DNA from: Flavobacterium sp. SLB02
GTDB taxonomy: Bacteria; Bacteroidota; Bacteroidia; Flavobacteriales; Flavobacteriaceae
Direction: 5' to 3'
DNA: 64,000 nt
NCBI RefSeq assembly: GCF_009664855.1
Contig: NZ_CP045928.1
Location: 2,759,755 to 2,823,754, forward strand
The translations under genes and the position numbers were made by a program. This document shows, in pieces, positions 1 to 64,000 of the stretch. Each line of letters begins with the position of its first letter. The stretch's first letter is position 1. The notes below the pieces were generated by a model that searched no databases, was not told where the DNA came from, and saw only the letters and a program-made list of their open reading frames with translations.

Positions 1-120
1 CTGGTTGAATAATTAGAAGCTAATCCAGCCATCCGCTGTATCTTTTGTGGTGAACCCCACCACAAAAGGATGCCGCTCCTGTCTGGGCTAGGGCACTCAT
101 TTTCATAAAATATTCTGAGA
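1..120. repeat. Partial copy of dispersed intergenic repeat (family B)
   Basis: The stretch holds a hairpin-forming segment around CTTTTGTGG / CCACAAAAGG followed by a GGGCTAGGG...CATTTTCATAA tail. The same order of elements (GCTAATCC, an inverted repeat ending in CACAAAAGGA, a GGGCT(A/C)TAGGG-like block, ATTTTCATAA) occurs at about 20953-21082. No gene is visible here; the left edge of the window cuts whatever precedes it. The rest up to 258 is AT-rich and gene-free and probably contains the promoter of the lipoprotein gene. Confidence 0.55.
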
Positions 121-258
121 TTTATATCGAGAAATCAAAAAACACACAAAACACTAATAATGAGTATCTTATAAAACACAATAAAGAATCATGTAAAGGA
201 TTAAAAACCTAAACCTCTAATTTTGAAATAATTAATTATTAACGAAATAAATAAAATT

Positions 259-474
259 ATGAAAACGCTAATCAAATCAAAAATCGCATTTCTTTTTATT
301 TTAATCGGACTTTCATTTTCCTGCAAGAAAACCGACACCATTCCGGTCGATAATACCTATGTTGACTCTACCGAAACAACAATTGATAGTGTAGACGCTA
401 CAATAGACACAGCAATTGTACCTACGGATACATCTGCTATAAAAAGAGATTCTATCGCAAACGCAAAAAAATAG
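259..474 (+). CDS. Small Thr/Asp-rich lipoprotein of unknown function
   Basis: A 71-residue protein with an N-terminal lipoprotein signal: basic start (MKTLIKSK), hydrophobic run, then a lipobox-like LSFSC with the Cys at about residue 22. The mature part is a short tail rich in Thr, Asp, Ser and Val with repeated D(S/T) pairs (VDSTETTIDSVDATIDTA) and no recognisable domain, so it is probably a flexible periplasmic or surface lipoprotein. It stands alone, followed 42 bases later by a clear terminator, so it is likely monocistronic. Function unknown; the signal peptide and terminator make it likely to be a real gene. Confidence 0.7.
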   Translation: MKTLIKSKIAFLFILIGLSFSCKKTDTIPVDNTYVDSTETTIDSVDATIDTAIVPTDTSAIKRDSIANAKK

Positions 475-516
475 ATCATGATCCCATTTTATAAAGGATT
501 CAGACTATTATTTTAT

Positions 517-548
517 AAAAACTCCATCATAATGATGGAGTTTTTTTG
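517..548 (+). terminator. Intrinsic terminator of the small lipoprotein gene
   Basis: AAAACTCCATCA pairs with TGATGGAGTTTT around a short loop and is followed by a run of T. It ends the lipoprotein transcription unit. Confidence 0.85.
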
Positions 549-578
549 TGTTTTTTAGATTGTGCGTATTTTGCTTTT

Positions 579-775
579 AATGGCGCACGGATGATATGGA
601 TTCGCTGTCGCGAAAACGCAGATTTACACGGATTTTTTATTTTACTCATGATAGCTACCCGCAATCTTGTCATCCTGAGGAACGAAGGATCACGCACGGA
701 ACTCTACAAAGATTGGCGATTTAGTTTGCAGCATTTCTCGTGCAATCTTTCGTTCCTCAAGATGACAAACTATCC
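579..775. repeat. Dispersed palindromic intergenic repeat, family A, copy 1
   Basis: A roughly 190-bp element with a leading block (CGCGGATGATA-like, GATTCGC...CGCGAAAACGC, GGATTTTTTATTTTAC) and a long imperfect inverted repeat starting GTCATCCTGAGGAACGAAGG and ending with its complement CGTTCCTCAAGATGAC. Nearly the same element in the same orientation lies at 40592-40783; the inverted-repeat part alone is at 21096-21200 and a half copy at 54073-54130. Reading frames across it are incidental. It carries no transposase. Confidence 0.8.
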
Positions 776-845
776 GAAAATATTATTATGAAAACGAGTA
801 CCCTAGGTACCCGATAGATTCTGCAAAACCTTTTTATTTTTTTTC

Positions 846-966
846 TTTAAAAAATAAAAAGATTGGAACGGATTGCTTCGCCAATTCACACTTTCAGGCT
901 CGGGTCCGGGATTAGCTCCTGAAAAAAAAGATTTGGTTTTATCATGGAAATCGAAATGACAAAATT
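846..966. repeat. Dispersed intergenic repeat, family B, inverted copy
   Basis: This is the reverse complement of about 20905-21011: GGATTGCTTCGCCAATTC, CTTTCAGGCTCGGG, GGATTAGCTCCTGAAAAAAA and ATCATGGAAATCGAAATGAC appear in reversed order and orientation there. It lies in the gene-free stretch 776-1147 upstream of the TauE-like gene, where nothing else is recognisable except AT-rich sequence that probably carries that gene's promoter. Confidence 0.7.
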
Positions 967-1147
967 GTGCATAGTTGAAGGAACTCTTAGAAATTTAAAA
1001 ACGAAACGAAACACAATATCTCATTAACTAACAACCTTTTACACTGACACAAATTAAAGACAACTCATTTTTAAGGTATATTTAAGCTCCTAAATTCTTC
1101 CCGAACAAATATCAATTCGTAAATTAGCGCCAACAAAATTTATCCCA

Positions 1148-1984
1148 ATGACAGTACTTACATTTACCTTGATTATGATTCTTGGTGCTTTTTTAGCAGG
1201 TTTTATTGGTTCATTATCAGGCTTGGGTGGCGGAATTATCATAATTCCCCTTTTAACAGTCATTCTTGGCGTTGACATTCATTATGCAATTGGTGCAGCT
1301 TTGGTTTCTGTAATTGCAACTTCCTCAGGTTCAGCCGCAGCTTATGTCAGGGAAGGAATCACGAACATGCGATTGGGAATTTTTCTCGAAATTGCCACAA
1401 CAATCGGAGCCGTTTGCGGAGCTTTACTTTCGACCATCGCTCCTACTTCATTCATAGCCGTATTATTCGGACTTACTTTGATTTTCTCGGCTATAAATTC
1501 ACTTCGAAAAAAAGAAGAACATATTGTTTTAGAATCATCTCCTTTGGCTAAAAAATTACGACTTGAAGGAACTTATCCCACTCATGACGGGCAAGTAGTA
1601 CATTACGGAACCAAAAACGTAGTAGGCGGTTTTGGAATGATGGGAATCGCCGGTATGATGTCAGGTTTGTTAGGTATTGGTTCAGGCGCTTTTAAAGTGA
1701 TTGCCATGGACAATATCATGAGAATTCCTTTTAAAGTTTCTACCACAACCAGTAATTTTATGATGGGTGTTACCGCAATGGCAAGTTCTGTAATCTATAT
1801 CCAGAAAGGATATATCGAACCTGGAATTTGTATGCCGGTCGTTATTGGTGTTTTGTTTGGCGCAATGGCTGGAGCAAAAGTACTTGTAAAAACCAACCCT
1901 AAAAAACTAAGAATCTTTTTTGCGTGCCTGATTTTTGTGCTTGCAGTAAACATGATATACAACGGACTTAATGGAAAAATCTAA
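1148..1984 (+). CDS. TauE/SafE-family sulfite/organosulfur anion exporter
   Basis: A 278-residue inner-membrane protein with about eight hydrophobic segments in two halves separated by a charged loop (residues 118-155, with RKKEEH and YPTHDGQVVHYG). The first half has the family's glycine-rich GSLSGLGGGIIIIPLL and the second half has the matching GMMSGLLGIGSGAFKV, the duplicated signature of the TauE/SafE (DUF81) family. The family exports sulfite, sulfoacetate or similar anions; the substrate here cannot be read from sequence. Its stop overlaps the start region of the next gene, indicating translational coupling with a DUF1634 protein, a pairing commonly seen for this family. Confidence 0.9.
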   Translation: MTVLTFTLIMILGAFLAGFIGSLSGLGGGIIIIPLLTVILGVDIHYAIGAALVSVIATSSGSAAAYVREGITNMRLGIFLEIATTIGAVCGALLSTIAPTSFIAVLFGLTLIFSAINSLRKKEEHIVLESSPLAKKLRLEGTYPTHDGQVVHYGTKNVVGGFGMMGIAGMMSGLLGIGSGAFKVIAMDNIMRIPFKVSTTTSNFMMGVTAMASSVIYIQKGYIEPGICMPVVIGVLFGAMAGAKVLVKTNPKKLRIFFACLIFVLAVNMIYNGLNGKI

Positions 1985-2378
1985 GACAATGCAACACGAA
2001 AAATTTGGAGAAAAAGATTTTCAATCCATCATTGGTAATTTATTGCGCTATGGCGTCTGGATCTCATTATCTGTAGCCTTTATTGGCGGAATCGTCTATT
2101 TGATGGGTCACAGTAATGATATCGAAAACTATTCTGTTTTTAAAGAAAATGACCGTAATATATTCGAAGTAATTTCAACCATCTATAATGGAGCCATTCA
2201 GGGAAATGGAGAATCGCTAATCTTTGTTGGGATCATCTTACTTTTCCTTACGCCTGTATTACGTGTTTTACTATCGCTGTTTTCTTTTCTTTTAGAGAAA
2301 GATTATTTGTATGTAGTAATTACATTAATCGTTATTGTAATCATTTTGATAAGTGTTTCTTTTGGATTTTCGCATTAA
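1971..2378 (+). CDS. DUF1634 membrane protein, partner of the TauE/SafE exporter
   Basis: A 135-residue membrane protein with three hydrophobic helices (about residues 30-46, 77-100 and 108-133), matching the small DUF1634 family by the LLRYGVWISL start and the GIILLFLTPVLRVLLSLFSFLLEKDYLYVVIT core. The ATG at 1971 overlaps the exporter gene by 14 bases; an ATG at 1989, starting MQHEKFGEKDF, is an equally good start. The family usually sits next to TauE/SafE genes, so it is probably an accessory subunit of the exporter. Biochemical function is unknown. Confidence 0.85.
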   Translation: MEKSKTMQHEKFGEKDFQSIIGNLLRYGVWISLSVAFIGGIVYLMGHSNDIENYSVFKENDRNIFEVISTIYNGAIQGNGESLIFVGIILLFLTPVLRVLLSLFSFLLEKDYLYVVITLIVIVIILISVSFGFSH

Positions 2379-2399
2379 ATAACAATTCGTAATTTTTTA

Positions 2400-2549
2400 T
2401 TAAACACATAGAAACATAGGTTTTATGTGTTTAATAAATAAGAATGCAAAAAGAAATTCATTTCTTTCACATAGCGCTAGCTATGTGAATTTTCAATAAG
2501 TGAAACGCCTTTTTATCAGTTCAAAAATTCTATGTCTCTATGTGTTTAA
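2400..2549. repeat. MITE-like repeat with terminal inverted repeats (family C, copy 1)
   Basis: About 150 bp bounded by TTAAACACATAGAAACATAG on the left and its near complement CTATGTCTCTATGTGTTTAA on the right, with an internal AAGAAATTCATTTCTTTCACATAGC block. The reverse complement of 15717-15854 aligns to it across its whole length. It separates the TauE/DUF1634 pair from the convergent MocR gene and could also act as a bidirectional terminator-like hairpin. Confidence 0.8.
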
Positions 2550-2563
2550 AAAAACACAGTTCA

Positions 2564-3979
2564 TTAAAGACTATTTTTTACTAATTGCCCTAATCGTTTT
2601 AGATCCAGTTCTACTTTTTCTTTCCATTCTAAACCAAAATTAAGCCGCATACAATTATTGTATTGATCATGTTGGGTAAAAATTCTGCCTGGAGCAAAAC
2701 CTATTTTTTGCTGGATTGCCGTATCGTACAAAACAGCCGTATCAATACTTTTATCCAGTTCAAGCCAAAGAAAAGAACCTCCCTGCGGTTGCGAAATTTT
2801 AGTATTTTCAGGAAAATGATCTTCAATGGTACGCTGAAAATGCAATGAATTGGTGTATAATGTACTTCTTAAGTTCCTTAAATGGTGATCGTATCTTCCG
2901 TGCTCTAAGAAATCGGCAATTACTTCCTGATACAACGAAGGCATACAAACCGTCTGAGCCATTTTTTGCCTGATGATTTTATCCTTAAATTTCCCCGGTG
3001 CCACCCATCCTACACGATATCCCGGTGCCAATGTTTTAGAAACTGATCCGCACCACATGACAATTCCTGCTTCGTCATAATACTTGCACGGCTTTGGCCT
3101 GGCGGTTCCAAAAAATAGATTGCCATACAAATCATCTTCTATTAAAGGAATATTATGATGCGTGAGCATTTTTACCAGTTCTTCTTTATGTTCATCAGGC
3201 ATTAAACTCCCTAAAGGATTGCTGAAATTGCTCATAAAACAGCAAACATCAACTTTATGAATCACCTTCTTTAAAGCCTCTAAATCTACTCCTGTAGTAG
3301 GATGTGTTGGTAATTCGATAATATTAAGTCCCATATTCTGGGCAATCTGAATAATTCCAAAATAAACCGGACTTTCAATCGCAATAGTATCTCCGCGTTT
3401 GGTAACGGCCATTAAACAATTAAAAATCGCATTCATAGCTCCGGAAGTAGTCACAAAATCATCTTCAGTCAATTTCCCTTCTAGTACAATGGCCCATTTT
3501 GCTACATTTCGTCTCAAATTGGCGCTTCCCTGAACAGGTTCGTAACTTGTTCCGCTTTCGGCCAGATTGCGTACGACTTTTGTAAGACCTTTATTAAGCT
3601 TCGCAATAGGCAACAAACTCGGATCAGGAACTCCAATCGAAAACCTTGTTATATCTTTATCACTTAAACTATCAAAGACCTTTGTTATCAAATCCTCAGA
3701 AGTTGTTTTTTGTTCTGATAACTTCAGTTTATTCATTGAAGGAAGCAATAATTTTCTATTTGAAGTTTTACTAACATAAAAACCTGATTTTGGTCGGGAT
3801 TCTATCAACGATTTACTTTCTAATTCTAAAAATGCTTGTTTTATGGTATTCATACTTACATTGTGCAATTTCTGAAAAGCACGAATAGACGGAAGTTTAT
3901 CCCCAATTTTTAAAGTTTCGGAGAAAATTTGTTCCTGAATAGTATTTGCAATTTTTAGATATAAAACCTCTTTTGCCAT
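2564..3979 (-). CDS. MocR/PdxR-type regulator: GntR wHTH fused to aminotransferase fold
   Basis: A 471-residue protein with an N-terminal GntR winged helix (residues 1-75: LYLKIANTIQEQIFSETLKIGDKLPSIRAF and SMNTIKQAFLELESKSLIESRPKSGFYV) joined to a type I aminotransferase domain (about 110-465). The PLP lysine is in CGSVSKTLAPGYRVGWV, and the SNFSNPLG and EDDLYG blocks of the cofactor pocket are present. MocR proteins are cytosolic PLP-dependent regulators, often of vitamin B6, amino-acid or amine genes. Two direct repeats just upstream (3994-4033), repeated in front of the neighbouring gene, look like its operators. The effector and pathway are not evident. Confidence 0.92.
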   Translation of the reverse strand: MAKEVLYLKIANTIQEQIFSETLKIGDKLPSIRAFQKLHNVSMNTIKQAFLELESKSLIESRPKSGFYVSKTSNRKLLLPSMNKLKLSEQKTTSEDLITKVFDSLSDKDITRFSIGVPDPSLLPIAKLNKGLTKVVRNLAESGTSYEPVQGSANLRRNVAKWAIVLEGKLTEDDFVTTSGAMNAIFNCLMAVTKRGDTIAIESPVYFGIIQIAQNMGLNIIELPTHPTTGVDLEALKKVIHKVDVCCFMSNFSNPLGSLMPDEHKEELVKMLTHHNIPLIEDDLYGNLFFGTARPKPCKYYDEAGIVMWCGSVSKTLAPGYRVGWVAPGKFKDKIIRQKMAQTVCMPSLYQEVIADFLEHGRYDHHLRNLRSTLYTNSLHFQRTIEDHFPENTKISQPQGGSFLWLELDKSIDTAVLYDTAIQQKIGFAPGRIFTQHDQYNNCMRLNFGLEWKEKVELDLKRLGQLVKNSL

Positions 3980-3993
3980 TTTTTTTGATCGTT

Positions 3994-4033
3994 ATCTGTA
4001 TCCTGTAAATTTACTAAAATTTAATCTGTAACC
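3994..4033. promoter_or_regulatory. Candidate MocR operator pair upstream of its own gene
   Basis: ATCTGTATCC at 3994-4003 and ATCTGTAACC at 4024-4033 are direct repeats with an exact 30-bp period. They lie 15-54 bases upstream of the MocR start and bracket a TAAATTTA box on the minus strand. The same unit, inverted, with the same period is found at 4476-4514. Paired direct repeats are known MocR-family operators; the assignment here is an inference. Confidence 0.55.
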
Positions 4034-4042
4034 TTTATGATA

Positions 4043-4426
4043 TTAATTGCAAACATTCAGCCAGTTGAATAATTTTTCGGCAGCATTCTGAATTTTATTG
4101 GTACGTGTTTCAGGATCTTTAAATGCGGTAAAAAAAGCATTTTGGGCATGAAATTTTAAATCCTGCTCTACCTCAACGCTGTAAAATTCCTGCTCCCAAT
4201 ATGAGTTAATTTCCGGTTTTCCTGCTTTATTAATTGCAACAAAAGCATAACCAATTACGCGATTATCAAAAGAGGCAATACTTAAAGGAAGACCAAAATG
4301 GGATGATGATTTCGCAAATTTGTTTTCGCTATCCTTCACCTTACTTTGGTAAATATTTACAACAGATTTTAAAGAAGATATATTAATTGAATCAAATTGA
4401 ATATTGGTAGTTTTCGTGGTATCCAT
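4043..4426 (-). CDS. Small protein with weak GNAT-like segment, probable MocR target
   Basis: A 127-residue soluble protein without signal peptide. The centre (residues 43-85: LPLSIASFDNRVIGYAFVAINKAGKPEINSYWEQEFYSVEV) resembles the beta-strand core of GNAT acetyltransferases, but the acetyl-CoA loop (Q/RxxGxG/A) is absent and the protein is shorter than a normal GNAT domain, so catalytic activity is doubtful. It precedes the MocR gene on the same strand. A TAATTTTG -7 box (4451-4458) and the direct-repeat pair at 4476-4514 lie upstream, suggesting that MocR controls it. Function unknown. Confidence 0.6.
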   Translation of the reverse strand: MDTTKTTNIQFDSINISSLKSVVNIYQSKVKDSENKFAKSSSHFGLPLSIASFDNRVIGYAFVAINKAGKPEINSYWEQEFYSVEVEQDLKFHAQNAFFTAFKDPETRTNKIQNAAEKLFNWLNVCN

Positions 4427-4450
4427 TGCTGTAGTCGTTTAATTTCTTAA

Positions 4451-4514
4451 CAAAATTAGGGAGTAAAAAAGATTAGATACAGATACAAAAATCATTTAAT
4501 TTAAGGGTACAGAT
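4451..4514 (-). promoter_or_regulatory. Promoter with candidate MocR operator pair
   Basis: On the minus strand a -7 box TAATTTTG lies at 4451-4458. Upstream are two copies of the ATCTGTA unit, reading on plus as GATACAGAT (4476-4484) and GGTACAGAT (4506-4514), again exactly 30 bp apart. Their position upstream of the -7 box would suit activation. Compare 3994-4033. Confidence 0.5.
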
Positions 4515-4564
4515 GACAAAATAATTATAGACTTAAAAATTGTAACTCGCAGATAAGTTTAAAA

Positions 4565-4666
4565 TAACACGAATTTCACGAATTTGCACAAATCATAATT
4601 GGTTACCCTTAGTTTGTGAAATTAATTTCACAAACTAATTCGTGCAAATTGGTGAAATTCGTGTTT
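4565..4666. repeat. Long intergenic inverted repeat (ACACGAATTTCAC arms)
   Basis: ACACGAATTTCACGAATTTG at the left pairs with CAAATTGGTGAAATTCGTGT at the right, with inner arms AGTTTGTGAAATT / AATTTCACAAACT. The whole about 100-bp stretch can fold into one long hairpin between a minus-strand and a plus-strand gene. A degenerate relative may exist at 10028-10110. No coding signal was seen in 4427-4752 apart from this and the promoter elements. Confidence 0.7.
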
Positions 4667-4752
4667 CAAATTGATTGATATTTATTCCGAATCCTACTCC
4701 TTAAAGCCGTTTTTTTGATAACAGAAAAAATAATTTTTAATACCTTTACTAT

Positions 4753-5778
4753 ATGATAGAAATTGGTATAGACAGTTTTGCTTCGGCGATGTACGGAGAC
4801 AACAACACTTTGAGTAGTGTCGATGCGATGGAACAATTACTGCAAAGAATCGAGCTGGCAGATCAGGCCGGACTTGAGGTTTTTGGAATTGGAGAGCATC
4901 ATAAAAAGGAGTTTTTAGATTCGGCTACAGCCGTAATATTAGGCGCTGCTGCTGGCCGGACAAAACGCATCAGGTTAGCAAGTGCTGTTTCGGTTTTAAG
5001 TGCCGCTGATCCCGTTCGGTTGTATCAAAATTTCTCTACACTGGATCTAATCTCAAAAGGAAGAGCCGAAATTGTTGTAGGCCGTGGATCTGCAATTGAA
5101 GCCTATCCCCTTTTTGGCTATAGCTTCAATGATTACGATGCCCTTTTTAGGGAAAAATTAGAACTTCTTTTACAAATTAGAGCTAATGAATTTATCACCT
5201 GGTCGGGAAAATTCCGTCCGGCTTTGAATAATCTCCCTGTATATCCCAGAGCTTTACAGGAAAAATTACCTATCTGGCTGGGCGTTGGCGGAACTCCGGA
5301 ATCTTTTATTAGGGCAGGATCTTTGGGTTTACCTTTGATGGTGGCTGTAATTGGCGGACAAACACATCGCTTTAAACCTTTGGTCGATTTGTATCGCGAA
5401 GCCGGAAAAGCCGCAGGTTACAAACCCGAAGAACTAAAAGTAGGCTTGCATTCCCCAGGTTTTGTGGGAAGCACAACCGAAAAAGCCATCGAAGAATATT
5501 ATCCTGGTTATGCCGAACTCTGGACCAAACTAGGACGAGAACGCGGCTGGCCGCCTGTAACCAAAGACAAATTTGACGGATTAATCGATGACTTGGGTGT
5601 TTTAATTGTGGGAAGTCCGGAAAGAGCAGCAGAGAAAATTCTGCGTCATAGCGAATCGCTTAGCGGAATCTCGAGATTTACCTTCCAAATGGATAATGCA
5701 GGACTTACACACACCCAATTAATGAACGCTATCGAACTTATCGGATCTAAAGTAATTCCGTTGATTCATAAAGGATAA
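4753..5778 (+). CDS. LLM-class flavin-dependent oxidoreductase (luciferase-like fold)
   Basis: A 341-residue cytosolic enzyme of the bacterial luciferase-like monooxygenase superfamily. It starts directly in the first strand (IEIGIDSFA) and carries EVFGIGEHHKKEF (residues 39-51), TKRIRLASAVSVLSAADPVRLYQNFSTLDLISKGRAEIVVGRGS (about 73-116) and LPIWLGVGGTPESFIRAG, all typical of the group. These enzymes use reduced FMN or F420; Flavobacteria normally lack F420, so FMN is likely. Substrate unknown. It appears monocistronic, ending at the terminator region 5786-6032. The first ATG is only a few bases beyond a TACCTTTA box, so the exact promoter is unclear. Confidence 0.88.
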   Translation: MIEIGIDSFASAMYGDNNTLSSVDAMEQLLQRIELADQAGLEVFGIGEHHKKEFLDSATAVILGAAAGRTKRIRLASAVSVLSAADPVRLYQNFSTLDLISKGRAEIVVGRGSAIEAYPLFGYSFNDYDALFREKLELLLQIRANEFITWSGKFRPALNNLPVYPRALQEKLPIWLGVGGTPESFIRAGSLGLPLMVAVIGGQTHRFKPLVDLYREAGKAAGYKPEELKVGLHSPGFVGSTTEKAIEEYYPGYAELWTKLGRERGWPPVTKDKFDGLIDDLGVLIVGSPERAAEKILRHSESLSGISRFTFQMDNAGLTHTQLMNAIELIGSKVIPLIHKG

Positions 5779-5785
5779 ATAGGAT

Positions 5786-6032
5786 TTTAGCCCACGGATA
5801 TCACAGGTTTAAACTGATTGACACAGATTTTTTTATTTTGAATAAATCCTACAATAATTTTATCTCGGATTTAAAATAAAAAAACATTTTAATAAAACTC
5901 TGATTCTTTAAACCTTTGAACCTAAACAAAAAGCATCTGCCAATTGACAGATGCTTTTTGTTTTGTACATAAAGATAAGCAAAATAAAAACCAGCGAAAA
6001 TCTGTTTAAACCTGCGATATCCGTGGGCTAAA
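5786..6032. repeat. Inverted repeat bracketing a gene end (family H)
   Basis: TTTAGCCCACGGATATCACA at the left end pairs with TGCGATATCCGTGGGCTAAA at the right end over about 29 bases with one or two mismatches. The arms enclose the terminator at 5924-5965. They sit between two convergent genes; no reading frame of interest lies inside. Confidence 0.7.
5924..5965. terminator. Bidirectional intrinsic terminator
   Basis: AAACAAAAAGCATCTG pairs perfectly with CAGATGCTTTTTGTTT around an 8-base loop, giving A and T tracts on both strands. It can terminate the oxidoreductase gene on the left and the TonB receptor gene on the right. Confidence 0.88.
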
Positions 6033-6035
6033 AAA

Positions 6036-8426
6036 TTAGAATTTATACGTTACACCAACTCTAAAGTTTCTTGGTGCTTCTGTTTGCCAGTAGTACGCTT
6101 CAAGCCACTCATAATAAGAACCGCTGTAAAGATATTTATCCAAAATATTGAACACATTTGCAGTAATTTTTATTTTTCCTGTCTCATAAGATAAACCTCC
6201 ATCAAGTTTAAAATAGTCTGGTAATCTTTCCGATGCTACACTCCAGGTATCCGTTTCACGTCCTGCAAGATAAGTACCGCCAATAGAAGCGCCTAAACCT
6301 TTTAGTTTTCCGTTTTGAACCGTATAATTTAACCATGCATTGGCTGTATGTTTAGAATATCCAGCAACAACAGAACCTTCTTTTATAGTTGTAACGTCAG
6401 ATTCAAGTACAATAGATTCTGTAAAAGCATAATTAGCAATTAAATTAAGGCCATCAAAGATTTTTCCTCTTAGGTCAAATTCAATACCCTGAGCTCTTTT
6501 TTCTCCAAGGACAACACTATATTGCTGACCACCTGGAATATTATTCGGGTCAGAAGTAAGCTCATTTTTCTTTAAAATATTGTAAGCAGATAAACTGGTA
6601 TTCCAAGAACCGTCAAACCAATCTTTTTTGATACCAAATTCAACATTATTTCCTGTAAGTGGTTTCACTTTGCCATCTTGAACAATACCTGACTGTGGTG
6701 TAAAAGCCTGATCGTATAATCCGTAAACAGCCAAATCATCTGTTACAGAAAAACTAACTCCTACACGTGGTGTAATATGGCTGTCTTCCTGTGTTTCTCC
6801 AAAACTTGACTGAGTAATCCAGGTATATCTTGCAGCAAGTGTTAATCTTAATCTGTTTTCAAGAAAACCAAGTTCATCCTGAATATAGGCCGCTGCATAT
6901 TCTGAAGTTATTTTTCCTCCAGCTCTTACTGAAAGCGGCGTTGCACGATCAAAAGCAGGCATACCATTTACTGGTGGTCCGTAATTTGGATTATAAACAT
7001 TAAAAGGATTCGCTGGAGTATCAAGCTTATGAGATTGTCCCCAATCTGCCATATAATCTTTACTTCCTAAATCTACTCCACCCAATACTTTATGTGTAAT
7101 TGGTCCGGTAGTGAATTTTCCGTTTACAAAAATCTGACCTAAGTACATATTGCTTTCTGCATCCCAAATACTAACATTTCTTATAATGTTGCCTACTCCT
7201 AATGCATTTTGTTCTGAACCTACAGCACTTGGCCATGAACTATATCCTTCTTGCAGATATTTAAAATAAGAAGTTTGTGCCGTCAGTTTCCAGTTCTCAT
7301 CAAACTTATGCTCAAACATAAGGTATCCGCTATGATCTTGTATATTAGTATCCGGCAATCCTGGTTGTGTCATAGTAAACCCAACTGGTAAAGTGGCATA
7401 TCCTTGAGATTTAGGACCAAATACATAATAAGAACCAACCTCAGTCATGTTGGCATACTGAAAATTATATTCAGCCGTAATTTTTGTTTTATCATCAACC
7501 TGATAGGTAATAACAGGAGCAATTACATAACGATCATTGTGCTCATATGCTCTGTGAGAACCTTTATTTTGTGCTGCCGCATTAAAACGGTACAATAATT
7601 TTCCTTTTTTATCCAGTTTCCCGTCAAGATCAATATTTGCTCGGTAAATATCATAACTTCCCGCAATTACAGAAGCTTCACCTTTAGTAATTCCGGTTGG
7701 TTTTTTAGTCACCACATTATAAAGTCCGCTTGGATCACCGCTCGAAAGCATAAATCCTGCCGGTCCTTTTACAAACTCAATATGATCTACAAAGCTCATG
7801 TCTTCTGTAAGAGGTCCCCATGAAGAAGAAACTACATTAAAACCATTACGGAAAGCCTGAACCTGAGAACCACGCATTTTAATATTCGTATATAAATCTC
7901 CCCAATGTTCTGAACGTACAGCACCACTCACGTTTCTGATCACTCCATCACTCATACTTGTAATTTGCTGGTCTTTTAAAGTCTGAGCGCTCACAATTTG
8001 AATATTTTGTGGAATTTCAAGTACCGGAGTCTGAAGACGCAAGGACAAAGAAGGCTTGTCTTGCTTGTACTTATTTTTGGTAATTACTACTTCGTCAAGA
8101 TCTTCCTGACTTTCAGAAAGCATAAAGTTTTTAGTTACCGTTTGTTTTGCATTTACAGTAATTTGAGCTTCTACCGGATGAATACCCATAGCGTGAATAA
8201 TAATAGTATACGTAGCCGGCTTAACGTTTTTAATTTCGTATTGCCCGTTTTCATTGCTTACGGCACTATATCTTGTTCCTTTAAGAGCAACAGAAACACT
8301 TTCTGCCGGAACGTTTCCGCTCAAAGAAACTTTTCCTGTTATTTTTCCTGCGTCCTGAGCCATCATTTGCAATGAGGTTAAAAACATCAGGCAAAATAAT
8401 GCCCTTTTAATAGTCAATATATTCAT
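6036..8426 (-). CDS. TonB-dependent siderophore-type receptor
   Basis: A 796-residue outer-membrane receptor: signal peptide (about 1-23, ending MMAQD), a carboxypeptidase-regulatory-like beta domain (about 27-107, GKITGKVSLSGNVPAESVSVALKGT), a plug (about 130-250, with LEIPQNIQIVSAQTL, VKGPAGFMLSSGDPSGLYNVVTKKP) and a 22-strand barrel ending in the typical FRVGVTYKF. The plug and barrel motifs are those of ferric-siderophore receptors of the FhuA/FpvA type. Ligand unknown. No TonB, ABC or siderophore synthesis gene flanks it, so it is an orphan receptor. It has a strong divergent promoter at 8453-8484. Confidence 0.9.
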   Translation of the reverse strand: MNILTIKRALFCLMFLTSLQMMAQDAGKITGKVSLSGNVPAESVSVALKGTRYSAVSNENGQYEIKNVKPATYTIIIHAMGIHPVEAQITVNAKQTVTKNFMLSESQEDLDEVVITKNKYKQDKPSLSLRLQTPVLEIPQNIQIVSAQTLKDQQITSMSDGVIRNVSGAVRSEHWGDLYTNIKMRGSQVQAFRNGFNVVSSSWGPLTEDMSFVDHIEFVKGPAGFMLSSGDPSGLYNVVTKKPTGITKGEASVIAGSYDIYRANIDLDGKLDKKGKLLYRFNAAAQNKGSHRAYEHNDRYVIAPVITYQVDDKTKITAEYNFQYANMTEVGSYYVFGPKSQGYATLPVGFTMTQPGLPDTNIQDHSGYLMFEHKFDENWKLTAQTSYFKYLQEGYSSWPSAVGSEQNALGVGNIIRNVSIWDAESNMYLGQIFVNGKFTTGPITHKVLGGVDLGSKDYMADWGQSHKLDTPANPFNVYNPNYGPPVNGMPAFDRATPLSVRAGGKITSEYAAAYIQDELGFLENRLRLTLAARYTWITQSSFGETQEDSHITPRVGVSFSVTDDLAVYGLYDQAFTPQSGIVQDGKVKPLTGNNVEFGIKKDWFDGSWNTSLSAYNILKKNELTSDPNNIPGGQQYSVVLGEKRAQGIEFDLRGKIFDGLNLIANYAFTESIVLESDVTTIKEGSVVAGYSKHTANAWLNYTVQNGKLKGLGASIGGTYLAGRETDTWSVASERLPDYFKLDGGLSYETGKIKITANVFNILDKYLYSGSYYEWLEAYYWQTEAPRNFRVGVTYKF

Positions 8427-8452
8427 TTTTTATCTCGTTTTGATTTCGAGGG

Positions 8453-8484
8453 CAAAAGTAACAGCTAAATCCTTCTTAAGCAAA
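8453..8484 (-). promoter_or_regulatory. Promoter of the TonB receptor gene
   Basis: Read on the minus strand there is a -33 TTTG (8481-8484), a 20-bp spacer and a -7 TACTTTTG (8453-8460), matching the Bacteroidota housekeeping sigma consensus. The rest of 8427-8728 is AT-rich and gene-free and should also hold the promoter for the divergent thiolase gene; only a weak TATCTTTA was seen for that. Confidence 0.75.
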
Positions 8485-8728
8485 ATTATTTTTAATTATT
8501 CTAAATAAGGACTCAGGTTAATCTTATGATTTCCTAAACAAAATTTTTAAAGCATTATAAACATCTAATTTTCAAGCCCATTAACTTTATACAATCATTT
8601 TAAAATTATTTCGATAAAAATGAGTTTCCGGCTAAAAACCGGATATTTTTATCTAAAACATTCAAATTATAACCAACTCTGCTTATCTTTAATCGGGAAA
8701 AAATCTTCCGGAAACAAAAATCATAGCT

Positions 8729-10009
8729 ATGAATACCACGTCTACCATTAGAAAAGTTGCCATTGTTGGGTACAACCGAATTCCGTTTGCGAGAGCGAAT
8801 ACAGCTTACGCCAAAGTTGGAAATACAGAAATGATGACGGCCGCGCTTGACGGACTAATCGATAAATACAATCTAAAAGGAAAACTATTGGGAGAAGTTG
8901 CTGGCGGTGCCGTAATCAAACATACTTACGATAGTAATTTGATTAGGGAATGTGTCATGAAAACAGCTCTTGATCCCGCAACTCCCGCCTGCGATTTGCA
9001 ACAAGCCTGCGACACCGGGATAGAAAGCGCGATTTATATTGCCAACAAAATTGCTTTGGGACAAATAGAATCCGGAATTGCCGGCGGTGTAGATTCTATA
9101 AGTGATATGCCAATTGCGGTGAGCGAGAAACTTAGAAAAACTTTACTAAATGCCCGAAAAGCAAAATCTTTAGGCGAAAAAATAAAACTCTTTCTACAAT
9201 TGCGCCCAAAAGATTTAACGCCTCTCGTTCCCAGAAATGAAGAATCGCAAACGGGACTTTCGATGGGCGGACATACAGAAATTACTGCCAAACATTATCA
9301 GATTTCGCGTGAAGATCAGGATAATCTGGCGCTTAAAAGTCACCTGAATATGGCGAAAGCGTATGACGAAGGATTTTTTGATGATATGATAACTCCGTTT
9401 CAGGGACTTGAAAAAGATAATAATCTAAGAAAAGACAGTACCATAGAAAAGCTGGCCAAATTAAACCCTGCTTTTGATAAGGTAAACGGAACACTTACGG
9501 CAGGAAATTCGACTCCGCTTACAGATGGAGCATCTTGTATCCTTTTAGCCAGTGAAGAATGGGCAAAAGAACAGGGACTTCCTGTTTTGGCTTATATTAC
9601 TTTTGCCGAAGTTGCTGCTATCGAATATGTCAAAAACCAACAAAATCTCCTATTAGCGCCCTTATTTGCGGCAAGCAGAATGCTGGATAAAGCAGGATTG
9701 ACTTTGCAGGATTTTGATTATTATGAAATTCACGAAGCTTTTGCTGCACAGGTTTTAGCCACTCTAAAAATTTGGGAAAGTCCTGAACTTAGTGCCCAAT
9801 TAGGTTTAAAGAAAGCTTTGGGTGTCATTGACAGAAATAAACTCAATGTAAAAGGAAGCAGTCTTGCCGCAGCACATCCTTTTGCCGCAACCGGAGGAAG
9901 AATCATTGGGGTTATGGCAAAATTATTAAATGAAAAAGGTTCCGGAAGAGGATTTATCTCTATTTGTGCTGCCGGAGGTCAGGGTATTACGATGATTATT
10001 GAGAAATAA
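8729..10009 (+). CDS. Acetyl-CoA C-acyltransferase (thiolase, FadI/FadA-like)
   Basis: A 426-residue cytosolic thiolase. Catalytic features are the nucleophilic Cys94 in DLQQACDTGIESAI, the IHEAFAAQ histidine block near 340, AAHPFAATGGR near 380, and the second Cys413 in SICAAGGQG. Thiolases either condense two acetyl-CoA or cleave 3-ketoacyl-CoA. The length of 426 and the long insertion after residue 140 (LLNARKAKSLGEKIKLFLQLRPKDL) resemble the FadI branch, which points to beta-oxidation, but no partner hydratase/dehydrogenase gene lies next to it. It appears to be a single-gene unit ending at 10172-10215. Confidence 0.88.
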   Translation: MNTTSTIRKVAIVGYNRIPFARANTAYAKVGNTEMMTAALDGLIDKYNLKGKLLGEVAGGAVIKHTYDSNLIRECVMKTALDPATPACDLQQACDTGIESAIYIANKIALGQIESGIAGGVDSISDMPIAVSEKLRKTLLNARKAKSLGEKIKLFLQLRPKDLTPLVPRNEESQTGLSMGGHTEITAKHYQISREDQDNLALKSHLNMAKAYDEGFFDDMITPFQGLEKDNNLRKDSTIEKLAKLNPAFDKVNGTLTAGNSTPLTDGASCILLASEEWAKEQGLPVLAYITFAEVAAIEYVKNQQNLLLAPLFAASRMLDKAGLTLQDFDYYEIHEAFAAQVLATLKIWESPELSAQLGLKKALGVIDRNKLNVKGSSLAAAHPFAATGGRIIGVMAKLLNEKGSGRGFISICAAGGQGITMIIEK

Positions 10010-10171
10010 TACCGTAGATTTCTATAATTTTTTCGCCACTAATTTCACAAATTCCCACTAATTTTTTATCGCATTGGTTTAAAAATAATTTGTGAAAATT
10101 TTTGAAATTGCTTCGCCTGTTCACTGTCGCTCGGGTCGTGTCAAAAAAAAAATCTATTACAAAACAGTTTA

Positions 10172-10215
10172 AAACCCAACAGTCCTAAATCCTAAGGATA
10201 AAAACTGCCGGGTTT
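10172..10215. terminator. Hairpin between convergent thiolase and azoR genes
   Basis: AAACCC..AGT pairs with ACT..GGGTTT with an internal CCTAAATCCTAAGG stem. It lies between two convergent genes and probably terminates both. The 10010-10171 stretch otherwise holds only a degenerate repeat (TTTCACAAATTCCCAC) and a GCTTCGCCTGTTC / TCGCTCGGGT block shared in inverted form with 33453-33479. Confidence 0.6.
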
Positions 10216-10257
10216 ATTGCATACGAAAATGTCCAACTCCCGTACTTTGTTTTCAAT

Positions 10258-10869
10258 TTAAAAAGCGAATTCTTCTACAGCAGCCAAAGCATTTGGTAAG
10301 GCACTTTCGGCAAAATCAGGGATTGAAGTTCCTTCTACGCGAAAAGTAGTGACATCGGTAATTCCTAAAAAGCCCAAAACTACACGCAAATATGGCTCTG
10401 CAAAATCATAACTTTTGTACGGCCCATCAGAAAATACAGCTCCTGAAGCAACTGATAAGAATACTTTTTTGCCGGTTATTAATCCTTTAGGTCCATTCTC
10501 ATCATAACTGAAAGTCTTTCCTGCCCTTGCCACCTGATCAATCCATCCTTTTAATAATGCCGGAATTCCAAAATTATATATCGGCACCCCAATAACGATA
10601 ATATCAGCTTCTAATAAATCCTGTATAGCCTCATCAGAAAGTTTAATCGAATCTGACTGGGCAGTTGTATGCGTTTCTTCAGGACTATAAAATGCGTTAA
10701 GCTGCAATTCATTCAAATAAGGTAAAGGCGTTTTAGAAAGATCAAAAGTTTGTACTTCGCTTCCCGGATATTCCTTTGCCAGTTTTTCTAGAACTGCATT
10801 GGATAATTTATTACTAAATGAAGCATCTCCTTTGATGCTCGTTACTATATTCAGAATCTTTTTACTCAT
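10258..10869 (-). CDS. azoR: FMN-dependent NADH:azo/quinone oxidoreductase
   Basis: A 203-residue flavodoxin-fold enzyme of the AzoR family (usual length about 200). Motifs are the N-terminal phosphate-binding SIKGDASFSNKLSNAVLEK, the VPIYNFGIPALLKGWIDQVARAGKTFSYDENGPKGL block that shapes the FMN and quinone pocket, and SGAVFSDGPYKSYDFAEPYLRVVLGFLGI. The enzyme reduces quinones and azo dyes by two electrons using NADH in the cytosol and protects against electrophilic quinones. It is divergent from an HxlR-family regulator with a striking double palindrome between them, the arrangement expected of a quinone-sensing switch. Confidence 0.92.
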   Translation of the reverse strand: MSKKILNIVTSIKGDASFSNKLSNAVLEKLAKEYPGSEVQTFDLSKTPLPYLNELQLNAFYSPEETHTTAQSDSIKLSDEAIQDLLEADIIVIGVPIYNFGIPALLKGWIDQVARAGKTFSYDENGPKGLITGKKVFLSVASGAVFSDGPYKSYDFAEPYLRVVLGFLGITDVTTFRVEGTSIPDFAESALPNALAAVEEFAF

Positions 10870-10895
10870 TTTTATTACTATTTTGTTTTACAATA

Positions 10896-10903
10896 CAAAC
10901 TTA
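10896..10903 (-). promoter_or_regulatory. -7 box of azoR
   Basis: TAAGTTTG on the minus strand matches TAnnTTTG and lies 27 bases upstream of the azoR start. The HxlR-type palindrome begins 26 bp further upstream, where it could overlap the -33 region. No clear TTTG -33 box is visible. Confidence 0.5.
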
Positions 10904-10929
10904 TATACATTTGCTATCTCTTTTATAGT

Positions 10930-10965
10930 ACTATCCTCAAAGATAGCGCTATCCTTGAGGATAGT
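10930..10965. promoter_or_regulatory. Double palindrome, candidate HxlR operator
   Basis: A 36-bp near-perfect palindrome made of two overlapping smaller palindromes, CTATCCTCAAAGATAG and CTATCCTTGAGGATAG, joined by a shared GATAGCGCTATC centre. It lies between azoR and hxlR, 12 bases before the hxlR start. HxlR/DUF24 regulators bind palindromes as dimers, so this probably holds two dimers controlling both genes. Confidence 0.7.
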
Positions 10966-10977
10966 AACATTAGAAAT

Positions 10978-11355
10978 ATGAAAACAAAGAGCGAAATAAC
11001 AGCAGAAATGGGGTGTGATGGTCAACAAGAAGAATGTCTGGCTGCACTGCGTCCGGTACGGGATGCATTAGAAGTTTTAAGCGGGAGATGGAAATTGCCT
11101 ATCCTGATTGCTTTATCAAACAGGCCGAAACGATTTAAGGAAATTTCTAAAGATATCAACGGAATTACAGATAAAATGCTTTCGAAAGAACTTAAGGATC
11201 TGGAGCTAAACAAACTCGTTACCAGAACCGTTTACGATACTTTTCCGCCCACTGTTGAATATGCCAGAACAGAACATAGCCAAACGTTATATAATGTCAT
11301 TGGGGCATTAAATGAATGGGGAACTTTACATAGAAAAGAAATTATAGGACATTAA
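10978..11355 (+). CDS. HxlR/DUF24-family redox-sensing transcriptional regulator
   Basis: A 125-residue winged-helix protein matching the HxlR family: LRPVRDALEVLSGRWKLPILIALSNRPKRFKEISKDINGITDKMLSKELKDLELNKLVTRTVYDTFPPTVEYART carries the RWKxxIL, RFxEL and ML(S/T)xxLxxLE family signatures. Two N-terminal cysteines (Cys13, Cys20) could act as thiol sensors, as the conserved Cys does in YodB of Bacillus subtilis, which represses an azoreductase gene. It is divergent from azoR. The role as redox- or quinone-responsive repressor of azoR is an inference from context. Confidence 0.9.
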   Translation: MKTKSEITAEMGCDGQQEECLAALRPVRDALEVLSGRWKLPILIALSNRPKRFKEISKDINGITDKMLSKELKDLELNKLVTRTVYDTFPPTVEYARTEHSQTLYNVIGALNEWGTLHRKEIIGH

Positions 11356-11368
11356 AAATGATTTCGCC

Positions 11369-11409
11369 AAACCCGACAGGTTTTAAAACCTTTCGGGTTT
11401 ATTTTTTTT
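11369..11409 (+). terminator. Terminator of hxlR (CCCGACAGGTTT hairpin)
   Basis: AAACCCGACAGGTTTT pairs with AAAACCTTTCGGGTTT and is followed by a T run. The same CCCGACAGGTTTTAAAACCTGTCGGG type of hairpin recurs at 43291-43329 and 54489-54521, and in degenerate form at 40489-40521. Confidence 0.85.
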
Positions 11410-11491
11410 AATGCTACGCCAAACTGTAACAAAATCAAAAAATAAGTCTCTATAGTAAAAAGCCGTATCATTAACCTGATAATTTTTTATT

Positions 11492-12595
11492 ATGAGAACT
11501 TTAAAACTTACAGCTTTACTTATCCTTAACTTCGTTGCATTTTCGAAAATCAATGCCCAAACCTCTCAAAATGACAGTATAAAGCTCGATTATACCAAAA
11601 TTTATTCTCTGGCATTAGACGGCAATCCTAAATTGGCTTTGCCATTACTAGAAATCGATCCAGCCAAAAAAATATCGCAAAAGGATTTAAAATTCAAAAC
11701 CAATTTTGAAAACCGATTTAAATTTGAAGAAGACAAAAGTGATTTTTTAGAAACCCGAAAATCTAAAATAGATCAATTACTAAAAATTTACAGGGATTAC
11801 TGGCGATTCACTTTCCTGAATAAAGAAAAGAAAAATGACACCCTGATCATGAAAAAAGTGTCTGATTTTCTTAAAACAAAATTTCCTCCGGCACAAAATT
11901 TAATCGTAAATGAAGACAGCATAAATCTCTATCAAAAAAAATACATTTCCAGTTTAGGCTATCACACGACAGGATTTGGAAAAACCGGAGGCCTTTATGA
12001 TTTATTGGTTTGGAAAACAGAAAAAGACACCATCTATAACCTTAATTATGATGGAAAGGAAACGCATGTAAAAGTTTATTTTATGGATGATTTTATAACT
12101 TTAGGCTGGAGCGAATATGCCACTTTAGGACGTTATTATCCTGCCGGATGGGCTACGAAAGAAGCTTTGTTTTGTGTAAAAAAATCCTATGATTTAAAAT
12201 CAGAAAACTTTAGAGTGAGTTATATTGGGCATGAAGGAAGACATTTTGCCGATTATAAATTATTTCCCAATTTAAAAGGAGTGGGTTCTGCCGATTTAGA
12301 ATACAGAGGAAAACTGACTGAGTTATCCCTTTACTCCGCAGAAGGACTCTACAAAAGAATACAATTTTTTATTAATAATGGAAATTACGATAGCGAAAAT
12401 GGTCATTCGATCGCAGCCTTTTGTGTTATAAGAGATTTATAAAGAGTATTATTTCATAACGAATATGAAAAAGATTTAGAAAAATGGAAAGCAATTCCAT
12501 CAAAAAAGATAAATGAAGCTGCTGCTAAAATTCTCGAAGAAAACACAAAATCATTACAGAAAATTCCGAATGTAGAAAAATTTATCAAACAATAA
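11492..12595 (+). pseudogene. Secreted zincin-like (HEXXH) protein gene with in-frame stop
   Basis: The reading frame opens at 11492 with a signal peptide (MRTLKLTALLILNFVAFSKINAQ) and runs 316 residues to TAA at 12440-12442. The same frame then continues for 50 sense codons (RVLFHNEYEKDLEKWKAIPS and onward) to a second TAA at 12593-12595, in the same lysine- and glutamate-rich style. One nonsense change therefore seems to have cut a protein of about 367 residues. Before the stop, HEGRH (residues 247-251, in SYIGHEGRHFADY) matches the HEXXH zinc motif, with Glu270 and Glu277 downstream as possible third ligands. Family not recognised. The truncated form keeps the motif and might still fold. 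A sequencing error or recoding are alternatives. Confidence 0.65.
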
Positions 12596-12709
12596 TTTTA
12601 GCCAAAGAATACATCAAATCCTTACACAATTTCACATTAACACTTAACAATCAATAAATTAACCAACAAATATAATATTAGAAACTAAAATAATTATAAA
12701 GAAAAAGTT

Positions 12710-12717
12710 TAAATTTG
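12710..12717 (+). promoter_or_regulatory. Candidate -7 box of the sugar dehydrogenase gene
   Basis: TAAATTTG fits TAnnTTTG and lies 33 bases before the ATG at 12751. A convincing -33 box was not seen. Confidence 0.35.
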
Positions 12718-12750
12718 GTTACCCAAATTATAAATTCATTCTTAATAATT

Positions 12751-15672
12751 ATGAAAAAAAATCTACTTAAAAAATTTAAAGAAAGGCAATTTTCGCATGT
12801 ATTCTACACATTTTTTCTCTTGCTTTCATGGCAGGGAAATTGCCAGTACATCACACAAAATATTGCTCCTACCGCTGTAATTAAAGAAGGTTTAGCACTG
12901 GAACAAGCTCCTGACGGACGAATATTTATAGCCGAAAGAGCCGGTATTGTAAAAGTGTTTCAAAACAATGCTGTTTCAAATGTTTTTACTGTAAATACTA
13001 TTACAGATAAAGAACAAGGATTACTCGGTTTAACTCTACATCCTGATTTTGCTACAAACGGTTATATGTATGTATTTTATGCCATTGTTGATGGCGCAAT
13101 AATCCGACATAGAATAGAAAAAGTACAAATCAGTACTGCCAATCAGGTTGTGAGCAGACAGGAAATCTTACTTCTGGAACCCATTGGTGACGGATTTCAT
13201 AATGGTGGTGACTTAAAATTCTTTAACGGATATTTGTATGTAACAGTTGGAGACAGTCAGTTAAATACCAATGCTCAGAATCTTGATACGTACAAAGGGA
13301 AAATCCTGCGTCTTACCGAAGATGGATTGCCTGCGCCCGGAAATCCTTTCTACGGAAGTGGTTCTGTACAAAAACAAAGTATCTGGGTTTACGGTTTTAG
13401 AAATCCGTGGAGACTTGTTGCCAATAAAATAGCCAATAAATTATTTGTTTTAGATGTTGGAACTTCATGGGAAGAAATCAATGAAATCAGTAATCCGGCT
13501 ATTCGCAATTACGCCTGGGGACATCCGCAAGGTGGCGACGGAAAACAAACCGAGATTAATTTGTTTACCAACCCCATATTTACATACGCCACCGGAAGTA
13601 TCGGAAACGCTTTGACCAATGGTCTTCTCTACAACCCTATTACACCGCGTTATCCTAATCTTGATGGCAAATTTATCATCAAGGATTATGTTCGAAATGA
13701 AATTCGTTCTTTCGATCCCAATATTGCTGATCCGGTTTCAACCGAATTTTATTTCGCACCACAAAAACAAGCTCTCGGAATGATGTTAGGGAATGACGGC
13801 TATATTTATTATTGCGCTTACGAAAACAACGGAGCTTTAATCAAACTCGATTATATCGCCACGGCAGCTCCCACTATCGTAAATCATCCTTTATCTCAAA
13901 CAATCATGCAAACCACGCCTGTTACTTTTACAGTTTCGGCAAGCGGTGTGGGACTTGGTTATCAATGGCAATTAAATAATGTAGATATTCCCGGAGCAAC
14001 TGCAGCAAGTTACACGATTCCTGCTGTTATACCGGCAAATGCAGGCGCTTATAGAGTAATCGTTACCAATACTGCCGGAAGCGCAACCAGTAATCCCGCG
14101 ACATTAACGGTAACGCCTTTTAACAATACCCCAACCGTTACAATCGTTTCTCCGTTGCCCACTTTAAAATGGAATGCTGACGACATCGTTCATTTTGAAG
14201 CAACAGCAACAGATATCGAAGACGGAACGTTACCTGCAAGCGCGTATTCCTGGAATATTGATCTTTTTCATGAAGACGTTCCCGGAGCCGGACATTCACA
14301 TCCTGGTGGAAGTCCGCAAGGCGTAAAATCCGGAGATTTTACAGCCTCTAATCAAGGAGAAAAAACGCCAAACGTTTGGTACAGATTTACCGTAAAAGTA
14401 ACCGATAGTAATGGCTTAACAGGAACTGCTTTTGTAGATATCAAACCTAATCTGGTCGATGTAACTGTGACGAGTTCTCCGGCTTTATTGGCCTTAGAAT
14501 TCAATCAAAAACCAGTTACAGCACCTGCAACGAAACAAGTTGTGGCAAATGCTGCTGTACAAACCTTAAATGCCCCTACTCCACAATATGTTGGAAACGT
14601 TAGATACGATTTTGATCACTGGAATCATGGCGGTGCTGCCAACCAAACCTTTAAAGCTCCTGCAACCGGAACAATAACCTACACAGCCGTTTATACTGGC
14701 ACTACACTACCTAATGCGCCATATTTGGGAGTGATTGCACAGATTCCCGGAGTTATTGAAGCCGAAAATTATGATATTGGCCCGGGTGCTTATTTTGACA
14801 GTAATGGCGGCGGAGATACGGCTTACAGACCTGGCGATGGCGTAGGAACTGAACCCTGCAATGAAGGCGGATTTAATCTTGCTTATGTAGCCAAAAATGA
14901 ATGGCTTAAATACACTGCAAAAGTAAACACTACCGGAAATTATAATATCAATTTAAGGATCGCATCGCCTTATGCAAACCGAAAAGTACATCTTGAAGTC
15001 GACGGCGTGAATGTAACCGGAACGGTAAATATACCCAACACAACAGGTTTTCAAAATTGGCAAACCGTTACACTCCCTAATATTGCTTTAACACAAGGCA
15101 CAAGGGTTATTACTTTATTTTTTGAAGAAGGCGACATCAACGTTAATAAAATGGAATTTGTACTAACCGGAAGCACAACAGCCCCAATTGCTGATTATGA
15201 GGTAAGTCCACAAACGGGATGTTTAAATACTCCTGTTATTTTTACCTCCGTTTCTATAGGCACGGTTGATAATTATCTTTGGAATTTTGGCGAAGGTGCG
15301 CAACCAGCAACGGCAACAGGAGCTGGTCCGCATACCGTAATTTATGGTACCGAAGGAATAAAAGCAGTTTCATTAACCGTTAGCAATACCATTGGAAATA
15401 ATACAAAAAACAACTCCCCTTTTACGGTACGTAACTGTAATCTGGGTGTTCAAAACCCGAATGAAGAATTGGGTAAAATTACTGTTTATCCAAATCCGTC
15501 GACTGGTTTATTTCATTTATCGAAAGAACTGGAATGGAGTGTTTATTCGCCTTTAGGCATCAAAATAAAACAAGGATCCGGAAGTGTAATCTCCATTTCT
15601 GAACATCCAACAGGAATTTATTTTGTAAAAACAAACGCTGCTACTAAGGCTATTTCGATTAGTAAACAATAA
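12751..15672 (+). CDS. Secreted PQQ-type glucose/sorbosone dehydrogenase with Ig, CBM6, PKD and T9SS domains
   Basis: A 973-residue multidomain protein. In order: signal peptide (about 1-33, ending in WQGNCQ); a six-bladed soluble PQQ sugar dehydrogenase-like propeller (about 40-350, with GLALEQAPDGRIFIAERAG, GLLGLTLHPDF, HNGGDLKF, WVYGFRNPWRL); an Ig-like domain (about 370-455, SGVGLGYQWQLNNVDIPG); a PKD/C-terminal GSDH region (about 460-655); a CBM6-like domain (about 660-805, IPGVIEAENYD, DTAYRPGDGVGTE); a PKD domain (about 808-885, NYLWNFGEGAQP); and a type IX secretion C-terminal domain (VYPNPSTGLF, GIYFVKT). Likely exported and cell-surface bound or released, oxidising sugars or acting on carbohydrate. 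The ATG at 12751 is chosen because a TTG 36 bases earlier falls in a TAAATTTG box. Confidence 0.88.
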   Translation: MKKNLLKKFKERQFSHVFYTFFLLLSWQGNCQYITQNIAPTAVIKEGLALEQAPDGRIFIAERAGIVKVFQNNAVSNVFTVNTITDKEQGLLGLTLHPDFATNGYMYVFYAIVDGAIIRHRIEKVQISTANQVVSRQEILLLEPIGDGFHNGGDLKFFNGYLYVTVGDSQLNTNAQNLDTYKGKILRLTEDGLPAPGNPFYGSGSVQKQSIWVYGFRNPWRLVANKIANKLFVLDVGTSWEEINEISNPAIRNYAWGHPQGGDGKQTEINLFTNPIFTYATGSIGNALTNGLLYNPITPRYPNLDGKFIIKDYVRNEIRSFDPNIADPVSTEFYFAPQKQALGMMLGNDGYIYYCAYENNGALIKLDYIATAAPTIVNHPLSQTIMQTTPVTFTVSASGVGLGYQWQLNNVDIPGATAASYTIPAVIPANAGAYRVIVTNTAGSATSNPATLTVTPFNNTPTVTIVSPLPTLKWNADDIVHFEATATDIEDGTLPASAYSWNIDLFHEDVPGAGHSHPGGSPQGVKSGDFTASNQGEKTPNVWYRFTVKVTDSNGLTGTAFVDIKPNLVDVTVTSSPALLALEFNQKPVTAPATKQVVANAAVQTLNAPTPQYVGNVRYDFDHWNHGGAANQTFKAPATGTITYTAVYTGTTLPNAPYLGVIAQIPGVIEAENYDIGPGAYFDSNGGGDTAYRPGDGVGTEPCNEGGFNLAYVAKNEWLKYTAKVNTTGNYNINLRIASPYANRKVHLEVDGVNVTGTVNIPNTTGFQNWQTVTLPNIALTQGTRVITLFFEEGDINVNKMEFVLTGSTTAPIADYEVSPQTGCLNTPVIFTSVSIGTVDNYLWNFGEGAQPATATGAGPHTVIYGTEGIKAVSLTVSNTIGNNTKNNSPFTVRNCNLGVQNPNEELGKITVYPNPSTGLFHLSKELEWSVYSPLGIKIKQGSGSVISISEHPTGIYFVKTNAATKAISISKQ

Positions 15673-15716
15673 AATTAAATCAATCCTTAAAACCCTTCGT
15701 TGGGTATAATTTATTT

Positions 15717-15854
15717 TAACACATAGAAACATAGCTTTTGTTTACTTAAAAAGGGGCATTTCACTTATTTAAAACATACAAAGCTATGTCAAAGAAATGT
15801 ATTTCTTTTTTGTCTTCTCTATCAGACATAAAATCTATGTTTCTATGTGTTTAA
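15717..15854. repeat. MITE-like repeat with terminal inverted repeats (family C, copy 2)
   Basis: About 138 bp bounded by TTAACACATAGAAACATAG and CTATGTTTCTATGTGTTTAA. Its reverse complement aligns along its length with 2400-2549, including AAGAAAT(A/T)CATTTCTTT, CATAGC and AAGTGAAA(T/C)GCC internal blocks. The rest of the gene-free 15673-16019 stretch is AT-rich with a CGCAGATTTAGCAGATCGAGCAGATT block and should hold the sdhA promoter. Confidence 0.8.
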
Positions 15855-16019
15855 TATTTTTTCGCGCAGATTTAGCAGATCGAGCAGATTTTATTTTTTA
15901 ATCTATTTGATTTTAATGCGTGGATTTCTCCAAATCCTTCCCGTTTTCTATTCCAAAAGTCAATATTTTGTAGTAAATTACAGCTTCTTAAAGTTCAGTT
16001 TCATTTTAAATAAACAAAA

Positions 16020-17930
16020 ATGATAGACTCCAAAATACCGGAAGGCCCATTAGCCGAAAAATGGAATAATTATAAGTCGAAAGCGAAACTCGTAAATCCG
16101 GCCAACAGAAAAAAACTCAATATCATAGTGGTAGGAACCGGTCTTGCAGGTGCTTCCTGTGCAGCATCGCTGGCCGAACAAGGCTATAATATTCAGTCGT
16201 TTTGTTTTCAGGATTCGGCCAGAAGAGCCCATTCTGTTGCGGCACAAGGCGGTGTAAATGCTGCTAAAAACTACAAAAATGATGGAGACAGTACTTATCG
16301 AATGTTCTACGACACGATAAAAGGCGGCGATTTCAGGTCCCGCGAAGCGAATGTCTACCGTCTGGCGGAATGTTCAGCAGCATTGATAGATCATGCTGTA
16401 GCGCAAGGAGTTCCGTTTGCCAGGGAATATGCAGGATATCTTAATAACAGATCTTTTGGAGGCGTTCAGGTTTCCAGAACGTTTTATGCCCGCGGACAAA
16501 CGGGGCAACAACTTTTACTGGGAGCTTACCAAGGTTTATTACGTCAGGTTTCTTTAGGAAAAGTCGCTCTGCATACGCGTCATGAAATGCTGGAACTGGT
16601 TGTAATTGACGGAAAAGCAAAAGGAATTATTGCCCGAAATCTTGAAACGGGAGCACTCGAACGCCATGTTGCAGATGCGGTAGTTTTAGCCTCAGGAGGT
16701 TATGGTAAAGTCTATTATCTTTCTACTTTGGCAATGGGCTGTAACAGTTCGGCGATTTGGAGAGCGCATAAAAAAGGCGCTTATATGGCTGGCGTGAGCT
16801 GGATTCAGTTTCACCCTACTTCGCTTCCGCAACACGGCGCCAATCAATCTAAACTTACGTTGATGTCAGAATCGCTTCGTAACGACGGGCGAATCTGGGT
16901 GCCTAAAAAAGCTGCCGATGACAGAAATCCAAATACAATTCCGGAAGACGAACGCGATTATTATCTGGAACGCAAATATCCTTCTTTTGGGAATTTGGCT
17001 CCCCGCGACATTTCGTCAAGAGCGGCAAAAGAACAAATTGATGCCGGACATGGCGTTGGTCCTATGAAAAATGCCATTTATCTTGATTTTTCGGCTGCGA
17101 TTAAAGCGCAGGGAAAAGATACGATCGAAGCCAAATACAGCAATCTTTTTGCGATGTACGAGAAAATTACCGGAATCAATGCGTACAAAGAACCCATGTT
17201 AATTTCACCCTCAGCACATTTCACGATGGGCGGTCTTTGGGTCGATTACGAATTAATGACCACTATTCCGGGTTTATTTGCTTTGGGAGAAGCCAATTTC
17301 GCCGATCATGGCGCGAACAGACTGGGGGCAAATTCCTTGCTTCAGGCTTGTGTCGATGGTTATTTTATTGCTCCTTATACGATTCCGAATTATTTGGCCG
17401 GTGAATTAAACGCTCCAAAACTCGATATAACACATCCTGCTTTTGATGAAGCCGAAAAATCAGTCAGAGATCAGTTAGATAAATTTTTAAATAGCAACGG
17501 AACGCTTTCAACAGATTACTTCCATAAAAAAATTGGAAGATTATTATACGAAAAATGCGGACTTTCCAGAAGTAAAGAGAAACTCGAAGAAGCCTTAAAT
17601 GAAATCCAATTACTAAAAGCATCTTTTGAAAAAGACCTCCTAATTACCGGCGACGATACTTTAAACAGCGAACTGGAAAAAGCCGGACGTATTGCAGATT
17701 ATATTGAATTGGCCGAATTAATGTGCCATGACGCTCTGCAAAGGGAAGAATCCTGTGGGGCACACTTTCGTGAAGAATACCAAACCCCAGACGGCGAAGC
17801 AGTTCGAAATGACGAAGACTTTTGTTATGTCTCGGCCTGGGAATGGAAAGGAAAAGATCAGCGGCCGGAATTACACAAAGAACCTTTGGTATTCGAATCC
17901 GTCGAACTGGCAGTTAGAAGTTACAAATAA
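16020..17930 (+). CDS. sdhA: Succinate dehydrogenase/fumarate reductase flavoprotein subunit
   Basis: A 636-residue FAD subunit of the quinone-linked succinate dehydrogenase/fumarate reductase type found in Bacteroidota. It shows the dinucleotide fold [22 protein letters not shown] (residues 35-56), the covalent-FAD histidine block [17 protein letters not shown], the substrate-loop HPTSLPQHG, and the capping-domain [19 protein letters not shown] with [17 protein letters not shown]. It interconverts succinate and fumarate and passes electrons to SdhB. sdhB follows 102 bases later, but no cytochrome b gene (sdhC) lies upstream or downstream, which is unusual since the b subunit anchors the complex and reduces quinone. 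Confidence 0.93.
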
Positions 17931-18032
17931 TTATTAATTGTTAATTATTAATTAACAATCCATAAATTCCAATTTCACGACTTACAAACAATTCATAATT
18001 AACAATTTATAATTAATAATTAATAATTAGCT
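17931..18032. repeat. AT-only inverted repeats between sdhA and sdhB
   Basis: The gap is built of TTAATTGTTAATTATTAATT- and AATTAACAATT-type arms that can fold into one or two weak hairpins. It may be a repeat insertion that lengthened the intercistronic gap or an RNA processing site. No start signal stands out except the ATG of sdhB. Confidence 0.45.
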
Positions 18033-18779
18033 ATGAAACTATATCTTAAAATATGGCGACAACTTAACGCTTCCGCGAAAGGAGAAATGGTAAATTATGA
18101 AATTGACAGGGTTTCTGAACATATGTCTTTTCTGGAAATGCTCGATCTTTTGAACGAATCTTTAATTCAGAAAAAGGAACGTGTGATAGAATTTGACCAC
18201 GATTGCCGCGAAGGAATCTGTGGGCAATGCGGCGTTGTCATTAATGGAAGAGCGCACGGACCTTTAAAAAATACCACAACCTGTCAACTTCATATGCGAA
18301 GTTTTAAAGACGGAGATACCATTTATATCGAGCCTTTTCGTGCCAAAGCATTTCCGGTTTTAAGAGATTTAAAAATCGACCGTTCTGCTTTTGATTCCAT
18401 AATTGAAGCGGGTGGTTTTATTGGCGCTTCGACAGGTCAGGCTCCCGAAGCCAATAGTATCCCAATCTCCTACGAAACTGCCGAAGCTTCTTTTGATGCT
18501 GCGGCCTGTATTGGTTGTGGTGCTTGTGTGGCGACCTGCAAAAATGCAAGTGCGGCCTTATTTGTTGGTGCCAAAATAACACACCTGGCTTTGCTTCCGC
18601 AAGGAAAAATCGAGGCCTCGAAAAGGGTTTTAACGATGGTGGACCAAATGGATTCAGCAGGTTTTGGAAACTGCTCGAATACCGGAGCGTGCGAAATCGA
18701 ATGCCCCCAAGGGATTTCGATTCTTTCGATTGCCAAAATGAATGCAGAATATAGCAAGGCTTTGATTTTTAGGAAGTGA
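18033..18779 (+). CDS. sdhB: Succinate dehydrogenase/fumarate reductase iron-sulfur subunit
   Basis: A 248-residue subunit with all three cluster motifs: the plant-type [2Fe-2S] ligands in [15 protein letters not shown] and the later TTTCQ cysteine; and the C-terminal [13 protein letters not shown] and [15 protein letters not shown] blocks that bind the [4Fe-4S] and [3Fe-4S] clusters. It carries electrons from SdhA FAD toward a membrane anchor. Normally the b-type cytochrome follows or precedes in the operon; none is present here, so this pair must either share an anchor encoded elsewhere or work as a soluble or differently anchored fumarate/succinate enzyme. Confidence 0.92.
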
Positions 18780-18804
18780 TTTACATGAAAAATTCGTAAA
18801 GTTT

Positions 18805-18932
18805 TGAATAGCCTCCAGCTTTAGCTGGAGTTAAAAAATGTCTATTTGAAAGGCTTTAGCCAAATGTAGTTTTTGGCTAAAGCCTTTTTTATGATTATTA
18901 TAATTACCTCCAGCTAAAGCTGGAGGCTAGTC
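18805..18932. repeat. Palindromic repeat, family D copy 1, with terminator function
   Basis: GAATAGCCTCCAGCTTTAGC at the left pairs with GCTAAAGCTGGAGGCTAG at the right; an inner hairpin GGCTTTAGCC...GGCTAAAGCC is followed by a T run. It lies between the convergent sdhB and S41 peptidase genes. A second copy is at 43149-43288. Confidence 0.8.
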
Positions 18933-18952
18933 AACAAATAAGAGATTAATTT

Positions 18953-20284
18953 CTACTCTTTTTTATAAAACTTCTCCTGCCCGTCCTGATAGACTCTTTT
19001 AAATCCTGTTACAACATTATTCTCTGAAACAATTTTTATGCGGAAATCATCAACTCCATCAAGCAAAAATAAATCCTGTTCTAAAGGAGTCAATAACAAA
19101 GTAGCTATATTATTCCATTTGTAATATAAGTTATCATTTTCGTATTTCAGTTCAACTTTCCCAAATTTGCCTTGGTAAGACTTTAAAATTGAAGCTTCAA
19201 CATTGGCCTTTTTTTGTCTGTTTTTAACAATAGGAACATACCAATCCAGACTATTTCCTAAATCTTTGTTTTTTGCCGAAAGCTTTTGCAAAGCCAATAT
19301 GTGAGAGGTATTTACCGCTTCTTCGCTTTTGCACAAAACATCCGGCATCACGCCTTTTCCTTCAAAATCAGCATTCGTAATAGGATCCTTAACTTCACCA
19401 AAAGGAATATTTACAGAAAAACCATTTGGTAATACTTTTCGATCGATCGGGTGTGCACCTCCAGCCGTTTTTTCGCCCACAATTGTAACACGTTTTAAAT
19501 TTTGAAGCGAATAACTCATCCATTCAGCAGCAGAAAAAGTAGTGTTACTTGTTAGGATATAAATGTCAACGTCCTCCATACGTTTTCCCGGAACAGAGGG
19601 CAATAACCACATTTCTCTTTCGACTTTTTTTCTGTTTTTCTCATTAGTGTAATATTTATAAAGAGGTAATTCTTTACCTGAATAGAAATAACTGCTTAAA
19701 AACTGTCCCATTTCCATAGCTCCACCATTATTTTGGCGTAAATCGATAATTAGCGCATCAGTACTGCTTAAAAATTGCATAGCCGCTGCTGCAGTTTCAC
19801 TTCCTATAGCAGGATCTTCAAAATAATCAAACTTTAAATAGCCTATATTTCCTTCTAAAATTCGTACTTGTTGAAAACCGAAATTTTTCTTTTTTGCGTC
19901 AGCCAGTTCCTCTGCTTTAATTTTTTTCTGTACTTCTTTATCTCCTTTTTTTAGCTGATTTTCTGTCCATTCCGGATCATATCGTACTGCAAAATGTAAA
20001 TCTTTACTAGCCTCTATAAGATCTGAGCTTAGTTTACTGGCAAAATCATTTGGTTTTACAATTTCTTTGTAAAGTCCTTTTTTATAATTCTCATTCAGTT
20101 TCTTTTTAATATCTCCAACAGCATTTGGTCGTATATAGAACTCGTCAAGTTCTTTGGTCAGCGAATCAATAATTTGTTTTTTACTTAATTCAGTAAGCTT
20201 AATTTCTTCTTTTGCAACTGACTGATTTTGGGCATAGGAACCCATTGAAAATGTTAGCAATAATAAGACAAATAGGTGTTTCAT
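18953..20284 (-). CDS. S41-family (tail-specific/tricorn-core type) serine peptidase, secreted
   Basis: A 443-residue protein with a signal peptide (about 1-19, MKHLFVLLLLTFSMGSYAQ), an N-terminal helical region (25-135) and an S41 core (about 145-330). Core motifs are NIGYLKFDYFED, LIIDLRQNNGGAMEMG (181-194, the DLRxNxGG loop) and ILTSNTTFSAAEW with the nucleophile Ser251, followed by VGEKTAGGAHP. It resembles the retinol-binding-protein-like S41 group (interphotoreceptor type) rather than PDZ-containing CtpA. Probably periplasmic. It starts 3 bases after the end of a broken marR gene on the same strand, so it should be in that regulon. Confidence 0.88.
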   Translation of the reverse strand: MKHLFVLLLLTFSMGSYAQNQSVAKEEIKLTELSKKQIIDSLTKELDEFYIRPNAVGDIKKKLNENYKKGLYKEIVKPNDFASKLSSDLIEASKDLHFAVRYDPEWTENQLKKGDKEVQKKIKAEELADAKKKNFGFQQVRILEGNIGYLKFDYFEDPAIGSETAAAAMQFLSSTDALIIDLRQNNGGAMEMGQFLSSYFYSGKELPLYKYYTNEKNRKKVEREMWLLPSVPGKRMEDVDIYILTSNTTFSAAEWMSYSLQNLKRVTIVGEKTAGGAHPIDRKVLPNGFSVNIPFGEVKDPITNADFEGKGVMPDVLCKSEEAVNTSHILALQKLSAKNKDLGNSLDWYVPIVKNRQKKANVEASILKSYQGKFGKVELKYENDNLYYKWNNIATLLLTPLEQDLFLLDGVDDFRIKIVSENNVVTGFKRVYQDGQEKFYKKE

Positions 20285-20287
20285 TTT

Positions 20288-20728
20288 TTATGAAGTTTTA
20301 CAGTTTAAAATTATTTTGTTTAAGATTTTATCTAATAATTGGATTTCGTAAGGAGATAATCCGTCAATTGCGGTTTTCCGATTGAGTTTAAAAACAGGTG
20401 TCAGCAAGACAATTGTTTTGCGACCTTTTTCAGTGATTTCCAGCTTGGTTTTTCTTTTATCCAATTCATCTGTTTCTCTGGTCAGATAATCTTTTTTAAC
20501 CATCAATTCAATGATTCTTGTAACCGATGCATTATCCTTAAAAATTAATCTGGCTATTTCTATCTAAGAAATTTTGACATTATCGTTGAGGATAATTAAT
20601 ACCAAACACTGATCGACTGTAATATCACTTACAACCTTTTGAATGTTTTTTTGACAAACTTTCCTGTATTCTTTAATAGCTTGTTCTATGGTGTAGAGAA
20701 CCGTTCCGGTTGGCGTTTTTTGTTTCAT
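20288..20728 (-). pseudogene. MarR-family regulator gene broken by an in-frame TAG
   Basis: The full frame from ATG at 20728 to the stop at 20288 would encode 146 residues, the normal MarR length: MKQKTPTGTVLYTIEQAI, then TVDQCLVLIILNDN, then the winged helix IEIARLIFKDNASVTRIIELMVKKDYLTRETDELDKRKTKLEITEKGR. Codon 55 is TAG (20564-20566) where the family usually has Gln (KISQ(I/V)EIA), so one C-to-T change explains it. The distal 72 codons from an internal ATG cannot form a full DNA-binding domain. Two palindromes (20752-20795) just upstream look like its operators and are intact. Loss of the repressor would derepress the S41 peptidase gene. Confidence 0.75.
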
Positions 20729-20751
20729 TTAAAATCTGTTAACCTAAAATG

Positions 20752-20795
20752 TATTTGATATATCAAATATAATTATTTATTTGATATATCAAGTA
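20752..20795. promoter_or_regulatory. Twin palindromes, candidate MarR operators
   Basis: TATTTGATATATCAAATA (20752-20769) is a perfect 18-bp palindrome; TATTTGATATATCAAGTA (20778-20795) is the same with one mismatch. Their centres are 26 bp apart and the first ends 24 bases upstream of the marR start. This is the size and layout of MarR-family autoregulatory operators. Confidence 0.65.
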
Positions 20796-20879
20796 TTTTT
20801 TAATTTATTATTATTGATATCGAATAGCGCCTACAATAAAGAAGTCTTTAATATTTGATTTTGTTTTTTTATTATTGTA

Positions 20880-21200
20880 ATGAGAATTTCGTGCAAAAAC
20901 GTCGCGATCTTGTCATTTCGATTTCTATGATAAAAACATTTTTTTTTCAGGAGCTAATCCCGCACCCGAGCCTGAAAGAGCGAATTGGCGAAGCAATCCG
21001 TTTCAATCTTTTGTGTCCGCCGCGTCGGACACAAAAGGATTTCCACTTCTATCGGGGCTCTAGGGAAATCATTTTCATAACAGTATTTTCGTCTAGTTTG
21101 TCATTTCGGAACGAGAAATCACACTTGTAAATCGACAAAGATTGGCGGCATTTCTTTACGGAGTTTCTAGTGTGATTTCTCGTTCCTCGAAATGACAAGA
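20880..21200. repeat. Composite of family B and family A repeats
   Basis: From about 20890 to 21090 lies the longest family B copy (GATCTTGTCATTTCGATTTC, CAGGAGCTAATCCCG, GAATTGGCGAAGCAATCCG and a TTTGTGTCCG / CGGACACAAA hairpin), matched by 846-966 in inverse orientation and by 1-110 in part. From 21096 to 21200 lies the inverted-repeat core of family A (TTTGTCATTTCGGAACGAGA ... TCTCGTTCCTCGAAATGACA). Reading frames crossing it are incidental. This fills the gene-free interval 20800-21222. Confidence 0.75.
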
Positions 21201-21312
21201 TTATGGCTAAAACTTTACTCCTTTGCTCCCAATAACCATCAGGATTGCGAAATTAAATTCTAAGTTTTTTAATCTGGATAACTATCTTTACAATACTTTC
21301 AAATCTTTACTT

Positions 21313-22167
21313 ATGCATTCAAAAAAAGATATTCCTCTATATAATCTAGAAACGTTTTCTAAACGGGGAATCTTTATTAGAAATATGTCCGGGAATATTG
21401 CTAGTACTCGTGTTAAACAAGCGCATAGAGATGAAAATTATATTTTTATTTTTCAGAAAAGCGGAACGAGTTCTTTGATGATTGATTTTAAAGAAATTAA
21501 ACTTGATAACCGTGTTGCATGCTGTATTTTTCCCGGGCAAGTGCATTATGAGATTTCTAATTTTGAATCGAAAGGATATCTTATCGCTTTAGATAGTGAT
21601 TTGGTTCCTGATTATGTTCGCAATATTTTTGACCAGCTGTATAGCACAAATATTCCCTGTGAATTTGATGATGGCTGGGCAATGAAAATAAAAAACACTA
21701 TTCAGCTACTGGACTTAATGATAGTAAATCCTCAATCTGAGAAATACGATTCTAATATTATAAAATCCCTTGCTAATGCATTAGCGAGTTTATTTGCTGG
21801 AATATTTGACCAAAAACTTCAGAAAAATGAAAACTCTGATCATTCTGAAACACTGACATATCAATTCAAAAAGTTATTGCAAAAGGAATTTAGAACTATG
21901 AAAAGTCCAAAAGATTATGCCAGCAGACTTAATACATCGGCTGCGTATCTTAATCAGGTGGTAAAAAAGAATACGGGAATGCCGCTTAGTTACTGGATTC
22001 AGCAGGAAATAATCCTTGAAGCAAAACGATTACTGTTCTTTACAACTTATACAGTTAAAGAAATTGCCTTTAATTTGGGTTATGAAGATCCTGCCTATTT
22101 TTCAAGATTGTTTTTAAAATCAACCGGTCTCACTCCTATTTCCTTTAGGGAAAATAGTAGAAAATAA
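21313..22167 (+). CDS. AraC-family transcriptional regulator
   Basis: A 284-residue protein: N-terminal cupin-like sensor (about 15-170, FIFQKSGTSSLMIDFKEIKLDNRVACCIFPGQVHYE) and C-terminal AraC double helix-turn-helix (about 190-284, KSPKDYASRLNTSAAYLNQVVKKNTGMPLSYWIQQEIILEAKRLLFFTTYTVKEIAFNLGYEDPAYFSRLFLKSTGLTPISFR). The ATG at 21313 is chosen because upstream in-frame TTG codons lie in the repeat and add nothing family-like. A gene for an NTF2-like protein follows 109 bases downstream on the same strand and is a plausible target. Effector unknown. Confidence 0.88.
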   Translation: MHSKKDIPLYNLETFSKRGIFIRNMSGNIASTRVKQAHRDENYIFIFQKSGTSSLMIDFKEIKLDNRVACCIFPGQVHYEISNFESKGYLIALDSDLVPDYVRNIFDQLYSTNIPCEFDDGWAMKIKNTIQLLDLMIVNPQSEKYDSNIIKSLANALASLFAGIFDQKLQKNENSDHSETLTYQFKKLLQKEFRTMKSPKDYASRLNTSAAYLNQVVKKNTGMPLSYWIQQEIILEAKRLLFFTTYTVKEIAFNLGYEDPAYFSRLFLKSTGLTPISFRENSRK

Positions 22168-22276
22168 AGGTAATTATTGATTCGAACTACAAATTGTCCA
22201 ATCAAAACTTTATTTATGATATTGTGGACCATTCTGTCTAATCATTTCTTTGCATTCAATTATAATCACAAAGAAA

Positions 22277-22675
22277 ATGAATATCAAAAACAAACAATTA
22301 GTAAAAGATGCATTTACGCAGGTAGTAGAAAGCACTATAGTAGACGAAAAAAATATTGCCGATTTTTTTCATTCGAAATATCAGCAAAATGTTGATGGCG
22401 TAAAACTCGATTATTCTGGTTTTATTGAGCATATGAAAGCACAAAAAAGCATTGTCAGTAACATTATTGTGAATTTTAGAAATATTGTTGCAGAAGACGA
22501 ACTTGTTTTTACCAATCATGATGTTATCGTTACCAAAAATGATGGCAGTATTGCAAAAATTCATGTATTGGCAGAATTCAGAATTGCTGAGGGAAAAATT
22601 ATAAGTTGCGATGAATTAACCCGACTTGAACAAGGTGCTCCTGAAGATCATAATATTGGCTCGATGATCGAATAA
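22277..22675 (+). CDS. NTF2-like/SnoaL-type small protein
   Basis: A 132-residue soluble protein whose pattern fits the cone-shaped NTF2/SnoaL fold: two N-terminal helices (NKQLVKDAFTQVVESTIVDEKNIADFFHSKYQQNVDG), a central helix (FIEHMKAQKSIVSNIIVNFRNIVAEDELVFTNHDVIVTKNDG) and strands ending VLAEFRIAEGKIISCDELTRLEQG. Members include isomerases, ester hydrolases and ligand-binding proteins; no function can be assigned. The ATG at 22277 gives a compact start. It follows the AraC gene on the same strand and ends at a strong hairpin. Confidence 0.75.
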   Translation: MNIKNKQLVKDAFTQVVESTIVDEKNIADFFHSKYQQNVDGVKLDYSGFIEHMKAQKSIVSNIIVNFRNIVAEDELVFTNHDVIVTKNDGSIAKIHVLAEFRIAEGKIISCDELTRLEQGAPEDHNIGSMIE

Positions 22676-22690
22676 ACCAGAAATAATTAA

Positions 22691-22726
22691 ATCAAATCGG
22701 AATAATTAGTGTTATTCCGATTTGAT
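22691..22726. terminator. Perfect 15-bp hairpin between convergent genes
   Basis: ATCAAATCGGAATAA pairs with TTATTCCGATTTGAT around TTAGTG. It separates the NTF2-like gene from the convergent DapB-like gene and probably ends both. There is no long T tract. Confidence 0.75.
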
Positions 22727-22760
22727 CATTGTTAAAATTTATTTTCAGATTAATCAAGAT

Positions 22761-23510
22761 CTAAACTGCAAAATAAGGAGTCAGAATATCTTCAAAATTG
22801 TATAATCCTTTTTGTTTGTGTTCTAAATTTTCGGCCACAAAAACGACTCCGTTTCCAAAAGCTTCTCTCGAAATAGATTCATGAATCAATCGAACCGTTT
22901 GATATGGAAAACCAAAGATCACCTCATGTTTCCCAACGATTCCTCCTGCCCTAACCGAATTGATATTTTCTTTGTCAATATCTAAAGCTTCGGCTATTTT
23001 TACGGCCGTTCCCGATGTTCCTTCTTTCTTTTTAAAATGCTCTTCATTGACTTCGATATCTACCCAGGGTGCAATTTTCTTCAAAAATTTAGCAGCAAAA
23101 AGTAAATAATTCACTCCCAGTGTAATATTCGGCGACCAAAATACGGTGGTTTTATGGGCTAGTTTTTTTAATAATTGCAATTCTTTGTCTTTATAATGTG
23201 AAATGGCTGAGATAATTTTAATGTTTCTGCTTGCGGCAAGTTCTCCATAGGTGTAAATTCCTTCGTTAGAAGAAAAATCAATAATAACATCAACCGGATG
23301 TTTGTCTAACAACTCTTCCATAGTCGTTTTAGAACTTGAATAGATTAATCCGGGTTCATCTGACTGAATTCCAAAAAATTCAGGCACTGATCGGTGTTCT
23401 AAAACAGTACTTTGTCTTAAAACCCATTCCAGGCAAAATTTCTTATTTTCAAGTAGTATTGATGCTACTGATTTTCCAGTTTTTCCAAATCCGATTAATC
23501 CTATTTTCAT
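22761..23510 (-). CDS. 4-hydroxy-tetrahydrodipicolinate reductase paralogue (DapB-like)
   Basis: A 249-residue protein with the NAD(P)-binding MKIGLIGFGKTGKSVASIL start and the DapB C-terminal domain (WSPNITLGVNYLLFAAKFLKK, then EEHFKKKEGTSGTA at 156-169). Compared with the canonical EHHxxKxDxPSGTA motif, the catalytic His (His158) and the Lys (Lys162) are kept, but the second His is Phe159 and the aspartate-proline part is changed. DapB makes tetrahydrodipicolinate in lysine and diaminopimelate synthesis. The altered motif and lone position suggest a divergent second copy with weakened or different activity; a canonical dapB is expected elsewhere in the genome. Confidence 0.82.
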   Translation of the reverse strand: MKIGLIGFGKTGKSVASILLENKKFCLEWVLRQSTVLEHRSVPEFFGIQSDEPGLIYSSSKTTMEELLDKHPVDVIIDFSSNEGIYTYGELAASRNIKIISAISHYKDKELQLLKKLAHKTTVFWSPNITLGVNYLLFAAKFLKKIAPWVDIEVNEEHFKKKEGTSGTAVKIAEALDIDKENINSVRAGGIVGKHEVIFGFPYQTVRLIHESISREAFGNGVVFVAENLEHKQKGLYNFEDILTPYFAV

Positions 23511-23752
23511 ATTTTATTTTTTTATTGGGCAGAACGCCCGTTAACAGAATTTGACATTTTTTGAAACTAATGTCAAATCAAAAATTCAATTATTATCTAA
23601 GCAGATAATCATACTCTATGAGTAAAAATAGAAATATTATAACAAGATTTCTAACCATTTCCCGAATATATAACAAAAAACAGGTTTGTTAACAGGAATA
23701 ATAATGTGAAAACATTTCATATAATTAGAAGTTTAGTATGATTCGATTTTTC

Positions 23753-24015
23753 TTAACCGCGAAGGTCGCAAAGGTTTTTCGCAAAGATCGCAAGGTTTTA
23801 TTTTGCCACAGATTAAAGGATTAAAATGATTTAAAAATCAAAATAAAAACTTTGCGACTCTGCTGCCGATAGCTATCGGGATTGCGCGACTATTTTTTTT
23901 AAGCTCCTTATATATACGCTTACAATTTCGCGTAAAAACGCAAAGGCGCCAAGTTAAAGACTTAAAGAATCAAATAAAAACTTTGCGACTCTGCGTCTTT
24001 GCGCGAGATTATTTT
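23753..24015. repeat. GCAAAG-type repeat cluster (family E, copy 1)
   Basis: Two related inverted blocks lie here: one starting CCGCGAAGGTCGCAAAGG and closing AAAACTTTGCGACTCTGC, and one starting CGTAAAAACGCAAAGGCGCC and closing ACTTTGCGACTCTGCGTCTT. Similar wording recurs at 31228-31352. It fills most of the 682-base gene-free interval between the DapB-like and DUF1810 genes; the remainder (23511-23752, 24016-24193) is AT-rich with no recognisable gene. Confidence 0.7.
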
Positions 24016-24193
24016 TTTTAATTCTAAAATAAATATTTCTCTCAAACCAGCCAAAATTTCCGATAAACATTACAGATAATTTCCCTCTTAATATATAGAA
24101 AAAAAGAAATGTAAAAAAAACTTTCAGAATACTTAACTCTATTTATTTTCAGTAGTTTTACGACCTGATTGTCCCAAATAAAATCAGTAAATA

Positions 24194-24628
24194 ATGGCTT
24201 ACAATAATAAAGAATTGGTTCGTTTTCTTGACGCGCAAAATAAATTATACCTGTCTGCGCTTTCAGAAATAAAAAAAGGAAAGAAGGAGTCTCCGTGGAT
24301 GTGGTTTATTTTTCCGCAGATAAAGGGTCTCGGGTCTTGCGATACTTCAAAATTCTACGAAATTAAAAATGCTGATGAAGCAATCGCTTTTTTAGAACAT
24401 CCAATTTTGGGAAAACATCTTATCGAAATTACTGCCGAATTAATCAAAACAGACGAAAAAACAGCTGAAGATATTTTTGGAAATCATGATAATGAAAAAT
24501 TACAATCGTGTATGACTTTATTTGCAAGTGTTCAAAATTCTGAACCGATATTTGAACAAGTACTGGACAAGTATTTTGACGGATCTTCTGATTTTCATAC
24601 ACTTCAATTGTTGTATAGTAATTTTTAA
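24194..24628 (+). CDS. DUF1810 family protein
   Basis: A 144-residue protein with the family's hallmarks: LVRFLDAQNKLYLSALSEIKKGKKESPWMWFIFPQIKGLGSC at the N-terminus, SKFYEIKNADEAIAFLEHPILGKHLIEITAELI in the middle, and IFGNHDNEKLQSCMTLFASVQ toward the end. DUF1810 proteins are small, soluble and alpha-helical; some relatives are linked to calpastatin-like or ADP-ribosylation/NADAR neighbourhoods, but no reaction is established to my knowledge. It stands alone between a repeat region and the metal-type operon. Confidence 0.88.
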   Translation: MAYNNKELVRFLDAQNKLYLSALSEIKKGKKESPWMWFIFPQIKGLGSCDTSKFYEIKNADEAIAFLEHPILGKHLIEITAELIKTDEKTAEDIFGNHDNEKLQSCMTLFASVQNSEPIFEQVLDKYFDGSSDFHTLQLLYSNF

Positions 24629-24704
24629 GAACTTGTATTATAACATTTCCGATTCATAATTTTAAATTATTACTCAATTCCAGTACTTTTTTAATTAAGA
24701 TATC

Positions 24705-24749
24705 TATCTTTGCAACCGAGTTGCGTTAGTTAACAACTCCTGTACTCGG
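24705..24749 (+). promoter_or_regulatory. Promoter and structured leader of the metal-type operon
   Basis: A -7 box TATCTTTG (24705-24712) overlaps a palindrome GCAAC-CGA-GTTGC (24712-24724). Downstream, GAGTTG (24718-24723) can pair with CAACTC (24734-24739), nested inside CCGAG / CTCGG (24716-24720, 24745-24749). The palindrome position fits a repressor site over the transcription start; the nested pairing could also form in the 5' leader RNA. Regulator unknown; a Fur/Zur-type protein is a guess from context. Confidence 0.5.
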
Positions 24750-24776
24750 TATAAACAAAGGATTTCCAAAGTAAGA

Positions 24777-25127
24777 ATGAAAAAGAAAATTGTATTAATT
24801 AATCTTTTTATGGCTGCAACCGTATTGTTCGCAATGCTGTTTCAGACTGTCCATTCTTATGAGCATATTTACAAGCAACTAACAGAGAAACCTTGTGATC
24901 ATCACTATGTTGAAGGGCAAAAGCAAATCACGCACAGCCATGCTGTTGACAGCAATTGCCATGTTTGCCACTTTGCTTTTAGTACTTTTATTCCAAACGC
25001 ATTTCAAACTTTATCTTTTCATAAGGTAAACACCGAAACTTCTTATGTATTCTTTTATACAAAAGTTGCTTCAACCTTCTTTAAAGGCAGCCTTTTTGCC
25101 CTTAGAGCGCCTCCTGCCCTAGTTTAG
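24777..25127 (+). CDS. His/Cys-rich small exported protein, DUF2946-like
   Basis: A 116-residue protein with an N-terminal hydrophobic segment (about 5-27, probable signal or anchor), then a metal-ligand-rich region: CDHHYVEGQKQITHSHAVDSNCHVCHF (about 40-66). It ends with LFALRAPPALV. The CxxC next to His residues together with the terminal (R)APP motif recalls the DUF2946 family of proteobacteria, often linked to copper receptors, though overall similarity is weak. It is the first gene of a five- or six-gene plus-strand run with a TonB receptor and an ABC transporter, which supports a role in binding or presenting metal outside the inner membrane. Confidence 0.7.
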   Translation: MKKKIVLINLFMAATVLFAMLFQTVHSYEHIYKQLTEKPCDHHYVEGQKQITHSHAVDSNCHVCHFAFSTFIPNAFQTLSFHKVNTETSYVFFYTKVASTFFKGSLFALRAPPALV

Positions 25128-25258
25128 TTTACTACATTTTTATTTTCGAAAAAATAAAACACCTCTTACCTATTCTTTAATTGGTAAAGGGAGAATTGAT
25201 TGCATTTTCATTTGACACACTCTATTCAAACAAAAATCGTATTGAATAAGAGGTAAAA

Positions 25259-25420
25259 ATGTTATCTCATTTTCAAATACTAATTAATTTCTTTCTACAA
25301 AAAACCATAGTAAACCATGCCTATCCTCGCAATTTAAACTGTGACTGTCACTACGACTGTGACCGCGATCAAAACAAAATTAAATCATTCCAAATACATA
25401 AAAATTATGCTTATAGCTGA
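25259..25420 (+). CDS. Possible 53-residue Cys/His-rich small protein
   Basis: A short frame beginning ATG after AAGAGGTAAAA and overlapping the ABC gene start by 14 bases. Its middle reads NLNCDCHYDCDRDQNK (residues 25-40), three Cys plus His and four Asp within 10 residues, which would make a good metal site. There is no signal peptide, and the Cys codons sit in a GACTGT repeat that also gives a low-complexity TVTTTVTA frame, so this could be chance. If real it could be a metal-sensing leader peptide of the operon. Confidence 0.3.
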   Translation: MLSHFQILINFFLQKTIVNHAYPRNLNCDCHYDCDRDQNKIKSFQIHKNYAYS

Positions 25421-26102
25421 AAACCTGACCAAGAAATATGGCAATCATACTGCTTTGAATAAACTGAACCTTACTATTAAAGAAGGTGAAATCTTTGCGC
25501 TATTAGGTCAAAATGGTGCCGGAAAAACAACTACAATCCATCTTTTTCTGGGTTTTATTGAACCAACAGAAGGAGAACTGAAAATCAACGATATATCGGT
25601 TATAGAAAATGCTCAGGAAACCAAAAAATATGTTGCATACATTCCCGAAACGGTAATGCTTTACCCCAATCTTACGGGTTTAGAAAACCTGAAATTCTTC
25701 TCGTCTCTTGCCGGATTTAAATATTGTACCGGCGAATTGACTTATTTCCTGACCAAAGCAGGTTTGCAAGTCACTGCACACGATCAAAATCTTGGTGGTT
25801 ATTCTAAAGGAATGCGTCAAAAAGTAGGTATTGCCATTGCAATTGCCAAAAGAGCAAAAGTTTTGCTGCTAGATGAACCTACGAGTGGATTAGATCCGAA
25901 GGCTTCAAACGAATTTTCTCAAATCCTGAAAGAACTTTCTGCAGACGGAACAGCAATATTGATGGCTACCCATGATATTTTCAGAGCCCGCGAAGTTGCT
26001 ACTCATATTGGGATTATGAAACAAGGAAACCTGGTTACCGTGATCGAAGCTGATAAAATCTCGGCAAATGAACTGGAAGATCTTTATTTACAAACGGTAT
26101 AA
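25407..26102 (+). CDS. ABC transporter ATP-binding protein (NosF/CcmA-like)
   Basis: A 231-residue ATPase with Walker A GQNGAGKT (34-41), Q-loop region VAYIPETVMLYPNLTGLENL, signature YSKGMRQKVGIAIAIAKRAKVLLLDEPTSGLD and the switch histidine in MATHDIF. The ATG at 25407 is chosen as it starts the first strand (MLIAENLTKKYG). It belongs to the exporter-like subfamily that pairs with ABC-2 permeases; the two permeases two and three genes downstream (DUF3526 type) are its likely partners at the inner membrane. NosF, the related ATPase of nitrous oxide reductase maturation, acts in copper-site assembly. The substrate is unknown. Confidence 0.9.
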   Translation: MLIAENLTKKYGNHTALNKLNLTIKEGEIFALLGQNGAGKTTTIHLFLGFIEPTEGELKINDISVIENAQETKKYVAYIPETVMLYPNLTGLENLKFFSSLAGFKYCTGELTYFLTKAGLQVTAHDQNLGGYSKGMRQKVGIAIAIAKRAKVLLLDEPTSGLDPKASNEFSQILKELSADGTAILMATHDIFRAREVATHIGIMKQGNLVTVIEADKISANELEDLYLQTV

Positions 26103-26131
26103 AAGGAAGTATAATTTCCATCATAATAAAA

Positions 26132-28426
26132 ATGAAACACATATATCCCTTTTTATTGTTAATTATTGGCACACAATACTCACAATCTCAAAATGTTATT
26201 AAAAAAGTAACAGACAGTATTGTATCTGATTCCATAAAAATGGCAGGCAATGAATTGCAAACCGTTGAAATCGTGGGGCGTTCATCAAAAAAGTACAATA
26301 GTGAGTATTCGTTTGCTGCCACAAAAACTGCAGCATTAAACAAGGATATTCCGCAATCTATATCGACAATTACCAAAGAATTAATTGCAGATAAAGGTGC
26401 TTTTTATCTTGCCGATGCCGTAAAAATGGCAAGTGGCGTGATTCCGGCGAGTTATTACAATCAATATACAATTCGCGGTATTAGCCAAAATGAGGAAGGA
26501 CAGATCATCAACGGAATGCGAACCCGTCAATATTACTTTTTACAGCCTTTAACCACTAATATCGAACGTGTTGAAGTGATTAAAGGTCCGTCGAGCGCCA
26601 CATTCTCTTCTGTAGATCCGGGCGGAAGCATCAATCTGGTAACCAAAAAACCTTTGTCTGTTGATCGAAAAGAAGTAAGTCTGAGTGTGGGGAGTTTTAG
26701 TACTTTTCACGGAAGCTTAGATTTTACAGGACCTCTAAACAAATCGAAAACTCTTTTGTATCGTGTAAACGGAGCGTATCAGGAAGCCAAATCATTTCGT
26801 GATTTAGTGAGTAATAAGTCGTTTTTGATTTCTCCGTCTTTCAGTTATATCCCAAATGAAAAAACGGCCATTAATACCGAATTGATATTGAGCAACATGA
26901 CCGGAATTCTCGATCGCGGACAGCCCATTTTTGGTGCTGTTGCAGGAGTTACCAGTTTAAATAAAACACCAATTAGTTTGAATCTGGGCGCACCAAGTGA
27001 TTTTTTCAAGTCGAAAGAAATGATTTTTACGACGAGTTTTGCTCATAAATTCAGTTCTAAAATTGGTTTGAATGCCCAATATATGAAACAATCCTGGACA
27101 GAGGATCTTCAGGAACACAGAACCACAAACGGCTTTGCGGTTGATATCAACAATCAGCCCTTAACCAGTCTGGCTATGATGCAATTTGTACAACGCCAGC
27201 AATATTGGGACATCGACAATTTGAGTGCGTATTTTAATTTCGATTTAAAAACCGGAAAAATCAAGCATAAGCTATTGGCCGGATACGATTTAAGTTCCTG
27301 GAATAAAACCAAAGGCGGCGGACAAAATGCAGCAAGAGGTTATTTGCTAAAAGACGGAACTGTTGCGAATACTTTTGTTGCGGCAAACGCAGCCAACTAT
27401 CAAACCACGACGATTGACGGTGTGATTTTACCAAAACCCAATGTCAATTACTTCAATCTTAATAATCCAACGTATACTATCACAAGCGCAGATGATTATA
27501 CACTGAATGTGAGAACGGCATTGCCATCTGCATTAACGACCACAAATGCAATTTATATTCAGGATCAGATTCAGTGGGAGAAATTCACTTTTTTACTGGG
27601 TTTGCGAAACGAATGGTTTGAAGACATTACCAATTATGAATCAAACAACGAATTGACGGTTAAAAAATCGGCGTTGTTGCCTCGTGTAGGCGTGACTTAT
27701 GCGGTCAACAATGAAATTAATGTTTACACTACTTATCTTGAAGGTTATCAGCCGCAATCGAATACAGTTACTTTAATGCCGCAAACCGGCTCCTTACCGG
27801 CCGGAAGTTTATTTGATCCGCTTCAAAGCAATTTGAAAGAAGTGGGTGTAAAAGCGACTTTCTTCAATAATTCGATGAGTTTTAACGCAGCCGTTTACGA
27901 GATCAATCAGCGTAATATTTTGATGAATGCCAATGATCCGGCCAATCCTGATTTATTAGTCACCAGAGGTGCCGAAAGAAGCCGTGGTTTCGAGTTTGAT
28001 CTGGCAGGATATATCACAGCCGACTGGCAAATAAACGCTTCGTACAGTTATATCGATGCCAAAATTACAAATGATCGTGACGCTTCGCTAATTGGTGCGC
28101 GAAAGCAGAATACGCCAAAAAACAGCGCCAATTTATGGACACGTTATAATTTCAATTCCGATTCGGCTTTAAAAGATTTGGCCATTGGTTTCGGGATGCA
28201 ATACCAGAGCAGCAAAGTGCCGTGGTTTACAAGAACTTTTACACTTCCTGATTTTACCGTTTTTGATGCCGCTGTTTATTACAAACCCAACAAAAGCAAT
28301 ATGCAAATCGCCCTTAATGCAGGTAACGTATTCAATAAAACATATTGGTTAGGCGCTCAGAATTATCTGAGATTATTTCCCGGAGCTCCCAGAAATTTTA
28401 GCCTGACTGTAACTTATAAATTTTAA
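26132..28426 (+). CDS. TonB-dependent siderophore/metallophore receptor
   Basis: A 764-residue outer-membrane receptor: signal peptide (about 1-19, ending QYSQS), no carboxypeptidase-like extension, plug (about 50-180, DIPQSISTITKELIADKGAFYLADAVKMASGVIPASYYNQYTIRGI, VIKGPSSATFSSVDPGGSINLVTKKP) and a beta-barrel ending FSLTVTYKF. It belongs to the siderophore-receptor subfamily. It sits between the ABC ATPase and two ABC-2 permease genes, with 29 and 5 bases of spacing, so all four are cotranscribed. The likely task is bringing a metal or metal-chelate across the outer membrane. Confidence 0.9.
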   Translation: MKHIYPFLLLIIGTQYSQSQNVIKKVTDSIVSDSIKMAGNELQTVEIVGRSSKKYNSEYSFAATKTAALNKDIPQSISTITKELIADKGAFYLADAVKMASGVIPASYYNQYTIRGISQNEEGQIINGMRTRQYYFLQPLTTNIERVEVIKGPSSATFSSVDPGGSINLVTKKPLSVDRKEVSLSVGSFSTFHGSLDFTGPLNKSKTLLYRVNGAYQEAKSFRDLVSNKSFLISPSFSYIPNEKTAINTELILSNMTGILDRGQPIFGAVAGVTSLNKTPISLNLGAPSDFFKSKEMIFTTSFAHKFSSKIGLNAQYMKQSWTEDLQEHRTTNGFAVDINNQPLTSLAMMQFVQRQQYWDIDNLSAYFNFDLKTGKIKHKLLAGYDLSSWNKTKGGGQNAARGYLLKDGTVANTFVAANAANYQTTTIDGVILPKPNVNYFNLNNPTYTITSADDYTLNVRTALPSALTTTNAIYIQDQIQWEKFTFLLGLRNEWFEDITNYESNNELTVKKSALLPRVGVTYAVNNEINVYTTYLEGYQPQSNTVTLMPQTGSLPAGSLFDPLQSNLKEVGVKATFFNNSMSFNAAVYEINQRNILMNANDPANPDLLVTRGAERSRGFEFDLAGYITADWQINASYSYIDAKITNDRDASLIGARKQNTPKNSANLWTRYNFNSDSALKDLAIGFGMQYQSSKVPWFTRTFTLPDFTVFDAAVYYKPNKSNMQIALNAGNVFNKTYWLGAQNYLRLFPGAPRNFSLTVTYKF

Positions 28427-28431
28427 TTGGT

Positions 28432-29883
28432 ATGAAATCACTACACACAGAAATTTTAATCGCCAAACATTTAAAGAACTCCGTTTTTAAGAATACGGCA
28501 GTTTTTATTATCACCCTTTTTATTGGGATTATTTTACTTTATGCGGCATTTTCAGGTTGGGAAAATTATACCAATCAAAACGAAACCAGCGAAAAATACC
28601 AGCACGAATCCAGAGAAGACTGGCTAAAAAATCCGGATAAAAACCCACACCGAATGGCACATTACGGAAATTTTGCCTTTAGAAAAAGTACGCCATTAAG
28701 TGTTTTTGAATTTGGTATGGAACAATTTTTTGGGAATGCCATTTTTCTGGAAGCACACAAACAAAATACCGTTAATTTCTCTGAAGCAGGATTTTCTAAT
28801 AGTATGCTTCGATTTGGAGAAATCAGTATTGCTATGGTTTTACAAATTTTATTGCCTTTATTGATCTTTTTCTTAGGTTTTAATGCGGTCGCAGCAGAAA
28901 GAGAAGACGGAACTTTAAAACTGCTTTTAAGTCAGGGAATCAGTTGGAAACAATTATTAAGAGGTAAAATACTGGGAGTCGCCAGCGTTATTATGCTGCT
29001 TTTTATCCCAACCATTATTGTTTTGGTTTTTATCTGGTTGTTGCTGCAAAATTTTAGCATTTCTGCCGATGAAACGATCAAAATGCTATTGTTTATCGGG
29101 TTTCATTTTATTTATCTGATTTTCTTTTGCGTTATCGCGGTTTTGGTTTCTGCATCCAGCAAAACATCTAAAAAAGCATTGATTTCGCTAATTGGGATTT
29201 GGTTGGTTTTTACGATTATCCTGCCACGAACCACTCAGGCAATTGGCGCTTATATTTACGAAGCCTCGTCTAAAATCCAGTTTCAGAGTGATATCGAAAA
29301 AGATATTCTTAAACAGGGAGACAGCCATAACCCGAATGATTTGCATTATAAAGCCATTAAAGATTCCCTTTTAAGCGTTTACAAAGTCGATTCAGTACAA
29401 AAACTGCCTTTTAATTATTCCGGATTTATTATGACCGAAGGCGAGAAAATAAGTTCCAGGATTTACAATCAGCATTTAGAAAAATTACTTCAGGTGTACC
29501 AAAAGCAAAATAGCTTTTCTAAAATGGTTTCTTTCTTAAATCCATATATCGCGATGAAAAACTTATCGATGGGATTATCGAATACAGATTATGATTCGTA
29601 CATCGATTTTCAGAAACAAGCCGAAGATTATCGCTACAACATGGCGCAAAAAATGAATGGTTTACAGGTAAAATATATTAGTAATAAAAAGCCCGGCCCC
29701 AACGACAAACCTTTGACTATTAATAAAGAACACTGGGCAGATGTAGCCGAATTTCATTATGAACCAAAGGGAATTTGGGACGTTTTAAAATCCGAAATTA
29801 TTTCTGTTATATCTATAATTCTCTGGATAATATTGCTTTTTGTTTTCATTCGAATTGCAGCTAAAAACCTTAAAGCCATCTAA
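28432..29883 (+). CDS. ABC-2 type permease with DUF3526 domain (first of pair)
   Basis: A 483-residue inner-membrane protein: one helix near the N-terminus (about 20-42), a long periplasmic loop (45-135), then five helices (about 138-290), a second soluble segment (290-455) and a final helix (about 458-480). The AVAAEREDGTLKLLLSQGISWKQLLRGKILGV block is the standard ABC-2 coupling motif. The large extracytoplasmic domain is the DUF3526 hallmark. It starts 5 bases after the receptor gene and is followed at once by a second permease of the same plan, suggesting a heterodimeric membrane part powered by the upstream ATPase. Confidence 0.87.
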   Translation: MKSLHTEILIAKHLKNSVFKNTAVFIITLFIGIILLYAAFSGWENYTNQNETSEKYQHESREDWLKNPDKNPHRMAHYGNFAFRKSTPLSVFEFGMEQFFGNAIFLEAHKQNTVNFSEAGFSNSMLRFGEISIAMVLQILLPLLIFFLGFNAVAAEREDGTLKLLLSQGISWKQLLRGKILGVASVIMLLFIPTIIVLVFIWLLLQNFSISADETIKMLLFIGFHFIYLIFFCVIAVLVSASSKTSKKALISLIGIWLVFTIILPRTTQAIGAYIYEASSKIQFQSDIEKDILKQGDSHNPNDLHYKAIKDSLLSVYKVDSVQKLPFNYSGFIMTEGEKISSRIYNQHLEKLLQVYQKQNSFSKMVSFLNPYIAMKNLSMGLSNTDYDSYIDFQKQAEDYRYNMAQKMNGLQVKYISNKKPGPNDKPLTINKEHWADVAEFHYEPKGIWDVLKSEIISVISIILWIILLFVFIRIAAKNLKAI

Positions 29884-29884
29884 T

Positions 29885-31231
29885 ATGTTAGCATTACTTT
29901 TTAAAAATTTCATACGCTCTAAAGGAACCAAAATTGGACTGATTTTCCTTTTAGTAATTTGTTTTATAAGCCTTTTAATTGGTCAGCAATTTCAGCAAAA
30001 GCAACAGAATAATATTCAAGAAGCGGCACTTTATCAAAAAGAACATATTGCCAGAAATGCCGCTTTTCATAAAGATGAAATGGGGCTTCTGCTCTACTAC
30101 ATCAAATTTTCATTGGTGAATGCAACTTTGCCAGTTAATAGTTTGGCAATTGGCCAGAGAGATGTAAACCCGTCGATACAAAGTGTTACGATTCGTGGTT
30201 TGGAAGGACAGAAATACGACTCAGAGCTTAATAATCCTAATAATCTTTTGTCCGGAAATATCGATTTTAGTTTTGTATTGATTTATCTTTTTCCGCTTTT
30301 AATTGTTGTGTTTTCTTATAATCTGGTTTCAGAGGAAAAAGAAAGCGGTACCTGGAAAATTGTGGCTACACAAAGTCAGAATACTTTTTTATACATCCTG
30401 AAGTTATTCTATATTAGAATTTTAAGTTTAATTGCGCTTTTAACAATGGTACTTTTTATAGCAATTCTATTTTTGAATATTCCACTTAATCAAGCACTTT
30501 TCACCTTTTACGGTCTCGGAATTTTGTACATTCTTTTTTGGTTTGCCATAAGCTTTTTTATAGTTTCATTACAGAAAAATTCAAACTTTAATGCAGTTAT
30601 TTTATTGACGATCTGGTTGTTTTTGATTATTATTTTACCAGCTACAATCAATACTTATATTGTCAATAAATTTCCAATTCCTGAAGCTCTGGAATTAACC
30701 GTAAAACAACGAAATGCCTATCATGAAAAATGGGATATGGATAAAAAAATAACGATGGATAAATTCTATAATCATTATCCGCAATTTAAAACTTATCCTT
30801 TGCCGGATAAAGAATTCAGCTGGCTTTGGTATTATGCCATGCAACAGGCGGGAGATGATGATTCGGCAAAGCAATCCCAGGAACTGGAGTATAAATTACA
30901 GCAACGCAATAAAGCGAGTCAGCTTATCGCGCAATTTATCCCTACGATGCATACGCAGATACAGCTGAACGAAATTGCCCAATCTGACTTAGGAAATCAG
31001 CTTTTATTTTTGAAAGAAACTAAGCAGTTTCACGAAAAAATGCGTTTGTATTTCTATCCAAAAATCTTTGACAATGCCGATGTGAGCAAAGAAAACTGGT
31101 CTAAATTTAAAGTGGAAACCTTTCATGATTCATCTAAAGTAAGTTTTGCAAAAGCATTTTTGCCTTTACTGTTTTTCAATTTACTATTGATGGGTTTTGG
31201 GTGGCGAAATTTTAACCGCAGGGTATTTTAA
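29885..31231 (+). CDS. ABC-2 type permease with DUF3526 domain (second of pair)
   Basis: A 448-residue homologue of the preceding permease: first helix (about 12-32), extracytoplasmic loop, LVSEEKESGTWKIVATQSQNTFLYILKLFYIRIL coupling block, a helix cluster (about 140-265), a long soluble segment (265-420) and a last helix (AKAFLPLLFFNLLLMGFGW). The ATG at 29885 lies one base after the stop of the previous gene; this short spacing argues for coupled translation. It ends the operon, and a strong GCAAAG-type inverted repeat follows. Confidence 0.87.
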   Translation: MLALLFKNFIRSKGTKIGLIFLLVICFISLLIGQQFQQKQQNNIQEAALYQKEHIARNAAFHKDEMGLLLYYIKFSLVNATLPVNSLAIGQRDVNPSIQSVTIRGLEGQKYDSELNNPNNLLSGNIDFSFVLIYLFPLLIVVFSYNLVSEEKESGTWKIVATQSQNTFLYILKLFYIRILSLIALLTMVLFIAILFLNIPLNQALFTFYGLGILYILFWFAISFFIVSLQKNSNFNAVILLTIWLFLIIILPATINTYIVNKFPIPEALELTVKQRNAYHEKWDMDKKITMDKFYNHYPQFKTYPLPDKEFSWLWYYAMQQAGDDDSAKQSQELEYKLQQRNKASQLIAQFIPTMHTQIQLNEIAQSDLGNQLLFLKETKQFHEKMRLYFYPKIFDNADVSKENWSKFKVETFHDSSKVSFAKAFLPLLFFNLLLMGFGWRNFNRRVF

Positions 31232-31352
31232 CCGCAAAGCACGCAAAGGTTTACGCAAAGTTCGCAAAGGCTATATGCAAAGCTTTGCGAACTTTGCTTT
31301 TTTATAAAACCCTGCATAACAAAAAAACTTTGCGTGCTTTGCGGTTAAAAAA
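31228..31352. repeat. GCAAAG-type inverted repeat (family E, copy 2)
   Basis: TTTTAACCGCAAAGCACGCA at the left pairs with GCGTGCTTTGCGGTTAAAA at the right, with inner arms AGTTCGCAAAGGC...GCAAAGC...GCGAACTTTGC. It lies between the convergent permease and GH97 genes and can serve as a two-way terminator. Confidence 0.8.
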
Positions 31353-31360
31353 AAACTTAC

Positions 31361-33289
31361 TTACTTTATAAACTGAATAATAAACCCACCTTTTGGAGCT
31401 AAATTATAATGCCATTTTGAAGTTATAGGATGAGTTTCTACTTTAAATTCCATTAAAGAATCTTTTCCTTCGGAGATAATTCTGAATTTTGAGAAGCCTT
31501 TGCCGTATTTTTTGAGATCTATAGAAATTGGCTCTGCTGCATTTGTACCATTTATCCCTACGATATAAGAAAGGTTGTCTTTTTGGCGAGCCAAAACTAT
31601 CGATTTCCCGGGATCTGCAATAATATATTCTGTTCTATCCCAGGTTGCCGGCATTTCTTTCAATAAATTTTTAAGCGCATCAGGAAGTGAATTAAAAACC
31701 TCTTCCGAATCGGCAAAATGGATAATTCCTGATGTATAAATCATCGCCATAGCCAACTCATGTGTTGCCGTATTTAAACGTGTGTATTTTCTAAAAGTCA
31801 ATGCAAAGGGCGTATAATCAGCAGGTCCGGCTACATTTCTTGTAAAAGGTAATACTGTATTTTGTTCTGCTGCTTTTTCAGGGAATCTTGGTTCATAAAA
31901 ATAACTTTCGGTTCCTAAAATAGCTTCTGCCGTTACAAAATTCGGCCATGTTCTATGCCAGCCTCTTGGTATTGTTGTACCATGTAAATTAACTAACAAA
32001 TGTTCTTTGGCAGCATCTTCAAAAACACCTTGCAGTGCAGCCATAACCTCTTGGCGATCTGAGCACCAAAAATCTATTTTAACGCCTCTTACGCCCATTT
32101 GAGCCAATTCTTTGAACCTGTTTTTTCTTTTTCCCGAATCAAAATACTCCGCCGAATATCCCCAAACTAATGGTTGAACTCCTTTTGATAATGCATAATC
32201 AATAATCTTTCCTTCTTTATTCGCTTTTTCCCATCCGGCATCAAAAAGCGTATATCTAAACCCAAATGAAGCCGAAACATCCGTGAATTTATTATACATT
32301 TCTGGCGTAAAATCTTCAGGATGTGACCACCATGACCATGCCGCTTTTCCGGGAATGATCCAGGAAGTATCTTCAATTTTTGAGGCCGGAGCTAAATCTG
32401 TAATCATAGTCGACAATAATATATCTCCTGCTTTATCGCCAATCATGATGACTCTCCAGGGCATTGTCCATGGCAAACTTGACTCAGGATAAACCTCTTT
32501 ATCTGCTAAAGGCAACGTAAATTTTTCGTCTTTTTTAGCAAATCCTATGCTGTAAATTCCGCCCTTAGAATCAGGTAATAAATGACATCCGGGGAATGTA
32601 CCGTCTGCTCCTGATTCTGCAATCAGCACCCAGTTTTTAGTATCATTTACATTAAAAAGTGCCGGCATACACCAACCCACAGATTCATTTCGCGCACCAC
32701 TTATTGGATCTCCGGATTTTACATTTACATAAAAATCCTCATAACCTGGCGTATAATCTCCTGCTTTATTATAAGGTTGAAGCCAGCCTTTTGCATTTTG
32801 TTCGATATGAAATCCTGTAATTTCATTGGTAACAACTCTCTTTTGATTTTCCTTTTCAGTGAATTTATATCTAAAAGCAACGCCTTCTGAGCCTGCAATT
32901 AAATCTATTGTCATAAAAGCACCTTGTTTGTTTTTGAATGTTACGCTTTTGCTTTTAAAGACATGATCTGCGACTTTATTATTAGCCACTTTAAGTTCAT
33001 ATTTTTCACGCTTTTCTTCAACAGGCGAAACTTTTTCAACCGACAAACCAGCTGTAAAATCATTATTTTCCAAACTCAAACCAAGTGGAGAATCCAGAAT
33101 TATCGTTTTATCCTTGCGCGTAACGGTATAAGACAACTTTCCATCTTGACTTAAAGACAAAGTAATCTTATTTAGATTGTCCTTAGACTTCAGGTCAAGT
33201 GCAGTATTTTGGGCTTTACCACTTGTCAGCACAAAAAATACTGCGGGTATTAGCAAATTTAAAGATCGATGAAGAATCATTTTTTTCAT
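31361..33289 (-). CDS. GH97 glycoside hydrolase, retaining alpha-galactosidase type
   Basis: A 642-residue periplasmic enzyme with signal peptide (about 1-26), N-terminal beta-sandwich (30-280), TIM barrel (about 290-560) and C-terminal sheet. GH97 has an inverting alpha-glucoside branch (SusB) and a retaining alpha-galactosidase branch (BT1871). Here the strand-4 motif GVRGVKIDFWCSD supplies a nucleophile Asp406, and Glu461 in LGTESYF lies 55 residues on, the same spacing I recall for D415/E470 of BT1871, so it should be a retaining alpha-galactosidase. galM lies 211 bases upstream on the same strand, fitting galactose release. Confidence 0.9.
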   Translation of the reverse strand: MKKMILHRSLNLLIPAVFFVLTSGKAQNTALDLKSKDNLNKITLSLSQDGKLSYTVTRKDKTIILDSPLGLSLENNDFTAGLSVEKVSPVEEKREKYELKVANNKVADHVFKSKSVTFKNKQGAFMTIDLIAGSEGVAFRYKFTEKENQKRVVTNEITGFHIEQNAKGWLQPYNKAGDYTPGYEDFYVNVKSGDPISGARNESVGWCMPALFNVNDTKNWVLIAESGADGTFPGCHLLPDSKGGIYSIGFAKKDEKFTLPLADKEVYPESSLPWTMPWRVIMIGDKAGDILLSTMITDLAPASKIEDTSWIIPGKAAWSWWSHPEDFTPEMYNKFTDVSASFGFRYTLFDAGWEKANKEGKIIDYALSKGVQPLVWGYSAEYFDSGKRKNRFKELAQMGVRGVKIDFWCSDRQEVMAALQGVFEDAAKEHLLVNLHGTTIPRGWHRTWPNFVTAEAILGTESYFYEPRFPEKAAEQNTVLPFTRNVAGPADYTPFALTFRKYTRLNTATHELAMAMIYTSGIIHFADSEEVFNSLPDALKNLLKEMPATWDRTEYIIADPGKSIVLARQKDNLSYIVGINGTNAAEPISIDLKKYGKGFSKFRIISEGKDSLMEFKVETHPITSKWHYNLAPKGGFIIQFIK

Positions 33290-33334
33290 TATATAGTTTT
33301 TAGAGATTAGTTTTTAAATTTTATTGTTTCGTAA

Positions 33335-33494
33335 AGTTTTTTAGTCACGAATTCACGAATTATTTTCTTCACGCAGATTTAAAAAGATTTAAGCTGATAA
33401 GTACATATCTATTTAATAAAAATCTAAAATTAAATTTGCTCTAATCTGTCACCCGAGCGATAGCGAACAGACGAAGTAAATCTGCGTGAAAAAA
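33335..33494. repeat. Intergenic inverted repeat between galM and the GH97 gene
   Basis: TTCACGCAGATTTA (33368-33381) pairs with TAAATCTGCGTGAA (33477-33490). The inner CACCCGAGCGATAGCGAACA block is the inverse of a block at 10110-10136. The element may attenuate read-through from galM into the GH97 gene; no separate promoter with a good consensus was seen for the latter. Confidence 0.65.
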
Positions 33495-33500
33495 ATCATT

Positions 33501-34550
33501 TTAATCCTCATCATCGGTGGCATATTTTAGATTCATGACATCAAAACTATAGGTAATCGTTTCATTATAAAATTCTCCGGATCCGAATATAGTATTCGAA
33601 AAATGCTCGTGATTTGGACTATCCGGATAATATTGGCATTCTAAACATACTCCGTCAAAAGGTTTGTACAACTTAGAATGTTCTCCCATTATTTTACTGT
33701 TTAAATAGTCTCCTGTATACAATTGCACGCCGGGATACGAAGTCTGTACACGCATTTTTCTTCCTGATTCTTCTTCTGATAATTCGCAAACAAAATCAGG
33801 TTGTGTTTTATCTTTATCAAAAATGTAAAAAACATTCAGTCCCTTGTTTTGCATGACTTCACCTAGCTTTTTATTTGAAAATGAAAGTTTATCTGCAGCA
33901 ACAATTTCTCCTGTAGGAATATAATCAGGCGTACTTTCTAATATAGAATTTGAGCGAATGGTAAGATGATGGTTCTGTATTTTATCCCTGCAGCCTGATA
34001 AATTGAAATACGAATGATTGGTGAAATTTAGTAGAGTTTTTTCATCAGAAATAGCCAGATATTTGATTTTTAATTCATTTCTGTTGGTCCAATTATAAAT
34101 AACTTCGGTTTTTAAATTTCCGGGGAAACCTCCTTCTCCATCTTTGCTGTCAAGCGTAAAAATTACGTCATCATCTATTACAAGAAAATCAAATACTTTG
34201 CTGTTGAATCCTGCTGAACCGCTGTGATTATTGTTTTTGCCATCATTTTTATCCAGATGATAAATTTTATTTCCAATAGAAAATTCGGCATTATTGATTC
34301 GGTTAGAGAAACGTCCGATGGTTGCACCTATATAACAGTTATCATTTATGTATCCTTTTAAAGTTGGAAATCCCAAAACCACATTTTCCTTCTTTCCGTT
34401 TTTGTCCGGTACTACTATGGACTTTACTATGGCTCCATAGTTAAGTAGTTCAACGTAGTTTCCGTGAACATTGGTTAGTTTGAATTTAAAGATTTCTCTG
34501 CCATCGCATACGCCAAAAGGTTCGCATACAATCTTATTAATAGGATTCAT
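33501..34550 (-). CDS. galM: Galactose mutarotase (aldose 1-epimerase)
   Basis: A 349-residue cytosolic enzyme interconverting alpha- and beta-galactose (or glucose). Motifs are IVVPDKNGKKENVVLGFP, GATIGRFSNRINNAEF with the sugar-binding Arg/Asn, NHSYFNLSG with the general-acid His, YTGDYLNSK, and GVCLECQYYPDSPNH with the catalytic Glu. No signal peptide. Its promoter (34598-34626) lies next to a TCCAT direct repeat also found in front of the symporter gene, so it is likely coactivated with the GH97 and transport genes. It provides the first cytosolic step after galactose uptake. Confidence 0.92.
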   Translation of the reverse strand: MNPINKIVCEPFGVCDGREIFKFKLTNVHGNYVELLNYGAIVKSIVVPDKNGKKENVVLGFPTLKGYINDNCYIGATIGRFSNRINNAEFSIGNKIYHLDKNDGKNNNHSGSAGFNSKVFDFLVIDDDVIFTLDSKDGEGGFPGNLKTEVIYNWTNRNELKIKYLAISDEKTLLNFTNHSYFNLSGCRDKIQNHHLTIRSNSILESTPDYIPTGEIVAADKLSFSNKKLGEVMQNKGLNVFYIFDKDKTQPDFVCELSEEESGRKMRVQTSYPGVQLYTGDYLNSKIMGEHSKLYKPFDGVCLECQYYPDSPNHEHFSNTIFGSGEFYNETITYSFDVMNLKYATDDED

Positions 34551-34597
34551 ATTGTTTTAAAAAAGGGATTGAAAACATCATTGTTATTCTAATGTTT

Positions 34598-34655
34598 CAA
34601 ATGTAATCCTGATTATTTTTATCAAAATGGACATTTTTTCTAAAAACATGGATTA
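34598..34655 (-). promoter_or_regulatory. galM promoter with AraC-type direct-repeat operator
   Basis: On the minus strand: -7 TACATTTG (34598-34605), 17-bp spacer, TTTG (34623-34626), then TCCAT (34627-34631) and a second TCCAT (34648-34652), start to start exactly 21 bp, with an A/T-rich stretch between and TAA before the distal copy. The proximal copy abuts the -33 box as expected for a class II activator site. The matching site is at 35647-35672. Confidence 0.65.
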
Positions 34656-34687
34656 AATTACGATATTTGAAAAATAGTCTCATCCAA

Positions 34688-35596
34688 ATGAAGAATTCAT
34701 CACAAAAGGAAAAAATAAAAGTTAGAGAAGGTTTTTTAGGACAACGCATGATCGTGATCCCTAAAAACATCCTTTCGAGCATCAAAAAGAATGCGCTTAT
34801 TGCCAGTTTGTATTTTACGGATATTGGCGTTTTCCCTAATGCAAGCCACCACTCGATGAAACGAAAACACGGAAGCAAACAATACATCCTGATTTATTGT
34901 TATAAAGGCGAAGGTATTATCAGTAAAGAAAATAAAACCATAACGCTAAAAGCGAATACCTTTTATATAATACCTCCTGAAGTGGCGCATGACTATTATG
35001 CTTTGAAACAAAATCCGTGGAGTATTTACTGGATTCACTTTACCGGGCCTCAAGCACCGCATTTCTATGAGAAATTCATCACCGAATTTCCAGACACAGC
35101 GCCGCAATTATCACTGGAAGAAAGACGTATCGAACTTTTCGAAAATATACTGGATGTTATGGAAGACGGTTACAGTGCCAGTAATCTTGAATATGCCAAT
35201 CTCTCGTTATGGCAACTATTGAATGCTTTTTTATATGAGCGATTTTTCATCAAAAAAAACAAGATATTTTCAGAGGATAATACTATTGAGTCCTCCATTG
35301 ACTATATGAAAAAACATTTGGATTTATCCTTAAAAATCAATGATGTAGCGGCTTATTTCAACTACTCGTCATCGCACTTTTTTACCTTGTTTAAGAAGCA
35401 AACCGGCTACTCTCCTATACATTATTTCAACTATTTAAAAATGCAGAAAGCCTGTCAGTACCTCAGCTTTACCACTATGAGTATAAAGGAAATAAGCTTT
35501 GCTTTAGGGTTCAATGATCCGTTGTATTTCTCTCGTTTATTCAAAAAAATAATGAGTACTTCACCCATACAATACCGTACTGAATACAAGCAGTAA
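34688..35596 (+). CDS. AraC-family activator of the galactoside module
   Basis: A 302-residue protein with an AraC-type sugar-binding cupin (about 20-165: FTDIGVFPNASHHSMKRKHGSKQYILIYCYKGEGII, FYIIPPEVAHDYYALKQNPWSIYWIHFTGP) and two helix-turn-helix motifs at the end (about 205-300, LSLKINDVAAYFNYSSSHFFTLFKKQTGYSPIHYFNYLKMQKACQYLSFTTMSIKEISFALGFNDPLYFSRLFKK). The cupin resembles that of arabinose/galactose-sensing AraC proteins. The ATG at 34688 is preferred to a TTG 21 bases earlier. It lies between the galM and symporter promoters, each carrying the same 21-bp direct repeat. Confidence 0.9.
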   Translation: MKNSSQKEKIKVREGFLGQRMIVIPKNILSSIKKNALIASLYFTDIGVFPNASHHSMKRKHGSKQYILIYCYKGEGIISKENKTITLKANTFYIIPPEVAHDYYALKQNPWSIYWIHFTGPQAPHFYEKFITEFPDTAPQLSLEERRIELFENILDVMEDGYSASNLEYANLSLWQLLNAFLYERFFIKKNKIFSEDNTIESSIDYMKKHLDLSLKINDVAAYFNYSSSHFFTLFKKQTGYSPIHYFNYLKMQKACQYLSFTTMSIKEISFALGFNDPLYFSRLFKKIMSTSPIQYRTEYKQ

Positions 35597-35646
35597 CGCA
35601 ATTGTTTTCGTATTTTAGCCCAAAGCATCAAAAAATCGTATTATAG

Positions 35647-35702
35647 TCCATCTATTCAAAAAAAATATCCATAAATCAAAGGTTCCTATTCCGCTAATTT
35701 TA
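35647..35702 (+). promoter_or_regulatory. Symporter promoter with AraC-type direct-repeat operator
   Basis: TCCAT at 35647-35651 and 35668-35672, start to start exactly 21 bp, with a run of A between and TAG before the distal copy. A -7-like TAATTTTA lies at 35695-35702, 22 bases after the proximal TCCAT; in the galM promoter this distance is 21. Confidence 0.6.
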
Positions 35703-35724
35703 CAAAAGCTATTAAAACCTTTTT

Positions 35725-37134
35725 ATGAAAAATTATAATTATACCTTTTTACTATCAATTAGCCTTGTTGCAGCATTGGGTGGTCTACTCTTTGGTTACG
35801 ACTGGGTTGTAATAGGTGGTGCAAAACCATTTTACGAAATTTATTTTGGCATTTCAGATTCTCCGGCTTTACAAGGCTGGGCCATGAGTAGTGCCCTTGT
35901 AGGCTGTGTTGCGGGAGCAGCAGTTGCCGGAAAACTGGCAGATACCTACGGAAGACGCCCAATGTTGATTGTTGCCGCAGTATTATTCTCTATATCGGCA
36001 ATTGGTACCGGAGCTTCAGAAACCTTTACCATATTTATTATCTGGCGTATTATTGGCGGTATCGGGATTGGGATCGCCTCTACAATTTCGCCCTTATATA
36101 TTGCCGAAATCGCTCCGCAGGAAACACGAGGCCTTTTTGTATCGATCAACCAACTTACTGTAGTAATAGGTATTCTTGCCGCACAAATTACCAATATGTT
36201 GATTACCGAGGTTATTCCTGCAGGTTATACGCATGCCGAAATTTTGGCTTCCTGGAACGGACAAACCGGCTGGAGATGGATGTTTTGGGCAGGATTTTTC
36301 CCGGCCGTTTTATTCTTTATTCTAATGTTTTTAATTCCTGAAAGCCCCAGATATCTGGCTAAAAAAGGAAATTACGATTCGGCAGAAAATACACTTACAA
36401 AAATTGGAGGTTTGGCCTACGCCAAAGAAGCTTCTGTAAAAATAAAAGAAACTTTTACGCATGAAACCGAGAAAACCGATTTCAGAATGTTGCTGGACAA
36501 AAAAGCTTTACCAATACTTGTTATAGGGATTGTATTAGCTGCTTTTCAGCAATGGTGCGGTATTAATATCATTTTCAACTATGCTCAGGAAATCTTTGTT
36601 TCAGCGGGTTATAGTATCAATGATTTGTTCATGAATATTGTCATTACCGGAAGCATCAACCTTATTTTTACTCTTGTTGCGATGGGAACTGTAGACAAAA
36701 TTGGTCGTAAAAAACTAATGCTTTTTGGTTCCGGTGCACTTGCTGTAATCTATGCTTTATTGGGTTATTTTTATTATACCAATGTAACCGGTTTCCCTTT
36801 ATTATTACTAGTATTGTTAGCCATCGCTATTTATGCAATGTCCCTCGCTCCTATTACCTGGGTAATTTTATCTGAAATTTTCCCTAACCGAATCAGAGGT
36901 GTTGCGATGTCTGTAGCCACATTTGCACTCTGGATCGCCTCTGCGCTTTTAGTACAAACCTTCCCTATTTTCAATGAATATCTGGGTACATCAGGCACTT
37001 TCTGGTTGTACGGGATTATCTGTGCCTTAGGATTCGTGTTTGTATTTAGAAAACTTCCTGAAACCAAAAACAAAAGTCTTGAAGAGATTGAAGAACTGAT
37101 GGTTTCTGATAAAAATTCAAAGAATATTCAATAA
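35725..37134 (+). CDS. Sugar:H+ symporter, MFS sugar porter family
   Basis: A 469-residue inner-membrane protein with 12 helices and the sugar-porter signatures GGLLFGYDWVVIGGA (helix 1), GKLADTYGRRPML (loop 2-3), IPESPRYLAKKG (end of helix 6), QQWCGINIIFNYAQEI (helix 7), DKIGRKKLMLFG (loop 8-9) and LPETKNKSLEEIE (C-terminus). It resembles XylE, GalP and AraE; with galM and an alpha-galactosidase nearby, galactose is the most likely substrate. The DUF5107-TPR gene follows after 18 bases, so the two form an operon under the AraC-type site. Confidence 0.9.
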   Translation: MKNYNYTFLLSISLVAALGGLLFGYDWVVIGGAKPFYEIYFGISDSPALQGWAMSSALVGCVAGAAVAGKLADTYGRRPMLIVAAVLFSISAIGTGASETFTIFIIWRIIGGIGIGIASTISPLYIAEIAPQETRGLFVSINQLTVVIGILAAQITNMLITEVIPAGYTHAEILASWNGQTGWRWMFWAGFFPAVLFFILMFLIPESPRYLAKKGNYDSAENTLTKIGGLAYAKEASVKIKETFTHETEKTDFRMLLDKKALPILVIGIVLAAFQQWCGINIIFNYAQEIFVSAGYSINDLFMNIVITGSINLIFTLVAMGTVDKIGRKKLMLFGSGALAVIYALLGYFYYTNVTGFPLLLLVLLAIAIYAMSLAPITWVILSEIFPNRIRGVAMSVATFALWIASALLVQTFPIFNEYLGTSGTFWLYGIICALGFVFVFRKLPETKNKSLEEIEELMVSDKNSKNIQ

Positions 37135-37152
37135 TTTAAATTTCATTACATC

Positions 37153-40100
37153 ATGCAAAAAGTAAATGTTTGGAAGGAAAAAATAATCCTACCAACCTAT
37201 GAGGTGGGCAAACCTGAAAAAAATCCTGTATTCATTGAAAAAAGAGTTTATCAGGGAAGTAACGGATCTGTATATCCTTATCCGGTTATTGAAAAAATCG
37301 CAGACGAAAAAGTCGATAAAGAATATCAGGCCGTTTATCTTGAAAATGAGTTTGTTAAAATAATGATCTTGCCTGAACTTGGCGGACGTGTGCATATGGC
37401 GTACGACAAGACCAAAGAACGTCATTTTGTATATTATAATCAGGTTGTAAAACCAGCATTAGTAGGACTTACAGGCCCTTGGATTTCGGGCGGAATTGAG
37501 TTTAACTGGCCGCAACACCACAGACCAACGACTTTTGATCCGGTAGATTTTACCATCAAAGAACATGAAGATGGAAGCGCAACAGTTTGGTGCAGCGAGG
37601 TTGAACGTATGTTTAGAACCAAAGGTATGGCAGGATTTAGATTATATCCTGACAAAGCATATTTAGAAATCAAAGCGCAATTGTACAACAGAACTTCGTT
37701 CCCACAAACCTTTTTATGGTGGGCAAATCCTGCGGTTAAAGTAAACGACGATTATCAATCGGTTTTTCCACCGGATGTAAATGCTGTTTTTGACCACGGT
37801 AAACGTGATGTTTCGTCTTTTCCAATTGCAAAAGGAACATATTATAAGGTAGATTATTCACCAGGAACTGATATTTCGCGCTATAAGAATATTCCAGTTC
37901 CAACCTCTTACATGGCGATTGCGTCTAAATATAATTTTGTGGGCGGATACGAAAATGATTCAAAAGGCGGATTATTGCACGTAGCCAACCACCATGTTTC
38001 TCCGGGAAAAAAACAATGGACTTGGGGACATGGCGATTTTGGTCGTGCCTGGGATCGTAACCTTACCGATGAAGATGGTCCGTATATCGAATTGATGTGT
38101 GGAGTTTACACGGATAATCAGCCTGATTTTACGTGGATTATGCCAGGTGAACAAAAAGATTTTACACAATATTTTATGCCATACCGTGATTTAGGTATTG
38201 TGAAAAATGCGACCAAAAATGCAATGGTTAATCTGGAAAGTATCGACAATAAATTAGTGATTAAAGCCTATACAACGGGCGTTTACCCAAATACTACTGT
38301 TACTTTAAAAAATAACGACACTGTTTTATTCCAAAAACAATACGATGCTTCTCCCTACAATTCATTCGAAGAAACGATTGATTTTGAGAATACTTCTTTA
38401 GAAGGATTATCGATTTCAGTAACTGATGCTGATAATAAAGTTTTGGTTGATTGGATTTATGAAGGACAAAATGAAGACGAAATTCCTGAAGCCGCAAAAC
38501 CTGCCCTTGCTCCGGAAGCTATCGAAAGTAATGAGCAATTGTTCCTTACAGCGCAGCATTTAGAGCAATACAGACACGCTACTTATAGTCCGATTCCGTA
38601 TTACAAAGAAGCTATAAAACGTGATGCTGGCGACGTTCGTTCGAATAATGCAATGGGATTATGGTTTATGCGAAGAGCTAAATTTACAGAAGCTGAACCT
38701 TATTTTAGAGCGGCTATCAAAACTTTGACGCAAAGAAATCCGAATCCGTATGATGGAGAACCTTATTTCAATTTAGGTTTATGTCTTAAATATCAAGATA
38801 AAAACAAAGAAGCTTATGATGCTTTTTATAAAGCAACATGGAATGCGGCCTGGCAAAATCAAGGTTACTTCTATGTAGCCCAACTTGACGCATTAAATGG
38901 TGATTATGAATTGGCTTTAACACACATCAAAAAAGCAATTTCTAAAAACACCGAAGATCATAAAGCGTTGCATTTACAAGTCGCTTTCCTTAGAAAATTA
39001 AACCAAAAAGAAAAAGCGCTTGAACTTGCGAATAATTATCTAGAAAATGATTGTTTCAATTTTGGATTACTTTTCGAGAAATATATTTTAAGCAATGACA
39101 AAAAAGACCTTGCGTATTTTAATTCATTAATCAGAAACAACATTCATACGTATATAGAATATGCATTAGATTATGCTGCTGCAGGTTTCTATCAGGAAGC
39201 TGTAAGTTTATTAACCGAAGGGTTAAAAGACGAAGAAACGTATCCAATGGCGTGGTATTATGCAGGTTCGTTCTATGAAAAATTAAATGATTTCGGTCAA
39301 GCCGAAAAATGCTTCAAAATGGCGTCTCAGGCAAAACCAGATTATTGTTTTCCAAATCAGCTTGAAGCTGCATTGGTACTTCAAAATGTAATTGAGAAAC
39401 AAACCAATGATGCAAAAGCTTTGTATTATTTAGGAAACTTCTGGTACGCTTCTAAATATTATGATGATGCAATTTCTTGCTGGGAACAATCGGTAGCTAT
39501 CGATGATACTTTCCCGACTGTGCATCGTAATTTGGCTTTGGCGTATTACAATAAATTAGAAAACGAACAAAAAGCGCTTGCCAGTTTAGAGAAAGCATTC
39601 TCATTAGATTTAGAAGATTCAAGAATCCTAATGGAATTGGATCAATTGTACAAACGTTTGAACAGGGATTTGGTTTTCAGACTGGCTTTCTTAGAGAAAC
39701 ATTTAGAATTGGTGATTCAGCGTGATGATGTTTATTTAGAAAGAGTGGCTTTGTACAACCTTTTAGGTAAACACGATAAAGCCCTAACTTTATTACAAAA
39801 CCGAATTTTCCATCCGTGGGAAGGTGGCGAAGGAAAAGTAAGCGGACAATATCTCACCAGTTTAACTAAAATTGCCAAACAACAAATCTCAGAAGGCAAT
39901 TATGATAAAGCCATTGAGCTTTTAGAACAAGCGCAAACTTATCCTGATAATCTTGGCGAAGGAAAATTACCGGGCGCTCAGGAAAATGATATTCATTACT
40001 GGTTAGGTGTTGCTTTCGATAAAAAGAACAATCAAGAAGAAGCCAATAACTGGTGGCATAAAGCCACTCAGGGATTAGAAGATCCAACGGCAGCGATTTT

Positions 40101-40464
40101 CTACAACGATCAGCAACCGGATAAAATTTTCTATCAAGGTCTGGCTTTCTTAAAATTAAATGATCTTGCTGAAGCCAATAAACGTTTCGAAAAGCTGGTG
40201 GCTTACGCTCAAAAACATCTAAACGATCATGTTATGATTGATTATTTTGCGGTATCACTACCTGATCTTATGATTTGGGAAGATGACTTAGACAAACGAA
40301 ATAAAATTCACTGCTTGTACATGCAGGGATTAGGGCTTTTAGGTTTGGATAAAAAAGCAGAAGCTGAAGAAACTTTTACAACCGTTCTTTCTGAAGAAAA
40401 AAGCCATTCAGGCGTTACCATACATTTGTCTTTATTGAAAAATGAAGAATCCGTTTCTGTTTAA
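37153..40464 (+). CDS. DUF5107 mutarotase-like protein with long TPR region
   Basis: A 1103-residue cytosolic protein with no signal peptide. The N-terminal part (about 20-360) is DUF5107: QAVYLENEFVKIMILPELGGRVHMAYDKTKERHFVYYN, GPWISGGIEFNWPQHHRPTTFDPVD, LWWANPAVKVNDDYQSVFPPDV and WTWGHGDFGRAWDRNLTDEDGPYIELM, a beta-sandwich resembling aldose mutarotases, with several His/Asp/Glu that could form an active site. A linker (360-470) leads to at least ten tetratricopeptide-like helical pairs (about 470-1090). No enzymatic reaction is established to my knowledge. Cotranscription with a sugar symporter and probable coregulation with galM suggest it acts on or senses an incoming sugar. Confidence 0.88.
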   Translation: MQKVNVWKEKIILPTYEVGKPEKNPVFIEKRVYQGSNGSVYPYPVIEKIADEKVDKEYQAVYLENEFVKIMILPELGGRVHMAYDKTKERHFVYYNQVVKPALVGLTGPWISGGIEFNWPQHHRPTTFDPVDFTIKEHEDGSATVWCSEVERMFRTKGMAGFRLYPDKAYLEIKAQLYNRTSFPQTFLWWANPAVKVNDDYQSVFPPDVNAVFDHGKRDVSSFPIAKGTYYKVDYSPGTDISRYKNIPVPTSYMAIASKYNFVGGYENDSKGGLLHVANHHVSPGKKQWTWGHGDFGRAWDRNLTDEDGPYIELMCGVYTDNQPDFTWIMPGEQKDFTQYFMPYRDLGIVKNATKNAMVNLESIDNKLVIKAYTTGVYPNTTVTLKNNDTVLFQKQYDASPYNSFEETIDFENTSLEGLSISVTDADNKVLVDWIYEGQNEDEIPEAAKPALAPEAIESNEQLFLTAQHLEQYRHATYSPIPYYKEAIKRDAGDVRSNNAMGLWFMRRAKFTEAEPYFRAAIKTLTQRNPNPYDGEPYFNLGLCLKYQDKNKEAYDAFYKATWNAAWQNQGYFYVAQLDALNGDYELALTHIKKAISKNTEDHKALHLQVAFLRKLNQKEKALELANNYLENDCFNFGLLFEKYILSNDKKDLAYFNSLIRNNIHTYIEYALDYAAAGFYQEAVSLLTEGLKDEETYPMAWYYAGSFYEKLNDFGQAEKCFKMASQAKPDYCFPNQLEAALVLQNVIEKQTNDAKALYYLGNFWYASKYYDDAISCWEQSVAIDDTFPTVHRNLALAYYNKLENEQKALASLEKAFSLDLEDSRILMELDQLYKRLNRDLVFRLAFLEKHLELVIQRDDVYLERVALYNLLGKHDKALTLLQNRIFHPWEGGEGKVSGQYLTSLTKIAKQQISEGNYDKAIELLEQAQTYPDNLGEGKLPGAQENDIHYWLGVAFDKKNNQEEANNWWHKATQGLEDPTAAIFYNDQQPDKIFYQGLAFLKLNDLAEANKRFEKLVAYAQKHLNDHVMIDYFAVSLPDLMIWEDDLDKRNKIHCLYMQGLGLLGLDKKAEAEETFTTVLSEEKSHSGVTIHLSLLKNEESVSV

Positions 40465-40530
40465 GTTAGTATAGGTATTTTAAACAGTTAGACCTGAAAG
40501 GCTTAAAATATTTCGGGTCTTTGGGAATAA

Positions 40531-40567
40531 AAAAAGGTTTGATGATTAATTTCATCAAACCTTTTTT
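40531..40567 (+). terminator. Terminator of the symporter-DUF5107 operon
   Basis: AAAAGGTTTGATGA pairs with TCATCAAACCTTTT followed by a T run. A weaker AGACC...GGGTCT hairpin at 40489-40521 precedes it. Confidence 0.88.
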
Positions 40568-40591
40568 GTTGTTTTTTTTTGAGTACTGAAT

Positions 40592-40783
40592 ATGGTACGC
40601 GGATGATACGGATTCGCTTCGCGAAAACGCGGATAAAAACGGATTTTTTATTTTACTTTCATATTAGCTACTCGCAATCTTGTCATCCTGAGGCACGAAG
40701 GATCACACACGTAGCTCTACAAAGATTGGTGATTCAGATTGCGGAGTTTCTAGTGTAATCCTTCGTGCCTCAGGATGACAAAC
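40592..40783. repeat. Dispersed palindromic intergenic repeat, family A, copy 2
   Basis: Same composition and orientation as 579-775: GTACGCGGATGATACGG, GATTCGCTTCGCGAAAACGC, GGATTTTTTATTTTAC, then the inverted repeat GTCATCCTGAGGCACGAAGG ... CCTTCGTGCCTCAGGATGAC. It separates the DUF5107 operon from the convergent GH92 gene. Confidence 0.8.
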
Positions 40784-40838
40784 TGTATGCGCAAATAATA
40801 GAATTAAAATCTGTGGGCAATTTTTGCAAAATATAAAT

Positions 40839-43106
40839 CTATTTAATCGGTCTATCTTCTAATTTACTCCCCCATTGCTTATTAGGCTTTCCTCCCATAA
40901 CAAATTCTAAAGTTCCTCCGGCATCAATATCTGCTTGATTAATAAAGGTTTTGTTATAACTTTTCCCATTCAGTTTGGCGCTTTGGATATAAATATTTTT
41001 ATCAGAAACGTTCTTGGCTATAACTTTAAAAATCTTTCCATCTTTCAATTGAATAGAAGCTTCTTTAAGTAAAGGCGATCCAATAACATAAGTACTACTT
41101 GCAGGATTAACAGGATAAAAACCAATGGCACTAAATATATACCAGGCCGAAAGTTCTCCACAATCGTCATTACCGGAATAACCGGATGAAGTGGTATTGT
41201 ACATTTTATTCAAAATTTCGGCTACGTATTGTTGTGTTTTCCAGGGTTGTCCTGCGTAATTATACAAATAAGCGATATGATGACTTGGCTCATTTCCGTG
41301 TGCGTATTGACCGATGAAACCTGAAGCGTTGTCATTTACTTCTTCGGGTTTGTCTTCTAAGGTGAAAAAAGTATCTAGTTTTTTGGTGAAAACATAATCG
41401 CCGCCCACTAAACCTACAAGTCCTTTTACATCTTGCGGAACATACCAAAAGTATTGCCAGCCATTGCCTTCTGTAAACGGATATCCGCCATTTGCGCCGT
41501 ATTTTAAAGGATCAAATGGACCAATCCAATTGCCTTTGTCGTCTTTGGCTCTAAAAAATCCTATTTGTTTGTCGTATAGATTTCTATAAAATTGAGAACG
41601 TTTTGTAAAATGATTGTAATCATCTGTTTTACCCAGTTTTTTCGCTAATTCGGCCACGCACCAATCATCGTAAGCCATTTCTAAAGTCAATGAAACCGAC
41701 TGGGATTTTAGATTCTCAGGAATATAACCGTACTTTTCCCAAAGACTAAATGGTGATCCCGGATGTTCACGTGTTGACGAATTCTTTACAGCTTCGAACG
41801 CTGCTTCGGTATCAATTCCTTTTAGATTTTTAAGAACGGCATCAACCACAACCGGAATGGCGTGATTGCCTATCATACAGTAATTCTCCTGTCCCCACAA
41901 TTGCCAGATGGGTAAATAACCAAAGACTTTATAATATGCCAACATACTATTTACAAAATCAACCGAACGTTCTGGCTGCGTTATAGTGTATAATGGATGT
42001 GCACCACGATAGGTATCCCATAAAGAGAATGTTGAATAATAAGGTTTGGATGAATTTCTGGTGGTAAAATCGGCTGCGGGGTAATCTCCGCTCAAATCTG
42101 ATAAAGTATTCGGCTGGATGAAAGTATGGTACAAAGCAGTGTAGAAAATTTGCTTTTGCTCTGGTGTTCCGTCAATTTTTATCTTGCTGAGTTCTTTTTC
42201 CCAAACGGCATCGGCAGCATTTACGGTTGCATTAAAATCCCAATTAAGAATTTCAGCCTGAACATTCAAACGTGCATTTTCGATACTTGTGGCAGAGATT
42301 CCAACTTTTACCAAAACTTCTTGTTGTTTTGAGGTATCAAAATCTAAAATAGCTCTAATTGCATTTCCGTTGACTATTTTAGCATTATCATAAATATTTC
42401 CGCCATCTCTAACATGATTACGGATTATAGGTTGCGAGAATTCAGCGTGAAAAAATACTTTTCGCATTGGCGCCCAGCCCGTGATAACGCGATATCCTTC
42501 GATCGTATGATCATTAGGAAATGAAAGCTGTGATGCAATAATACGTGTATTCCAATCTGATTTTTTCATCGAATGATCTAAATCGATCACGATATGAGCT
42601 TCTTTACTTTTAGGAAAACTGTATTTATGAAAACCGGCGTGTGTAGTTGCAGTAAGTTTTGCTCTTATCTGATAATCTAACAATTCTACACTGTAATAAC
42701 CGGGTTTAGCCGATTCTTTTTCATGAGAAAATTTAGACTGATACGCATTTTGTCCGGCTTCTTCTTTGACTATTGCGCCACTAAATGGCATCAACATAAC
42801 ATCAAATAATTCGGCTACTCCGGTTCCGCTTAAATGGGTGTGACTGAAACCTGCAATAGTGGTGTCGTTATAATTATAACCGCTGGCAACGCTCCAATCC
42901 GGAGTATTTCTCGTGTCAGGACTCAATTGCACCATCCCAAATGGAACTGTTGCTCCGGGATAATTATTCCCCGAAAGCGGCGAACCATGTGCTGCTCCCG
43001 TACCTATGAAAGGGTTTACGTGCGAGGTTATTTTTTCTGTGGTTTGTGCTCCCAGGACTATTGAACTTAATAGTGTTCCAAAGAGCATTATTTTAGTAAA
43101 ATTCAT
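40839..43106 (-). CDS. GH92 exo-alpha-mannosidase
   Basis: A 755-residue periplasmic enzyme with signal peptide (about 1-20). It shows the GH92 hallmarks: VNPFIGTG and GNNYPGATVPFGMVQLSPDT at the start of the N-terminal sandwich, LSGTGVAE, the (alpha/alpha)6 barrel motifs SLWDTYRGAHPLYTI and WQLWGQENYCMIGNHAIPVVVDA, and SGNDDCGELSAWYIFSAIGFYPVNP with the acidic pair usually serving as catalytic base and calcium ligands. GH92 enzymes are calcium-dependent inverting alpha-mannosidases. It is the last gene of the minus-strand locus, 236 bases after GH95, with a repeat and hairpin between. Confidence 0.9.
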   Translation of the reverse strand: MNFTKIMLFGTLLSSIVLGAQTTEKITSHVNPFIGTGAAHGSPLSGNNYPGATVPFGMVQLSPDTRNTPDWSVASGYNYNDTTIAGFSHTHLSGTGVAELFDVMLMPFSGAIVKEEAGQNAYQSKFSHEKESAKPGYYSVELLDYQIRAKLTATTHAGFHKYSFPKSKEAHIVIDLDHSMKKSDWNTRIIASQLSFPNDHTIEGYRVITGWAPMRKVFFHAEFSQPIIRNHVRDGGNIYDNAKIVNGNAIRAILDFDTSKQQEVLVKVGISATSIENARLNVQAEILNWDFNATVNAADAVWEKELSKIKIDGTPEQKQIFYTALYHTFIQPNTLSDLSGDYPAADFTTRNSSKPYYSTFSLWDTYRGAHPLYTITQPERSVDFVNSMLAYYKVFGYLPIWQLWGQENYCMIGNHAIPVVVDAVLKNLKGIDTEAAFEAVKNSSTREHPGSPFSLWEKYGYIPENLKSQSVSLTLEMAYDDWCVAELAKKLGKTDDYNHFTKRSQFYRNLYDKQIGFFRAKDDKGNWIGPFDPLKYGANGGYPFTEGNGWQYFWYVPQDVKGLVGLVGGDYVFTKKLDTFFTLEDKPEEVNDNASGFIGQYAHGNEPSHHIAYLYNYAGQPWKTQQYVAEILNKMYNTTSSGYSGNDDCGELSAWYIFSAIGFYPVNPASSTYVIGSPLLKEASIQLKDGKIFKVIAKNVSDKNIYIQSAKLNGKSYNKTFINQADIDAGGTLEFVMGGKPNKQWGSKLEDRPIK

Positions 43107-43148
43107 TGTTTAGAATTAAATTAGTAAAACATGATTTCATTCTTTTAT

Positions 43149-43288
43149 TGAATAGGCTCCAGCTTTAGCTGGAGATTTTAAGAATTGAATATAATAATGG
43201 CTTTAGCCAAAATACTTTAAGATTTCGGCTAAAGCCATATTTGAGATGAATTTCTATTACCTTCAGCTAAAGACGGAGTCTATTCAAT
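43149..43288. repeat. Palindromic repeat, family D copy 2
   Basis: TTGAATAGGCTCCAGCTTTAGC at the left pairs, with some mismatches, with GCTAAAGACGGAGTCTATTCAA at the right (read as two blocks), with an inner GGCTTTAGCC / GGCTAAAGCC hairpin. Same plan as 18805-18932. Confidence 0.75.
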
Positions 43289-43290
43289 GT

Positions 43291-43329
43291 AGTAGATCTA
43301 ACAGGTTTTAAAAACCTGTTAGGTCTACT
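43291..43329 (-). terminator. Hairpin after the GH95 gene
   Basis: AGTAGATCTAACAGGTTTT pairs with AAAACCTGTTAGGTCTACT. It is the AACAGGTTTTAAAACCTGTT member of the hairpin family seen at 11369 and 54489. It lies 13 bases after the GH95 stop; the lack of a long T tract suggests a partial terminator. Confidence 0.6.
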
Positions 43330-43342
43330 TAAATTCTACAAA

Positions 43343-45682
43343 TTATAATTTAGAAGATGTAATCTCTTTCATTTCTCCGTTTACCTTCACTTTTACCTTT
43401 GTTGGTACAGGAGATAAAACTTCATATTTCGTTACTTTACCTTTTTCCCATTTAATGTTTATGGTAAAGTTTCCTTCGGCTTTAAGTCCTTTTACTTCTC
43501 CTTTGTTTAACCAGGCATCCGGCATTGCAGGCAATAATTCTATAAATCCGGCGTGACTTTGAATTAGCATTTCACCAATTCCGGCAGATGCACCAAAGTT
43601 TCCATCAATTTGAAATGGTGGCCCTGCAGAAAGTAAATTGGCATACACACCGCCACCAGGACCATAGTTAATATTGGTATCGCGTGTTTGTCTAAGTATT
43701 GTTTTAAATAATTTATAAGCTTTGTTTCCATCTTTTAAACGAGCCCAAAACAGCATTTTGTATGCAATTGACCAACTTGTTCCATCATCTCCTCTTACTT
43801 CAAGCGTTTTTTTAATTGCGTCAACCAATTCTGGTTTGTTTTCAGGAGTAATCAAAGATCCCGGGTATAAACCATATAAATGAGAAATATGACGGTGTTG
43901 AGGATCTTCTTCTTTATAATCTTTCAACCATTCCATGATTCGTCCGTCAGGGCTAACAACTCCCGGAGGCGGTAATAATTTTAATTGTTTGTCTAATTCA
44001 ATACTCAAATCATTATCTAAACCAAGTTTTTTAGAGGCTATTATCACGTTATTAAACAATTCGCGAATAATTTGATTGTCTATTGTAGGTCCCATACAAA
44101 CGTGCGACGCATCACCATTTGGCAATAAAAATGAATTTTCCGGCGATACTGATGGCGATGTTACTAACCAGCCCGTTTCAGGATCTTTTACCAACATATT
44201 TTTATAAAATTGTGCTGCTCCTTTCAAAATAGGATAAATTTCAGCCAAATATGCCTGATCATTGGTATACAAATAGTGGCTCCATAAATTGTTGCACAAC
44301 CAGCCTGAACCTGATTTTGTGATTCCCCATGAAGCACTTTCTCCCGGCTCTGTAAAACCCCAAACGTTTGTAATAACGTGTGCAACCCAACCATCAGCAT
44401 TGTAATAAGCTTTGGCTGTTTTTTCTCCATTTGGTACCAAATCTTTAGTCAAATCTTTTAATGGAAGATTCAATTCTGATAAGTTTGCGGTTTCTAAAGC
44501 CCAGTGATTCATCTGAACATTTACATCCAGATGATAATCGGCGTTCCATGGTGTTTGTACATCTTTCGCCCATAATCCCTGCAAGTTTGGAGGCAACAAT
44601 CCTAGTCTGGTGCTGCTGATACTTAAATAACGTCCGTATTGATAAAACAAAATTGGAAGCGCTGTATCTGCATCTGGTTCTTTTACAAAAATATCCAGGC
44701 GCTCATTGGTTGGTAATGTTTTCTTTGCGCTTTTTCCGAAATTTAAAGTCAAACGATTGAATAACTTTTGGTAGTTTTCAACATGTTTTTTCTTCTGATC
44801 CTGATATTTCGTTTGCATCGCTGCATCCAAAACTTTATCTGTAGTAATTTCGAAATTTTTATCTTTATAATCTGTTCCTGCAGAAATAAAAATCACAACT
44901 TCTGTAGCATTTTTTATTTCAATTTTATTGTTAGTATATAAAGCATTTCCATCTACTTGCTGAGTTTTTACTTTTGCTTTATATTTCATTCCTTTTCCGT
45001 CGGTTCCGTTGTTAAGCTGACCTGTCATAACCAGCGAATTATCAGAGCCATTTACAGTTTTAAAACGTTCTGGTCGATCTAACTGAATAGTAAAATTTAG
45101 TTTTCCTTTTTTGCTCGAAGTTAATTTGATAAAACCTGCATCGTCGCCAAATCCTGTAAAATATTCACGCTTATACGTCACGCCGTCAATTATAAATTGA
45201 GTTCCGGCAACTGCGGTTTGAATATCCAGATTTCTGCTGTAATTAACCGGTTTTGACTGGGTTTTATAATCAAATTTCAGTGTCAGATCTCCCAAAACCT
45301 GATATGCTCCAAAGGGTACATCAGCTCCATTTCCACTTCCGGAACCTGCTCCTGTACAGATAAAATGCTGATCGATTAGTTTTTGAGCTTCCTTATTTTT
45401 ATTCTCCAATAACAATTGTCTTATTTGTGGCAAAAAAGAATATGCTTTGTAATTGTTGGCATCTTGCGGGCCTCCGCTCCATAAGGTAATTTCATTCAAA
45501 ACCAATTTTTCGGTTGTTACTCCGCCGTCCGGCATAATTCCTAAACGTCCGTTTCCTAATGGCAATGTTTCTTCCCATTGAGAGGCTGGTTTGTTATACC
45601 ATAATTCTAGTGGGTTATTTTGCGAATAGCCTAACAAGGGCAATAGTATAAAAAGCAGTGCTTTAAATTTTTTAATGTTCAT
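43343..45682 (-). CDS. GH95 alpha-L-fucosidase/alpha-L-galactosidase family enzyme
   Basis: A 779-residue periplasmic enzyme with signal peptide (about 1-20). GH95 features: LWYNKPASQWEETLPLGNGRLGIMPDGG and LNEITLWSGGP in the N-terminal sandwich; GLLPPNLQGLWAKD; WNADYHLDVNVQMNHW; SPSVSPENSF with MGPTIDNQIIRELF, the likely acid region; and PPFQIDGNFGASAGIGEM with the base Asp693. In characterised members the base is assisted by an Asn-x-Asn pair; here it reads Asp386-Val-Asn388. That change and the HW in place of YW put it in a divergent subgroup, so the sugar removed may be L-fucose, L-galactose or another. Confidence 0.9.
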   Translation of the reverse strand: MNIKKFKALLFILLPLLGYSQNNPLELWYNKPASQWEETLPLGNGRLGIMPDGGVTTEKLVLNEITLWSGGPQDANNYKAYSFLPQIRQLLLENKNKEAQKLIDQHFICTGAGSGSGNGADVPFGAYQVLGDLTLKFDYKTQSKPVNYSRNLDIQTAVAGTQFIIDGVTYKREYFTGFGDDAGFIKLTSSKKGKLNFTIQLDRPERFKTVNGSDNSLVMTGQLNNGTDGKGMKYKAKVKTQQVDGNALYTNNKIEIKNATEVVIFISAGTDYKDKNFEITTDKVLDAAMQTKYQDQKKKHVENYQKLFNRLTLNFGKSAKKTLPTNERLDIFVKEPDADTALPILFYQYGRYLSISSTRLGLLPPNLQGLWAKDVQTPWNADYHLDVNVQMNHWALETANLSELNLPLKDLTKDLVPNGEKTAKAYYNADGWVAHVITNVWGFTEPGESASWGITKSGSGWLCNNLWSHYLYTNDQAYLAEIYPILKGAAQFYKNMLVKDPETGWLVTSPSVSPENSFLLPNGDASHVCMGPTIDNQIIRELFNNVIIASKKLGLDNDLSIELDKQLKLLPPPGVVSPDGRIMEWLKDYKEEDPQHRHISHLYGLYPGSLITPENKPELVDAIKKTLEVRGDDGTSWSIAYKMLFWARLKDGNKAYKLFKTILRQTRDTNINYGPGGGVYANLLSAGPPFQIDGNFGASAGIGEMLIQSHAGFIELLPAMPDAWLNKGEVKGLKAEGNFTINIKWEKGKVTKYEVLSPVPTKVKVKVNGEMKEITSSKL

Positions 45683-45748
45683 AATTCTATTTTTAAAGTA
45701 TTTTGCAATGTTTATTAAACCTGTCAGGTTTGTGTTTAGAATAATTTC

Positions 45749-48688
45749 TTATTTATTGTATGGAATAGCTTTTATAACCGGTTTTTCTCCATTTTTCAAA
45801 AGTGCTTCATCAAATTCTACGGTAATTTCTTTGCTTTCTCCTTTTAGTAAAGTAAAATAACTATCGCTTACAATTGCTGGTAAAATCTGAGCTCCGGTTT
45901 TATCATTTAATGCCTGAATGTGCACTCCAAATGCAATTCCTGACGGACTTGAAACTTTAGCTTTTACAAAATATTTCCCATTTTGCTTTACGACTTTACT
46001 GGAAACATTTACGTTTGCTTTTGGCAATGTATTCAAATCGGTGAAGTCTTTCATGTTGATTCCTCTCCAATAAAAATTCTCACTAATTAATTTGTTTTGG
46101 GCGTCTTTTAATTTTAATCGAATAAAATGTACCGGACTCAACTCTGAAGTATTGGCATCGGCACCAAAAACTTTAAAATCATAAAGTGAATATCCCCAGC
46201 CTGAGCCGCGTTTTATGCCTAACATTCGAACATAACGGGTTTTTATTTCATCAAACGAAATGGTTTCGATTCCTTGTTTTCCCTCTTTTATAACGCTGGC
46301 ATCTGCCCAGTTTTTAGCATCTGTACTTACCTGAATTTTATATTCTTTTCCGTATGCATTTTCCCAGTTTAAAACCACTCGGTTTACGGTATATTCGTTT
46401 TCCAGATCAACGTAAATCCATTCGTCGTCTGTTGATTTACTTGCCCAACGGCTGTTAGAATCTCCATCTGTAACGTCTCTGGTATTTCCTCCATCTGTAG
46501 AAGAAGCTGTTGCATTTTTCTGAAAAGCAAGATCTTTTTGATTCGAATAAAACGGAATCACAAAACTTTCTGTCGCTGTATTCGAATACGAATCTACTAC
46601 GGCCTTTTGGTTGAATTTTGCTGCCGATTTTCCATCCAGATTATAAACCGTTGCTTCGGCATTTAGATTTTTGAAATCAGTTCCTGTAGTATTAATTACT
46701 TTAACCGAATTATTCACCGAATTCCACTGAATGTGCATAGGCTCACAAGCCGATTTTACGCCCCAATATGCTCCTGTCAGATCATAATAATAATCATACG
46801 TTTGCCAAACCATACTAGGATAAGAGGATTGACTCATCCAGATCATAATCCCTGATGCATCTTCCCACATATGATCTAACCAGCCTTCGTACATGGCTTT
46901 GTTGGTTTCGATATTTAACAACTGGCCTTTTGTGGTATATTCTTCGAGATTATTTGGTTTTCCGTAACGTTCTGTGATGCTTTTATCATAATTATCCGGT
47001 GATGCATTAAAGGCTTTTTGCCCAAAGAAATGTTTGTCCCACATATCGTTTCTTGGCCACCAGTCTTTTTCAGGAATAAATTTCTTGAAACTTTCGATGT
47101 TTGGAAAAACAGCTGTACCAATTTCGGTTCTTAAACCCCAACTTGGTCCGTCTCCCGTACCTACATAAGCCGCAGGATATTTGGTAAAATAAAACCTCGG
47201 ATCTTTATTGCCCCAAAGTCCGCTACCGCTTAGGTTTCCGGTGTTTGAACATGGCTGATAATATCTGTCGTTATTATCAAACGTTTTAATGTTTTCAGCA
47301 ATCCAGCCATTAAGCGGAGGTTGTGGTAATCCTTCGTTATTTCCGCACCAAACGGCAATACTCGCATGATTTCTTACTCGTTTTATTTTCTCAATTACAT
47401 TGCTATTAAAAACATGAATGTCTAATGGCAGGTTTGGATTTGCATTGAGCCAAAAATCATCCCAAACCATAATTCCATATTTATCGCAGGCCTGGTAAAA
47501 CTCATCATCTGTAGTCGAACCTAACCAGTTACGAATGATGTTGTAATTCATTTCTTTGTGGAGTTTTACTTTTAGATCGTATTCTTCTCCTCTGCAACGA
47601 AGCATATATTCGCTCATTCCCCAGTTTCCTCCTTTTAGAAAAACGCGTTTTCCGTTTATGGAAACATGCAAAACACCGCCTTCTGTATCGTAGGTATATT
47701 TTTTAATTCCGAAAGTTATTTTTTGCTCGTCTGAAACTGTATCACCTATTTTAAAAGTAAACCGACACGTATACAAATTAGGATCTCCGTAACCATTTGG
47801 CCACCATAATTTCGGGTTCTGAATAGAAAGTTCCGGAAATTGTTCTTTGCTTAAATTGACACTTGTAATTGCGTTGGCCTCTAAATTAATCTTTTTAGAA
47901 AAAGTAATGTTTCCGGGCATAATTACACCCGTAAGAACTCCTTCCTGATTTTGTGCCGATGAATTTTTAAGCTCTACTTTTACTTCAAGATCTGCGCGTG
48001 CGTTCGAAGGTAAGTTGGTGTGAATCCACGGATCTACAATTCTTACTTTGTCTGTATTGCTTAGAAAAACATCATCTGTAATACCGGAATTTAATCCTGG
48101 TACATAAGGCATCCAATCCCAACCGGCGCTTGAAATATAAGTTGGACTTCCGTAATTATTTAAGGGCAGCTTTGGGATACTTACCAAAATTGCCAATACA
48201 TTTTTATCGTTGCGATGTACCAATTTTGTAATGTCAAATTTACCGCGTTGCATCATACCGCTTAATGTGGCCAGTTTTTTTCCGTTAAGGTAAACATCAC
48301 CTTCACGATTGATTCCTTCAAAATTGAGCCAGATAATTTCTTTTGTAAAATTTGCAGGTACTTTAAACTCTGAACGGTACCAAAAACTACGATCGTATTT
48401 TGTTTTATCAACCTGATAAATATTGTCGCCGTAATTAGGATCTTTCTCTAATCCGCTTACGACATAAGAATTGAAAATAGTACCTGGAACAACGGCATTT
48501 ACCCAATTGGTTCCGGAATAATTTGGGGAGAATATTTTAAGACTGTCCTGCCCTATTTCTGCTTGTGGTTTTACTTTCCAAACGATATCAGAAGAGTTTA
48601 AACTGACTTTGTTTTGAGCATAAATACTTAACGAAAAAGCATTTAAAACTAATAACCATATAAAAAAGTGAATATTATTGAACTTCAT
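45749..48688 (-). CDS. GH2 exo-beta-mannosidase/glucosaminidase-type enzyme with CBM32 insert
   Basis: A 979-residue periplasmic enzyme with signal peptide (about 1-25, ending SIYAQ). Order: sugar-binding jelly roll (about 50-215), Ig-like domain (220-320), TIM barrel (about 330-640) with acid/base Glu452 in WCGNNEGLPQ and nucleophile Glu522 in GLRTEIGTAVF, a beta-sandwich (650-715), a discoidin/F5-8C-type CBM32 (about 717-843, ATASSTDGGNTRDVTDGD, WIYVDLENEYTVNRVVL, YVRMLGI), then the rest of the C-terminal sandwich. It resembles exo-beta-D-glucosaminidase and mannosylglycoprotein endo-beta-mannosidase branches of GH2. The ATG at 48688 is preferred because upstream codons lie within the terminator hairpin. 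Confidence 0.88.
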   Translation of the reverse strand: MKFNNIHFFIWLLVLNAFSLSIYAQNKVSLNSSDIVWKVKPQAEIGQDSLKIFSPNYSGTNWVNAVVPGTIFNSYVVSGLEKDPNYGDNIYQVDKTKYDRSFWYRSEFKVPANFTKEIIWLNFEGINREGDVYLNGKKLATLSGMMQRGKFDITKLVHRNDKNVLAILVSIPKLPLNNYGSPTYISSAGWDWMPYVPGLNSGITDDVFLSNTDKVRIVDPWIHTNLPSNARADLEVKVELKNSSAQNQEGVLTGVIMPGNITFSKKINLEANAITSVNLSKEQFPELSIQNPKLWWPNGYGDPNLYTCRFTFKIGDTVSDEQKITFGIKKYTYDTEGGVLHVSINGKRVFLKGGNWGMSEYMLRCRGEEYDLKVKLHKEMNYNIIRNWLGSTTDDEFYQACDKYGIMVWDDFWLNANPNLPLDIHVFNSNVIEKIKRVRNHASIAVWCGNNEGLPQPPLNGWIAENIKTFDNNDRYYQPCSNTGNLSGSGLWGNKDPRFYFTKYPAAYVGTGDGPSWGLRTEIGTAVFPNIESFKKFIPEKDWWPRNDMWDKHFFGQKAFNASPDNYDKSITERYGKPNNLEEYTTKGQLLNIETNKAMYEGWLDHMWEDASGIMIWMSQSSYPSMVWQTYDYYYDLTGAYWGVKSACEPMHIQWNSVNNSVKVINTTGTDFKNLNAEATVYNLDGKSAAKFNQKAVVDSYSNTATESFVIPFYSNQKDLAFQKNATASSTDGGNTRDVTDGDSNSRWASKSTDDEWIYVDLENEYTVNRVVLNWENAYGKEYKIQVSTDAKNWADASVIKEGKQGIETISFDEIKTRYVRMLGIKRGSGWGYSLYDFKVFGADANTSELSPVHFIRLKLKDAQNKLISENFYWRGINMKDFTDLNTLPKANVNVSSKVVKQNGKYFVKAKVSSPSGIAFGVHIQALNDKTGAQILPAIVSDSYFTLLKGESKEITVEFDEALLKNGEKPVIKAIPYNK

Positions 48689-48720
48689 ATTACTATTTGA
48701 TTCGTTTACATTTTTGTAAA

Positions 48721-48805
48721 CATTAAAAAAAAGAATGCCATTTTGGACTAAGTTTTTTCTAACAGAAAACTTCGTACTGTTATTACCTAAATCCAAAATG
48801 GCATT
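48721..48805 (-). terminator. Long hairpin with T tract between susD and the GH2 gene
   Basis: AATGCCATTTTGGA (48734-48747) pairs perfectly with TCCAAAATGGCATT (48792-48805) over a 44-base loop; on the minus strand a run of T follows at 48725-48732. A smaller GTTTACA / TGTAAAC hairpin lies at 48705-48722. It probably terminates or attenuates transcription after susCD, giving more susCD than hydrolase mRNA. Confidence 0.7.
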
Positions 48806-48880
48806 ACAATCAAAACTGTGACTAACCAAAATCACATGACCAAAAAATAAAAAATTACATTATAACTGCCTTCAAAAACA

Positions 48881-50413
48881 TTAATATCCTGGGTTTTGAT
48901 TTTCCGGACCAATCTCATCGTTGAGCTTAATCTCGCCGATAGGAATAGGATAAAGGTTATGAAATGTAGCTATTGTACCGTTTTGTTTTGCCCATTTGTT
49001 GCGGGCTTTTACTAATTCTACCATTTTTCCAGTACGAATAAGGTCCATTCTTCTCCAGCCTTCAAAAGCTAATTCACGCATACGTTCATCCAGAATTTGA
49101 TCTCTGAACTGAGCTTGAGAAAGTCCGCTCCACGCCATTCCTGCTGGTAATGTTCCTCCAAAAGCTCTTGTACGAACCTGATTCACATATCCTTCTGCTT
49201 CTGTTGTATTTCCTAATTCATTCAAACATTCTGCGTAGTTAAGTAATACATCCGAATATCTGATATAGGCTTTATTTTTACCTGAATTCCAAAATGACTG
49301 TTTTCCTTCTACACGAATATCTTCAAACTTTTTAATGTGCGGATCCAACTCATCACCCCCAAAACCTGCAGGAAGTGTTGGTTTAACTCCTTTATAAGTA
49401 AAATCATAACGAATACTTGCGTCTTTACGCATATCACCTGGTTCCCAAATTCCGCCATCCGTTTTATCTTTATAACAATATTGAGTAGGAAGTATAAGAT
49501 CATAACCTCCAAAATAAGCATATTGGTTTATGTTTGCCAAAACTCTTGAACCTGTCTGCCATTGTATCTGGTTATTATCAGGCCAGTTATTATTATACTG
49601 CCATTCGTATAACGATTCTGAAGAATTAGCGTGATCCGGACTAAAAACATCTGCGTAGTTAGCCAATAAACTATATTTACCAGAAGTAATAACGGCTCCA
49701 AACCATTGCTTTGCTTTAGTATAATCACGGTATCCTGATGCTTCAGGAGCATATAAATATACTTTTCCTAAAAGTGCCTGAGCAACGCCTTTTGCAGGAA
49801 ATGCAGGATTGCTTTGTGATGCAGGAAGTTTTTCGATTGCTCTTTCTAAATCGGCAACGATATAAGAATAAACCAAAGGCAGCGGCTGACGTTTTAAACC
49901 AAATTCTGCCGTTTTTGCTTTATCATTAATCGGTATTTCTCCCCAATATTGTGTAAGCTCAAACATTAATGTTGCTCTTAAAAAACTGGCTTCACCCAAC
50001 AAAAGATCACGTTTTGCACTATCATCTTCGGTATTGGTTCCTAATGCTCTAATAGTTTGTGCAGCTACTTCAATAACTGGCCATCTGTCATTCCACAATT
50101 GCCCAATTGCCTGATTTTCCTGACTTAGAAAGCCATTGTATAAATCAAGTCCAGCCTGGTTAGCATCACCCGTTACCTGCAAAGCTCCTTGTTGTGCTTC
50201 GTCAGTACCAAGAGAGGTATAAAGTCCTGCACGGTCTTTTTGCATATTTCTCCAATTCGTTATGGCTCCCAAAAGAACAGGCTCAATTTTACCTAAACTG
50301 CCATAAGCCTGAGCAGCAGTAAGTGAACTTTGAGGTTCTTCCTCTAAAAAATCTGAAGAACAGGAGGTCGATAATATTGCCAGAGCCATAAAGGCTATAA
50401 TTTTTGCTTTCAT
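48881..50413 (-). CDS. SusD/RagB-family glycan-binding lipoprotein
   Basis: A 510-residue surface lipoprotein: lipobox LSTSC at about residues 14-18, then the SusD core DFLEEEPQSSLTAAQAYGS, FLRATLMFELTQYWGEIPI, PLVYSYIVADLERAIEKLP and the C-terminal IRYSDVLLNYAECLNELGN, LDERMRELAFEGWRRMDLIRTG, LYPIPIGEIKLN. It caps the SusC porin and captures oligosaccharides. The start at 50413 places the lipobox correctly and leaves 25 bases after the susC stop, the normal susC-susD coupling. Generic SusD function is certain; ligand is unknown. Confidence 0.93.
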   Translation of the reverse strand: MKAKIIAFMALAILSTSCSSDFLEEEPQSSLTAAQAYGSLGKIEPVLLGAITNWRNMQKDRAGLYTSLGTDEAQQGALQVTGDANQAGLDLYNGFLSQENQAIGQLWNDRWPVIEVAAQTIRALGTNTEDDSAKRDLLLGEASFLRATLMFELTQYWGEIPINDKAKTAEFGLKRQPLPLVYSYIVADLERAIEKLPASQSNPAFPAKGVAQALLGKVYLYAPEASGYRDYTKAKQWFGAVITSGKYSLLANYADVFSPDHANSSESLYEWQYNNNWPDNNQIQWQTGSRVLANINQYAYFGGYDLILPTQYCYKDKTDGGIWEPGDMRKDASIRYDFTYKGVKPTLPAGFGGDELDPHIKKFEDIRVEGKQSFWNSGKNKAYIRYSDVLLNYAECLNELGNTTEAEGYVNQVRTRAFGGTLPAGMAWSGLSQAQFRDQILDERMRELAFEGWRRMDLIRTGKMVELVKARNKWAKQNGTIATFHNLYPIPIGEIKLNDEIGPENQNPGY

Positions 50414-50438
50414 AAAATAATTTTTTAAATTAATTTGA

Positions 50439-53400
50439 TTAAAGAGATACATTTAATCCCAGAACTACCATTCTGGATATAGGATAAGAATCTCCTCCCT
50501 CAGGATCATAACCTTTGTATTTCGTTACAATAAATAGATTCGATCCCGTTACATAAAACCTTACATTTTTAAGAAAAACACTTTCTGCAACCTTATCTTG
50601 TAATGTATACGATAATGTAAGTGCATTTAATCTTAAGAATGAAGCGTCTTGTATTGCCTTATCTGTCTCACCTAAAGTATATCTTCCTCCTCCAAAATAA
50701 GCTCTTGGTACATCTGTATTGGTATTGGTAGGAGTCCAACGATCTAATAGATCTGTATGTGCTGCACTCATTCCTCCTGAGTTCATATAGCTTTCGTATG
50801 TACCACTTGGTCTTTTACCTCCTATTGAATAAGAGAACACTGCGTTTAATGCAAAACCTTTATAGTTAAGATCTGTAGAAAAACCTCCGTAATAGTCAGG
50901 ATTCAAATCACCAACCACATATCTGTCCTGATCGTTTATTACACCATCGCCATTACGATCTTTAATTTTAATATCCCCAGCCTGAACAGTTCTACTTCCG
51001 TAATTTACTCCAGTAAGGTTTTCCCCCTGTTGAGCTATACCATCATATTCAAACACATAAACTGTGTTTACCGATTTGCCTAAGAAAAAGTTCCCTGTAC
51101 GTTGGATCTCATTGTTACTGTAACCACCTAAATTGTATATCTCTGTAGCATCTCCATAAAGTTTTGTAACCTTATTTTTTGCCGATGATATGTTGGCAGA
51201 AACATTCCACTTAAAGTCCTTGTTTCTGATAATGTCACCTCTAAGTTCTAATTCTATACCTTCATTAGTGGTAGCACCAATATTATCCAGCTTATATTTA
51301 TATCCTGATGAAACCGGCATATTACGCAACATTAAAAGGTCGTCATTATTTATATGAAAATAATTAGCACTTGCAGTCAGCCTGTTTTGAAAGAAACCAG
51401 TATCTAATCCAACATTAAATTGCTTTTGTTTTTCCCATCTTAAATCAAAATTATCAATATAATTATCAGACACATAAGTCCCTGAATTATTACTAACTTG
51501 TGCATTGTATAATGCAAAATACCTGTAAGCATCTACATTTTGATTCCCCACCATACCATAACCTACACGAAATTTAAGCTGATCTAATTTTTCAAATCCT
51601 GAAAGGAAATTTTCTTTAGCAATATCCCAACTTCCTGCTATTGAAGGAAACGTTCCCCATTTGTTATTAGGACCAAATTTAGAAGAACCATCTCTTCTTA
51701 CTGTACCGGTAATAGTGTATTTACCATCATAAGTATAATTAGCTCTTGCGAAATACGATTGGTTAGAATAATCTGTAAAATTCGAGCTTAACTGCGCATT
51801 ATCTTTTTGATATGCACCTGATAATGCCATATAGGTCAAATCATCACTAACAAATCCGCGAGCTCTTACATCAGTACTATTACCTGAATTACTCATTACA
51901 GAAAATCCTCCCATAACACTCACGTCATGCTTTGCAGCAAAAACTTTACTATAACTAACGGTATTGTCCCACTGATAATTGAATTGTGAATATCTATAAT
52001 GATGCGCTTCCCCATTCATAGAATTTCTAAGTGACTGTCCTGTGTAACTTGGCACATAATCAAAGTTTGCCTGATCTGCAATATCTACAGACAAAGTAGT
52101 TCTGATATCAAGTCCTTTTAGTGGTTTTGCACTTAAAAAATTACTACTTGTAAGTCTGTTACGTGAGCTTGAATTTATAATATCAAGACTTCTTATTGGG
52201 TTATAAAGATTCTGGTCAAACACTTCACCATATCTAAGATAAGTAGCCTTAGGGTCTATAGGCAATAGCGGATTTGCTCCCAATGCCACACCAAAGGCGC
52301 TACCTTCCTGATAATTGCTCTTGCTTCTTGAAAAAGTAGTATTGGTACCAAACTGCAGCCATGATTTTAAATCCTGCGTAAGGTTAATTTTTCCATTATA
52401 TCTTTTAAAATCAGAGTTTTTAAGAAGTCCCTCCTGATTAACATAATTAAAACTTACAAAATAAGTCCCTTTTTCTCCACCTCCGCTAAAACTTAAATTA
52501 TGATTCGTTTGAAAACCTGAACGTGTTACCTGATCTAGCCAGTTGTAACTTTTACCTGTTCTGTAAGATTCCAATTCATAAGGCGCAAATACAGTCGAGC
52601 CATTTGACTTAATTTGATTAACATAAGCAGCACGATCAGCCCCAGGATTCTCATCCATATAACGATTCGCGTAAGCATCAACCCTAAGATCAAATAATTG
52701 TTGGCCATTCATCAACGGGATAGTTCTTGCAAATTCAGACACCCCTGTCCATGTATCATACTGTATTTTTGCTTCTCCCGATCTTGAACCTTTTTTTGTC
52801 GTAATTACAATTACTCCATTAGCAGCTCTTGAACCATATAATGCAGTAGCCGAAGCATCTTTAAGAACTTCCATACTCGCAACATCGTCAGGGTTAATGT
52901 TTTCAAAATTGCTGTCGGTAATCAAACCATCTATTACAAATATTGGGTTACCGCCAAAGTTTAGAGAATTATTTCCCCTAATTCTTATGGAGCCTGACTG
53001 ACCAGGTACAGCGCTTTGTTGTACATATACACCTGAAGCGCGCCCTTGTAGCGCCTGCACTACGTTTGGCGTAGGAACCTCTCTAAGTTTATCACCAGAA
53101 ACACTACTTACAGCACCTGTCAGATCTCCTTTTTTCATTACAGCTCCAACTATTACAACTTCATTTAATTCCTGAGAGCTTGGTTTTAGAGACGCATTTA
53201 CAACCGCGTTATTGGCCGAAACACTTTGAGTATTAAATCCTATGAAACTAAATTCTAAAGTAGATCCAGTTTTAACATTGGCTAATTTGTAACTTCCGTC
53301 AATGTCAGTTACAGTTGAGTTCTGTGTACCCTTTACTACAACTGTAGCGCCAGGCAAGGGTAAATTTTCATTATCTGTAACTTTACCGGTGATGGTTTGG

Positions 53401-53465
53401 GAATAAAGTGTACCGGCGGACATCATAACTACTAAGAAGCATAAGTATCTTATTGCAATTCTCAT
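50439..53465 (-). CDS. SusC/RagA TonB-linked outer-membrane transporter
   Basis: A 1008-residue outer-membrane porin: signal peptide (about 1-23), carboxypeptidase-regulatory-like domain (about 24-105, TGKVTDNENLPLPGATVVVKGTQNSTVTDIDGSYKL), plug (about 115-230, VPTPNVVQALQGRASGVYVQQ, SIRIRGNNSLNFGGNPIFVIDGLI, ASMEVLKDASATALYGSRAANGVIVITTKKG) and a beta-barrel to the end (VVLGLNVSL). There is no STN signalling domain, so regulation by an anti-sigma factor is not expected, consistent with the GntR gene upstream. It imports oligosaccharides bound by the adjacent SusD. Confidence 0.94.
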   Translation of the reverse strand: MRIAIRYLCFLVVMMSAGTLYSQTITGKVTDNENLPLPGATVVVKGTQNSTVTDIDGSYKLANVKTGSTLEFSFIGFNTQSVSANNAVVNASLKPSSQELNEVVIVGAVMKKGDLTGAVSSVSGDKLREVPTPNVVQALQGRASGVYVQQSAVPGQSGSIRIRGNNSLNFGGNPIFVIDGLITDSNFENINPDDVASMEVLKDASATALYGSRAANGVIVITTKKGSRSGEAKIQYDTWTGVSEFARTIPLMNGQQLFDLRVDAYANRYMDENPGADRAAYVNQIKSNGSTVFAPYELESYRTGKSYNWLDQVTRSGFQTNHNLSFSGGGEKGTYFVSFNYVNQEGLLKNSDFKRYNGKINLTQDLKSWLQFGTNTTFSRSKSNYQEGSAFGVALGANPLLPIDPKATYLRYGEVFDQNLYNPIRSLDIINSSSRNRLTSSNFLSAKPLKGLDIRTTLSVDIADQANFDYVPSYTGQSLRNSMNGEAHHYRYSQFNYQWDNTVSYSKVFAAKHDVSVMGGFSVMSNSGNSTDVRARGFVSDDLTYMALSGAYQKDNAQLSSNFTDYSNQSYFARANYTYDGKYTITGTVRRDGSSKFGPNNKWGTFPSIAGSWDIAKENFLSGFEKLDQLKFRVGYGMVGNQNVDAYRYFALYNAQVSNNSGTYVSDNYIDNFDLRWEKQKQFNVGLDTGFFQNRLTASANYFHINNDDLLMLRNMPVSSGYKYKLDNIGATTNEGIELELRGDIIRNKDFKWNVSANISSAKNKVTKLYGDATEIYNLGGYSNNEIQRTGNFFLGKSVNTVYVFEYDGIAQQGENLTGVNYGSRTVQAGDIKIKDRNGDGVINDQDRYVVGDLNPDYYGGFSTDLNYKGFALNAVFSYSIGGKRPSGTYESYMNSGGMSAAHTDLLDRWTPTNTNTDVPRAYFGGGRYTLGETDKAIQDASFLRLNALTLSYTLQDKVAESVFLKNVRFYVTGSNLFIVTKYKGYDPEGGDSYPISRMVVLGLNVSL

Positions 53466-53548
53466 AATGATTTGGTTTTTAGTTAATAAAATATTGAGTT
53501 GGTTTTTTTGAATTATTGAGCATTTAAAATACGAGAAAACGAATTGAC

Positions 53549-53605
53549 TTATACTATACTATACTACAACAATACAAACATACAAATATTTTCATAACAA
53601 CCAAA
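53549..53605 (-). promoter_or_regulatory. susC promoter with candidate GntR operator
   Basis: On the minus strand: -33 TTTG (53602-53605), 19-bp spacer, -7 TATGTTTG (53575-53582), and 5 bases after its TTTG a 21-base element (53549-53569) made of repeated TAGTATA units: TTGTAGTATAG then TATAGTATAA. The same element with one mismatch lies at the same distance in the promoter at 63555-63588. The position over the transcription start suits a repressor. Confidence 0.75.
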
Positions 53606-54535
53606 TTTATGTTTTAAGAATTTGTTATTTTTTTCGGCCTTTTATTTCGGCTTTACCATAAATAACAACCTTTAAAAAGGAAAAAGAAAAAAAATAAAGC
53701 AATAAAATAAAGAAATCTCACACAAAAACCTCTCAATTCATACTTTTAAACAAAGAAAATAACCACTTTACAACGATTTCGGCTACATTAATTTTGTTAA
53801 TCAATTATGGCAATAAAAGTGAAATTCCTAAAAAATTATTACTAAAAACATTATAAAAAAATCCCAATTAAAGGCACAAAATCACCAAATAACCCCCTGA
53901 TTTCTTTGTGTAAAAACGACGCACAGCCAGTTATTTTTAACATCAAAAAGGCATTTTATCATCGAATATTCGCCAATATTTATTGCAGAATTTTAAATAT
54001 TAGGCCGTGCTTACGCAGTTTACAGTTTTCAGTCGCAGATTGCAGTCTCAGTTTTCAGTCTTAGTTTACAAAGCAATCTTGTCATCTCGAGGAACGAGGG
54101 ATCTCCGTAAGCAGCTCTACAAAGATTGCGTAAACCTTTGTTAAGTTTTAAACCAGGGGTTTAAGGAACTTTTTTGAAAGCCAAATTTTAAAGTTGGTAT
54201 GCGCATTTTTATCATCATAAATGACAAAGTTGTAACCTAATTTAATTTTTTTCTTCAAACATAGCCCGTGGTTTCAACCATGGGAACACAATAAGAGGCG
54301 TGATAATATTGCACCCCGTGGTTGAAACCACGGGCTATGTCTGACAAGGTTACAAGTAAAAAAACTTTGTCAAAGTTTAAGAACAAGTACCTTACACGAC
54401 TGGTTTTAAACTATGTGTAAATTTCTGTGGTTAGACGCACTGCCGTGTGTCTCTACGATAAAGCATCATTCATAGATTTGTCGTTGTTAGACCCGACAGG
54501 TTTTAAAAACCTGTCGGGTCTGGTCTATCTTGAAC
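53606..54535. other. Gene-free interval with several hairpin repeats
   Basis: No gene is visible here. The part next to susC (53606-54000) is very AT-rich. CAGTTTTCAGTC occurs twice at about 54025-54060, next to a half copy of family A (54073-54130). A hairpin with arms CATAGCCCGTGGTTTCAACC and GGTTGAAACCACGGGCTATG spans 54262-54347. AGACCCGACAGGTTTT / AAAACCTGTCGGGTCT is at 54489-54521, the best copy of the CCCGACAGG hairpin family. Confidence 0.65.
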
Positions 54536-54564
54536 AAAAAAAAAGGACGCACAAGCGTGCGTCC
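54536..54564 (-). terminator. Intrinsic terminator of the gntR-symporter operon
   Basis: GGACGCAC pairs with GTGCGTCC around AAGC; on the minus strand a run of ten T follows. It lies 45 bases after the symporter stop. Confidence 0.9.
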
Positions 54565-54608
54565 CTATATTAAAACCTTTGAACCTTTGTTCCTTTGAGC
54601 CTCGAAAC

Positions 54609-56201
54609 CTAAGCTATCCCCCATTTCGAGAACAGAACAAAAATACTAACCATACCCATCAAAAGTAAAGCGAAATACCAATAACGGTTTTTCCAAGGCG
54701 ATAATTCGACAGATTCGATTTTGATTTCGGTGTAATGATAATTAGGATAAAACTTAGCAACTACCAACATACATATTGTAGTAAAAATAAATAACAACGC
54801 CAGCATATGCAAATAATGCAGCTTGATATCTAGTATATAATTAAAGACAATGTAACTAAAAATGAAGAATATCATTCCGATTTTAGCGGCTTGTGGGGGT
54901 ACTTTTTTAGAGACAAAACCAACGAGAATAATCGTAAAAATAGGCACGCAAAACATTCCGCCCAATTGTTGCAAATAGGTATAAAATCCTGCTTTGCTAA
55001 ACATGATAAATGGCGCGGAAAACATGGCCAAAGCCGAAACAATGATTTCGAATTTACGTCCTGTGTAAACCAAATGTTTCTCGGTAATTTCTTTATTTCT
55101 TTTCTCTAACCACGGTTTGTAAAGATTAAGCACAAACAAGGTACTACTACTATTTAAACCGGCATTAAAAGTACTAATTGCAGCGCCCAGAACAACAGCA
55201 GCTGTAAGACCAATCATAATACCCGGTAAAGTATCTTTTACAACTAGAGGAAAAACCTCAGCGGTATTTTCGAGATTACTATACAAATGTACCCCAACTA
55301 ATCCCGGAATATTTATAATAAACGGACATAACAATTTTCCTAAACAAGCCAACCCCATCCCTTTCTGGCTGTGCGATAAACTCTTTGCCGAAAGTGCCTG
55401 CTGAACAATAAACTGTTCCATTCCCCAATAATACAGGTTCATGATAAACATTCCTGTAAAAATAGTACTTAACGGAATTTCGTCTTTTGGCCCCCCAATA
55501 GCGTTTAGATGTTCTGTATGCTGAGACAGCAGGATATGAAATCCTTTAAACCAGTCGCCATTGCCCAGAAATTTAAATCCGAAGTACGGAAAAGCAATCC
55601 CGATGGTCAATAAGCCGATACTTAAAATGGTATCACTTATCGATATCGCCCTTAATCCGCCTAAAACCGAATAAGCACAACCTGTTAGCCCTATCACCCA
55701 AACCATAATCCAGATGTTTTGCCAATAAGTTAATTGCAAAGGCAATAAAAAATTGAACATTCCGGTAAGAGCGACTGCCCCGCCATATAAAACGGCTGGT
55801 AAAAGATTCACGACGTAACTGCACAAAAAGACAATTGAAACTAATCTTTTAGTCGAATTGTCGTAACGTTTTCCCAGATAATCCGGAATTGTCATAGCAC
55901 CGGTACGAAAATAAATAGGCAAAAAGAATTCCGCCACAAGCAACATCGCCAACACAGAACTTACGCCCCATGCCATAACGCTCATATTGTTGGTGTATAT
56001 CGATTCGTTTTCGCCTATAAATTGATTTGCACTAATATTACTTAATAATAATGCTCCTCCTACTATAAAAAAGTTGTTGTTATGATCTGCAAAAAAAAGT
56101 CCATTTGTAGTTTGGACCTTTTTTTTACGTGTTTTTAAAGCTGAAAATAAGGCGATAAAACCTGTAATAAGCAAAAAACTAATAATAGACATTACACTCA
56201 T
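54609..56201 (-). CDS. Sodium/solute symporter (SSS family, SglT-like sugar transporter)
   Basis: A 530-residue inner-membrane protein with about 14 helices. It shows the SSS signatures FIVGGALLLSNISANQFIGENESIYTNNMSVMAWG, TIPDYLGKRYD, GCAYSVLGGLRAISISDTI, MEQFIVQQALSAKSLSHSQKGMGLACLGKLL and AAVVLGAAISTFNAGLNSSSTLFVLNLYKPWLEKR. The pattern resembles sodium/galactoside carriers such as vSGLT and suits uptake of the monosaccharides or small oligosaccharides released by this locus. It starts 3 bases after the GntR gene, so regulator and transporter are cotranscribed. Confidence 0.9.
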   Translation of the reverse strand: MSVMSIISFLLITGFIALFSALKTRKKKVQTTNGLFFADHNNNFFIVGGALLLSNISANQFIGENESIYTNNMSVMAWGVSSVLAMLLVAEFFLPIYFRTGAMTIPDYLGKRYDNSTKRLVSIVFLCSYVVNLLPAVLYGGAVALTGMFNFLLPLQLTYWQNIWIMVWVIGLTGCAYSVLGGLRAISISDTILSIGLLTIGIAFPYFGFKFLGNGDWFKGFHILLSQHTEHLNAIGGPKDEIPLSTIFTGMFIMNLYYWGMEQFIVQQALSAKSLSHSQKGMGLACLGKLLCPFIINIPGLVGVHLYSNLENTAEVFPLVVKDTLPGIMIGLTAAVVLGAAISTFNAGLNSSSTLFVLNLYKPWLEKRNKEITEKHLVYTGRKFEIIVSALAMFSAPFIMFSKAGFYTYLQQLGGMFCVPIFTIILVGFVSKKVPPQAAKIGMIFFIFSYIVFNYILDIKLHYLHMLALLFIFTTICMLVVAKFYPNYHYTEIKIESVELSPWKNRYWYFALLLMGMVSIFVLFSKWGIA

Positions 56202-56204
56202 AAA

Positions 56205-57221
56205 CTACAGCGAATTTCTGTCGACCAAAATTGTTGGAATAATCTCCTGAATCTTTTTACGATGAAGGACAAAGTTGGCTGCTTTTTTTCCCATTTCAGA
56301 GAAATCTGTAGAGAATGTGGTCACGCCATCAAAGATGATCTCTTTTACGATATCATCATTGTGCGAAATAAAACCAATGTCTGTACCTATTTTAAGTCCT
56401 TTGATTTTGGAGTCTTTAAGCATTTCCCAAAGCTCGAGATTGTGAATTGTAAAATATACTTTCCCTTTTTCAAGAGACCCTGATACATACTCTTCTTTTA
56501 TAACTCCTTTAATATCATGATCCTTCATGAATCTTTTAAAGGAATTTAAAATTTCGTCAGGTTCTGCAGATGAGGGTTTAAAGAAGAAAATAATCTCATC
56601 GTATTTTTTAATTTTATCTTTAAGCTGCACAAAAGCATTGTAAGACGAATCTCCAAACTCTTGTGCAACATAATTATAATCTTCATCTGTTTCTATAAAA
56701 CGGTCTACCAATAAAACTCTGTTGGTAGGCAATTGCTTTAAAACAGCCGGTGTTTTTTTACTCGGAATTGGAGCAATAACAAACATTCCGTATTTTCCTT
56801 TTATATTCTGAACAATACTTTCGAACGTATCAAAATTATTGTGATGAAAAAAGATATCCAGCTGAATATTCTTTCCAAGACCTTTTCTGAAGTTCTCATA
56901 AAACGTTTCCTGAAAAATATCAAATGCAAATATTAGCAATGCCACTTTTAGTTCTTGCTTTACATCATTGGTCGCAACAAAATAACCCAATCGGTTTTTT
57001 GATTCGATAATTCCTCTGTGCACAAGTTCTTTATACGCTTTTGCAATGGTTTCTCTTGCAAAACCCAATTCGCTGATAAAAGTATTTACAGACGGAAGCA
57101 AATCTCCTTTTGTAACCACTTTTTCATCGATGGCATTAATTATTCCCTGAACCAATTGTTCATGTTTAGAGAAGGAATTTATAGATTCAAGATTTTTTAT
57201 CTGCTGAATAATTTGCTTCAT
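56205..57221 (-). CDS. GntR-family regulator with LacI-like effector domain
   Basis: A 338-residue protein with an N-terminal GntR winged helix (about 10-75: LVQGIINAIDEKVVTKGDLLPSVNTFISELGFARETIAKAYKELVHRGIIESKNRLGYFV) joined to a periplasmic-binding-protein/LacI-type domain (about 85-335: VALLIFAFDIFQETFYENFRKGLG, GMFVIAPIPSKKTPAVLKQLP, ELWEMLKDSKIKGLKIGTDIGFISHNDD). Such proteins respond to sugars. It is the only regulator in the locus; there is no HTCS, SusR or ECF sigma/anti-sigma gene. It probably represses susC and the upstream hydrolase operon through the TAGTATA elements, and its own promoter (57255-57272) has a related inverted TAGTA/TACTA. Confidence 0.92.
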   Translation of the reverse strand: MKQIIQQIKNLESINSFSKHEQLVQGIINAIDEKVVTKGDLLPSVNTFISELGFARETIAKAYKELVHRGIIESKNRLGYFVATNDVKQELKVALLIFAFDIFQETFYENFRKGLGKNIQLDIFFHHNNFDTFESIVQNIKGKYGMFVIAPIPSKKTPAVLKQLPTNRVLLVDRFIETDEDYNYVAQEFGDSSYNAFVQLKDKIKKYDEIIFFFKPSSAEPDEILNSFKRFMKDHDIKGVIKEEYVSGSLEKGKVYFTIHNLELWEMLKDSKIKGLKIGTDIGFISHNDDIVKEIIFDGVTTFSTDFSEMGKKAANFVLHRKKIQEIIPTILVDRNSL

Positions 57222-57254
57222 AAAACGTTTTAATAGGTATTTATTTAGAAATGA

Positions 57255-57272
57255 TAGTACAAATATATACTA
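57255..57272 (-). promoter_or_regulatory. gntR promoter with TAGTA inverted repeat
   Basis: On the minus strand a -7 box TATATTTG (57260-57267) is flanked by TAGTA and TACTA arms forming TAGTATATATTTGTACTA. The arms share the TAGTATA wording of the susC and GH-D promoter elements, suggesting weaker autoregulation. Confidence 0.5.
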
Positions 57273-57283
57273 ATGTTTGAGAT

Positions 57284-59488
57284 TTAGGTCTTTGTAATTT
57301 TTAAAACAACGCTCGTATTAGTAGAATTCACATTCGGGTTGATACCAACCTGCATTAAAAAATCGCCTGAATATGTGGCGGTTTCTACCACTGGCTTTTT
57401 ATCTGGATACACGTTGATTTCCTCTACTTTGTAGTTTTGTCCTGCTTGTAATCCTTTTAATTTAATTGGTAAATGCGTTCCTGCTTCGTAACGGGAATTA
57501 ACCGAATAACTAAAAACTACTGCTTCGTTACCGTTTTTGTTTACAAACATTACAGATGCAGCATCATTACCCCAAGGATTTTGCAAACGATATTGGTCTC
57601 CCTGCCAGATTGTATTACTCAATGCATTATAATTTTTGATGGATTGTTGAGCAAAAGCCAAATCTTTTTCGTTTAGATCTTTTACTACAATATCAAAACC
57701 TAATCTTCCCATCATGGCAACATCTGTACGGTATTTTATAGGTTGTTTCCCCCAATCTGTTACGTGCGCTGCGATTGTCAATGCAGGGTAAAAATACGAG
57801 TATTCCCATTGCATATACACTCTTTCTAAAGGATCTGTATTATCACTTGGCCAGAATTCTGTAAAATATTTTAGGGCAGCATAATCTACTCTACCTCCAC
57901 CACCTGAGCAAAGCATCATTGGTACTTTAGGGTATTTTACACGAATACGTTCCAGAACTTTATACAATCCTGTTACATAATCCGTATAAAAATTAGATTG
58001 TTTGTCTTTTAAATTGCTTGAATAGGCATTGTAAATTACTGCATTACAATCCCATTTGATATACGCCAATTCCGGATTTTCTGTAAAAAGATTGTCTACC
58101 ACTCCATAAACAAAATCCTGAACTTTAGGGTTTGATAAATCTAAAACCAATTGGTTACGGAAATAATGTTCTGCTCTTCCCGGTTGTTTGATGATCCATT
58201 CCGGGTGTTTTTTGTATAAATCGCTCGCCGGGTTTACCATTTCTGGCTCAATCCAGATTCCGAATTTTACCTGATTGTCTTTGGCTGTTTTTACCAAAGT
58301 TCCAATTCCGTTTGGTAATTTCTTTTTGTTTACGTCCCAGTCTCCAAGAGCTGCGTCATCATTGTTACGAGGGAAATTGTTTCCAAACCATCCGTCGTCT
58401 AATAAAAACATATCAACGCCTAATTTTTTACTATCTGCGATAAGTACTTTTAGTTTATCTTCATCAAAATTAAAATAAGTCGCTTCCCAGTTATTTAGCA
58501 ATGTCAAACGGCTTCCTTTTCCGTCTAATATTTTATAAATTCTTGACCAGTCGTGCAAATTACGGCTGGCAGTTCCTTTTCCTTTAGAAGATAAAGTGTA
58601 CCAAAATTTAGGCGTTGTAAAAACAGTGTTTTTTGCCAATGAATACGCTGCCGCTGCATTATTAATACCCGAAATAACACGAAGATTATTCAACGGATCT
58701 AATTCTAAATCTGTACGGAAATTTCCTGACCATTCTAAACCTGCAAATAAAACTTTTCCTTCGTCTTCTGTAGCAGGTTTGTCCAGAGAAACCATAAATA
58801 CAGATGGTTGAAACAAGTTGGCACGTGAACCTAATTTTGTATCCAAAACCTTAATTCCGTGAGTCAGTTTGGTTTCTTCAGGCTGCATTTCTTTTGCCCA
58901 GTCACCATGATATTGATTCAGGTAAAAGTTCTTGTATCCTTTAAGGTATAAATTAGCCGAAGCATATTTGTTTAAAGTAATATTTCCTTTTTCTGCGTGT
59001 TTAATAGTTGTCCATTGCTCGATAACATCAGTATCATAATACGACTGAATAAACAAATGAACCTCGATTGGGTAAACATTATCCTTAAGTGTAATTTCTG
59101 TTTGAGAAACTCCTGTGCTTACCGTTGTTGTTTTATGGTCTACATATAATAAATCTAGTGAAGTATTTCCGTCAGCGTGCGTTACTGCAATTGCTGGTTC
59201 CAGTAAGTTTTTAGAACCAGATGGCGTATAGGCTGCATTGTAAATTCCTGAATAATCTGTTCCTTGTTTGAACTGACCTTGTATTTTTACATAATCAAAA
59301 TCATTGGCTAATTTTTCTCCTAAGTAAATAGTGTTTACTTCTTTTCCAGGAGTAACTTGCAAAACAAGCGCATTACTTTTTGTTTTTACTGAGATAATTT
59401 GTTGCGCCGAAACCGGGCTGCAATAACTCGCCAGCATAAAAAATGCGATCCCAAAAGATTGCCTTAAATTGGTAATGTGTTTTTTCAT
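57284..59488 (-). CDS. GH36 alpha-galactosidase
   Basis: A 734-residue periplasmic enzyme with signal peptide (about 1-28, ending SPVSAQQ), N-terminal beta-supersandwich (30-320), TIM barrel (about 325-640) and C-terminal sheet. Catalytic motifs are GVDMFLLDDGWFGNN, IEPEMVNPASDLYKKHPEWII, YIKWDCN with nucleophile Asp480, and FWPSDNTDPLERVYMQW with acid/base Asp549. GH36 releases terminal alpha-galactose with retention. It is the third gene of the operon starting at 63536. Together with the symporter it should generate and import galactose. Confidence 0.93.
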   Translation of the reverse strand: MKKHITNLRQSFGIAFFMLASYCSPVSAQQIISVKTKSNALVLQVTPGKEVNTIYLGEKLANDFDYVKIQGQFKQGTDYSGIYNAAYTPSGSKNLLEPAIAVTHADGNTSLDLLYVDHKTTTVSTGVSQTEITLKDNVYPIEVHLFIQSYYDTDVIEQWTTIKHAEKGNITLNKYASANLYLKGYKNFYLNQYHGDWAKEMQPEETKLTHGIKVLDTKLGSRANLFQPSVFMVSLDKPATEDEGKVLFAGLEWSGNFRTDLELDPLNNLRVISGINNAAAAYSLAKNTVFTTPKFWYTLSSKGKGTASRNLHDWSRIYKILDGKGSRLTLLNNWEATYFNFDEDKLKVLIADSKKLGVDMFLLDDGWFGNNFPRNNDDAALGDWDVNKKKLPNGIGTLVKTAKDNQVKFGIWIEPEMVNPASDLYKKHPEWIIKQPGRAEHYFRNQLVLDLSNPKVQDFVYGVVDNLFTENPELAYIKWDCNAVIYNAYSSNLKDKQSNFYTDYVTGLYKVLERIRVKYPKVPMMLCSGGGGRVDYAALKYFTEFWPSDNTDPLERVYMQWEYSYFYPALTIAAHVTDWGKQPIKYRTDVAMMGRLGFDIVVKDLNEKDLAFAQQSIKNYNALSNTIWQGDQYRLQNPWGNDAASVMFVNKNGNEAVVFSYSVNSRYEAGTHLPIKLKGLQAGQNYKVEEINVYPDKKPVVETATYSGDFLMQVGINPNVNSTNTSVVLKITKT

Positions 59489-59506
59489 TTTTATTATATT
59501 TTATTT

Positions 59507-61483
59507 CTATTTCTTTTCTTGTGTAATTCCTGCCCAGACATCTGTTCTAAAAGAAGATGCCGGTAATCCCGATACATTCGTTAAATTTCCGTCAGGATTA
59601 TCAGCCCAATTGTAGCGAACGGCTACCGGATTTGGAACTTCGTGAGAATATACCTCGACTTTATCGTTGACTACTTTAGCCTCAGCCCAATAAAACTTTT
59701 GGTCTGATCCCGCAATGCTAAATCCTTTAAGCGTATCGTCTCTGGCTTTTATGTTTTTATTAAAATCAAAATCTATAGTAACTGTACTTCCTTTGATATC
59801 ATACGATTTATACAACGGTCCCGAATAATCAATTTTGACATTATACACCTTTGCCAAAGCAATACTGGCCAAACGACCTCCTACATCTTGCTTGTTTTTT
59901 GGGTGAATGTCTTCTCCGTTCCCAATATCGGTTGTAACCGCCATTCCGGTGTTGGATAGTTTTAAAGCTTTAAATTGTGCTTCTCTCAACTCTGCCCAAT
60001 CAGAATCTCCCGGTTGCTGTTTTTGTTGTTTGTAATTGGCTAATTGAACAAAGAAAAAAGGCAAATTTTTATCTTTAAATTTTTCTCTCCAATCGTTTAT
60101 CAATAATGGAAATAATGTCTGGTATTGATGCGCTCTTTCAGCATTACTTTCTCCCTGATACCAGATTACTCCTTTTATTTTATAATCAATCAAAGGTGCA
60201 ATCATGGCATTATATATCGCGCTTGGTCTGTTTTGGCCTTGAGCCAAATACGGTTTTGCAGGCAAATCTTTGATATCTGCGCCAATATTATATTTCCAGT
60301 CTCCGGCTAATGAAATTGATTGTTTTCCTGATTGTAATGAGAAGTTTTCATCTCCATAAACTCCTCCGTTTCCTGCTCCGTCAAAAACTCGTATCGTTAT
60401 AATGTTCTCTCCTTTTTTGAGAAACTTTGACGGAATTGTATAATGGCGTTCTACATTATATCCTTTGGTTTTGCCAATATAATTTCCGTTTACCCAAATC
60501 ATATCGTCATCATCTGCCAAATAACTTAGGGTAAATTCTGCATTGTTTGCAGCAATAGTTACTTTTTTTCGAAACCATACTACGCCATCAAAATTGGCTA
60601 ATCCTTTATTTTCAAAAAATGCCGGCAATGGCATTGTTTTCCATGATGTATCATCAAAATTGGCTGTTGCCCAAATCGCTTTTCCTGCCCCAAATCCTTT
60701 ATCCGAATCTGTGAGTTTCTTTTCCCATACGGCCATATCGGCATTGTATTTTTTCATTAAAGCCTCCTGATCAACTTCTGATTTCATCGCCTGAATTTCG
60801 GCATCAAAATCATGAATGGTCGATAACGCTCCGGAACTTGTCCAGGCTTCAATTAATGTTCCTCCCCAGGAAGAATGAATCAACCCAATTGGGATATTTT
60901 TTTCTTTGTAAATCTTTCTGGCAAAAAAATAGGCCGTTGCGCTAAAATCAGCAATGGTTTTAGGACTGCAAACATTCCATCCGTCGTGTTGTACTTTTAG
61001 TGTGTTTAATGGTAAAGTGCTTTCTATATGTTCTGCCTGTAATAATCGTATATTAGGATAATTGGCGTTTGCTATTTCTTGTTTATAATTGTCAATTTTT
61101 CCCCAGCCTTCAAGAGGCATTTCCATATTACTCTGTCCGGAACACAACCAAACTTCACCAATTAAAATATTGTTGAGCGTTCTATCCGTTCCGTCATTTA
61201 TAGTAATCGTGTACGGCCCTCCATAAACGGGAGTTTTAAAAACTACTTTCCATTTGCCATTTTCGACATTGGTTTTGTATGTTTTTTTATCCCATGAAGT
61301 GGTAATACTTACTGATTTCGCATCACTTTCTCCCCAAAACGGAACGGCACTTTTTTGTTGCAGTACCATATTATCGGTAAAGAAAGAAGGCAATGATACT
61401 GTCGCATTAACTGCATTTGACGAAAGGATTAGTAACGTCAATAGTAGCATCGTTTTCTTAAAAAACTGTTTTTTCATAAGCAT
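59507..61483 (-). CDS. Sialate O-acetylesterase-like SGNH carbohydrate esterase
   Basis: A 658-residue periplasmic protein with signal peptide (about 1-28). The split SGNH hydrolase shows block I GEVWLCSGQSNMEMPLEGWG with the catalytic Ser, IHSSWGGTLIEAW, GVIWYQGESNAERAHQYQ and the His block NGEDIHPKNKQDVGGRLA. An all-beta jelly-roll segment (about 265-390, ANFDDTSWKTMPLPAFFEN, VWFRKKVTI) is inserted between the blocks, as in SIAE-type esterases. The family removes O-acetyl groups from sialic acid or plant glycans. In this locus it would clear acetyl groups ahead of the glycosidases. The gene begins 4 bases after the upstream hydrolase stop; a second ATG at 61477 is also possible. Confidence 0.9.
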   Translation of the reverse strand: MLMKKQFFKKTMLLLTLLILSSNAVNATVSLPSFFTDNMVLQQKSAVPFWGESDAKSVSITTSWDKKTYKTNVENGKWKVVFKTPVYGGPYTITINDGTDRTLNNILIGEVWLCSGQSNMEMPLEGWGKIDNYKQEIANANYPNIRLLQAEHIESTLPLNTLKVQHDGWNVCSPKTIADFSATAYFFARKIYKEKNIPIGLIHSSWGGTLIEAWTSSGALSTIHDFDAEIQAMKSEVDQEALMKKYNADMAVWEKKLTDSDKGFGAGKAIWATANFDDTSWKTMPLPAFFENKGLANFDGVVWFRKKVTIAANNAEFTLSYLADDDDMIWVNGNYIGKTKGYNVERHYTIPSKFLKKGENIITIRVFDGAGNGGVYGDENFSLQSGKQSISLAGDWKYNIGADIKDLPAKPYLAQGQNRPSAIYNAMIAPLIDYKIKGVIWYQGESNAERAHQYQTLFPLLINDWREKFKDKNLPFFFVQLANYKQQKQQPGDSDWAELREAQFKALKLSNTGMAVTTDIGNGEDIHPKNKQDVGGRLASIALAKVYNVKIDYSGPLYKSYDIKGSTVTIDFDFNKNIKARDDTLKGFSIAGSDQKFYWAEAKVVNDKVEVYSHEVPNPVAVRYNWADNPDGNLTNVSGLPASSFRTDVWAGITQEKK

Positions 61484-61487
61484 TCAG

Positions 61488-63536
61488 TTAACGATTTACA
61501 ATTTTAAACAAACGGGCATCTTTAGAACCAATACTTACATTTATACTGTTGTTTTTTACTTCGCTATTTTGAGCAGTAAAAACATCCTGCAATTTATAGC
61601 TCCCATTTTTTACACCTAATCTTTGTAAAGGAAGTGCATAGTTTTTAGGCATATTTCCGTAATTCAAAACAGCGATATACCAATTGTTTCCTATTTTTTG
61701 TTCGAAAACTTCGGTGGTTAATTTTCCTGTATTTCCTTCCAGCGGGCGAAATGCTAAACCGTTTTCTACAATTTTAAGTAGTTCTTTATTCTGCAACCAT
61801 TCTTTAGCACGTTTGCTCCAGATTCCGTCTTTGCTGTAATCGTCTCCGGTAATTAAGGTTCCTGTAATTACAGACGAAATTAATCTTGCACGGTTTTCTC
61901 CTTCGGTCACATCGGCAAAAACCACGTGATCTGCATCGATATAATCGTATGAGTACGTTTGCCACCAACCATAGTTTACACTATTTAAGGTATATTGTGT
62001 TTGCTCAATAGTTTTCCAGGCATCGCACGCAATACGACGAACGTGTGCGTAACGGGAAGTGGCCATATTAGGAGAAATCGCAGCATAAATTAGCATTTTC
62101 CCGTCAAGCGCATTTACTAAATGTTCCATCCCTACTCTATAAGCATGCATTCCTGTTGTTACATTTTGATCATAAAACGAAGTAGATTCCGCAGCAGCGT
62201 GACCCAAAAAGTCAATTTTGATCATTTTAAAACCGCATTCTTTTAGTTTATTAATCACATAATCAACGCGTTTTAGCGTTCCCGGATGTGTAGGATCGAT
62301 GGCACGGGCACCATCAAAATCAAAATAATTATTTCCGGTTTTGGTCCACATTTGTCCAAAAGTATAATCACTTCCTTCCGCTTTACGATCTGGACCATCT
62401 TTCCAGCCCCAATCTGTAAACGGTGCCCAATACGCTCCCGGTTCTAAACCTTTCTTTTTGCAATAATCAGCGAATTCTTTTAGTTTGCTGAAATCTCCTG
62501 TAAAACCACCTTTTACCATATTGTCCCAAAACGAATCAAGATCGATATAAGCGGTATTACCAACACGAAATTCTGGAACCGAATTGGCAAAGAAATCAGC
62601 TACTTTGGTAGTATTCTCAAAATTGATTTTTTCCATCAAAACTCCCCAGCTGTTCCAGCCTACCGGAGTTGGTTTGTCCCACGCAAAAACATAAGGTTTC
62701 TCTACGATACGATTGGTTTTAGCATATTGTTCCATTCCGTTTCTCCAGTCTGAGTAATAACCCACGAAAAATTTTGGAGAAGCTACTTTATCTCCTTTTA
62801 CAATACCATGCGCAATACTATCGCGTGTATTTTCTTTTTCTGAATATCCTGCCCAGGCAGAAAATGAAGCTTGTTTATTTTGATTGTTTGTTTTTACGGC
62901 ACTTTTCCAAATGGTATGTTCAAGCGAACCTACAATAAAACCGTTACGGGATGCATTATTGAATATAATTCCAACTTCGGCACTATTGTTATGAGAAATC
63001 GTATCTAATTTTTTAGAATTATAACTAATGAATGCATCATTATCATAAGGAACAAAAACGGTATGCAGATTTTCTATTTTATCAAAAGCAATTTTTCCTA
63101 AATCTAACGGTGCAATATAATTGGTGGCAATTTGCTGTCCGTTGCCTAAAATTTCTAATTGAGTTATAAAATAGTCCTTATTGTTATAAATGTAGAAACT
63201 TTGGATTAGAGTAGGCTTACTTTTTTCTTTATAAGTAAGTGTGTATTTTAGACCTTTTCCTAAATCATCGCTAATAGCTTCTTTTGCAAAAACTGCATCC
63301 GGATAATCGTTTGCCGCAATTGTTTTACTATTAACCAAAACCGAAGCTTTTGCTCCGCTAAAAATAGTTTTGCCAGATTGACTTACTGCAATTGTTTTTT
63401 CTTTGGCATCATAAGTTATAATACCACTTTTGCCAAAAGTCATTTTAATGCTTTTTTGGGCGAAAGCAGGCGTACAAAGTGCCACCAATAAAACGGAAAA
63501 AAAGAGGTTTTTTAGTAGGAAAGGATACTGTCTCAT
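61488..63536 (-). CDS. Clan GH-D (GH27/GH36-like) alpha-galactosidase-type enzyme
   Basis: A 682-residue periplasmic enzyme with signal peptide (about 1-26, ending TPAFAQ), N-terminal beta-sandwich (about 28-270) and TIM barrel (about 290-590). Barrel motifs are TPVGWNSWGVL, AYIDLDSFWDN, GLEPGAYWAPFTDW, FKMIKIDFLGHAA with probable nucleophile Asp442, and RRIACDAWKT with probable acid/base Asp505. These follow the clan GH-D pattern, but the N-terminal sandwich and the DFLGH and CDAW variants differ from standard GH27, so a related alpha-glycoside could be the substrate. First gene of a three-gene operon under the element at 63555-63588. Confidence 0.82.
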   Translation of the reverse strand: MRQYPFLLKNLFFSVLLVALCTPAFAQKSIKMTFGKSGIITYDAKEKTIAVSQSGKTIFSGAKASVLVNSKTIAANDYPDAVFAKEAISDDLGKGLKYTLTYKEKSKPTLIQSFYIYNNKDYFITQLEILGNGQQIATNYIAPLDLGKIAFDKIENLHTVFVPYDNDAFISYNSKKLDTISHNNSAEVGIIFNNASRNGFIVGSLEHTIWKSAVKTNNQNKQASFSAWAGYSEKENTRDSIAHGIVKGDKVASPKFFVGYYSDWRNGMEQYAKTNRIVEKPYVFAWDKPTPVGWNSWGVLMEKINFENTTKVADFFANSVPEFRVGNTAYIDLDSFWDNMVKGGFTGDFSKLKEFADYCKKKGLEPGAYWAPFTDWGWKDGPDRKAEGSDYTFGQMWTKTGNNYFDFDGARAIDPTHPGTLKRVDYVINKLKECGFKMIKIDFLGHAAAESTSFYDQNVTTGMHAYRVGMEHLVNALDGKMLIYAAISPNMATSRYAHVRRIACDAWKTIEQTQYTLNSVNYGWWQTYSYDYIDADHVVFADVTEGENRARLISSVITGTLITGDDYSKDGIWSKRAKEWLQNKELLKIVENGLAFRPLEGNTGKLTTEVFEQKIGNNWYIAVLNYGNMPKNYALPLQRLGVKNGSYKLQDVFTAQNSEVKNNSINVSIGSKDARLFKIVNR

Positions 63537-63554
63537 TAAACAAATTCTAGGTTA

Positions 63555-63588
63555 TTATACTATTCTATACTACAATGATACAAATTAA
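63555..63588 (-). promoter_or_regulatory. Promoter of the hydrolase operon with candidate GntR operator
   Basis: The 21-base element at 63555-63575 reads on the minus strand TTGTAGTATAG then AATAGTATAA, one mismatch from the susC element, and lies 5 bases after the TTTG of a -7-like TTAATTTG (63581-63588). A TTTG further upstream gives a 24-bp spacer, longer than usual. Confidence 0.65.
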
Positions 63589-63635
63589 AATTAATTTACC
63601 AATATTTGAGTGCAAAATTTTTTATTATATAAATA

Positions 63636-63835
63636 CATATTAAAGGTCTTTCGCACAATTTTATACTTTGAATAAAAGAGATTTATAAAAAACATTTCAC
63701 CATATAAGTTATATAAGTTCATATTAAAGTTGGTGCGTATAATTTTTACTTTGAATAAAAAGGATTTATAAAAAGCGTTTCACCATATAACTTATATAAG
63801 TTCATATTAAAGTTGCTTATATGATTTTTACAGTC
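63636..63835. repeat. Tandem 84-bp direct repeats
   Basis: CATATTAAAG starts at 63636, 63720 and 63803; the first two units (84 and 83 bp) share TACTTTGAATAAAA, ATTTATAAAAA, TTTCACCATATAA and TTATATAAGTT blocks and the third is partial. Each carries a small palindrome around ATATAAGTTATAT. The remaining bases to 64000 hold more ACTTATATAACTTATATG-like palindromes and no gene. Confidence 0.8.
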
Positions 63836-64000
63836 AAAAAACACCGAGCTTGTATTTACTTATATAACTTATATGGTTTAATAAACACACGCAGCGGTAC
63901 TAAACTTACTTATAACTTATAAGATAAACGCATTTTTTACACTTATTCTGAATAATATTTTTTGAAACGATGTTTATTTGAATTTTATTTAGAATTAATA

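Follow-up and report, generated by a model that had tools for sequence, protein, structure and literature searches.

The DNA analyzed here (the window) is a 64,000-nt stretch of the genome of Flavobacterium sp. SLB02 (GCF_009664855.1), spanning positions 2,759,755 to 2,823,754 of the forward strand of NZ_CP045928.1. As can be seen in Table 1, it contains an araC gene flanked on one side by the leftward galM and GH97 genes and on the other by the rightward MFS and DUF5107-TPR genes, with a TCCAT-N16-TCCAT direct repeat in each of the two intervening regions.

Table 1. Genes and predicted regulatory elements of the araC locus (window coordinates)
Feature	Position	Strand	Remarks
AraC-family regulator (AraC_binding + HTH_18)	34688..35596	+	302 aa; recognition helix GFNDPLYFSR
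Alternative TTG start of araC	34667	+	
galM, aldose 1-epimerase	33501..34550	-	First gene downstream of operator 1
GH97 glycosidase	31361..33289	-	Probably cotranscribed with galM
MFS sugar porter (XylE-like)	35725..37134	+	First gene downstream of operator 2
DUF5107-TPR protein	37153..40464	+	18 bp after the MFS gene
Operator 1 (predicted), TCCAT-N16-TCCAT	34627..34652	-	galM promoter, between galM and araC
Operator 2 (predicted), TCCAT-N16-TCCAT	35647..35672	+	MFS promoter, between araC and the MFS gene
-7 box, galM promoter	34598..34605	-	TACATTTG; 21 bp past the proximal TCCAT
-7 box, MFS promoter	35695..35702	+	TAATTTTA; 22 bp past the proximal TCCAT; one mismatch to TANNTTTG

The initial annotation had described these repeats as one AraC-type operator shared by two promoters, and most of its description holds. 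Both 21-bp repeats are present, each preceded by the TA(A/G) reported ahead of the distal copy (TTTAATCCAT and TATAGTCCAT), the 21 or 22 bases given between proximal copy and -7 box are found in the galM and MFS promoters, respectively, and the araC gene does stand between the two operators. The -33 box said to adjoin the repeat, however, is seen in the galM promoter, in which TTTG abuts the proximal copy, but not in the MFS promoter, which has AAAT at this place. The pattern occurs exactly twice in the window, where 0.11 occurrences are expected, and only 1 of 100 shuffles reaches two. A second AraC-family gene of the window (HTH domain from 21916, helix GYEDPAYFSR) is without any TCCAT site there. 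In the gap between galM and GH97, no TANNTTTG was found either in the window or in 20 orthologous loci, and GH97 is thus probably carried on the galM transcript. The length of this gap varies among orthologs (29-42 bp between matched stretches in 9 of the 20), and GH97 is itself a variable member, which does not adjoin galM in three loci (L045, L046, and L049). The gap (33290-33500) also holds a dispersed repeat, TTCGTGAATTCGTGRCNAAAAA, at 33338-33359, with 16 genome copies at one mismatch or less versus none in the reversed control, and an inverted TCACGCAGATTT/AAATCTGCGTGA pair recognized by eye.

The regulator itself displays the two domains typical of the AraC family. Its C terminus matches the double helix-turn-helix (HTH) of AraC/XylS proteins (HTH_18, PF12833; 76.3 bits, cut-off 33.6), and its sensor matches the AraC-type cupin (PF02311; 53.6 bits, cut-off 21.1). 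Pfam detects neither a histidine kinase nor a receiver domain, the marks of a hybrid two-component regulator (HTCS), in its 302 residues. The best NCBIfam model is that of E. coli AraC (NF007860), with a score of 116.5 bits that lies under the cut-off of 208. When the PDB was searched with a profile of the family, the two top hits were nearly tied, namely the DNA-binding domain of E. coli AraC (1.2e-23) and AraT 6swi (1.4e-23), and in a single-sequence search AraT ranked above E. coli AraC. An AlphaFold model of the protein has a mean pLDDT of 90.7. Within it, the sensor domain is most similar to BgaR, a lactose sensor, with a Z score of 17.6 and an rmsd of 2.8 over 158 residues at 17% sequence identity, a likeness of fold. 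The E. coli AraC sensor is matched with Z scores of 13.6 and below, over 138-143 residues. To find relatives, we scanned public genomes with the AraC protein and used the best 80 loci of 270, which consist of 24 close orthologs (L026-L049; 66-98% identity, mostly named Flavobacterium) and 56 divergent loci (L050-L105; ~39-46% AraC identity). Together with the window, their AraC proteins form 44 clusters at 75% identity, and 46 of the 81 sequences make up the protein alignment, from which L084 was dropped owing to a stop inside its stretch.

As for the inducer, a galactose-type sugar is likely, and a galactoside module is plausible. Such a sugar is indicated by GalM, by GH97, and by the GH35 and GH2 genes that neighbor araC in divergent loci (6 and 19 loci, respectively, with one representative of each neighbor cluster confirmed by Pfam). 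The GH97 of the window reaches 226 of 800 bits with the NCBIfam alpha-galactosidase model, and its closest solved structure is 5xfm, which we take to be Bt_3661, an enzyme acting both as beta-L-arabinopyranosidase and as alpha-galactosidase. A passage of PMC10086023 names Bt_3661 as an enzyme with these two activities. That the inducer is instead L-arabinose or another pentose is a possibility to be taken seriously, even if we lean against it: this is the sugar class suggested by the GH97 match to 5xfm, by the XylE-like porter, and by kinship with E. coli AraC, the best NCBIfam model despite the subthreshold score. On the other hand, the sensor fits BgaR better than E. coli AraC, and the GH35 and GH2 neighbors speak for galactosides.

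The operators are conserved among the close orthologs. All 24 loci have an exact MFS-side site, and 23 of them an exact galM-side site, the contig of the remaining one (L048) ending there. When 23 sequences (the window and L026-L047) are compared, neither promoter shows any variation at the 10 box positions, and invariant columns account for 26/38 (galM side) and 30/38 (MFS side) positions of the 38-bp operators versus 16/99 and 43/90 elsewhere. Neither operator is the most conserved stretch of its region: among sliding windows, the galM-side one takes rank 2 of 100 and the MFS-side one rank 8 of 91. As for the possibility, considered in the initial annotation, that orthologous promoters might lack the repeat, we found it to be retained: the boxes are invariant, and the 21-bp geometry recurs phylum-wide.

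The window-type AraC family occurs across Bacteroidota, often beside MFS-DUF5107 genes, and the same spacing recurs among its divergent members. In the 300 bp preceding araC, the exact repeat at 21 bp is found in 19 of the 56 divergent loci, while 19 other spacings yield 0-1 each. With one mismatch or less, TCCAT is detected in 27 divergent loci, the highest count among 30 letter permutations (mean 2.8), followed by the overlapping word CCATT with 18. When a -7 box was required, the 57 loci L049-L105 yielded 36 sites at 21 bp (27 loci, 21 AraC clusters), 10 at 20 bp, and 0-3 at each of the remaining spacings between 13 and 30 bp. Three loci (L071, L097, and L104) have operators spaced by 20 bp in which the second copy reads TTCAT. 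A -7 box lies 20-23 bp downstream of 35/40 intergenic sites in L050-L105 versus 5/124 coding matches. Once close orthologs are included, these figures become 82/87, of which 79 are at 21-22 bp, versus 7/148 (of 246 pattern matches, the 11 that lay outside coding sequence and more than 400 bp from any gene were not counted). The difference in composition between intergenic and coding DNA favors -7 boxes in the former, a bias of which the spacing control is free. Overall, 50/80 loci and 22/44 clusters have an intergenic site followed by a -7 box, the other 30 loci having no qualifying site, although the 20-bp form occurs in 10 loci; because the loci are related, locus counts are not independent. 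The 31 nonredundant sites precede MFS (10), galM (4), DUF5107 (2), GH2 (2), SusC (2), GH35 (1), or other genes (10).

These 31 sites also reveal the organization of the half-site. TCCAT appears twice, and T[CA][GA]TAA stands ahead of the distal copy, beginning 11 bp upstream. E. coli AraC binds half-sites of the form TAGC-N7-TCCATA, as given in a passage of PMC4514859, and in the E. coli K-12 sequence they are 21 bp apart. Our regulator thus shares with E. coli AraC and its araI1-araI2 operator the protein family, a cupin sensor combined with two HTHs, and a half-site made of two boxes, box A starting 11 bp ahead of box B (TCCAT), directly repeated at 21 bp. The recognition helices are closely similar, FDDQLYFSR in E. 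coli and FNDPLYFSR here. In contrast, the targets are others, the promoter is of the Bacteroidota type, the second half-site has a full TCCAT in place of ACCTGA, and box A reads TCGT/TCAG rather than TAGC. Box A agrees with E. coli in position and only partly in letters, and it is clear only ahead of the distal copy.

At the genome scale, the specificity of the operator depends on how much of it is searched. The bare TCCAT-N16-TCCAT pattern, proposed at the outset for a genome scan, has 25 matches versus 18 for the reversed pattern and is therefore unspecific. When the -7 box is added (TANNTTT after 21 or 22 bp), only three exact matches are left in 6.36 Mb: operators 1 and 2 and a site at 898828. 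An extended consensus derived from orthologs, with up to three mismatches, retrieves operators 1 and 2 only, and its control none. Scans allowing two mismatches gave 65 and 75 matches versus 37 and 60 in reversed controls. Weak genome sites are thus mostly noise, and a wider regulon built on them is not credited. Of eight one-mismatch matches with a -7 box, we trust only the two found, like the site at 898828, in one HTCS locus, and not the six in other places. In 979 kb around AraC-type genes there are 10 good sites, five in the two loci whose regulators carry GFNDPLYFSR and five elsewhere, against 0-5 at other spacings, a count biased by the inclusion of one stretch (L162) precisely because a site was already known in it (two of the five sites lie there). 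An unsupervised search for any 5-mer repeated 21-22 bp before a -7 box gave a weak excess at spacing 21, with 10 rows in which one site is represented twice, versus 0-7 at the other spacings. Separately, a TGCTA-N16-TGCTA site at G000:C1:2226560, 21-22 bp ahead of a -7 box and 2.4 kb from an AraC-type gene (helix GFEDANYFIR), may represent this architecture built on a different 5-mer. Searched across 395 genomes of the phylum, the repeat with its -7 box has 24 matches in 21 genomes versus two for the reversed control. Nine precede MIOX (gene names by reading), in our genome and in eight further genomes of the genus, with GFNDPLYFSR in view in our genome and in seven of these eight. Three matches precede galM beside AraC, one lies in an AraC-MFS gap, one precedes an MFS gene, two precede SusC-like genes, seven are in coding sequence, and one is beside no AraC-type, MFS, or SusC-like gene.

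The HTCS locus (G000:C1 876-908 kb; L162 and L163) encodes GH89, SusCD, two GH92, a phosphoesterase, the HTCS, MIOX, and GH2. The exact site at 898828 is ahead of the MIOX-GH2 pair, and the one-mismatch sites are at 882237, before SusC-SusD, and 879656, before GH89. The HTCS itself (L163:2487-6521), 1.9 Mb away from the window regulator, consists of a propeller, a kinase, a receiver, and HTH_18. The genome has 81 HTH_18 matches, of which we examined 80, leaving out one under the family cut-off (4106051). GFNDPLYFSR is found in two of these domains, those of the window AraC and of this HTCS, and both loci carry the operator. YFSR, present in 9/80, is not predictive of a TCCAT site by itself. 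Bacteroides HTCSs have an AraC-type DNA-binding domain and direct repeats as well, the repeats averaging 21 bp according to an excerpt of PMC3878776, and differ from the window protein in that the latter has a cupin sensor. With an identical helix, and with the same operator exact or nearly so at three places in its own locus, the HTCS could read the galM and MFS sites wholly or in part, which would make the two regulons cross-talk. We consider this unlikely, because araC sits between the two operators, because in divergent loci the sites are ahead of genes adjoining araC, and because box A and the first HTH appear by eye to be unlike between the two regulators. The shared helix and the presence of the operator at the HTCS's own locus nevertheless make cross-talk testable.

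Our preferred reading is that the window AraC activates galM-GH97 and MFS-DUF5107 in response to a sugar, and we regard this as very probable. In AraC activation, a dimer lies on one face of the DNA, on sites two turns apart beside the -33 region of the promoter. Here, each 21-bp direct repeat would hold an AraC dimer, with both half-sites on the same side of the DNA. Within a half-site, box A (TCGT/TCAG-like, starting 11 bp upstream) would be contacted by the first HTH and box B by the second, through helix GFNDPLYFSR. There are 21-22 bp between the proximal half-site and the -7 box, so that this half-site would touch the -33 region, and bound AraC could contact RNA polymerase and turn on galM-GH97 leftward and MFS-DUF5107 rightward. 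As 35 bp separate operator 1 from the start codon of araC, this gene is probably autoregulated. The regulon predicted initially, comprising galM, GH97, the symporter, and DUF5107-TPR, fits this picture, as the window holds no other site with two mismatches or less and a -7 box. Were the protein mainly a repressor at both promoters, with sugar relieving repression, the proximity of operator 1 to the araC start would be accounted for, and E. coli AraC represses too; this seems very unlikely to us, given that in 79/82 sites the repeat is upstream of the -7 box at the 21-22 bp of an activator and that the MFS promoter has a poor -33 box. Finally, although the bare pattern is hardly enriched in the genome, it is extremely unlikely that the repeats arose by chance in A/T-rich promoters, an origin ruled out by their conservation and by the spacing, permutation, coding, -7 box, and reversed-pattern controls.

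Activation of this type is well known, and the window regulator, of which we found no description among the matches listed for open-licence PMC papers, would be a further example of it. What is surprising is that the operator persists phylum-wide and is common to an HTCS of the same genome. We tentatively propose that TCCAT is read by a portable helix, [ND]D[PQ]LYFSR: E. coli AraC and, within one bacterium, a cupin AraC and an HTCS would all use the same box B at the 21-bp spacing, with the AraC and HTCS regulons of this bacterium either wired together or separated by box A alone. If so, operators would be predictable from the helix. For a Bacteroidota-wide AraC family, our analysis supplies a candidate operator, promoter geometry, and regulon, and the helix and operator common to AraC and HTCS make it possible to ask directly how regulators of the AraC type avoid each other's targets.
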